A program made the translations under genes and the position numbers. The notes below the pieces were generated by a model that was not told the origin of the DNA, ran no database searches, and saw only the letters and a program-made list of their open reading frames with translations. Source: a virus. From it: 29,868 bases of DNA. The stretch covers positions 1 through 29,868 of the IMG/VR virus record IMGVR_UViG_3300020203_000068. One strand, written 5' to 3'. Shown here piece by piece: positions 1 to 29,868 of the stretch. Each line of letters opens with the position of its first letter. Positions within the stretch are counted from its first letter, which is position 1.

Positions 1-221
1 CCATAAGAAACACTACTGCCATCCATTCTAGAGATGCGTTTACTAGTCCTAAAGCTTGACTCATTCCAACATATGGCTAGCATGAGCTCACGTGGCACTT
101 CTGCTACGTCTGCAGCATTCACTATAGCTTGAATGACTGCTACATGTTTAGGGGTAATCTTTACTTCGGCCATGGTTGGCTTGATTATAATTAAGGATAT
201 TAAGATAGCTAGTTTAAACAT
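1..221 (-). CDS. Secreted lytic transglycosylase-like protein, 3' end outside window
   Basis: The reading frame runs off the left window edge. The start at 221 gives a clear signal peptide (MFKLAILISLIIIKPTMA, then EVKITPK), preceded by AGGAG seven bases upstream. An inner ATG at 173 would lose the signal. The mature part reads VPRELMLAICWNESSF and then RMDGSSVSYG, which fits the start of a soluble lytic transglycosylase (SLT) domain with the catalytic Glu in ESSF and the following S-YG turn. Such enzymes cleave peptidoglycan glycan strands; with a signal peptide it would act in the periplasm during lysis or cell entry. It starts one base after the stop of the upstream small gene, so the two are coupled. 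The rest of the domain is needed to confirm the family. Confidence 0.7.
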   Translation of the reverse strand, partial: MFKLAILISLIIIKPTMAEVKITPKHVAVIQAIVNAADVAEVPRELMLAICWNESSFRTSKRISRMDGSSVSY

Positions 222-222
222 A

Positions 223-411
223 CTATGCTCCTAGTCCGTTGTCATGCATCCAATTGAGTAGCCTTTGGATTCTAATCTTGTGTCTCTTGCCATGTATTCC
301 TAGTTTAATAAGTAGTCTCATATGTCGTTTCACTCCGTCTGTTGCTATATAAATGCATAGCACGTGCCAAGGAATGAATGGTAATTGAGTAGTAGTTATT
401 AAGTGTGTCAA
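223..411 (-). CDS. Small basic hypothetical protein, TTG start
   Basis: A 62-residue His/Arg/Lys-rich frame with no recognised domain. The only full-length start is TTG at 411; an internal ATG would leave about 32 residues. It is kept because its stop lies one base before the transglycosylase ATG and its last codons carry that gene's AGGAG ribosome site, as in an operon. It could still be a chance frame that merely provides a leader for the lysis gene. Confidence 0.35.
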   Translation of the reverse strand: MTHLITTTQLPFIPWHVLCIYIATDGVKRHMRLLIKLGIHGKRHKIRIQRLLNWMHDNGLGA

Positions 412-489
412 CTACAACAAACTGTATAAGAACTATGCTTTGACTATAGGATATACATGTTCAACTATTTTTGAATAGAAAAGACGATA

Positions 490-510
490 AATTAACAAGT
501 ATGTATAGAG
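490..510 (+). promoter_or_regulatory. Phage promoter motif, copy 1
   Basis: AATTAACAAGT followed by ATGTATAG, then AG. This is one of eight rightward copies in the window and belongs to the best-conserved subgroup ending in TATAG. No protein gene lies downstream on this strand; the motif instead faces the hairpin-rich stretch 505-1260, which is the main reason to think that stretch is transcribed rightward as an RNA. Confidence 0.6.
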
Positions 511-1260
511 CATTGGAATTAACTGGATCGTTAAAAAATCCATCATCTAATGAAAAGTGTCAAACCACTAAGGTGACACAGTGTTGGGCAAACACCTTAT
601 TAAGCAGGTTCTAAAGCTTAATTAAGAATAGATGGGACAGAGCTGCGAAAATAGCACTTAACTCTTAAGGGTTAAGCGGAAGGCCAGTTAATGATTAGTA
701 ATGGGTAGAGCATTACTAGTCTCCAGGGACAATAGGTTCTTAAATGAACACAACTATCTAAGTGAATCTTAAAGTAACTTACCTAGGAAGTCATCTGTAT
801 CTCATTTTATACAGATAAGCTATACTTGCGTCTTGTTAGTTGAATATCTTATAAAGGATAGCCATTGGAAGAGTCAATGGTGATAATGCTGCTAGAAGAA
901 GATCTCCTTCATTCACAACTAATCCTACTAAGAAACAGATAACGATATATAAAGTGATCATACTTATAAGGTATAACACAAGCTGAACTTAATACAAGTT
1001 AATAAGTTCAAGATTGATGTAGAGAGTATAACTTATAAAGTTCAATCTGGATTAGTAAAAAATTATTAAGTCCACCTTGAGAGGACCATACAATTTATCA
1101 TTCACTGACGCACATAATCCTGAATAACATCACATACTTATTGCACTTCTATTCATTCACAAGCTAACCAAGATGAAACATAATAGCATTTTGTTTCATG
1201 AATGTATCCTAAGGGTAGCTAGTGCATCCTATTGAATTCATTAGAGAAAGGCAGGCCTAA
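505..1260 (+). ncRNA. Candidate large structured non-coding RNA
   Basis: The 412-1350 interval has no plausible gene on either strand but is full of inverted repeats. Perfect or near-perfect helices seen by eye: 524-528/538-542; 557-562/574-579; 657-662/671-676; 693-703/711-721 (11 pairs, one G-T, 7-base loop); 732-739/746-757 (two-part); 793-800/809-816 (8 pairs); 862-867/875-880; 954-963/971-979 (two-part); 984-991/1003-1010 (8 pairs); 1011-1017/1042-1048; 1070-1073/1083-1086; 1173-1180/1192-1199 (8 pairs); 1219-1224/1239-1244. A long-range helix 918-925/1049-1056 (8 pairs) closes a junction around three of these. Size, setting and ornate folding recall the phage-borne GOLLD and ROOL classes, but I cannot match a consensus. 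The strand is inferred from the promoter motif at 490; no clear terminator is visible. Positions 412-489 and 1261-1350 show nothing else I can name. Confidence 0.5.
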
Positions 1261-1350
1261 GGTAGGGGGTATGATGACTCAGAGCTGACTGCACTCTTTA
1301 TATACATCTGCACACACACAAGTCTTATTAGCGTTGTAAACAGTGATTTC

Positions 1351-1557
1351 CTAACTAAAAGCAGAAGAATACAATTCATAGTTATTATCTACAAAAATAC
1401 AATCAACCATTGCAACTAAGTCATTAGTACTTGTGTATGGTGCAACTAAGCCGTATTCAGTCTCGGTTTCTGATATGAATATGGAAGCAACGAATCTAAT
1501 AGTATTAGGATAAGGTAGACTTTTGAATATTATTAAGTCTCCTATTTTAAACTTCAT
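1351..1557 (-). CDS. Small SH3-like paralogue A
   Basis: About 68 residues beginning MKFKIGDLIIF and ending YELYSSAFS. The start at 1557 matches the MK-F-V-GD start of its relatives; ATG at 1563 would add two residues. It shares a pattern with the genes at 1547-1744, 2395-2583 and 2573-2758: a (K/R)F-x-(V/I)GD-I opening, a central YGL-like turn, VD, then LYS-x-(A/I)F. The opening resembles small SH3/KOW-like beta-barrels common in phages. Function unknown. It is the last gene of a leftward operon with overlapping starts and stops. Confidence 0.6.
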   Translation of the reverse strand: MKFKIGDLIIFKSLPYPNTIRFVASIFISETETEYGLVAPYTSTNDLVAMVDCIFVDNNYELYSSAFS

Positions 1558-1744
1558 ATGCATCAGCTAGGAAACGAACCTTATTAAAAGCTTTAGAATG
1601 GGATGAGTAAGTAACTTCTAGGAAACCTCTGGAATGAGCTAATCCTCTTATTGTATAAAAAGAGCTACTCACAAACTCTATAAACCATAGTTGTTGAGTT
1701 AAGTTATTCAATACTATTTCTCCCACTTCAAATTTAGGTTTCAT
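1547..1744 (-). CDS. Small SH3-like paralogue B
   Basis: A 65-residue protein opening MKPKFEVGEIVLNN, related to its neighbours by the KF-x-VG(D/E)I start and a beta-rich, aromatic body. It is the most diverged of the four copies, with a different tail. It overlaps the gene on each side by a few bases, so translation is probably coupled. No catalytic motif; function unknown. Confidence 0.55.
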   Translation of the reverse strand: MKPKFEVGEIVLNNLTQQLWFIEFVSSSFYTIRGLAHSRGFLEVTYSSHSKAFNKVRFLADAYEV

Positions 1745-1937
1745 TTATTAACTTCTCTAGTTTATCTTGGAATTCCTTAGGTTTCTCCCAAGCATTTATG
1801 ATTAGTTTAATATTGCTAGTATCAGTAGATGGTATATGAACTATTTTCTTCTCCATAAAATAGGCCTTATTCCTTTCAACGCAGATGTCCCAATATATGT
1901 GGTAACCTTTGTAGATTTCTAATAACATAGGCTTCAT
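1734..1937 (-). CDS. Hypothetical phage protein, 67 aa
   Basis: Not recognised. The protein starts MKPMLLEIYKGYHIYWD, a short beta-like segment with aromatic residues, and ends in a charged helix (EKPKEFQDKLEKL). It sits tightly between two genes of the leftward operon (one base after the preceding stop region), which is the main support for it being real. Confidence 0.5.
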   Translation of the reverse strand: MKPMLLEIYKGYHIYWDICVERNKAYFMEKKIVHIPSTDTSNIKLIINAWEKPKEFQDKLEKLINET

Positions 1938-1938
1938 T

Positions 1939-2214
1939 CTATGACTCTATTTCTTTCTCTAGCTTTGTTGTAAATTGTACTGACTTAATATCCTTATCTA
2001 TACTAATTAGAGCATTGGTAAGTTCTTCCACACTAACATATTGCTTTGAAGCAGCGAAGTTGCTAATTTTATCAAATATCACATAGGTAGTTGGAGACAC
2101 ATTTAATAATAGAGTTCTAATCTCTAGGAGTCTTTCAATCTTTTGTTCACATTCTACCATTGCTTTCTTATGTATGGCAATTCTTTCGTCAACTTGTTTT
2201 AATATGTCACTCAT
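1939..2214 (-). CDS. Hypothetical helical protein, 91 aa
   Basis: Not recognised. The first 40 residues form a likely amphipathic or coiled-coil helix (KQVDERIAIHKKAMVECEQK), followed by a mixed segment and a second helix. The start overlaps the preceding stop as ATGA. It could be a small structural or regulatory protein; nothing in it indicates an activity. Confidence 0.5.
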   Translation of the reverse strand: MSDILKQVDERIAIHKKAMVECEQKIERLLEIRTLLLNVSPTTYVIFDKISNFAASKQYVSVEELTNALISIDKDIKSVQFTTKLEKEIES

Positions 2215-2408
2215 TTCATTTTCCTTTTAGGAGTCTGCTCTACCTTTTGTTTTCTCTTCTCAAGCACTTCTCTGGCCTTCCTAGATAGTTCTGGGGGCAG
2301 GGGAGCAAGATCCTGAAGTCTAGATAATAGTCTCTTCTTTGAATGCGTTGTAATCTGTGTTGTTTTAAGGATGTCCATAATTAGCTTTATTAACTTACTT
2401 GTTTTCAT
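2211..2408 (-). CDS. Hypothetical basic protein, 65 aa
   Basis: The start at 2408 (MKTSKLIKLIMDILKTT) overlaps the preceding stop region; an upstream start at 2450 would overlap that gene by more than 50 bases, so I prefer 2408. The C-terminal half is strongly basic (EVLEKRKQKVEQTPKRKMK) and could contact nucleic acid. The N-terminus resembles that of the 46-residue protein at 2755-2895, a possible distant duplicate. Confidence 0.5.
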   Translation of the reverse strand: MKTSKLIKLIMDILKTTQITTHSKKRLLSRLQDLAPLPPELSRKAREVLEKRKQKVEQTPKRKMK

Positions 2409-2583
2409 TCCTAAAGGCCTCACTATGCAGAGTTGATTCTTTATCCACAATAATCATCCACTCAAAAAATGGACCCCAACCGTTGCAAAGTCCATAATGA
2501 TTATAATCTGTGAGATAAACATATAAAATAGCGTTGGTCCTTGCATGATAAATTATGTCTCCCACTTTGAATTTAGCTTTCAT
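2395..2583 (-). CDS. Small SH3-like paralogue C
   Basis: A 62-residue protein starting MKAKFKVGDIIYHARTNA, with a central YGLCNGWG and a VDKESTLHSEAF tail, clearly matching paralogue D just upstream (VGDII, YGL, VDDQSILYS). The start at 2583 lies inside the last codons of paralogue D, in the usual overlapped arrangement. Function unknown; the fold is inferred from the VGDI opening and beta pattern only. Confidence 0.6.
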   Translation of the reverse strand: MKAKFKVGDIIYHARTNAILYVYLTDYNHYGLCNGWGPFFEWMIIVDKESTLHSEAFRNENK

Positions 2584-2758
2584 TAGATCTTCTAAATATC
2601 TTACTATATAAGATTGACTGATCATCTACAAGAGTTATTTCTTCATAGATAGTTCCATAATTGTTATTAAGTCCATAATAAGGTGGAGATATTATAAAGA
2701 CATAAAAACAAACATTTGCATGCTCAGCACAGATTATATCTCCTACAGCAAACTTCAT
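2573..2758 (-). CDS. Small SH3-like paralogue D
   Basis: A 61-residue protein opening MKFAVGDIICAEHANV, with YYGLNNNYG and VDDQSILYSKIF. It aligns along its length with paralogue C next door, so the pair looks like a tandem duplication. It overlaps the stop of the 46-residue gene upstream. No known function. Confidence 0.6.
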   Translation of the reverse strand: MKFAVGDIICAEHANVCFYVFIISPPYYGLNNNYGTIYEEITLVDDQSILYSKIFRRSNES

Positions 2759-2895
2759 TTATTACTCATTAGGATTTTATAGATTTTTCTGATAGCTTGC
2801 ATGCGAGAAGATTCAAACTGAGGTTTGGCTAAGTATGTATTATAGAATATCTTTATTAACTTCATAGGTATCCTTTTGTTAACTCTGCTTACCAT
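2755..2895 (-). CDS. Short hypothetical protein, 46 aa
   Basis: A frame beginning MVSRVNKRIPMKLIKIFYN and ending KILMSNK. It is preceded by AGAGG at a good distance from the ATG at 2895, and its TGA overlaps the ATG of the next gene at 2758. This makes it the likely first gene of the leftward cluster 2895-1351, just downstream of the structured RNA at 2931-3092. Basic and helical; function unknown. Confidence 0.5.
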   Translation of the reverse strand: MVSRVNKRIPMKLIKIFYNTYLAKPQFESSRMQAIRKIYKILMSNK

Positions 2896-2930
2896 AAGAT
2901 CCTCTAATGATCACTATAGTATACATTCCT

Positions 2931-3092
2931 AAAAAATAGAAGAGGTAGGGCGCTACTCCTACTAGATTACGGTGTTGAATGTAATCAAGGGCTCAACAAC
3001 CCTTTGCGTGTCTCCAGTGGGTTTCTGTGCCGGTAGTCGCACTCTCTAGGCCTTTCCTATCCACCCCACAGCATTTCCACGCCTCTCTTCTG
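2931..3092 (-). ncRNA. Compact structured RNA with closing helix and predicted kissing loops
   Basis: Read leftward from about 3092. Helices (plus-strand positions), all compatible: P1 2938-2944/3085-3091 joins the two ends (7 pairs) and is followed at once by a U-run (2931-2936); P8 2945-2949/2958-2962; P7 2965-2970/2981-2986; P6 2987-2991/3000-3004; P2 3006-3010/3078-3082 enclosing P3 3017-3021/3065-3069, P4 3027-3030/3039-3042 and P5 3047-3050/3056-3059. The P6 and P7 loops contain complementary hexamers (2993-2998 TCAACA, 2973-2978 TGTTGA), a likely kissing interaction. It is more GC-rich than its surroundings, has no ORF, and has a near-consensus sigma70 promoter upstream. I do not recognise a family; a 5'-3' closing stem is shared with 6S and RNase P RNAs, but their conserved sequences are not seen. 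Confidence 0.65.
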
Positions 3093-3098
3093 TCTTCT

Positions 3099-3127
3099 AT
3101 TATACTATGATTGCCTTGCGTTGTAAA
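3099..3127 (-). promoter_or_regulatory. Sigma70-type promoter for the 2931-3092 RNA
   Basis: The minus strand has TTTACA (3127-3122), a 17-base spacer and TATAAT (3104-3099). One mismatch to the -35 consensus and none to the -10 make it one of the best host-type promoters in the window. Expected start is near 3092, immediately before the closing helix of the structured RNA. Confidence 0.7.
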
Positions 3128-3150
3128 TCGTAATCGTAGGGCATTGTAGG

Positions 3151-3170
3151 AATTAACAAGGGTAATAGAA
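3151..3170 (+). promoter_or_regulatory. Phage promoter motif, variant copy
   Basis: AATTAACAAGG followed by GTAATAGA. It differs from the common motif at the last core base and in the downstream tract. It lies about 45 bases before the zinc-finger gene at 3215, the only protein gene rightward from here, which fits a weaker or diverged member of the family. Confidence 0.45.
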
Positions 3171-3214
3171 GGAGCTCAGCGACTGAGAAGCTTGAGTTTA
3201 CGAAAGCGACACTT

Positions 3215-3487
3215 ATGGATAAAAGAATTTGTAAAGTTTGTAAAGAAGAGAAGATATTTGAATATTTCACTTTGAATACTCAAAGTAGATCTATTTATAA
3301 AGATGATGCTGGCAACATATGGCATGGTCGGTGCTGCTATAGTTGCTTCTCCGCATATGTTAAGAAGAAGTCAGGGAAGAAGCCTTTGGGTAACACTAGG
3401 TGTGAGGTTTGTGATCTTGAGGTTCCAAAGAAGGCACATAGACAACGTGTGTGTAGTCCTAGTTGTTATGAGAAATTGAGTACTTAG
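3215..3487 (+). CDS. Small Cys-rich zinc-finger protein
   Basis: A 90-residue protein with two metal-binding clusters: CKVC (residues 6-9) with CCYSC near 40-44, and CEVC near 63-66 with a C-x4-C pair near the end (CSPSCYE). The first cluster resembles the Cys pair module inside the GIY-YIG fusion at 26981-28381 (CSKC ... CYCKKC), a kind of finger often attached to phage homing endonucleases. No nuclease motif is present, so it may be a free-standing DNA-binding remnant or a small regulator. Its 3' end overlaps the end of the leftward gene at 3459 by 29 bases (convergent). Confidence 0.6.
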   Translation: MDKRICKVCKEEKIFEYFTLNTQSRSIYKDDAGNIWHGRCCYSCFSAYVKKKSGKKPLGNTRCEVCDLEVPKKAHRQRVCSPSCYEKLST

Positions 3488-3776
3488 GACATCCTATTTT
3501 TTTCCAAATAGGAATCATGTCTTTTTCCCATAAACTATAATTATCTAAATTATTATCTACTCTATATTTAGCAGCTTTATATAATTCCTGATTTGTATTA
3601 AATCCTATCCCATGATCGATTAATATATGTATAAAGTTATTCAATTGACAAAGATTTATAAAATATTTTTCAATCCAATCATACTCAAAATCAGAAATAA
3701 CTGGATGATCAAGAACATAATATCTATATCGATGTTCTAAGATATTATCTTGTAATTTATTTAAATACTCAACCAT
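3459..3776 (-). CDS. Stand-alone LigA domain Ia-like protein
   Basis: A 105-residue protein. Residues 5-40 (LNKLQDNILEHRYRYYVLDH, then PVISDFEYDWIEKYF) match the pattern of domain Ia of bacterial NAD-dependent DNA ligase, which clamps the NMN half of NAD; the tandem Tyr at 19-20 and Asp/Tyr at 29-33 fit the conserved NAD-contact set. The nucleotidyltransferase, OB-fold, zinc, HhH and BRCT parts of a ligase are absent. It may be a partner subunit for a split ligase elsewhere in the genome, an NAD/NMN binder, or a decoy. It ends convergently over the zinc-finger gene and closes the long leftward operon. Confidence 0.55.
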   Translation of the reverse strand: MVEYLNKLQDNILEHRYRYYVLDHPVISDFEYDWIEKYFINLCQLNNFIHILIDHGIGFNTNQELYKAAKYRVDNNLDNYSLWEKDMIPIWKKIGCPKYSISHNN

Positions 3777-3790
3777 ATAACTTTAAATTC

Positions 3791-3937
3791 TTATTCTTCT
3801 CTATAAAGTTTAAAGTATTTTAGTCGTCCTATTTGGCCAATATATTCCCAATTTGGGTCAAGCTTTCGGAGTGCGCTAAGCACGACAGTCTCATTTTCCC
3901 AAAATTCTCTAGTAGTTACCTTATTTATCGTCCTCAT
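3791..3937 (-). CDS. Short hypothetical protein, 48 aa
   Basis: A frame starting MRTINKVTTREFW and ending KYFKLYREE, with a middle reading ALRKLDPNWEYIGQIG. The start at 3937 overlaps the end of the preceding gene (stop 3921). Regular aromatic/charged composition and operon fit support it. Not recognised. Confidence 0.5.
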   Translation of the reverse strand: MRTINKVTTREFWENETVVLSALRKLDPNWEYIGQIGRLKYFKLYREE

Positions 3938-4106
3938 TGACTATCTCCTTTAGTTTTTTATTGAACTTATATCTTTTAATAAGTTCATCCATATGAATCG
4001 TATATACTTCTTTTGTAACTTCTATACCATTAATATAATAAACCCAAAATCTTATATCAGAAGAATGGCTATCTAGTGGGATGATTCCCGTAAATTTGTC
4101 ATTCAT
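3921..4106 (-). CDS. Hypothetical protein, 61 aa
   Basis: Not recognised. It contains RFWVYYINGIEVTKE, similar in shape to EYWIDGKN in the neighbouring 96-residue protein, and both end in a KFNKKL-type helix, so the two are probably distant duplicates. It overlaps that gene as ATGA. Confidence 0.55.
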   Translation of the reverse strand: MNDKFTGIIPLDSHSSDIRFWVYYINGIEVTKEVYTIHMDELIKRYKFNKKLKEIVNEDDK

Positions 4107-4393
4107 AGATCTTCTAATTTTTTATTAAATTTATTGGTATGTTTCATTTTTTTATTAAGTTCAGGGTTCGCATGGGCTAGATTTTTACCGTCAATCCAAT
4201 ACTCTTCATAGTTATCTTCATGTCGAATAAGTGCGGGTCCAGCTGGATTATGAAGAAACTTAAACATACAGAACTTATTATTTAAATCGTATGCATCATA
4301 TTCAATAGGTTTCTCACATTTTTTAAGAAATTCAATCTTAACAGTTAATGTGAATTTCTTTCTTGAATCTTGAAACGTATGTGTGTCACTCAT
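4103..4393 (-). CDS. Hypothetical protein with GPA/WIDGK-type beta motif, 96 aa
   Basis: It contains NPAGPALIRH followed by EYWIDGKNLAHANPE, a two-strand pattern seen in many small phage and plasmid proteins of unknown role (GPA ... EYWxxG). The tail HTNKFNKKLEDL matches the neighbour at 3921-4106. It overlaps the VWA gene's stop and is translated from the same leftward message. Confidence 0.55.
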   Translation of the reverse strand: MSDTHTFQDSRKKFTLTVKIEFLKKCEKPIEYDAYDLNNKFCMFKFLHNPAGPALIRHEDNYEEYWIDGKNLAHANPELNKKMKHTNKFNKKLEDL

Positions 4394-5679
4394 TTAATTT
4401 TATCCAATTCTATAGTTTTACCTAAATGTTTTAAAGGATGATCTAAATTTCCATCTTTTGATATGATCCATATAATTTCATTAGTTAATTTAATATCAAC
4501 ATTATCATAATAACCGTCTGTAAAAATAATTGAAAGATTATAATTATTCTTTTTAATGTCTTCCAATACACATCTTACATCAGTTCCACCTGATTGTAAA
4601 GCCTCTTGATCAAGCTCTATTCCACGTTTATATGGTTTTTTATAATAAAGAGAAGTATGCCAAAATCCTAGAGTACAACTTCTAGTTCCTACTTTTAGGA
4701 ATTCATCCATCATTCTAAGATATTCATTTTGTTCTTTAATAGAAATACTTCCACTGCTATCATTAAAGAATGCGCATTTAGGAAGAGATCCTACCTTGGT
4801 TCCAGGACTATAAGCTCCATATCGCTTATTAGGTTTCTTCCATGTTCTTTCTCTATCAACACAAGATATAGTTCGTTTAATAGTATTTTTAAGAATTTGT
4901 TTATAGTTAATAGAGGCTGATAGAGAATCAATTTCAGATAATAGATCTTTAATACTATCAGGAACTACACTATGACTAAAAGAAGTCTTTTCTATAGTAC
5001 GCTTAATAATCTTCTTAGCTTCTTCTAACATCTTCTTTTTAGTTTCTTCATCCAAACTATCCCAGAAATGTCTATCAAATTCTTTATATTTATCTAACTG
5101 CTCATGAACGTTGCCTTTAGTTCCTTTAGATTCTTCATTACCGTCTTTTGATTGCTCACCAGGTTCATCACCATCTTTATTCTTCTGCTGCTTCTTTGAT
5201 TCTTCTTTGATCAAGTCATAATAATATTCCATATTTTGGTACTGTTCAAATGGGGAACCATTACTCATTTTCCAATCTTTTACCTCAACACCATCTTTTG
5301 GAAGTCCTGTAATATATTGGTTAATAGCCATATCACCAGCTATGTTATATAGCTTTTTATCTTCATTACTAATTGTCCCATCAGTAAAAGGTAATCGAAA
5401 TAGGTGTTTATTAGTGAAATGGAGGATCTCATGGTGAAAAACAGCAACTCTTTCCTCAGTAGTTAGACTATGAAAAAAATAAGGATTGATATAAATTTCA
5501 TATTGATGCTGTTTTACATTATAAGTTATGCCAGCAGTTGGAATAAAAGTAGTATATTTTACAGTTATTTCTTGAACTAAACTTCCATAGAATGGTTGTT
5601 GATTACTAAGATGAAATATAGCTGATTGTAAAGCTTTCTTTTTCTCATCATCTGAAATTGGAACTTCTTGTTCACTCAT
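4390..5679 (-). CDS. VWA/metallopeptidase-like protein (DUF2201 type), MoxR partner
   Basis: A 429-residue protein with two parts: an N-terminal domain with HHEILHFTNKH (HExxH-type, His83, Glu84, His87) and a C-terminal VWA-like domain with a MIDAS-type DSSGS at residues 307-311, later SGGTD and IIFTDGYYD. The linker (about 160-200) is highly charged. Proteins of this build occur next to MoxR-family AAA+ ATPases, as here, and the pair parallels N4 gp24/gp25. The likely role is a MoxR-driven chaperone-like remodelling or metal-insertion machine; the target is unknown. A functional metal site is plausible but unproven. Confidence 0.8.
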   Translation of the reverse strand: MSEQEVPISDDEKKKALQSAIFHLSNQQPFYGSLVQEITVKYTTFIPTAGITYNVKQHQYEIYINPYFFHSLTTEERVAVFHHEILHFTNKHLFRLPFTDGTISNEDKKLYNIAGDMAINQYITGLPKDGVEVKDWKMSNGSPFEQYQNMEYYYDLIKEESKKQQKNKDGDEPGEQSKDGNEESKGTKGNVHEQLDKYKEFDRHFWDSLDEETKKKMLEEAKKIIKRTIEKTSFSHSVVPDSIKDLLSEIDSLSASINYKQILKNTIKRTISCVDRERTWKKPNKRYGAYSPGTKVGSLPKCAFFNDSSGSISIKEQNEYLRMMDEFLKVGTRSCTLGFWHTSLYYKKPYKRGIELDQEALQSGGTDVRCVLEDIKKNNYNLSIIFTDGYYDNVDIKLTNEIIWIISKDGNLDHPLKHLGKTIELDKIK

Positions 5680-5724
5680 TGACCATACCCTCTAATTTCT
5701 TTTTAAAAAGATAATTTTTATAAT

Positions 5725-6780
5725 CTATTTTCCATATTTCATAATAGATCTAAAGAGATCTTTTACATCTTTATGTTGTTTACAAACTCTTGAGAGAATA
5801 TTATCATCATTTCGTTTATGCTCTAGATCTCTAATAAGAACTGTTCCTTGTTCTACAGGAATTGTTCTAACTACGTCAGCAAGCATATCATCAGTAATTG
5901 TATTATCCTCAAGAATATCTTTAACAGTAAGAGAAATCATTCCATTTTTATAATTATTTGGATCTGAAAATACTTTAAGACGTCCAAGAGCTTGTTTTAG
6001 ATTCTTTTTAAGATCTGTCATCATTACTGGAGATTCATTATGTCTGAAGTTATAAAAATCTTTTGCAACATTTGTTCCAAGAACAGTCTCAAAAATCAAA
6101 AGTTCATCTTCTTGAGCAAATCCAGCTCTGAGTGCTGCATTAAGTTTAGATTTAGTTCTAGGAGAAATGTACTTAGCTCCTGGCAAATTCCCAAGTTCTT
6201 CGGGAGTTTTAAAAGTCCAAAGTCCGGCTTCAACAAAGTTAATAATATCTTTATTCCAATTAGCAGATTTCATATAATCTAGAAAAGTGTGCTTATCATA
6301 CGTTACTTGAAACATCTCAAATCGATCACGAAGAGCAGCATCCATTGTATTTACATCGTAATGCTCGCCTTCAGGATTAATACAACCAACAATAATCCAT
6401 CCTTCAGGAAGTTCATATTTATGAAGCTTGCGATCAGTAAGAAGCTGCATGAGACAATTCATAACGCTTGAAGTGCCTCTATTTGGTTCTTCAAGAAGAA
6501 GAACTCCTTCACCTTCATATGGAAGAAATTCTGGAAGATTGTGAACTGTAATTTGTCGGCCATTCTTAACTTCGATAGAAGGAAAGCCAATCAAATCTGG
6601 TGCCTCCATATAAGCGATTCGAAGATCAATAAAGGGTAGATTATTCTTCTTAGCCCAAGCTTGAACGATATGAGATTTTCCTACGCCTGGAGGACCTACA
6701 AATAAAGGATTAAACACTTCCCCAAGTTTGCGAGCACGTTTGGCTAGATCAAGAACATCAAATATCTTAGAAGGCGTCAT
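5725..6780 (-). CDS. MoxR-family AAA+ ATPase
   Basis: 351 residues. Walker A GPPGVGKSH (29-37), Walker B VLLLEEPNRG (about 93-102), a following sensor region GCINPEG and an arginine-rich box (ALRDRFEMF), all typical of MoxR/RavA-like hexameric ATPases. It sits immediately upstream of the VWA partner in the same operon. AAGGAG lies eight bases before the ATG, and a perfect six-pair hairpin with a 4-base loop lies just upstream in the leader. Probably works with the 4390-5679 product to remodel a phage or host protein. Confidence 0.88.
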   Translation of the reverse strand: MTPSKIFDVLDLAKRARKLGEVFNPLFVGPPGVGKSHIVQAWAKKNNLPFIDLRIAYMEAPDLIGFPSIEVKNGRQITVHNLPEFLPYEGEGVLLLEEPNRGTSSVMNCLMQLLTDRKLHKYELPEGWIIVGCINPEGEHYDVNTMDAALRDRFEMFQVTYDKHTFLDYMKSANWNKDIINFVEAGLWTFKTPEELGNLPGAKYISPRTKSKLNAALRAGFAQEDELLIFETVLGTNVAKDFYNFRHNESPVMMTDLKKNLKQALGRLKVFSDPNNYKNGMISLTVKDILEDNTITDDMLADVVRTIPVEQGTVLIRDLEHKRNDDNILSRVCKQHKDVKDLFRSIMKYGK

Positions 6781-6828
6781 TAATTTCTCCTTGTTTAATA
6801 AGCATCTGAGATAATAATCTCATACTAT

Positions 6829-7107
6829 TTAATTTGAGTCAATAACAATTTTATTTAAAGCTCTTTGTGATAATTGATGATCCCCATCTTCAAATTCTAT
6901 TTCAACTTCTTCTGTACCAACATCAAATTCCATCAAATAATACTGACAATCAATTCGCTTTTCATTTATAAATTCTTGAGCATTTTTAAGAGCTCGTTTA
7001 TATCCTTCTAAATATGCATCTTTTGCTATGCAAACATGAGCCCAATCTTTATATTTATTAGAGTTTTCTATTGCTAGTTGTTCATATTTCTTCATTTTTA
7101 CTTTCAT
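6829..7107 (-). CDS. Hypothetical protein, 92 aa
   Basis: Not recognised. A helical N-terminal half (YEQLAIENSNKYKDWAHVC then AYLEGYKRALKNAQEF) and an acidic C-terminal half (EFDVGTEEVEIEFEDGDHQ). The helix pattern resembles small phage proteins of unknown role with an A-x-GY-x-A repeat. Lies three bases after the PagL-like gene, in the same operon. Confidence 0.6.
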   Translation of the reverse strand: MKVKMKKYEQLAIENSNKYKDWAHVCIAKDAYLEGYKRALKNAQEFINEKRIDCQYYLMEFDVGTEEVEIEFEDGDHQLSQRALNKIVIDSN

Positions 7108-7110
7108 AAA

Positions 7111-7581
7111 TCACCAAGGGAATTGAATTTTGAGTAATAGTAAGTCTCTTCCATAATTAGGAAGAACTATGCCAGCATTACTCATATGTTTATAGTTAAC
7201 GCCAATTGACAGACCTTTTTTATCTACAAAACCAAATTCTAAGTCATGATTGAATTCGAATATGCTGCTAAGTCTTGTATCTGTTTGGCTTATTAAAGCC
7301 GGACCGAAGAATATTTTAGCATATATACCAGATGTTGTAAATGTCGACACACCTATTGAAACATTGCTAAATGCAATTAATCCCTGAGTTTGTTTGCTAT
7401 CATTAAACATACCACCTTCTAGTTGATAATCAAAAATAGCAAATAGAGGAGCTTGATATCCTAAAGTAAATGTCTTTACTGTCTTAATATCCTCATTTAA
7501 TCCTACGCCGTATTTGAAGAAAGTGCCTTCATAAGCATTACAATTAACTGAAGCTAGTAACAATACAAGGTATTTAATCAT
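7111..7581 (-). CDS. pagL: PagL-like lipid A 3-O-deacylase (outer membrane)
   Basis: 156 residues: a signal peptide (MIKYLVLLLASVNCNA) followed by alternating hydrophobic beta segments, and an aromatic C-terminus (KIQFPW) expected for an outer-membrane barrel; mature size fits the eight-strand PagL barrel. The segment NYKHMSNAGIVLPNYGRD carries the PagL catalytic H-x-S-N pair (His132, Ser134). The third catalytic residue, Glu in PagL, would fall on Asp146. PagL removes the 3-linked acyl chain from lipid A. In a phage it could alter the host surface, for example to block other phages. Next to peptide deformylase in the operon. The family call rests on the motif and architecture, not overall identity. 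Confidence 0.65.
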   Translation of the reverse strand: MIKYLVLLLASVNCNAYEGTFFKYGVGLNEDIKTVKTFTLGYQAPLFAIFDYQLEGGMFNDSKQTQGLIAFSNVSIGVSTFTTSGIYAKIFFGPALISQTDTRLSSIFEFNHDLEFGFVDKKGLSIGVNYKHMSNAGIVLPNYGRDLLLLKIQFPW

Positions 7582-7582
7582 T

Positions 7583-8056
7583 TTATGTCTTTCTCATTTT
7601 AGCTATAGTAGATTTTCTTAATTGTCTATTAACACTATTAAGAAAGGTCTCACCTTTTAGGTGTTGAAACTCATGAAGAATGATTCTGGCTTCTATTCCT
7701 TCTGCCATTATTCGTCTTCTTTCTAATAAGTCTATACTATCTATTTCTATAAATACAGAAGAAGCTCTTACCACAGGAAGAAATATATTTGGAAAAGATA
7801 AACACCCTTCATTTAATATAGTTTGTCCATCAGTTTCAATAATTTTAGGATTGATAAAAGGCACAATATTACCTTTAATATCTTTTATAATAAAGAGTTG
7901 TTTTGAAAGACCTACTTGTGGAGCAGCAAGTCCAACACCATTATGTTTAATCATAACTTCAGTCATATCTTTAATAAGTTGTTCTATATTATCTTCTTTA
8001 TTAATTGGAATACAAGGAGTTTCTAATATAGGATTGGGATAATGAATTAAAGTCAT
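7583..8056 (-). CDS. def: Peptide deformylase
   Basis: 157 residues with all three family motifs: GVGLAAPQVG (40-49), EGCLSFP (83-89, metal ligand Cys85) and HEFQHLKG (His128, Glu129, His132). It removes the formyl group from new N-terminal methionines. The C-terminus is short compared with many bacterial enzymes, as in other phage deformylases. The start at 8056 overlaps the preceding stop as ATGA. Phage deformylases are thought to support rapid synthesis of particular proteins during infection. Confidence 0.93.
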   Translation of the reverse strand: MTLIHYPNPILETPCIPINKEDNIEQLIKDMTEVMIKHNGVGLAAPQVGLSKQLFIIKDIKGNIVPFINPKIIETDGQTILNEGCLSFPNIFLPVVRASSVFIEIDSIDLLERRRIMAEGIEARIILHEFQHLKGETFLNSVNRQLRKSTIAKMRKT

Positions 8057-8372
8057 TCTTTTTTATAACCTTTCCATAGATCATCTTCACCAGTTTGAGA
8101 TTGTTCCATTTCAATAAGGAACATAATGTTGGCCATAGCATGCCCTAGATGAGATCTCCCACTTTCAGAATCAACTCTCTGACCATCATTATAGGCTAGA
8201 AGATGCCTCATAGTAGCATCAAAACAACGGCTCCATTTGAAGCCTTGTCTCCAGTTATCTCTTCCATATTTTTTTGACCAAACTCTAAAACTCGGGTCAA
8301 TTCTAATAAAGCTTTTGAACTAATCAAACTAATTGGCTCCTTACCTTGATCATGCTTTGTTCCTTCACTCAT
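8053..8372 (-). pseudogene. dATP/dGTP diphosphohydrolase-like (DUF5664), frame broken at an A7 run
   Basis: From ATG 8372 the frame reads KHDQGKEPISLISSKALLEL and TRVLEFGQK, then is lost. One base back it continues KYGRDNWRQGFKWSRCFDAT, LRHLLAYNDGQ, DSESGRSHLGHAMANIMFL, the conserved body of the DUF5664/MazZ-like nucleotide diphosphohydrolase family. The total is about 106 residues. The change lies at seven A residues (8269-8275), where the zero-frame codons form A AAA AAT, a usable -1 slippery heptamer. So this may be programmed -1 frameshifting, a real inactivation, or a one-base assembly error. Such enzymes hydrolyse purine dNTPs; some serve 2-aminoadenine genomes, of which there is no other sign here. 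Both ends overlap neighbours as ATGA or nearly so. Confidence 0.7.
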
Positions 8373-8517
8373 ACTGCTCTTTCTTAATTTGTTTCTTCCC
8401 GTCTTGGCGCTCTTTTACTTTTTGCTTTTTTTGTTTTTTAGAGGGATTTACGTCTGCTGCCCATTCATGAGCTTGAACTCCTCGTTTATAAATCTTTTTA
8501 GTATCTAATTTACTCAT
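8365..8517 (-). CDS. Short lysine-rich protein, 50 aa
   Basis: A frame from ATG 8517 (MSKLDTKKIYKRGVQAHEWA) to TGA 8365, with a very basic second half. ATGA overlap with the exonuclease stop upstream, and near-overlap with the diphosphohydrolase-like start downstream, support it. No function recognised; possibly nucleic-acid binding. Confidence 0.55.
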   Translation of the reverse strand: MSKLDTKKIYKRGVQAHEWAADVNPSKKQKKQKVKERQDGKKQIKKEQYE

Positions 8518-9080
8518 ATTTTTTCTAATTTCTTTAGTAAATCTACATATAGTTTAAAGGTATTAAGGGAATCCTGAAGCGCATCATGAGCTGGACCTTC
8601 AAAAATTACTTTATGTCGTTGGCAGTATTTCTTTAATCCGCCTTGAAATTTTTGCTTCTTAGCTTTGGAGATAGATTGACATAAAGATTTGACATTAAAA
8701 TAAGTTCGTCCAAAACACCAGTCATAAAAAGGCATTCCTTGTTTTAACAGCTGTTCTTTAAGTTCTTTTTCATCTCCTCCACCCCATTGAACAATGCTAT
8801 GGTGAGACTTTAAATCCATATGACACTTCTTTAATTCATTGTAAGCTTCTAGAAGAGTTGTTCCTTTTTCATCAACATCTGATTGTTTTATACCAGTAAG
8901 CGTAATAATGAAAGGATCTAGAGGCTTTGAAGGCTTAACATAAAGCCTAAGTTTTTTTAGAATTTCCCCAGTATAAATATTTCCAATGACAGCTCCAATT
9001 TGGATTATGTCTGTAGTTTGATTTCCTTCTTTATTAAGCTCTAAATCTAGACTTGTAAATATCATAGAACTCTTTGCCAA
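8514..9080 (-). CDS. DEDDh-type 3'-5' exonuclease (DnaQ fold)
   Basis: 188 residues. Exo I FTSLDLEL (Asp12, Glu14), Exo II QWGGGDEKEL (Asp103) and Exo III GPAHDALQDS (His165, Asp170) give the complete DEDDh set. Similar to stand-alone exonucleases related to the DnaQ epsilon fold and bacterial KapD-like proteins. It degrades single-stranded DNA or RNA from the 3' end using two metal ions; the substrate in this phage is unknown. Overlaps the stop of the small SH3-like gene upstream. Confidence 0.85.
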   Translation of the reverse strand: MAKSSMIFTSLDLELNKEGNQTTDIIQIGAVIGNIYTGEILKKLRLYVKPSKPLDPFIITLTGIKQSDVDEKGTTLLEAYNELKKCHMDLKSHHSIVQWGGGDEKELKEQLLKQGMPFYDWCFGRTYFNVKSLCQSISKAKKQKFQGGLKKYCQRHKVIFEGPAHDALQDSLNTFKLYVDLLKKLEKI

Positions 9081-9262
9081 AGATGAAAATCTTTTCTTAA
9101 TACTTTAGCATGATAATTTAATTGAAAAATCCCTGTATGTTTTCTATCAACAAAATTTACTTTCATTTTAATATAATTTGTTCCTCTATATTGTACTTTA
9201 ACTACATATATATCAGTATCAAGAGTGCTTTTATGCCTATAGAAGGCTCCACGAGTAAACAT
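9062..9262 (-). CDS. Small SH3-like protein, 66 aa
   Basis: The start at 9262 (MFTRGAFYRHKSTLDTDIYV) directly follows the preceding stop; a longer start at 9298 would overlap that gene by 35 bases. The pattern MF-RG-x-FYRH, then VKVQYRGTNYIKMKVNFVDR, is beta-rich and seen in many small phage proteins of unknown function. It is a remote analogue of the 1351-2758 cluster. Confidence 0.6.
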   Translation of the reverse strand: MFTRGAFYRHKSTLDTDIYVVKVQYRGTNYIKMKVNFVDRKHTGIFQLNYHAKVLRKDFHLWQRVL

Positions 9263-9263
9263 A

Positions 9264-9467
9264 TTAATGTACCTTTTTAACCATAAATAAACATTCAATC
9301 AAAATAGCATCAAGTTGTTCAACAGAAATCTTAAAAATTGTTGAAACATTTGGAAGATATACTTCTGTCATATCTGCTTGATAAGCTCTATAGCCTTGAA
9401 TAGAATCAAGAGAAACTCTAACTTTATCACCATAAGCATCTTCTAAAATAAGCATTGTTCTTGTCAT
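9264..9467 (-). CDS. Hypothetical protein, 67 aa
   Basis: Not recognised. A beta-type N-terminus (MTRTMLILEDAYGDKVRVSL) followed by a helix near the end (SVEQLDAILIECLFM). Overlaps the metallophosphoesterase stop as ATGA and continues the leftward operon. Confidence 0.55.
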   Translation of the reverse strand: MTRTMLILEDAYGDKVRVSLDSIQGYRAYQADMTEVYLPNVSTIFKISVEQLDAILIECLFMVKKVH

Positions 9468-10096
9468 ATATTAATTATCCAGGGTTTATTCGTCGGTTTA
9501 TAGTTTTCAGTACAAATGGATGCATTTATAAATGTAATATTATCTATTTGTTTAGTTCCCCATGCATGGTGAATATGGCCAAACTGATGCAGCTTAAGTT
9601 GTTTCAATTCAAAAACTCTTTTATAAAGTTCTTCACATCCAACTAAAGAACCATCAGGACATTTATCTAATATACCATAAGGAGGGCCATGCGTCACTAA
9701 TATGTTTGTATCATCAGGAATGGTAGACCATCTTTGTTTCAAAGCTTCTCCTCTAGGCAGATTAAATGCCCAATTATTGAATTCTGGTTGCCAAGGAGAT
9801 CCATAGATCTTAATTCCTTCAATTTCAACTGACTCATCTATAAGAACTTTAGCATTGGTCATTATATCTCTAGCTAATTGTTGATTTCTTTCAAAAAGAA
9901 AGTCATGATTTCCAGGAATAAAGATAATACCATGCTTATATTTGGTTTTGATGCCGCCTAGTTCCTGATTAAATTTTACAATATCTATAATTTGACCAAC
10001 AGAAGTCGCATCTCCAGAATGGATTAATAGATCTCCATCAGGTAAGGATACTTTATTTAGCATTGAATGTGTATCGGAAATTGCTACTATTTTCAA
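9464..10096 (-). CDS. Calcineurin-like metallophosphoesterase
   Basis: About 210 residues. Dinuclear metal-site motifs in order: AISDTHS (Asp8, His10), HSGDAT, IPGNHD (about 60-65), VTHGPP, and FGHIHHAWG. I place the start at TTG 10096, one base after the preceding stop, because it begins right at the first strand (KIVAISDTH); an ATG at 10165 would add 23 residues that overlap the previous gene by 68 bases. A hydrolase of phosphomonoesters or phosphodiesters; phage versions have been linked to nucleotide or RNA-end processing, but the substrate cannot be told here. Confidence 0.88.
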   Translation of the reverse strand: MKIVAISDTHSMLNKVSLPDGDLLIHSGDATSVGQIIDIVKFNQELGGIKTKYKHGIIFIPGNHDFLFERNQQLARDIMTNAKVLIDESVEIEGIKIYGSPWQPEFNNWAFNLPRGEALKQRWSTIPDDTNILVTHGPPYGILDKCPDGSLVGCEELYKRVFELKQLKLHQFGHIHHAWGTKQIDNITFINASICTENYKPTNKPWIINI

Positions 10097-10097
10097 G

Positions 10098-10355
10098 TTA
10101 AAATTCTCGTATTTCGTGATAGTTAATAGGATGTAAAAGACCATAGAAGATCTCAAATTGTTCATAAACTCCTGGAGCTAAATACCAATGGTTTGTTTTA
10201 TAGGACACCACATCTTTTTGAATATATAGTTTATCTACTACATAGCAACCATCTTCTGTTTTAATAATAGCATTAATTGGATAATTCCAATTATAAGCTA
10301 TTTCATTCATCAAATCTTTAAAAGTTTCAAGAACTGGCATATCATTAATAATCAT
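10098..10355 (-). CDS. Hypothetical protein, 85 aa
   Basis: Not recognised. It starts MIINDMPVLETFKDLMNEIA, with a beta-rich middle and several Tyr/Trp residues. Overlaps the previous stop as ATGA and is followed after one base by the TTG-started phosphoesterase, which supports coupled translation. Confidence 0.55.
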   Translation of the reverse strand: MIINDMPVLETFKDLMNEIAYNWNYPINAIIKTEDGCYVVDKLYIQKDVVSYKTNHWYLAPGVYEQFEIFYGLLHPINYHEIREF

Positions 10356-10732
10356 AGATAAATTTCTGCAGTAATCATTTGAACATTGTCACTTTCCAAT
10401 ACTGTGGTAAATATTAGATGGGCTATAAAATGATGTCTTGCATGGGCAATAGAGGCTCTAAATCTATAGACATGTTTTGTTCCATCTTGGGAAAGATTAT
10501 CAAAAAAACACTCTCTAGATTGTATATTTTTTAATGACTCTTCTCTTCCAATTTTTTTAATAAACACATCTTTTGGAGATTTGACAGTAATTCCAACTGG
10601 AAGATATAAACTTTCTAAGTGATTTTCGAGAAATTTCTCAAGTTCTGATTTTGTGGGAGTATTAATAGCTAGAGTACATTCAATTCCAGAATAGAAAATA
10701 GAATCTTTATTTAAGTGAAAAAATTGAATCAT
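10352..10732 (-). CDS. Hypothetical protein, 126 aa
   Basis: The start at 10732 (MIQFFHLNKDSIFYSGIECT) makes an exact ATGA overlap with the upstream stop, so it is preferred over 10744. No family recognised; alternating strands, then a helix-turn segment (NHLESLYLPVGITVKSPKD) and a His-rich stretch (IAHARHHFIAHLIF). Confidence 0.55.
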   Translation of the reverse strand: MIQFFHLNKDSIFYSGIECTLAINTPTKSELEKFLENHLESLYLPVGITVKSPKDVFIKKIGREESLKNIQSRECFFDNLSQDGTKHVYRFRASIAHARHHFIAHLIFTTVLESDNVQMITAEIYL

Positions 10733-10938
10733 GTATTTTCCCACTCATTTGTATACTCAATAGATTCAAACATGTTTCCATTAGTTGTATATTTTTTGAC
10801 TTTAGAGATTTTTGGAGGCAGCATACCTAGAAATTCAAGCTCTGTCATAATCATTTGAGCGATGAGTTTATTAGTACAAATACCCTCAAGTTGGGTAATC
10901 ACCGTTTCAATTCTTTTTAATGCTTCTTCTTTTTTCAT
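10729..10938 (-). CDS. Hypothetical protein, 69 aa
   Basis: A short protein with an N-terminal helix pair (EEALKRIETVITQLEG, IAQMIMTELEFLG) and a MLPPKISK turn, then a polar tail. It is the first gene after the tRNA-like element. Small alpha-helical phage proteins with this ELEFLGMLPP-type segment are common and uncharacterised. Confidence 0.55.
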   Translation of the reverse strand: MKKEEALKRIETVITQLEGICTNKLIAQMIMTELEFLGMLPPKISKVKKYTTNGNMFESIEYTNEWENT

Positions 10939-10955
10939 ATGGGCCTCATAAAGGG

Positions 10956-11032
10956 ATTTTGGAAAAGGAGTCGAACCTTTTTCTGCTGGTTCTGTCGACC
11001 TAGCTATCCTAACCGACGTAGACGATCCAAAA
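10956..11032 (-). tRNA. tRNA-like gene with an irregular anticodon arm
   Basis: It fills the only gap between two coding genes. On the minus strand there is a perfect 7-pair acceptor (11026-11032 with 10957-10963), a 5-pair T stem with loop TTCGACT (10964-10980), and a D arm with GTCGGTTA. The anticodon arm is odd: the stem pairs only with a bulged A and an extra pair, and the 7-base loop reads CGACAGA with G where U33 is expected. No CCA is encoded (CCC follows). The isotype cannot be assigned. It may be a degenerate tRNA, a tRNA mimic or a processing signal. Confidence 0.5.
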
Positions 11033-11035
11033 CTT

Positions 11036-11251
11036 TTAAAAATCTATATCTCTTTCTTGCATTAATTCGTACAATTTGCCGCGAATATCCTGATATGCTT
11101 GGTGTTGTTCTTCTGAAAGCTCTTCATATTTCAATTTAGAACGCAAGTATTGGTCTAAATCCCACAATGCAATGGAATAGTTGGCTCCATTTTGTGCTGT
11201 TTTAAATTCTTCATTCTCTTCGGGAAGTGTAAACTCTAAAATTGCTTTCAT
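11036..11251 (-). CDS. Conserved phage protein of unknown function, 71 aa
   Basis: Starts MKAILEFTLPEENEEFKTAQ and continues SIALWDLDQYLRSKLKYEEL, then a C-terminal helix pair. This LPEE-x-EEF ... LWxLDxxLR pattern is familiar from many phages as a small conserved protein without a known role. It overlaps the stop of the 11251-11613 gene by one base. Confidence 0.7.
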   Translation of the reverse strand: MKAILEFTLPEENEEFKTAQNGANYSIALWDLDQYLRSKLKYEELSEEQHQAYQDIRGKLYELMQERDIDF

Positions 11252-11613
11252 TATACTATATTACCTTCTTTTAGTAAGATTTTCAACTTATTTTGAAAGT
11301 CTGTTAAATTTATTTTATTACGATAGTATTTATAATATAAAGAAGTCACTTCCATTTTTGATTTTTTTACCTTTTTATCAAAAAGTAAAGTTATAAAACC
11401 AATTTCAGGGATGAAAGTTAATAGCTTGTATAGACAAACTTTTTTTAAGAATTTCTCATTTTCAATCTCTTTCTCAATTATAGTAATATCTTGATTTGTT
11501 TCAGAATCAAATGTGGTAAATACAAGGGCTGATTCAAGATCATTTAGAGGTCTTGTAGTCTTAATGACGTTTAAAAGCCAACTCTTATCATTTTTAGATA
11601 TTTTTGCGCTCAT
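11251..11613 (-). CDS. Hypothetical protein, 120 aa, promoter-proximal and possibly leaderless
   Basis: I choose ATG 11613 (MSAKISKNDKSWLLNVIKTT) over 11634 because a sigma70-type -10 (TATAAT, 11626-11621) lies between the two, so a message started there would begin about at this ATG. The protein is helical with no recognised motif. It is the first gene of the leftward operon that runs to 3459. Confidence 0.6.
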   Translation of the reverse strand: MSAKISKNDKSWLLNVIKTTRPLNDLESALVFTTFDSETNQDITIIEKEIENEKFLKKVCLYKLLTFIPEIGFITLLFDKKVKKSKMEVTSLYYKYYRNKINLTDFQNKLKILLKEGNIV

Positions 11614-11620
11614 AATATAT

Positions 11621-11649
11621 ATTATACCAGACATTTATAAAATTAACAA
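11621..11649 (-). promoter_or_regulatory. Leftward sigma70-type promoter of the main operon
   Basis: On the minus strand TTGTTA (11649-11644), a 17-base spacer and TATAAT (11626-11621). The -35 hexamer is the complement of bases inside the rightward phage motif starting at 11641. Expected start near 11614, next to ATG 11613. It probably drives early leftward transcription by host polymerase. Confidence 0.6.
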
Positions 11650-11661
11650 GTGTATATAGAG
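11641..11661 (+). promoter_or_regulatory. Phage promoter motif, copy at the divergent region
   Basis: AATTAACAAGT followed by GTATATAG and AG, one of the best matches to the family. It is 130 bases before the first gene of the rightward virion block (11792), with a leader in between that holds no ORF. It overlaps the -35 of the leftward promoter. Confidence 0.65.
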
Positions 11662-11745
11662 AATATTTGAGTCGTAAGGCAGACATCCTTAAATAAGGAA
11701 ATATAATAAAACTAGCTGTTCACACACTCTACTTATTTTTTTTTA

Positions 11746-11756
11746 ACTTGTTGATT
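11746..11756 (-). promoter_or_regulatory. Leftward variant of the phage motif
   Basis: AATCAACAAGT on the minus strand, one mismatch to the core, followed by TTAAAA and an A-tract rather than the TATAG tract. It is the only minus-strand near-match seen and faces the leftward operon. It could be a second promoter or chance in AT-rich DNA. Confidence 0.3.
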
Positions 11757-11791
11757 TTATTGATAATTATACCCTTTAAAGGATTAATTTA

Positions 11792-12052
11792 ATGGATAAA
11801 TATTTGCCTCTTCCCTTCTTTTTACTCCTTTCTTTTCTTGTTCGTCTACTATTTACAGGTGCAAACATAGGTGAAGCTATTGTAATCATTGCACTTTCTT
11901 GTCTTTATGGCTTCTTTCATTTTTTACACAATAAAAAAGAGCCTGAAGTAAATAAAGATCTAAAAAATAGGCTAGTCGAAATGGAAGAACAACATAAACT
12001 ATTGAAAGATAAAGTAAGTTCATTAAATTTTGGATTTAATTTAAAAAAATAA
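11792..12052 (+). CDS. Small membrane protein with coiled-coil tail (holin-like shape)
   Basis: 86 residues: two hydrophobic segments (about 5-22 LPLPFFLLLSFLVRLLF, and 25-44 IGEAIVIIALSCLYGFFHF), a basic HNKK turn, then a charged helical tail (LKNRLVEMEEQHKLLKDKV). Two membrane spans plus a soluble tail suit a holin or other inner-membrane phage protein; no sequence family is recognised. It is the first gene of the rightward block, just before the terminase genes. Confidence 0.55.
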   Translation: MDKYLPLPFFLLLSFLVRLLFTGANIGEAIVIIALSCLYGFFHFLHNKKEPEVNKDLKNRLVEMEEQHKLLKDKVSSLNFGFNLKK

Positions 12053-12055
12053 ATT

Positions 12056-12475
12056 ATGAGCAATATTATCGACATAAAGAATTTACATAAAGAATTCAAA
12101 GAAGAAGCTGAAAAAAATAAATTCTTAGAAGTTCAAAATAAAACTATAATCGAACTTAATAATAAAATATCCAAGCAAGAAGAAGAAATAAAGCATCTTC
12201 AACTATTATTAACCAATACCACACAAATTATTGGGGAAAATAGAATAGAAAGAATTATAAAAACCCCAGAAGAAGCTTTAATTGATGGTCAAATTGAAAT
12301 TTTGCAATCTAGGAGTTTAGGACAAGAACTATCTCTTGAAGAAGTTAAAAAATTAGACCTACTCTTAAAAAATAAAATACTCATTAAAAAAGATAATGCT
12401 GGGAATACCTTAGAAGGTAGATCTAAGCAATTACCCTATTCAAATTCACAGCTTTTAGAGTTAGCAAAAAAATAA
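12056..12475 (+). CDS. Coiled-coil protein, possible small terminase subunit
   Basis: 139 residues: a long coiled-coil N-terminal half (KNLHKEFKEEAEKNKFLEV, KISKQEEEIKHLQLLL) and a C-terminal part with TPEEALIDGQIEILQSRSLG and LSLEEVKKLDLLLKNKILIK. The position directly before the large terminase gene and the helical, oligomer-forming look suit a small terminase subunit. No DNA-binding motif is plain, so the role is inferred from context. Confidence 0.5.
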   Translation: MSNIIDIKNLHKEFKEEAEKNKFLEVQNKTIIELNNKISKQEEEIKHLQLLLTNTTQIIGENRIERIIKTPEEALIDGQIEILQSRSLGQELSLEEVKKLDLLLKNKILIKKDNAGNTLEGRSKQLPYSNSQLLELAKK

Positions 12476-12658
12476 ATGTCTTATAAAAATTACGAGGAAT
12501 TTCTTAAAAATCATTTATGTCCACATTGTCATATAGGATTTTTAGAAAAGTATAGTGATTCAAATATCTTATTTAAGTGCTATTTTTGTGGATTTACTAG
12601 AGAAATTAAAAAAGAGATAAATCCTTTACATCGGATTATAAATGGAAAACCAAAATAA
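12476..12658 (+). CDS. Zinc-ribbon protein, 60 aa
   Basis: Two Cys pairs, CPHC (15-18) and CYFC followed by Gly (34-37), about 15 residues apart, form a zinc ribbon. The rest is basic. Its end overlaps the start of the terminase ATPase gene by 17 bases. It may help DNA recognition in packaging, by context only. Confidence 0.6.
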   Translation: MSYKNYEEFLKNHLCPHCHIGFLEKYSDSNILFKCYFCGFTREIKKEINPLHRIINGKPK

Positions 12659-13457
12659 AATATCTCCAGAATCTGCTAGAGCCATGTTGTGGAATCAAGG
12701 CATTTTGCATTGGCAACTAAAGCCTGTCCAAAAAGAACTTTATAATAGCTATATTGATTGTAAAGAGAAAATAGTTGTCTGGAATTGTGCGAGACGTTTA
12801 GGAAAGTCCTATACGTTATGTATAATAGCGCTAGAAACTTGTTTAAAAAAGTCAAATTCTTTAGTTAAGTATTGTTGCGCTAAGCAAAAAGATGCTAGAA
12901 ACATAATTAGACCTCTTATTAGAGAGATCATTGAGACCTGTCCAATAGAACTTAAGCCTGAGTATAAGACCCAAGAAGGTGCTTGGGTATTTCCTAATGG
13001 TTCTCGTATTGAACTTATTGGCTTAGATGGTGGAAGAGCTGAAAGTAATCGAGGTGGTAGCTCAAATCTCGCTATTATTGACGAGGCTGGCTTAGTTGGG
13101 GATCTTCCTTATATTGTTACAAGTATTATTTTGCCAACTACTGCAACTACCAAAGGTAAGATTATTTTAGCAAGCACTCCTCCTAAATCCCCAATTCATC
13201 CTTTTATTACTAAATATCTTAATAAAGCTAGGATTGAAGGTAATTTAGTAACCAAAACAATTTACGATAATCCAAATATTGATAAAGAGGAATTTGACAA
13301 ATTAGTAGAAGAATCTGGTGGTCTTGATAGCGTCGATTTTCGAAGAGAATATTTGTGTGTTGAAGCTAATACTCTCTTAACTATAAAAGATCCTGAAGGT
13401 AAAATTAGACAATTAACAATAAAAGAATTAAAATATGAATTATCTAAAAATACATAA
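12642..13457 (+). CDS. terL: Large terminase ATPase domain ending in an N-intein
   Basis: 271 residues. The ATPase has a Walker A variant ARRLGKS (50-56), Walker B AIIDEA (144-149) and coupling motif ASTPPKSP (about 177-184). At residue 239 the extein stops at RREYL and an intein begins with Cys: CVEANTLLTIKDPEGKIRQL, then TIKELKYELSKNT and a stop, a 33-residue N-intein. Joining RREYL to the CHIIKDSNYAIIPEF of the next ORF restores a normal terminase sequence. The fragment length is close to that of the atypically split AceL-TerL intein. The last 23 bases overlap the start of the HNH ORF in another frame, so the N-intein cannot simply be read on. Confidence 0.85.
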   Translation: MENQNKISPESARAMLWNQGILHWQLKPVQKELYNSYIDCKEKIVVWNCARRLGKSYTLCIIALETCLKKSNSLVKYCCAKQKDARNIIRPLIREIIETCPIELKPEYKTQEGAWVFPNGSRIELIGLDGGRAESNRGGSSNLAIIDEAGLVGDLPYIVTSIILPTTATTKGKIILASTPPKSPIHPFITKYLNKARIEGNLVTKTIYDNPNIDKEEFDKLVEESGGLDSVDFRREYLCVEANTLLTIKDPEGKIRQLTIKELKYELSKNT

Positions 13458-14418
13458 CTCTATCATTGAAAGAAGCAAAAATAGAACGCCTCCTAAATAC
13501 ACAGAAGAACATCATATTTTACCAAGATGTTTAGGTGGAACTGATGAGAAATCTAATTTAATTTTATTAACTCCTGAAGAACATTTTATAATTCATCTTT
13601 TATTAATAAAAATTTATCCAAACCAATCAAAATTAATTTTTGCTGCAAATATGATGACTGTTTCAAATTCCCTTCAAAAAAGAGTATCTAATAAGTCTTA
13701 TGGGTGGTTAAAGAGATTACATAGAATAGCAGCTTCAGAAAACGGCAAAAGAAATAAAGGTCGTAAGTGTACAAAAGATCAATGTGAAAATATTAAAAAC
13801 GCTAAATTAGGATCTAAAAATCCAATGTATGGAAAGACAGGAAAAAATCATCCTGGTTATGGAATAAATAGAAAAGGGCAAGGTAAAGGAATTAAAAAAG
13901 GCCCAAGAAAAGTAAAAGTTCAACGAACTGAGCAATGGAATAAACGTTTTTCTGAAAGCAGAAAAAAAGGTAATAAAACTGCTTTTAATAAACAAGGTTA
14001 TCAGATATTAACTCCAACAGGATTTCAAGATTTTGATGGTGTTAGTTATAATGGTTTAGTCCAATGCCTAGAATTTATTACGGAAAATAATAAAAAAATT
14101 CTTGTAAGTACAAAACATAAATTTAATGAAGAGAAACTAGCAAAAGAATACAAAATTGGTGATGTCTTATTAACTATAGATGGTATAGAAAAAATAATAC
14201 AAATTAATAAATTTCCAGGAAAAAGACACGTATATGACATATTAGATGTTAAAAATGGAAATGTATTTTTAGGTAATGATATAATTAATCATAATTGTCA
14301 CATAATTAAAGATAGTAATTACGCGATCATACCTGAGTTTAATGAAGAACTTAAAAAAATAATTGTGAAAGAAACTGTAGAGCTCCTTTTTATGATGCTT
14401 ATGTTGGTATGGACATAG
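13435..14418 (+). CDS. HNH/NUMOD3 homing endonuclease fused to C-intein and terminase C-extein
   Basis: 327 residues. 1-60: HNH core (MNYLKIHNSIIERSKNR, EEHHILPRCLGG, N41, H50). 110-150: NUMOD3-type repeats (NAKLGSKNPMYGK, NHPGYG). 187-287: intein remainder beginning GYQILTPTGFQDFDG, with block B STKHKF (Ser225, His228), block F HVYDILDV and VFLGNDIINHN ending His286-Asn287; the usual block F His is Asn. From Cys288 the C-extein CHIIKDSNYAIIPEFNEELK runs on until the frame is lost near 14380 and ends 14418. The product should trans-splice with the 12642-13457 product, releasing the endonuclease-linked intein. HNH and intein parts have no stop between them. This design is inferred from motifs; splicing has not been shown here. 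Confidence 0.82.
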   Translation: MNYLKIHNSIIERSKNRTPPKYTEEHHILPRCLGGTDEKSNLILLTPEEHFIIHLLLIKIYPNQSKLIFAANMMTVSNSLQKRVSNKSYGWLKRLHRIAASENGKRNKGRKCTKDQCENIKNAKLGSKNPMYGKTGKNHPGYGINRKGQGKGIKKGPRKVKVQRTEQWNKRFSESRKKGNKTAFNKQGYQILTPTGFQDFDGVSYNGLVQCLEFITENNKKILVSTKHKFNEEKLAKEYKIGDVLLTIDGIEKIIQINKFPGKRHVYDILDVKNGNVFLGNDIINHNCHIIKDSNYAIIPEFNEELKKIIVKETVELLFMMLMLVWT

Positions 14419-15062
14419 GTATGAAAGATTTAACTGTTGTGTTATTTGGCTGGTATGATTTTCTTAAAGCAAAACTTATTGTTGAGGATGAATTTGTTAT
14501 TCACGGACAAAAATTTAATACTAGTACTTTAGCCGATGGAATTAAACAAAAAGAGGCTGAAGTATTTACAGACAAAATAACTGGAGAACAGCGTATTCCA
14601 TTTCTTAGAATTAGCGATAATAATTTAATTGTTATTAAAGATTTGTGGGATTTGCATGGTTTAAGATTTTTACCTACTAGAAAAGATGATGCTGACGCAG
14701 CACTTAATAAAGTAAGAGTGATGCTTGAAAATGAACAAATACTTATTAATCCTAGATGTAAAACTTTAATAACTCATTTAGAAGCTGGTATTTGGAATAA
14801 AGCTAAAACAAGTTTTGATCGATCTGCAGATAATGGCCACTTTGATGCTATCGATAGTTTAAAATATTTAATAAGAAATGTTCAGATTAGTAAAAATCCT
14901 TATCCAAAAGGCTATTTAGATAAATATAATGAAAGTCATTTTGAGAGGCCCGGCTATAAAAACTCACAACACCATGAATTTAGTAAGATTTTTAACACAC
15001 GAAAATCTTCATCTGAATCAAATAAGCAACTTGTAGACCTACTAACTCCTAAAAAAAGATAA
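14409..15062 (+). CDS. terL: Large terminase nuclease domain (separate frame)
   Basis: 217 residues starting MDIGMKDLTVVLFGWYDF, the first strand and first catalytic Asp of the RNase H-like nuclease of large terminases; later HLEAGIWNKAKTSF and HFDAIDSLKYLIRN supply the conserved Asp near the end. In this frame, sequence upstream of the ATG reads APFYDAYVG, which belongs to the same domain, so the ATG is not the natural start of the fold. The ATG overlaps the stop of the previous ORF. Either the terminase is translated as separate parts by re-initiation, or one base is missing near 14380. Confidence 0.85.
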   Translation: MDIGMKDLTVVLFGWYDFLKAKLIVEDEFVIHGQKFNTSTLADGIKQKEAEVFTDKITGEQRIPFLRISDNNLIVIKDLWDLHGLRFLPTRKDDADAALNKVRVMLENEQILINPRCKTLITHLEAGIWNKAKTSFDRSADNGHFDAIDSLKYLIRNVQISKNPYPKGYLDKYNESHFERPGYKNSQHHEFSKIFNTRKSSSESNKQLVDLLTPKKR

Positions 15063-15081
15063 TTATACTCTTATCTTTAAA

Positions 15082-15102
15082 AATTAACAAGTATATATAG
15101 GA
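15082..15102 (+). promoter_or_regulatory. Phage promoter motif before portal gene
   Basis: AATTAACAAGT then ATATATAG, then GAAG. The portal ATG follows at 15111, and GGAAG just after the motif can serve as its ribosome site. A transcript start at the G after TATA would give a very short leader. Confidence 0.65.
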
Positions 15103-15110
15103 AGTTTACG

Positions 15111-17162
15111 ATGGATAACCAATATTTTGCTGCCAAAGATAGCAACGCTGTTGCTTCAATTTTAGATTCTAAAGTACAAAACTGGTCCAATTCTATTGAA
15201 TCTAATGGCTTTTTAGAAAAACTAAGAAGTTGTTTCATGGCGTACCATGGTGCTTATTATAGTGATACGGGATCAGGACACCAAGTAACTTTTGCTGGTG
15301 AACAAGGTGAATTAGTAAATCTCCCAGTAAATCAATGGCGTAATATTGCAACACATATGCTCGTAATGACGGTTTCAAATCGTCCTGCGCTTGATTGTAG
15401 AGCAACAAATACAGATTATAAGTCTTTAGTTCAAACCTATTTAGCTAATAGTATTTTAGATTACTATCTTAGAGAGAAAAAAGTAGAAGGCTACCTTAAA
15501 CAAGCAGTTGAATATGCTATTGTTTATGGTAGTGGTTTTGTTGTCATGGAATGGGATGCAACAAAAGGTGAAATAGTAGATTATATTGAAGAAACTAAAA
15601 CCAAAATCTTTGAAGGAGATATTATATTTGAAAATTTATCTCCTTTTGATGTTATGTTTGATGGAACCAAAGAAACAGGAAATCATGATTGGGTTCTTAT
15701 TAGACGTTGGAAAAATAAATATGACCTAGCAGCAAAATATCCTGAATTTGCAGATGAAATTAAGTCTTTACAAACTAAATCTGAATTGCAAAGATTTCGT
15801 TTAGGAATTTCTACACTTTTAGATACTACTGATGATGTCGCTATTATGGAATTCTATCATAATAGAACAGATTGTATGCCCGATGGTCGATATATGATGT
15901 TTGTATCATCTGACATTGTTCTACAAGATGTTGCAATGCCTTATAGAACTCTTCCAGTATTTAGAATTGCTCCTTCAAATATTCATGGCACCCCTCATGG
16001 CTATACTCCAATGTTTGATCTACTTCCTCTTCAAGAAATTCTTAATAGTTTATATAGTACAGTGGCTACAAATCAAAATGCTTTTGGTGTTCAAAACGTA
16101 TTAAATCCTAGAGGAACTGACATCGCAGTTAATCAATTAGCAGGCGGATTAAATATTATTGATTACAATGCTGCTGCAGGAAAACCAGAACCTTTAAATC
16201 TTACTAGTACTCCAGCTGAAGTTTTTAGATTTATTCAAATGATCGAACAATCTATGGAAACTCTTTCAGGAGTTAATAGTGTAGCTAGAGGTCAACCAGA
16301 AGCAAGTCTTAAATCTGGTACTGCTTTGGCTCTAGTTCAATCAATGGCATTACAATTCATGTCTGGACTTCAACAATCCTATGTAGAATTAGTTGAATCT
16401 ATTGGAACTGCTATTATTAAGATGCTTCAAGATTTTGCGCACACTCCTCGTATTGTTGCTATTGCTGGTAAAACTAATCGTGCTTATATGAAAGAATTTA
16501 CATCTCAAGATATTTCTAATATCTCTAGAGTTGTAGTTGATATAGGTAATCCGCTCGCTAGAACGACCGCAGGCCGTGTTCAAATGGCAGAACAACTTCT
16601 TCAATATCAACAAATTGATGCTGCTCAGTATGTAAATCTTATTAATACTGGTAACTTAAACGCAATTACTGAAAATATTGTACATGAGAGTTTACTTATT
16701 AGAGCAGAAAATGAAGCTCTAATTGATGGTGAACCTCAGCAAGCTATTTTTACTGAAGATCACCAAAAACATATTGATGGACATAGATCAGTATTATTTG
16801 ATCCAGAACTTAAAAAAGATGCAGATTTAGTTTTAAGAGTTCAACACCATATTCAAGAACACATCGAATTATTACGAACTACTGATCCTGGCACACTTCA
16901 AATGCTAAAACAAGCTCCATTACCTCCTTTAGCTCCTCCACAAGGTGCTGCTCCTTCTCCACAAGGTCCTCCTGGAGCTTCTCCTTCTGGTCAAATGATG
17001 CCTCCAGAACAAGGACTTATGGGACCAGGAGTACAAGGTGGACATATTGAAGGTCCTGGATTACAAGGACCAATTAGAATTCCACAACCAGCTAAAGTTA
17101 ATGCGGGTTTACTCCCAAATCCAGAACTGCAACAGCAGGCTCTAGGCAACGTAAAAGGATAA
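15111..17162 (+). CDS. Portal protein
   Basis: 683 residues. The N-terminal half has the portal pattern: VGQ-type helical start, AIVYGSGFVVMEWD (about 138-151), then GDIIFENLSPFDVMFD and a W-rich stretch (DWVLIRRWKNKYDL). The middle carries YTPMFDLLPLQEILNSLYS and SGTALALVQSMALQFMSGLQ, the clip/stem helices. The last 90 residues are rich in Pro, Gly and Gln (PPLAPPQGAAPSPQGPPG), probably flexible inside the head. It forms the twelve-subunit ring for DNA entry, docking the terminase encoded just upstream. Size is typical for podophage-type portals. Confidence 0.85.
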   Translation: MDNQYFAAKDSNAVASILDSKVQNWSNSIESNGFLEKLRSCFMAYHGAYYSDTGSGHQVTFAGEQGELVNLPVNQWRNIATHMLVMTVSNRPALDCRATNTDYKSLVQTYLANSILDYYLREKKVEGYLKQAVEYAIVYGSGFVVMEWDATKGEIVDYIEETKTKIFEGDIIFENLSPFDVMFDGTKETGNHDWVLIRRWKNKYDLAAKYPEFADEIKSLQTKSELQRFRLGISTLLDTTDDVAIMEFYHNRTDCMPDGRYMMFVSSDIVLQDVAMPYRTLPVFRIAPSNIHGTPHGYTPMFDLLPLQEILNSLYSTVATNQNAFGVQNVLNPRGTDIAVNQLAGGLNIIDYNAAAGKPEPLNLTSTPAEVFRFIQMIEQSMETLSGVNSVARGQPEASLKSGTALALVQSMALQFMSGLQQSYVELVESIGTAIIKMLQDFAHTPRIVAIAGKTNRAYMKEFTSQDISNISRVVVDIGNPLARTTAGRVQMAEQLLQYQQIDAAQYVNLINTGNLNAITENIVHESLLIRAENEALIDGEPQQAIFTEDHQKHIDGHRSVLFDPELKKDADLVLRVQHHIQEHIELLRTTDPGTLQMLKQAPLPPLAPPQGAAPSPQGPPGASPSGQMMPPEQGLMGPGVQGGHIEGPGLQGPIRIPQPAKVNAGLLPNPELQQQALGNVKG

Positions 17163-17163
17163 T

Positions 17164-17715
17164 ATGCCTAAATATGATTTAAAATCGACTAATGAGTTAA
17201 CTATAAGAAATTTTTTAGATAAAATAGCGGGCGATAAAGAAACTCAAGATTCTATTGAACCTACAGATTCACCTATTGATTATGTAGCTGGAGCTGCTGG
17301 AGCTAAATTAGGCGGCGCAATGGCAAGAGATGCTGCTGGTATTATTGGTAATGAGCTTGGAGCTGTTGGTAGTAATATTATGGCAAAGACTGCACAACCT
17401 ATTGAAAATCTTACTCCTACAGCAGCTAGATTTGCAGCTTTAAAAGAAAAACTTATTCCTATGCTTCAAGAAAAAAAGGCTATTGGACAAGGTGCTGGTA
17501 AATTTGCAGATGAGTCAGTTATTAATAATGAACTTATGAATATAACTCAACGTGGTGCTGAAACTGGACAAATGACAGGACATGACTTAGGAATGGCAAC
17601 TCAAGCAGCTGGAAGATCCACATCTAAGGCAGCAGAATCAGTAGCTCAAACTGCAATGAGAGATGAAGAAAAAAGAAAACTTTTAGAAGAGATTACAAAA
17701 GGACGAATGAAATAG
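17164..17715 (+). CDS. Ala/Gly-rich head or ejection protein, 183 aa
   Basis: No known domain. A hydrophobic Ala/Gly-rich middle (DYVAGAAGAKLGGAMARDAA, IIGNELGAVGSN) flanked by charged helices; the tail is basic (MRDEEKRKLLEEITKGRMK). Gene order (after portal) and composition suggest a small internal head or ejection protein that could meet membranes. Two bases after the portal stop, so co-translated. Confidence 0.55.
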   Translation: MPKYDLKSTNELTIRNFLDKIAGDKETQDSIEPTDSPIDYVAGAAGAKLGGAMARDAAGIIGNELGAVGSNIMAKTAQPIENLTPTAARFAALKEKLIPMLQEKKAIGQGAGKFADESVINNELMNITQRGAETGQMTGHDLGMATQAAGRSTSKAAESVAQTAMRDEEKRKLLEEITKGRMK

Positions 17716-17716
17716 T

Positions 17717-17866
17717 ATGGCTGAATCTGCAAATACTTTTCTATCACTTTTACCTTTATATAAAGAAAGTTATTCAGATGCTACTTCAAAAGCTATGAAA
17801 ACTCATAAGAAGCCAGGAAAAGAAGAAAAATTTAAGTTTTTAAAAAAGAAATTAAAGAGAACTTAA
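17717..17866 (+). CDS. Short lysine-rich protein, 49 aa
   Basis: A frame MAESANTFLSLLPLYKESYS to KFLKKKLKRT, ending TAA directly before the next ATG. The start is one base past the stop of the previous gene. The basic C-terminal helix could contact DNA or the head interior. Not recognised. Confidence 0.55.
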   Translation: MAESANTFLSLLPLYKESYSDATSKAMKTHKKPGKEEKFKFLKKKLKRT

Positions 17867-18013
17867 ATGGCAAAGATGATTTTTAGGCAACCTGGACAAG
17901 AAATTAAAAGAGCAGACGTTAAATCCAAAGCTCATAAATATAAAAGATTGTTTATTGTAGGTTTAGTTATTAAAACAGTCCTATTAAGTATTTTGATAGT
18001 TGAGAGATTATGA
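17867..18013 (+). CDS. Short single-span membrane protein, 48 aa
   Basis: The start abuts the previous stop and the TGA overlaps the next ATG. A basic N-terminal part (KRADVKSKAHKYKR) precedes one hydrophobic span (LFIVGLVIKTVLLSILIV). This suits a small membrane protein such as a holin or spanin component, or a virion membrane-interacting peptide; no family evidence. Confidence 0.5.
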   Translation: MAKMIFRQPGQEIKRADVKSKAHKYKRLFIVGLVIKTVLLSILIVERL

Positions 18014-18219
18014 AGAGCGGCACCGATTTATGGTTCAGTGCTTTTTTAATGTCGAAAGATATTAAAATTGCAAAGTATGAAGTGATATCTAGAGGAAAAG
18101 GTAGATATTTTTTTGATATTACTGATGATGAGTGGACTAAATATAAATTAGAATTTAATAATAGTGGTTTGATAAAATATAAAACTCTTATAGAACAACT
18201 AAAAGATTTGCTTTATTAA
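18010..18219 (+). CDS. Hypothetical protein, 69 aa
   Basis: Starts MKSGTDLWFSAFLMSKDIKI and continues YEVISRGKGRYFFDITDDEW, a beta-hairpin style found in small phage proteins of unknown role that often begin with a similar SGTDLWFSAFL-like segment. ATGA overlap with the preceding gene. Confidence 0.65.
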   Translation: MKSGTDLWFSAFLMSKDIKIAKYEVISRGKGRYFFDITDDEWTKYKLEFNNSGLIKYKTLIEQLKDLLY

Positions 18220-18243
18220 CCGTTAGAACGTTAAAAAATAGTT

Positions 18244-18804
18244 GTGGCCCAAAATCCAAATTTATCACATTTAGATCCAGGTCAGATACCCAATAGAGTA
18301 TTTGATCCTTTAAATGATAGAATACGCGTCGATGCTGCAGTTACTGCCGTAATTCCAGGTCCTGTTGAAGTAGCTATTTCTCATACAGACGATAGCATTC
18401 GAATTGGAGATGGGACTAATTTAGTAACAGCCACTGTAATAGGTCCTGATGTTGGGTTAGATGTAAATATTATAGCAGGTTCTATAACAGGCACATTTAC
18501 TCCTAGCGGATTAACGGTTGCTGGATCTGTTAAAACTTTAGATATTTCAAGCACAGCAATAGCTATTCCTGCTACTGCTCTAAGTATGAGAAATAGTCTA
18601 TCTTTAACTAATTTATCACTTGTAGATATATTATATGTCGGTTTTACAGCGAGCGTTACTGCAGATAGAGCACTTGGGTCAAATGCAGGATGGGAAGTTG
18701 GTCCCAATGAAGGTTTTAACTTAGATATTAAAGATAATATTGTTATATATGGTATTACCGAAGTTGGTAAAACTGTTAGAGTTAAAATAATGGAGTTAGC
18801 TTGA
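18244..18804 (+). CDS. Virion surface protein with shared C-terminal beta domain (paralogue 1)
   Basis: 186 residues, GTG start. N-terminal half: DPLNDRIRVDAAVTAVIPG, then DDSIRIGDGTNLVTATV, which recurs in similar form in the 19133 gene (DSIKIGDGADFM). The C-terminal domain (from about 105) reads SMRNSLSLTNLS, ILYVGFTASVT, IKDNIVIYGIT and ends VRVKIMELA, matching the end of the 19133 product. Likely a virion decoration or fibre-type protein. Stop overlaps the next gene's TTG start (TTGA). Confidence 0.65.
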   Translation: MAQNPNLSHLDPGQIPNRVFDPLNDRIRVDAAVTAVIPGPVEVAISHTDDSIRIGDGTNLVTATVIGPDVGLDVNIIAGSITGTFTPSGLTVAGSVKTLDISSTAIAIPATALSMRNSLSLTNLSLVDILYVGFTASVTADRALGSNAGWEVGPNEGFNLDIKDNIVIYGITEVGKTVRVKIMELA

Positions 18805-19118
18805 GTAATGTATCAGGCACTATACGTGGTAGGGCAACAGTTGAGCAATCACAATTTCCTACAATATATAATGTTGTTGTTACTTTAGCTAATACAGAAG
18901 TATCTCAGATTTTAACAGATAGCACTAAAATGTTGACTATTAAAGTTAGAGGAACTGCTAGTTTAAAACTAGCCTTTATAGCTACTCAAAGTAGTACTAA
19001 TTACATAACAATCTCCGCTGGTTCTAGTTATACAGTTGAAGGCGTTAATTTTACAGGAACGTTATATTTTCAAACAAATAAACCTGCTCAAATAGTAGAA
19101 ATACTAGAGTGGGTTTAG
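18801..19118 (+). CDS. Small beta-sandwich virion protein, 105 aa
   Basis: TTG start overlapping the preceding TGA. The whole protein is beta-rich (LKLAFIATQSSTNYITISAG, SSYTVEGVNFTGTLYF) and ends VEILEWV. It looks like an independent version of the C-terminal domain found in its neighbours. Probably a structural partner in the same surface assembly; function inferred from context. Confidence 0.55.
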   Translation: MSNVSGTIRGRATVEQSQFPTIYNVVVTLANTEVSQILTDSTKMLTIKVRGTASLKLAFIATQSSTNYITISAGSSYTVEGVNFTGTLYFQTNKPAQIVEILEWV

Positions 19119-19132
19119 AATAGGAATAAAAA

Positions 19133-20275
19133 ATGGGTAGTTTAACAAAAGATAAGCTAATTTTTGATCCAGCAGATGCTGCTGATTCAGATAATATTGG
19201 TGCTTATTTAAGAGCTGGTAGTGATGGTGATTTACTTTCATCTACTCTTGTTAGTGGTAAAGAGGGATTAGACGTTAATGTCATTAATGGTGTTAATGTA
19301 ACAGCAACTAATCTTGATATTAGAGATTTAGCATTTGCTACAGATTCAGTAACTGCGTATCAAGGAACTAGTCCTTGGGTTATTAGCGGCACTGCAACTG
19401 TTTCTGCTACAGATCTAGATATTAGAGATCTTTCTCATACACAAGATAGTATTAAAATTGGTGATGGCGCTGATTTTATGCTTATTTCAGCGGCTGGTGA
19501 AGCTAATGTTGTATTAAGTGCAACTAGTGGAATCTTTGCTGAAGATGCTGCACATACATCAGGTGATAATGGTCAATTTATGTTGGCCGTTAGAAATGAT
19601 TCTGCTGCTACAACTTTAACTTCTGCCAATGGGGATTATAGTCCTATTGCAGTTGATAATAAAGGTCGTGTTATAGTCGCAGCTGATTTTAATGTCACTT
19701 CTGATTTTGTTTATGCTGAAGATAGCGCTTCAGCTGATGCAGATCAATTAGCATCTGTTGGTGGTGTAAGACAAGACACTCTTGCTTCTAGCACTTCTGC
19801 AGATGGTGACTATGGTAACTTGAAACAAAATGCACGTGGAGCATTGTGGACAGCGCCAGTAGGCACTGTTGCTGATAACATCGCTGATACTGAAAATCCA
19901 GCTAAAATTGGATCTAGGGCTGTTAGTGGTGCACTTGCTGCTGTTTCTGCTACTGGCAATAGAGCTGATCTATTATCAGATATGTATCGACGAATTTTTA
20001 TCAATGATAGTCCAAATATTGATCTTAATTCTCAAGTACTAACTGTTGGAGCAACTGAAATTGCATTTCCAGCAGCTCTTGCAGGAAGACGAAGAATTAT
20101 GGTTCAAAATTCTTCTTCTAATCCGATCTATGTTGGTCCAACTGGAGTTTTATCTACTACTGGCCTTAAAATTGAAAAGGGAGCTACTCTCTCTCTTGAA
20201 GCTGGACAAGCTATCAATTTCTTTGCTATTGCTGGTAGTGCTGGTAATGCCGTTCGGATTTTTGAATTAGCTTAA
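19133..20275 (+). CDS. Virion surface protein with internal repeats (paralogue 2)
   Basis: 380 residues. It starts MGSLTKDKLIFDPADAADSD. Internal repeats: NLDIRDLAFATDSVTAYQGT against DLDIRDLSHTQDSIKIGDGA, with TSPWVISGT between. The C-terminal 90 residues (LAGRRRIMVQNSSSNPIYVG to VRIFELA) form the beta domain shared with paralogue 1. Such repeat-built proteins are common in phage head-fibre or tail modules. Followed by a strong terminator. Confidence 0.7.
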   Translation: MGSLTKDKLIFDPADAADSDNIGAYLRAGSDGDLLSSTLVSGKEGLDVNVINGVNVTATNLDIRDLAFATDSVTAYQGTSPWVISGTATVSATDLDIRDLSHTQDSIKIGDGADFMLISAAGEANVVLSATSGIFAEDAAHTSGDNGQFMLAVRNDSAATTLTSANGDYSPIAVDNKGRVIVAADFNVTSDFVYAEDSASADADQLASVGGVRQDTLASSTSADGDYGNLKQNARGALWTAPVGTVADNIADTENPAKIGSRAVSGALAAVSATGNRADLLSDMYRRIFINDSPNIDLNSQVLTVGATEIAFPAALAGRRRIMVQNSSSNPIYVGPTGVLSTTGLKIEKGATLSLEAGQAINFFAIAGSAGNAVRIFELA

Positions 20276-20286
20276 TTAAATAGGAG

Positions 20287-20314
20287 GGGGAGGGAGTAAT
20301 TCCTCCCCTTTTTT
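20287..20314 (+). terminator. Rho-independent terminator
   Basis: GGGGAGG (20287-20293), loop of eight bases, CCTCCCC (20302-20308) and six T. It directly follows the 19133-20275 gene and probably ends much of the terminase-to-surface-protein transcript. Confidence 0.88.
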
Positions 20315-20321
20315 AAATGTT

Positions 20322-20615
20322 ATGAAGTTAGATAATAAAGAAAAACTAGAAGTTCAAAATTTGTTAAAGTTAATTCGACGTTCCAAATTTAGTGAAATGG
20401 AAGGTCTTGAAGCTCTTGCTTTAGCTCGTGCTTATCATTGGTTAGAGTTTATTTTAAAAGAGTCTATTGAACCTATTCAATCAATTGTTCAACAAATTCC
20501 ATCAAAAGCTCCTATGCCTTTACAGCCTGTAGAAGAGAAAAATACTATTACTTCAGCTCCTGAAGTTTCTAAAGAAGAACCAAAACCTAAAAAATCTAGG
20601 AAGAAAAATGGCTGA
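20322..20615 (+). CDS. Hypothetical protein, 97 aa
   Basis: A helical N-terminal half (KLEVQNLLKLIRRSKFSEME, GLEALALARAYHWLEF) and a flexible, Pro/Lys-rich tail ending KPKKSRKKNG. No known family. The start is just beyond the terminator; its end overlaps the next start, so the two are coupled. Confidence 0.55.
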   Translation: MKLDNKEKLEVQNLLKLIRRSKFSEMEGLEALALARAYHWLEFILKESIEPIQSIVQQIPSKAPMPLQPVEEKNTITSAPEVSKEEPKPKKSRKKNG

Positions 20616-21963
20616 TTTAACTGACAGTAATTCAACATCAGCATTTGATAATGAATTAGTTGAACTTAGAGCTTTAGATAATACTCCTATTGGTAATGTA
20701 TCTGATTCTATTAAAGCTAATGTAACTAATTCAACTGGAGCTTTGGCTGTTAATATTCAGGATGGTGGTAATAGTATAACTGTAGATGCTACATCTTTGC
20801 CATTACCTACTGGTGCGGCAACAGCAGCTCTTCAAACTACTCAAGACGCCTCAATAAATACTCTTTTAAAACCTGCTAGCACATTAGCTGCAGTCACTAC
20901 ATTAGGAAACATTACGGGTACAGTTTCTCTACCAACTGGAGCTTCTACCTCATCTCTTCAAACTACAGGTAATTCCTCATTATCAAGTATAGATTCAAAG
21001 ACCCCAGCTTTAGGACAAGCCTTAGCCGCCGCTTCAAGCCCTGTGGTACTTACTGCTGCTCAACTTACAACACTTACTCCATTAACAACAGTAACAGTTA
21101 CTCAAGCTACCGGCACCAATTTACATACTGTCATCGATTCAGGTACAGTCGCTGCTACACAAAGTGGAACTTGGACAGTACAACCAGGAAATACAGCTAA
21201 CACTACAGCATGGAAAGTAGATGGTAGCGCAGTTACACAACCCATATCAGCAGTATCACTACCATTGCCTTCAGGTGCTTCAACCTCAGCTAATCAAACA
21301 ACAGCAAATACTTCTTTATCTACGATTGCAAGTACTCTTACCTTGGCTCAAGGAAGCACTACTTCTGGTCAAACTGGGTCTCTTACTTTAGGAGCAGTCA
21401 CTACAGCAGCACCTACCTATACTACAGCACAAACTAATCCTTTGTCTTTAGACACTGCCGGATCATTACGAATTACGGGAACTGTTGCCCCTGCCAGTTT
21501 TAGTTATTTAACGAATAATCAAACTTTTTCTGCTAGCGCTTCTATTAATGCAGCTTTATCAGGAACTGATAATCCTATATTGTTATTAAAAAATCCATCT
21601 GGTAGTGGAAGAGTCATGTATATTTCTAAGATATCATTAGGTGCTTCTGTAACTAATGTATCTATAGAATGTAAGATATATTCTAACCCTACTATCACAC
21701 TAAATGGAACTTCATTAACAACTAGACAAAGAAATATAGGAAATTCCCCTGCTAGTGGTTCTATAACAGCTTTTACTTTGCCTACACTATCTGTTTTAGG
21801 CAATCAAATATCTACTTTTGAAAATGGGCAAAATAATAACTCTGCAGTATTTGGAGATGATTTTACTATAGCAGTTCAACCTAATAATAATATTATCATA
21901 GTAGCAAATCCATCATCTAATAATAGGCTAGTAGCGATTACTGCAATTTGGGTGGAGGTTTAA
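20608..21963 (+). CDS. Large repeat-containing virion protein
   Basis: 451 residues, Thr/Ser/Ala-rich. The N-terminal part resembles other surface proteins of the module (FDNELVELRALDNTPIG). Three imperfect repeats are plain: LPTGAATAALQTTQDAS, LPTGASTSSLQTTGNSS, LPSGASTSANQTTANTS. The last 170 residues are beta-rich (NPILLLKNPSGSGRVMYISK) and end VAITAIWVEV. Probably a fibre or head-surface protein. Low-complexity stretches prevent a firmer call. Confidence 0.65.
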   Translation: MADLTDSNSTSAFDNELVELRALDNTPIGNVSDSIKANVTNSTGALAVNIQDGGNSITVDATSLPLPTGAATAALQTTQDASINTLLKPASTLAAVTTLGNITGTVSLPTGASTSSLQTTGNSSLSSIDSKTPALGQALAAASSPVVLTAAQLTTLTPLTTVTVTQATGTNLHTVIDSGTVAATQSGTWTVQPGNTANTTAWKVDGSAVTQPISAVSLPLPSGASTSANQTTANTSLSTIASTLTLAQGSTTSGQTGSLTLGAVTTAAPTYTTAQTNPLSLDTAGSLRITGTVAPASFSYLTNNQTFSASASINAALSGTDNPILLLKNPSGSGRVMYISKISLGASVTNVSIECKIYSNPTITLNGTSLTTRQRNIGNSPASGSITAFTLPTLSVLGNQISTFENGQNNNSAVFGDDFTIAVQPNNNIIIVANPSSNNRLVAITAIWVEV

Positions 21964-21964
21964 A

Positions 21965-22498
21965 ATGATTTTAATAATATATAATAAAAGTAGTGGTCAA
22001 CGTAGTTATTTAAGCAGTACAGTTTTAATTGCTCAAAGTGCAAACTACACAGTTACTTCTTCCCAGATTTTTCAAATTTCAAGAGATGCGCAATTAGTAT
22101 CAGATTGTAATTATGGAAATGTTTTATTGTCTGATGGAATAAATGAATATATATATGGAGATGCATTAAAGTACCTTGAAGCAGTCGCAAATTCTGTATT
22201 CCCTGTCTATATCGGATTAGGGGATAATGGTGTATATGGAAGTCTAGCCTTAACAACTGCAAACATTGCATATGAAGCAAAAGTTGGAGTTTCTAAACTT
22301 AGCAATAGAAAATTTCTTACCATAACTGCCCTAGATAATATATATTGGGGATATGATAATGCTGTAACTACCTCAACAGGAACCCCTCTTTATAAAAATC
22401 AACAGATTTTATTTTCAATAAATCCATATGGCACCTTTCAAGTCTGGTTAGTGGCTTCTGCCAACAGTAAAACCGCTAGAATAACAGAGAGTTCATAA
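21965..22498 (+). CDS. Virion surface protein with shared beta domain (paralogue 3)
   Basis: 177 residues. The C-terminal 80 residues (LSNRKFLTITALDNIYWGYD to VWLVASANSKTARITE) follow the same RR-x-L/N-x-IYxG/VT/GE layout as the ends of the 18244 and 19133 products. N-terminal part: GQRSYLSSTVLIAQSANYTV. The stop overlaps the next ATG. Role as for its neighbours. Confidence 0.6.
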   Translation: MILIIYNKSSGQRSYLSSTVLIAQSANYTVTSSQIFQISRDAQLVSDCNYGNVLLSDGINEYIYGDALKYLEAVANSVFPVYIGLGDNGVYGSLALTTANIAYEAKVGVSKLSNRKFLTITALDNIYWGYDNAVTTSTGTPLYKNQQILFSINPYGTFQVWLVASANSKTARITESS

Positions 22499-23532
22499 TG
22501 AGTCACGTAATCATAACTCCAGTAGCCGCAGCTATTCCATATGATGATTCTATACAAGGAGCGATATCTGGAGCATCAGATGTTCAAACAATTCTTGATT
22601 ATCTTAAACACGCACAAAAAATAATAACGGGCGATTATACTCTTTTATCTTCAGACAACAATTCAACTATTCTAGTTAATAATTTAGCTGTGAACATAAG
22701 CATTACTATACCTGCAGGCCTACCTAATCTATTTAGTACTAATTTTATTCAACAAGGAACTGGAAGAGTTGCCTTTATTTCTTCTGGAACTACTCTGAAC
22801 TCTATTTCTAAAACATATAGAATTAAAGGACAGTTATCCAATGCATATATAGAGCAGGTAGGGTCTACAAACGTATACCAAGGTCTTTATATGGTAGAAA
22901 TAATTACAGATCCTTTCAATCGAGGATCTTCAAAGCCATTCTTACTTTTTTCATCTTCAGGTGCTGTTGATGCCTCCGGTGTAAACACATTTACGCCGTT
23001 GGGTACTGATCCCATAGAAGTTGGATCAAATTTGGGAGTAGTTTCTGGTTTTCCTATGACAGTGGTCATACATAACGCTGATTTTGTTAGTTCCTCAGTT
23101 GCTGCATACCTACCTGTCTTATTTAACAATGTAATGATAATGGCTATAACGAACGCAATTCACGCTCCAGCTTTTGGCACAGGAGAAACTCTATTGCCTG
23201 GAGTTTATTCAATAGCAGGAGCAGCATCAATCGGCGGCACTCTCTATCTTGATGCTCAGGGTAATCCCGATTCTATTTTTGTTTTTCAAGTTGCTGGCGC
23301 TTTTGCTATTGGGGCAGTCGCATCTGTAGTATTGCTCAATGGAGCATTGGCATCACATGTATTTATAGCTTGTTCAGGAGCTTTTTCAATTGGAGCAGGT
23401 AGCATCTACAGAGGCCTTGCTCTCACTTCTGCCGGAGCGATATCAGTAGGAGCAGGCTGTACAGTAGAAGGAAGTTTGATGACTCAAGTTGGAGCAATAG
23501 CTATAACTGGCGGCAGCTTTATCCTAGCATAG
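22498..23532 (+). CDS. Virion protein with DUF3494 ice-binding-like C-terminal domain
   Basis: 344 residues. Residues 1-140 look like a fibre or spike head-attachment part (IPYDDSIQGAISGASDVQTI; YTLLSSDNNSTILVNN). From about 150 on the sequence matches the ice-binding (DUF3494) beta-helix pattern: GVYSIAGAASIGGTLYLDAQ, IFVFQVAGAFAIGAVA, NGALASHVFIACSGAFSIGA, SIYRGLALTSAGAISVGAGC, VEGSLMTQVGAIAI. DUF3494 proteins bind ice or act as adhesins; in a virion the domain more likely serves surface binding. Start overlaps the preceding stop. Confidence 0.72.
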   Translation: MSHVIITPVAAAIPYDDSIQGAISGASDVQTILDYLKHAQKIITGDYTLLSSDNNSTILVNNLAVNISITIPAGLPNLFSTNFIQQGTGRVAFISSGTTLNSISKTYRIKGQLSNAYIEQVGSTNVYQGLYMVEIITDPFNRGSSKPFLLFSSSGAVDASGVNTFTPLGTDPIEVGSNLGVVSGFPMTVVIHNADFVSSSVAAYLPVLFNNVMIMAITNAIHAPAFGTGETLLPGVYSIAGAASIGGTLYLDAQGNPDSIFVFQVAGAFAIGAVASVVLLNGALASHVFIACSGAFSIGAGSIYRGLALTSAGAISVGAGCTVEGSLMTQVGAIAITGGSFILA

Positions 23533-23540
23533 GAGATTAT

Positions 23541-23867
23541 ATGAGAATACAGATTAAGAACAGATGGACTTCCTCAGTAATTTTTGAATGCACAGCAGAT
23601 TCGATGAAAATGGCCGTTGAAATAGCAGTGGCCCAAGCAGTTTCTTTACAGTACGCAGATCTAGCTGGAAAAATCCTCATTAATGCAAATCTAGCTGGAG
23701 CTAGCTTAGTTGAAGCAGATCTAACTGGAGCAATGCTAGATGGAGCTAATCTATCGGGAGCAAATCTAACTGGTTGCCGGATGTTTGGGGCAATTTTAAC
23801 CGGAATTAATCTAACAAACGCCATTTTAACTAACGCGGATTTTACTGGAACTTTAGGGTATCAGTAA
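23541..23867 (+). CDS. Pentapeptide-repeat protein, 108 aa
   Basis: From about residue 38, A(D/N)L-x-x five-residue repeats run without break (LQYADLAGKILINANLAGAS, LTGAMLDGANLSGANLTG, LTNAILTNADFTGTLGYQ), forming a right-handed square beta-helix about 14 coils long. The short N-terminal part (IKNRWTSSVIFECTADSMKM) is a strand-rich cap. Role in the virion or as a DNA mimic cannot be told; context is structural. Confidence 0.8.
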   Translation: MRIQIKNRWTSSVIFECTADSMKMAVEIAVAQAVSLQYADLAGKILINANLAGASLVEADLTGAMLDGANLSGANLTGCRMFGAILTGINLTNAILTNADFTGTLGYQ

Positions 23868-23908
23868 AATTATAATAATTTGTATAAATTTTGCTTGACT
23901 TTATAAAA

Positions 23909-23929
23909 AATTAACAAGTGTAGATATAA
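23909..23929 (+). promoter_or_regulatory. Phage promoter motif before scaffold gene
   Basis: AATTAACAAGT followed by GTAGATAT, then AAA. The core is intact but the TATAG tract is altered. The scaffold-like gene starts at 23982 after a leader with a hairpin. Confidence 0.6.
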
Positions 23930-23931
23930 AC

Positions 23932-23956
23932 CTCCCTACGCAATAAAGCATGGGAG
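23932..23956 (+). other. Leader hairpin before scaffold gene
   Basis: CTCCC (23932-23936) pairs with GGGAG (23952-23956) across a 15-base loop, just after the phage motif and before the ATG at 23982 with its AAGGAT ribosome site. It may protect the 5' end of the message or tune translation. Confidence 0.4.
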
Positions 23957-23981
23957 AAATTACCCCTATAAAGGATATATT

Positions 23982-24920
23982 ATGTCTGATGCAATGTCAA
24001 ATGCAGCTCCTGCAGCTGCTGCCGAAGTTCTTAATTCCACTAACCATACTGACAATCTAGTAGAAACTCCTCCTGATACTGAAGCTGAAGTTCTAGAAGC
24101 TAAGAAAGAAGATGGAGAAAAACTCACAAAAAAAGAAGAAAAAGTCCTTAAAGAATATAAACTTAAGGTTAATGGACGTGAAAAATCTATTAAACTAGAT
24201 CTTTCTAATGATGAGGATGTAGTTCGTTATCTTCAAAAAGCTGAAGCTTCTGATAGCAAGTTTCAAGAAGCAGCTGAAGTTAGAAAAGCTGCTATTCAAT
24301 TTATCGAAGAACTTAAAAAAAATCCTAGAAAAGTTCTTTCTGATCCAAATATTGGCGTAGATCTTAAGAAATTTGCTGAGGAAATCATGAACGAAACTAT
24401 TCAGGATATGGAAAAATCTCCTGAACAACGTGCTCATGATAAACTAGTAAAAGAGCTTGAAGATCTAAAGCAACAACGAGAAGATGAAAAGAAATCTTTT
24501 AATGCTAAAGAGATGGAACGTCTTCAGGCAGAACATGAACGTAATCTTGAAAGTGAAATTTCATCTGCTCTTGATGTGAGCGGTCTACCTAAAACTGCGC
24601 GTACGGTTAAAGGTATGGCTGAAATGATGATGATTGCTCTTGAACATGGAATTGAACTTTCTGCTCAAGAAATTGCTCCTATTATCAAAAATACTAATAT
24701 TTCTGAATTTAAAGAGCTCATGAATGCTCTAAGTGATGATCAATTAGAAGATTTCATTGGTAAAGAAATCATAGGAAGACTAAGAAAGAAGAATGTTGCT
24801 AAAGCTAAAGCTGTAGAAACTTCTAGTTCGGTAAAATCTACTGGAACTTCAGAATCAAAAAAAGCTGAATCTAAAGAACCCGTTAAAAAACAGACTATTA
24901 GAGATTTTCTGAAAGTTTAA
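23982..24920 (+). CDS. Head scaffolding-like protein
   Basis: 312 residues, Ala/Asp-rich start then highly charged and helical (KLTKKEEKVLKEYKLKVNGR, long Glu/Lys coiled-coil around 120-190), with a basic tail (VKSTGTSESKKAESKEPVKK). Composition, size and position just before the capsid genes match a capsid assembly scaffold. No sequence family is recognised, so the call is by context. Confidence 0.65.
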   Translation: MSDAMSNAAPAAAAEVLNSTNHTDNLVETPPDTEAEVLEAKKEDGEKLTKKEEKVLKEYKLKVNGREKSIKLDLSNDEDVVRYLQKAEASDSKFQEAAEVRKAAIQFIEELKKNPRKVLSDPNIGVDLKKFAEEIMNETIQDMEKSPEQRAHDKLVKELEDLKQQREDEKKSFNAKEMERLQAEHERNLESEISSALDVSGLPKTARTVKGMAEMMMIALEHGIELSAQEIAPIIKNTNISEFKELMNALSDDQLEDFIGKEIIGRLRKKNVAKAKAVETSSSVKSTGTSESKKAESKEPVKKQTIRDFLKV

Positions 24921-24978
24921 TAGTCAATAAAATCAATAACTTATAAAAGTCAATAATTATTTACACAAGGAAGTGTAA

Positions 24979-24999
24979 AATTAACAAGTAGTATTAAGT
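24979..24999 (+). promoter_or_regulatory. Phage promoter motif before head genes
   Basis: AATTAACAAGT followed by AGTATTAA, then GTGG. The core is conserved but the tract does not match TATAG. The next ATG is at 25143, leaving a long leader. Confidence 0.55.
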
Positions 25000-25142
25000 G
25001 GTCCTCTACTTTATTTCCCTTCAGGGGATGCTATCTACCAAAAGCGATAGTCTACCCTACCTGCCATGAGAATTAAAGATTAAAGAACCAAAAATGGTAT
25101 TTTAATTTTAATAACTAACTTTAATTTGAATGGAGAATAAAC
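25000..25142 (+). other. Structured 5' leader of the capsid transcript
   Basis: About 140 bases without an ORF between the phage motif and the 25143 gene. Hairpins: 25016-25020 area TTCCC/GGGGA with loop TTCA, and CTATC/GATAG about 25031-25050. The rest is AT-rich with GGAG near the start codon. Could stabilise or regulate the most abundant messages of the phage. Structure by eye only. Confidence 0.4.
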
Positions 25143-25586
25143 ATGTCTCATAGAGATAAAAATTCAGGTGTTGAAGATTATAAGCTTCGAGAAAAACGCC
25201 TAGCTGTCCCTTTTACAATCACCTTTAACGCTACCCCTGCTAGCAAAACTCATGCTTCTGATCTTTCAGCTGCTATGACTCTTGCTACAGAAGGTCTTAC
25301 TGCTGCAGCAACAGCTATTGATACCGGCACTACTTTTACTACTCCTGTAGATGCTACTGGTATTTTTGGTGTGTTGATGTCTAGTCTAGGAACTGTTGAA
25401 AAGTTGCTTGATGTTCAGTTGGTCAATCTTTCTTCTGGAACTGCTACAGTTACCAGAAAAGGTGCTTCTACTACTGGTGTTACCGCTAGTGGAAATATTG
25501 CAGTATCTGTTGATTGGTCTGGAGATCTTTCTTCAACTAGTCTTACAGCTACATTGATTGTTGATTATCGCGTTTCTAAAGCTTAA
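25143..25586 (+). CDS. Small head protein, possible decoration protein, 147 aa
   Basis: Starts MSHRDKNSGVEDYKLREKRL; the rest is beta-type and Thr/Ser/Ala-rich (VPFTITFNATPASKTHASDL; ATVTRKGASTTGVTASGNIA), ending TLIVDYRVSKA. It lies between scaffold and major capsid protein, the usual place of head decoration proteins. No family match. Confidence 0.55.
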   Translation: MSHRDKNSGVEDYKLREKRLAVPFTITFNATPASKTHASDLSAAMTLATEGLTAAATAIDTGTTFTTPVDATGIFGVLMSSLGTVEKLLDVQLVNLSSGTATVTRKGASTTGVTASGNIAVSVDWSGDLSSTSLTATLIVDYRVSKA

Positions 25587-25617
25587 AAACTAATTTAATA
25601 AATAGAGGATATTTTAT

Positions 25618-26844
25618 ATGGCAAATAGTGCAAATACTTTCTCAGATACACTTAACGGTCTTTTCAAAGAGACGTATGCTGACAAATTGGAAAATCTTAT
25701 TCCTGAAGGACTTAAACTTTATCGTATGATCGAGTTTATTTCTAAAGAAAAACAACCTGGTAATCTTTACCATCAACCAGTTATTCTTGGACATGAACAT
25801 GGTGTTACCTTCGCTTCTAGCGATGATGACGCTTTTAATCTTAACGCTCCTGTAGCTGGACAGATTAAAGATGCTCAAGTTCGTGGTAACCCAGTAGTTC
25901 TAAGATCTGTTCTTGGATATACTGCTGCTTCACGTGCTGCTCAAGGCGGCTCTAAAGCATTTATGGATGCTACCAAGTTCTTGGTTGCAAACATGCTTCG
26001 TTCGATCACCAAAAAGCTTGAAATTGAGCTTCTTTATGGTCAAATGGGTTATGGCACAGTAGCTTCTACAGCTGGTAATGTTATTACTATTACTACTACA
26101 GAATTCGCTCCTGGAATTTGGGCTGGCGCTGAAAATATGCCAATCGAAATTCGTGATTCTGCTGGTACCACTTCTCGTGGTAATGCTAATGTTAGCTCTG
26201 TAGATCTTTCTGCTAGAACTGTCACTGTTGATTTGCTTCCTGCTGGAACTACCGGTACTGACGTTATTTGGCATAAAGGTGCTTACGGCAATGAGTTTGC
26301 TGGTGTTCATAAAATCTTGACAAACACTGGAACTCTTTTCAACATTTCTGCTAGTGCGTTCTCGCTCTGGTCTGGAAATACTTACTCTGCTGGTTCATCT
26401 TTTCTTTCTCTTGCTAAAATTGAAAGAGCTATTGCTTCTGCAGTAGCAAAGGGCTTGGACAGTGATGTAACTGTGATGGTTAACCCGAAAACTTGGGCAG
26501 ATCTTCTTTCTGAACAAGCTGCTCTTAGACGATATGATCAATCATACGGTCCTTCTGAAATGAACAACGGTGGAAAATCCATCAAGTTCTATGGACAAAA
26601 TGGTATGGTTACTATCGAACCTTCTATTTATGTCAAAGAAGGTTATGCTTATATCCTTGATCTTAAGGAATTTGCAAGAGTAGGCAGCACTGATGTTACT
26701 TTCAAGAGACCTGGAATGGAAGGAAACTTCTTCCGTGAGCTTGAAAATAGCGCAGGGGTTGAACTCCGAGCATTCTCAGACATGGCCCTCTTCTGTGCGG
26801 CTCCTGGAAGAAATGTCATTATAACAGCAATCGTAAATGCATAA
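25618..26844 (+). CDS. Major capsid protein
   Basis: 408 residues. N-terminal helix (FSDTLNGLFKETYADKLENL) and SKEKQPGNLYHQPV, the middle rich in strands, with FVAN-type LVANMLRSITKKLEIELLYG (a spine-helix-like segment) and MVNPKTWADLLSEQAALRRY late in the protein, as in HK97-fold capsid proteins. Position after scaffold, strong ribosome site (AGAGGA) and a terminator just downstream all fit a highly expressed capsid gene. The exact capsid family is not settled. Confidence 0.78.
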   Translation: MANSANTFSDTLNGLFKETYADKLENLIPEGLKLYRMIEFISKEKQPGNLYHQPVILGHEHGVTFASSDDDAFNLNAPVAGQIKDAQVRGNPVVLRSVLGYTAASRAAQGGSKAFMDATKFLVANMLRSITKKLEIELLYGQMGYGTVASTAGNVITITTTEFAPGIWAGAENMPIEIRDSAGTTSRGNANVSSVDLSARTVTVDLLPAGTTGTDVIWHKGAYGNEFAGVHKILTNTGTLFNISASAFSLWSGNTYSAGSSFLSLAKIERAIASAVAKGLDSDVTVMVNPKTWADLLSEQAALRRYDQSYGPSEMNNGGKSIKFYGQNGMVTIEPSIYVKEGYAYILDLKEFARVGSTDVTFKRPGMEGNFFRELENSAGVELRAFSDMALFCAAPGRNVIITAIVNA

Positions 26845-26876
26845 TTAGTTAGTTAATAACTAATAAAAATTAAGAG

Positions 26877-26904
26877 GGGAGCTGAGAAATCGGCTCCCTT
26901 TTTT
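26877..26904 (+). terminator. Rho-independent terminator after capsid gene
   Basis: GGGAGC (26877-26882), 10-base loop, GCTCCC (26893-26898), then six T. It isolates the following gene, which has its own promoter. Confidence 0.9.
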
Positions 26905-26944
26905 ATTTCTTATAATACATAATAAAGCCATTTTAAAAAACTAT

Positions 26945-26973
26945 TTGACAAATAAACAAATTTAGCTTAATAT
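26945..26973 (+). promoter_or_regulatory. Sigma70-type promoter of the Mom/GIY-YIG fusion gene
   Basis: TTGACA (26945-26950), a 17-base spacer, and TAATAT (26968-26973). The expected start is about one base before ATG 26981, so the message may be leaderless; no ribosome site is visible. Unlike its neighbours the gene does not use the phage motif, which fits a separately acquired gene. Confidence 0.6.
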
Positions 26974-26980
26974 AAATAAT

Positions 26981-28381
26981 ATGAAGATAAAAGATTTTAT
27001 AATTGAATTAGACACGAACAAAAATATTTGTAGAGATTTTATTAAACAGAATCACTATACTAAAAAATCTGGGTCTATACGCTATGGTTTTTTATTAAAA
27101 TTAAATAATCAAGTACTTGGTGTATGTACTTTTTCTAATCCTTCTAGACAAAATATTCGTGTTCCTAAAGGATATAAAACTATTGAATTAAATAGACTAG
27201 TATTGATAGATGACACACCAAAAAATTCTGAATCCTATTTTATTTCTAAATGTCTAAGATGGCTTAAAATAAATACAGATTATGATTCAATTGTTACTTT
27301 TGCAGATCCTACTCAAAATCATGTCGGAACAGTTTATAAAGCTAGTAATTTTAAGTATTTGGGAAAAACTCCAGAAAATTATCATTATGAAGATGTAGAT
27401 AAAAATAGAATACATAAAAAACAAGTTTGGGACAGGGCAAAAAAGAATAATAGAAAAGAAATAGAACAAGCAAAGTTAGAAAACCTCCTTAAAATACTAG
27501 AGTTACAAAAATATAAGTTTGTCTTTTATTTAAAAGAAACTTCATTAAATATAATATACGGATTACAAGATCCTTTAACATCTGTGATTAGATATGTCGG
27601 CAAATCTACAACAGGTTTAAATAGACCTTATGAACATTTTAAACCTTCTTCTTTAGAAGGGCACAATAGAAAACAAAATTGGATTAAATCCTTATATAAT
27701 CAACAACTAAAACCTAAAGTTATAGTGATAGAGAACGTATTTAATTATGATTTATTAAATGATAAAGAAACATTTTGGATTAAATACTATAATGATCTTG
27801 GAAATGATCTAACAAACGAAACAGAAGGAGGCGAAGGAACGCAAGGTTACATCCATTCAGAAGAAACAAAAGAAAAATTATCGCAAATTAGAGCACAATA
27901 CCACAAAATAAATCCTCAAAAACTTCCTATTGGAATGAAAATACCAAAAATTAATAAACTTATTGATAATATAGAAAATAGAGAGTGTTCTAAGTGTTTC
28001 AAATATAAAGAACTACAAAATTATACTTTTTTAGAGGATAGAAATGTTTTTGATTGCTATTGCAAAAAATGTCGATATGTCATATCTACTATATGGAAAC
28101 AAGAAAATCCCTCTCCTCTTCTTCCAGAAGCGGAATATAACGCTTCTAGACTTCCTGGTGCAATAGCTGGTGGTGAAGCTTCTAAACGTCCTGAAAGACG
28201 CCTACAGACTTCCAAAATGAATTCTAAAGCCGTAATTGGCACCCATAATGAAACTAATGAAGTTATTAAATTTAACTCAGCTATTAAAGCTAAAGAGGCC
28301 GGATTTCAAAATAGTAATATTGGACAAGCTATTAAATATAAGAGATCTTATAAAGGATATGTGTGGAAATTTGATATCTAG
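26981..28381 (+). CDS. Mom-like GNAT domain fused to GIY-YIG homing endonuclease with NUMOD1
   Basis: 466 residues. 1-150: GNAT-fold domain like the phage Mom DNA-modification family: HYTKKSGSIRYGF, ELNRLVLIDDTPKNSESYFI, FADPTQNHVGTVYKASNFKY. 190-280: GIY-YIG nuclease (IIYGLQDP, RYVGKST, conserved Glu in DKETFWIKYY). 285-305: NUMOD3-type GYIHSEETKEKLSQI. 335-365: Cys cluster (CSKC, CYCKKC). 376-414: higher-GC insert-like linker. 417-466: NUMOD1 ending SYKGYVWKFDI. Mom-type enzymes modify adenine in DNA; the rest is a typical mobile nuclease. It lies between a terminator and a phage promoter, like a cargo gene. Alternatives: a mobile fusion, or a modification-plus-nicking enzyme. Confidence 0.75.
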   Translation: MKIKDFIIELDTNKNICRDFIKQNHYTKKSGSIRYGFLLKLNNQVLGVCTFSNPSRQNIRVPKGYKTIELNRLVLIDDTPKNSESYFISKCLRWLKINTDYDSIVTFADPTQNHVGTVYKASNFKYLGKTPENYHYEDVDKNRIHKKQVWDRAKKNNRKEIEQAKLENLLKILELQKYKFVFYLKETSLNIIYGLQDPLTSVIRYVGKSTTGLNRPYEHFKPSSLEGHNRKQNWIKSLYNQQLKPKVIVIENVFNYDLLNDKETFWIKYYNDLGNDLTNETEGGEGTQGYIHSEETKEKLSQIRAQYHKINPQKLPIGMKIPKINKLIDNIENRECSKCFKYKELQNYTFLEDRNVFDCYCKKCRYVISTIWKQENPSPLLPEAEYNASRLPGAIAGGEASKRPERRLQTSKMNSKAVIGTHNETNEVIKFNSAIKAKEAGFQNSNIGQAIKYKRSYKGYVWKFDI

Positions 28382-28390
28382 TTGTGCTAT

Positions 28391-28411
28391 AATTAACAAG
28401 TGTGATTATGG
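28391..28411 (+). promoter_or_regulatory. Phage promoter motif before 28408 gene
   Basis: AATTAACAAGT then GTGATTAT and GG. The core is intact; the next base past the motif is already the ATG (28408), so the message would have almost no leader. Confidence 0.55.
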
Positions 28412-28770
28412 AACAACCCATTCTTTTAGATATCCAAAAAATATTATCTGCTGAATATTTTACTTATTTTAAGCATGATAATATCTTAGTAGTAGCAGAA
28501 GATAAAACTGTTCTTCCTTTTGCTTACTTAATAATAGATGAGCATTATCCAGATGAAGTTTTATTAAGTTTGTCTATTAATTACTCAAATAGTATAAATG
28601 TAGCTCAATGCATAATTAATATTTCTAATATGTATAAAGTTTTATTAAGCGATGTTTTTTATATTTCCTCAGATGGTAGAACCTATTTTAATGAAGAAGC
28701 CTATGATAGATGGGATATAGATCTAATTAATTTAGATAAAATTGAACCACTTAATAAACATGTACATTAA
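28408..28770 (+). CDS. Hypothetical protein, 120 aa
   Basis: Start at ATG 28408 (MEQPILLDIQKILSAEYFTY); a GTG at 28402 is possible. Mixed alpha/beta protein with FYISSDGRTYFNEEAYDRWD near its end, not recognised. Its stop overlaps the next gene. Confidence 0.55.
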   Translation: MEQPILLDIQKILSAEYFTYFKHDNILVVAEDKTVLPFAYLIIDEHYPDEVLLSLSINYSNSINVAQCIINISNMYKVLLSDVFYISSDGRTYFNEEAYDRWDIDLINLDKIEPLNKHVH

Positions 28771-28939
28771 ACGTGGTGATATTGTTCAAGCAAGATATAA
28801 AGATCTAGATTCTAATTATTATTTTGTATTAGATGTATTCGAAAATTCTATTTGTATACAGGTCTTTGTTTCTATGATTTGGGAAGATTATAGACATTTT
28901 GAAGTAGTTACTAATATTTTTAGATCAGAAGATGAGTAG
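28760..28939 (+). CDS. Small SH3-like protein, 59 aa
   Basis: Start at ATG 28760 (MYIKRGDIVQARYKDL), preferred over TTG 28742. The RGDI-V-Q opening and the following beta stretch (NYYFVLDVFENSICIQVF) recall the SH3-like paralogues at 1351-2758. Stop overlaps the next ATG. No known role. Confidence 0.55.
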   Translation: MYIKRGDIVQARYKDLDSNYYFVLDVFENSICIQVFVSMIWEDYRHFEVVTNIFRSEDE

Positions 28940-29141
28940 AAGTAGAAAAAAACCCTATTTTACTGATCAACAAAATGGAAGTACGAAATTTCCTAAAAGA
29001 AAAGCAAATCGAGCTGTCAGAAACAAACCCGAAGATGAAGCTCCACAAAATGGTAAAGCTTATCGAAAAGAGTCAAATAGTTGGGACATTAGGGATTTCA
29101 GTTTTAGGTGTCCTGAATTAAAAAAAGCATATAGAAAATGA
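28932..29141 (+). CDS. Conserved small basic phage protein, 69 aa
   Basis: MSRSRKKPYFTDQQNG, then ANRAVRNKPEDEA, KAYRKESNSWDIRDFSFRCP. This SRSRKK ... SWDI-D(Y/F)-F pattern is seen in many tailed phages as a small protein of unknown function within the structural region. Confidence 0.7.
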   Translation: MSRSRKKPYFTDQQNGSTKFPKRKANRAVRNKPEDEAPQNGKAYRKESNSWDIRDFSFRCPELKKAYRK

Positions 29142-29557
29142 TGAAATATATTAGTGTATTAGAGTACTTAGGTCAAACTAAGTATGATGAATTGAATGAT
29201 AAACAAATTCAAAATATGAACACCCTTATTCCTAAAGTTAATGACTTATTGGAAAAATTTGGATCATATAGATCCATAACTAGTGGATTTAGAAAAATGG
29301 AAGATCATATTCGAATCTATAAAGAAAAATTAGGTTCGAATTATGCTATTTCTAAGGTGCCTATGGGTTCTCAGCATCTTAATGCGTTTGCTGTTGATTT
29401 AGAAGATACAGACGGCAAACTAGATGAGTGGTGTCTTAATAACTTAAATATATTAGAAAAAATAGGATTGTGGCTAGAATCTCCAGATCATACTGAAGGT
29501 TGGTGCCATTTACAAGGAAATCCTCCTAAATCTAAAAAAAGAATCTTTATACCTTAA
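29138..29557 (+). CDS. M15-type DD-peptidase (endolysin-like)
   Basis: 139 residues. SGFRKMEDHIRIYK, then SQHLNAFAVDLED (His80, Asp87) and GWCHLQ (His124) supply the three zinc ligands of the M15/hedgehog-type peptidases, which cut D-Ala-D-Ala or cross-bridge peptides of the cell wall. No signal peptide. It may be an endolysin or a virion-borne wall-cutting enzyme; the placement inside the structural module leaves both open. The start overlaps the previous stop. Confidence 0.78.
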   Translation: MMKYISVLEYLGQTKYDELNDKQIQNMNTLIPKVNDLLEKFGSYRSITSGFRKMEDHIRIYKEKLGSNYAISKVPMGSQHLNAFAVDLEDTDGKLDEWCLNNLNILEKIGLWLESPDHTEGWCHLQGNPPKSKKRIFIP

Positions 29558-29606
29558 GTTCTAATAACTTAGATTTATTCTGATTATTTTAAAAAATTCC
29601 CCAATA

Positions 29607-29627
29607 AATTAACAAGTATATATAGAG
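29607..29627 (+). promoter_or_regulatory. Phage promoter motif before fibre-like gene
   Basis: AATTAACAAGT followed by ATATATAG, then AG. A TAGGAG ribosome site and ATG 29642 follow within 15 bases. One of the best members of the family. Confidence 0.65.
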
Positions 29628-29641
29628 ATCCTAGGAGTTTC

Positions 29642-29868
29642 ATGGCTATATCCGTAATAATAGATGGTTCTACTTATTCTATACCTGTTCAGGGTCAAAA
29701 TCCAGCTTGGGGATCTGACCTTTCTGACTTATTAGTAGCAATTACTAATGTTTTAAATTTTACTGTTGGACTTTCGGACATATTACTTACAAATTTTACA
29801 GTAGCTAATAATCAAGCTTCAGTTGCTGACATTACTGGTTTATCTTTTGATTCTACAGTAGTAAGATC
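29642..29868 (+). CDS. Fibre-like structural protein, 5' part only
   Basis: The frame starts MAISVIIDGSTYSIPVQGQN and continues PAWGSDLSDLLVAIT, LTNFTVANNQASVADITGLS, then runs past the window. The IDG-x-TY-IPV opening and the NFTVANNQAS segment are recurring features of phage fibre or baseplate proteins. Driven by the motif just upstream. Confidence 0.6.
   Translation, partial: MAISVIIDGSTYSIPVQGQNPAWGSDLSDLLVAITNVLNFTVGLSDILLTNFTVANNQASVADITGLSFDSTVVR

What the first reader, a model, noticed from the sequence alone, without database searches (positions are those of the whole stretch)
13356..14298. Atypically split terminase intein with an in-frame HNH endonuclease at the split
A 33-residue N-intein starting Cys at 13356 ends the terminase ATPase ORF. 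The next ORF begins with a full HNH/NUMOD3 endonuclease and runs without a stop into a ~101-residue C-intein ending His-Asn before Cys at 14296. The split point (after ~30 residues) is like the natural AceL-TerL split intein, also in a terminase, rather than the common split inside the endonuclease loop. An endonuclease fused to the N-side of the C-intein would couple gene spread to protein splicing in a new way. Seen: both fragments and motifs. Known: split TerL inteins exist. Inferred: trans-splicing and homing.
Basis: partly seen in the sequence, partly recalled or inferred. Interest (0 to 1): 0.92.

Follow-up and report, generated by a model that had tools for sequence, protein, structure and literature searches.

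The report
Split terminase intein with fused nuclease
A phage gene for its DNA-packaging motor is broken in two by a self-removing protein element that carries its own DNA-cutting enzyme on one half; the anatomy is real and recurs in unrelated phages, so it is a nice variant of a known kind of mobile element rather than a new one.

Summary
ORF1 (12642-13457) is TerL-N plus a 33-aa N-intein. ORF2 (13435-14418) is an HNH/NUMOD3 endonuclease read in frame into a ~100-aa C-intein ending His-Asn before Cys. Searches with each half hit the solved atypically split Cat intein best (CatN 2.4e-6, CatC 3.9e-7); the fold search also finds VidaL. Intein-free orthologues fix the junctions; the joined exteins (493 aa) match an intact 492-aa TerL at 66%.
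The fusion is no accident. L047, with only 43% TerL identity, has the same HNH-C-intein fusion and 23-nt ORF overlap; L048 has the HNH as a separate ORF there. Two genomes 99.6-99.9% identical to the window lack 480 bp (160 codons) of the HNH, leaving the C-intein in frame with the HNH start codon.
'New way' is not supported. Aeromonas phage PX29 is already annotated as N-intein / GIY-YIG plus C-intein; 6 of 84 split inteins in my set have a nuclease fused to the C-intein, of about four types. Functionally it equals a classic nuclease-carrying intein. Trans-splicing and homing remain inferred.

The parts
12642..13355 (+). TerL N-extein (ATPase part, 238 aa)
   Evidence: Pfam Terminase_6N 3.8e-10; aligned to intein-free TerL L011
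13356..13457 (+). N-intein, 33 aa from Cys1, with stop codon 13455-13457
   Evidence: Profile of 18 N-inteins hits CatN 6dsl_A at 2.4e-6
13435..13457 (+). 23-nt overlap of N-intein end and ORF2 start
   Evidence: Same 23-nt overlap in L047 and L048 (1197-1219)
13435..13986 (+). HNH homing-type endonuclease with NUMOD3-like tail, fused in frame to the C-intein
   Evidence: tblastn to phage homing endonucleases, alignment, predicted fold with pLDDT of 90 or more for residues 1-80
13458..13937 (+). 480 bp (160 codons) absent from two near-identical genomes, L002/G002 and L003/G001
13984..14295 (+). C-intein, about 100-104 aa, ending His-Asn
   Evidence: CatC 3.9e-7; Foldseek to gp41-1, Cat and VidaL inteins; alignment A2 with invariant block-B His, His, Asn and +1 Cys
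14296..14418 (+). TerL C-extein start (CHIIKDSNYAII...), in frame to about 14377 and then frameshifted
   Evidence: One A missing after 14377 against G001 and G002
14409..15062 (+). Rest of TerL (RNase H-like nuclease part) in another frame
   Evidence: Continuous with the C-intein ORF in L002/L003 (382 aa); aligned to L011

Best explanation
The terL gene carries an atypically split intein of the AceL/Cat type. ORF1 makes TerL-N with a short N-intein; ORF2, started from the overlapping ATG at 13435, makes HNH-C-intein-TerL-C. The two intein halves associate, splice TerL-N to TerL-C (FRREYL-CHIIK) and leave an excised complex of N-intein and HNH-C-intein. The HNH is a homing endonuclease that cuts intein-free (or HNH-free) terL and lets the element spread by gene conversion. 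Shown by sequence: both halves, junctions, open fusion, conserved recurrence and absence of the HNH in sister genomes. Inferred: trans-splicing, release of active nuclease, homing.
For: Both halves hit the Cat intein, and the fold search ranks gp41-1, Cat and VidaL inteins on top. Intein-free orthologues have the uninterrupted site: L011 FRREFR|CHVIL, L013 FRREYL|CEF, L016 FRREYM|CEN. Exteins joined give 493 aa, 66% identical to L011. The same fusion in L047 has a complete C-extein, a 23-nt overlap, 39% HNH and 55% C-intein identity. In L002/L003 the in-frame 160-codon deletion leaves the HNH ATG as the only start for the essential TerL C-half, and the window has no ATG/GTG/TTG between 13825 and the C-intein. 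HNH motif residues are conserved with phage homing endonucleases.
Against: No splicing or cutting data. terL in this copy is frameshifted at 14377, so the window allele as read could not give full-length TerL. Pfam HNH and NUMOD3 are below cut-off in the window protein. Sister genomes do without the HNH. The NUMOD tail and linker are poorly predicted, probably flexible.
Confidence: 0.82

Rival explanations
1. The HNH is an ordinary free-standing phage endonuclease gene that sits in the split and happens to run into the C-intein; the C-intein is mainly made from its own internal start, so the fusion does nothing.
For: 61 of 84 non-redundant split inteins have separate ORF(s) between the halves; L048 has the same HNH family as its own ORF; L047 has an ATG just before its C-intein (2323).
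Against: In the window and in L002/L003 no usable internal start lies at the C-intein. The frame is kept in L047 and through the 160-codon deletion. Fusions recur with GIY-YIG, VSR-like and DUF7487-type nucleases.
Confidence: 0.12
2. The element is decaying: a once mobile HNH is being lost (deleted in sister genomes) and this terL copy is a dead or mis-read allele.
For: 480-bp HNH deletion in two genomes 99.6-99.9% identical; 1-nt deletion at 14377 only in the window.
Against: The HNH frame and motif residues are intact in the window. The deletion keeps the C-intein frame and the complete TerL. A single missing base in one metagenome contig may be a read or assembly error.
Confidence: 0.25
3. 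The HNH serves DNA packaging next to TerL, as some phage HNH proteins do, rather than homing.
For: Position beside terL; packaging HNH proteins are known (reference title in PMC10448857).
Against: It is of the MNY..HHI/NUMOD3 homing type found free-standing near many unrelated genes, is absent in near-identical genomes, and intein-free relatives have no HNH inside terL.
Confidence: 0.03
4. The HNH segment in the window is an assembly artefact.
For: Only one of three near-identical contigs has it.
Against: L047 independently has the same arrangement with the same 23-nt overlap; the reading frame is open across both joins.
Confidence: 0.03

Closest known systems
AceL-TerL / GOS-TerL / Cat atypically split inteins
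   Same: Short Cys1 N-intein (25-37 aa) and ~104-aa C-intein in phage TerL; both halves match the Cat consensus (PMC11766414)
   Different: Here the C-intein carries an HNH endonuclease at its N-terminus. Whether the native AceL/GOS loci carry nucleases was not checked.
Aeromonas phage PX29 genes 17A/17B
   Same: TerL-N with N-intein, overlapping ORF with endonuclease fused to C-intein and TerL-C; annotated so in the record
   Different: GIY-YIG (SegE-like) instead of HNH; T4-type terminase
L047 (IMGVR_UViG_3300015360_000493)
   Same: Same HNH-C-intein fusion, same site, same 23-nt overlap, complete C-extein
   Different: TerL only 43% identical; has an ATG just before the C-intein
Fractured genes of Dassa et al. 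2009 (NAR 37:2560; cited, not held)
   Same: Split intein halves with a homing endonuclease between them
   Different: From my memory those have mostly free-standing VSR-like nucleases; here an HNH is fused to the C-intein
Full-length inteins with an embedded homing endonuclease
   Same: Nuclease made in one chain with the intein and freed by splicing
   Different: Chain broken before the nuclease; nuclease sits after ~33 residues, before block B, not at the usual loop

Membership tests
Atypically split TerL intein (AceL/Cat kind) | N-intein of about 25-37 aa with Cys1 | tested here: met
   33 aa; family profile hits CatN 2.4e-6
Atypically split TerL intein (AceL/Cat kind) | C-intein of about 100 aa with block-B His, terminal His-Asn and +1 Cys | tested here: met
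   CatC 3.9e-7; A2 invariant columns
Atypically split TerL intein (AceL/Cat kind) | Insertion in TerL that leaves an intact TerL when removed | tested here: met
   L011, L013, L016 uninterrupted at the site; joined exteins (C-extein from L002) 66% identical to L011
Atypically split TerL intein (AceL/Cat kind) | Trans-splicing activity | not testable with these tools
   Needs co-expression
Fractured gene with split intein | Endonuclease located between the intein halves | tested here: met
   HNH lies between N-intein stop and C-intein
Fractured gene with split intein | Endonuclease is a free-standing ORF | tested here: not met
   Fused in frame to the C-intein, no usable start between
HNH/NUMOD3 phage homing endonuclease | HNH catalytic motif | tested here: met
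   HHI..N..H aligned to phage homologues; Pfam HNH only 0.013
HNH/NUMOD3 phage homing endonuclease | NUMOD3 DNA-binding motif | tested here: inconclusive
   0.062, below cut-off in the window; passes in L047
HNH/NUMOD3 phage homing endonuclease | Cuts the element-free allele and promotes its own transfer | not testable with these tools
   Only presence/absence in near-identical genomes seen
Full-length bifunctional intein | One continuous chain from intein start to end | tested here: not met
   Stop at 13455-13457; ORF2 in another frame

The most novel reading that the evidence does not exclude
Endonuclease genes of several unrelated types repeatedly invade inteins at the atypical split point, bringing their own start codon and so breaking the gene. 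The nuclease may then fuse to the C-intein, and later in-frame loss leaves a nuclease-free split intein. The window (HNH present) and L002/L003 (HNH core deleted) would be the last step caught within one near-clonal phage population, giving an origin for AceL-like split inteins.
Probability: 0.45. Interest if true: 0.62.

Novelty: new variant of a known kind. Interest (0 to 1): 0.5.

Why it matters
It ties the origin of atypically split inteins, which are useful protein-labelling tools, to repeated invasion by different homing endonucleases at one point. Near-identical phages with and without the nuclease make the gain/loss cycle testable. The fused forms are also natural examples of a C-intein tolerating a large N-terminal domain, which matters for split-intein engineering.

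Tried and rejected
N-intein alone against PDB: no hit, solved with a family profile. Genome-contig scan with the C-intein: none, so no bacterial host or prophage was found. TerL C-part against phage records: no match. HNH tree: one origin of the intein-linked HNHs is neither shown nor ruled out; window HNH groups weakly with L158, L047 near L048. Co-conversion signature around the HNH: only two differences within 440 bp downstream, too few to claim. Microhomology at the 480-bp deletion ends: none. Literature on PX29's intein: the genome paper does not mention it; Dassa 2009 is not held. Chance read-through was rejected because of L047 and the in-frame deletion.

Full report
What is there. The window is an IMG/VR virus record of 29868 bases. 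ORF1 at 12642-13457 is the ATPase part of a phage large terminase (Terminase_6N, 3.8e-10) that ends in a 33-residue N-intein beginning with Cys at 13356. ORF2 starts at the ATG 13435, overlapping ORF1 by 23 nt, and runs without a stop through an HNH endonuclease, a NUMOD3-like tail and a C-intein ending in His-Asn before Cys at 14296. Shuffling the 285-codon stretch never leaves it open (0 of 5000).

Both intein halves are real. Residues 184-289 of ORF2 match the solved C-half of the consensus atypically split intein, CatC, at 3.9e-7. A profile of 18 N-inteins of this kind, including the window's, finds CatN first at 2.4e-6. An AlphaFold2 model of HNH plus C-intein (mean pLDDT 74, two confident domains joined by a poorly predicted tail) matches gp41-1, Cat and VidaL inteins best in the PDB. 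In an alignment of ten C-inteins, the block-B His, the terminal His-Asn and the +1 Cys are invariant.

Junctions. Related phages without the intein read straight through: L011 FRREFR|CHVIL, L013 FRREYL|CEFIP, and a phage of Silvanigrella, FRREYM|CENV. Joining the exteins gives 493 residues, 66% identical to the 492-residue TerL of L011 (the C-extein was taken from L002 because of the frameshift below).

A lesion in this copy. Against two genomes that are 99.6-99.9% identical over most of the window (G001/L003 and G002/L002), the window lacks one A after 14377, so ORF2 leaves the TerL frame and the nuclease part continues at 14409-15062 in another frame. It may be a read or assembly error or a dead allele. 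Intact copies exist in L002 and L003.

The natural deletion. The same two genomes lack window 13458-13937, exactly 480 bp or 160 codons of the HNH, with no microhomology at the ends. What remains is MNYLKIH-KNKRFSESRKKGNKTAFNK-C-intein-TerL-C, 382 aa, complete. MNYLKIH is the family start of these HNH proteins (MNYxxIY), so the likely order is HNH first, then loss; this is an inference. With the HNH gone, the only start for the TerL C-half in L002/L003 is the HNH start codon. Since the DNA around that start is the same, it should also be used in the HNH-positive form, and the window has no start codon between 13825 and the C-intein.

Independent recurrence. L047 has the same fusion in a phage whose TerL is only 43% identical: N-intein 33 aa, 23-nt overlap, HNH-NUMOD3 (NUMOD3 passes the Pfam cut-off), C-intein 55% identical, complete C-extein. 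L048 has the same site, the same 23-nt overlap and the same HNH family, but the HNH has its own stop and the C-intein its own ATG. A tree of 64 HNHs neither shows nor excludes one origin.

How common. Among 84 non-redundant split inteins of this family with both halves located, 61 have separate ORF(s) between the halves, 14 have none, 6 have an endonuclease fused to the C-intein and 3 have one fused to the N-intein (automatic; the set was seeded from this window and is not unbiased, and at least one further N-intein fusion, Vibrio phage 1.244.A, was seen by reading). The six are the window and L047 (HNH), Aeromonas phage PX29 (GIY-YIG, SegE-like), Vibrio phage Va1 and L082 (VSR-like; DUF559 in Va1, L082 by eye only), and L097 (DUF7487 type).

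Known or new. The PX29 record already says '17A ... contains putative N-intein' and '17B ... contains putative GIY-YIG endonuclease and C-intein'; its accession is in a 2010 genome paper that does not discuss the intein. A split intein with an HNH gene between its halves was reported in the PolB of phage MIJ3 (PMC6892783). So the layout is a known kind. What is new here, as far as the held literature shows, is the HNH fused to the C-intein of an atypically split TerL intein, its recurrence in divergent phages, and the near-identical pair with and without it.

Mechanism. Most likely ORF1 and ORF2 are translated from one message, the halves splice TerL together, and the HNH leaves with the excised intein. 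Making the nuclease in one chain with the intein is what ordinary full-length inteins do, so the claim of a new coupling is not supported. Splicing and homing are inferred, not shown.

Noticed in passing
window 26981-28381 (+): 466-aa ORF with a Mom family DNA-modification domain (Pfam 1.8e-33, residues 13-187) followed by a NUMOD3-like stretch (below cut-off) and a region that reads like GIY-YIG: possibly a Mom gene fused to or invaded by a homing-endonuclease-like gene.
   Followed up: partly
window 3488-3784: A segment of ~297 bp that differs completely from the ~203 bp at the same place in the near-identical genome G001; in the window it encodes most of a short NAD-ligase-like ORF on the minus strand (Nlig-Ia 2.1e-4, below cut-off). 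The G001 segment is richer in GC and may be a structured RNA, possibly intron-like.
   Followed up: partly
L025 and L038 (Campylobacter phages CP21 and vB_CcoM-IBB_35): One terL holds several inteins at different sites: a cis mini-intein near the Walker A motif, a split intein with a nuclease ORF, and in IBB_35 a further N-intein followed in frame by an HNH.
   Followed up: partly
L028, L030, L032, L033: Mirror arrangement: endonuclease fused to the C-terminal side of the N-intein (GIY-YIG in VP-1 and 1.244.A, TnsA-like in Thanatos-2; the long ORF of G2494 has a similar tail).
   Followed up: partly
window around 29085-29108 and 23615-23622: Small clusters of substitutions, and at 29085-29108 compensating indels, against otherwise identical genomes G001 and G002.
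   Followed up: no
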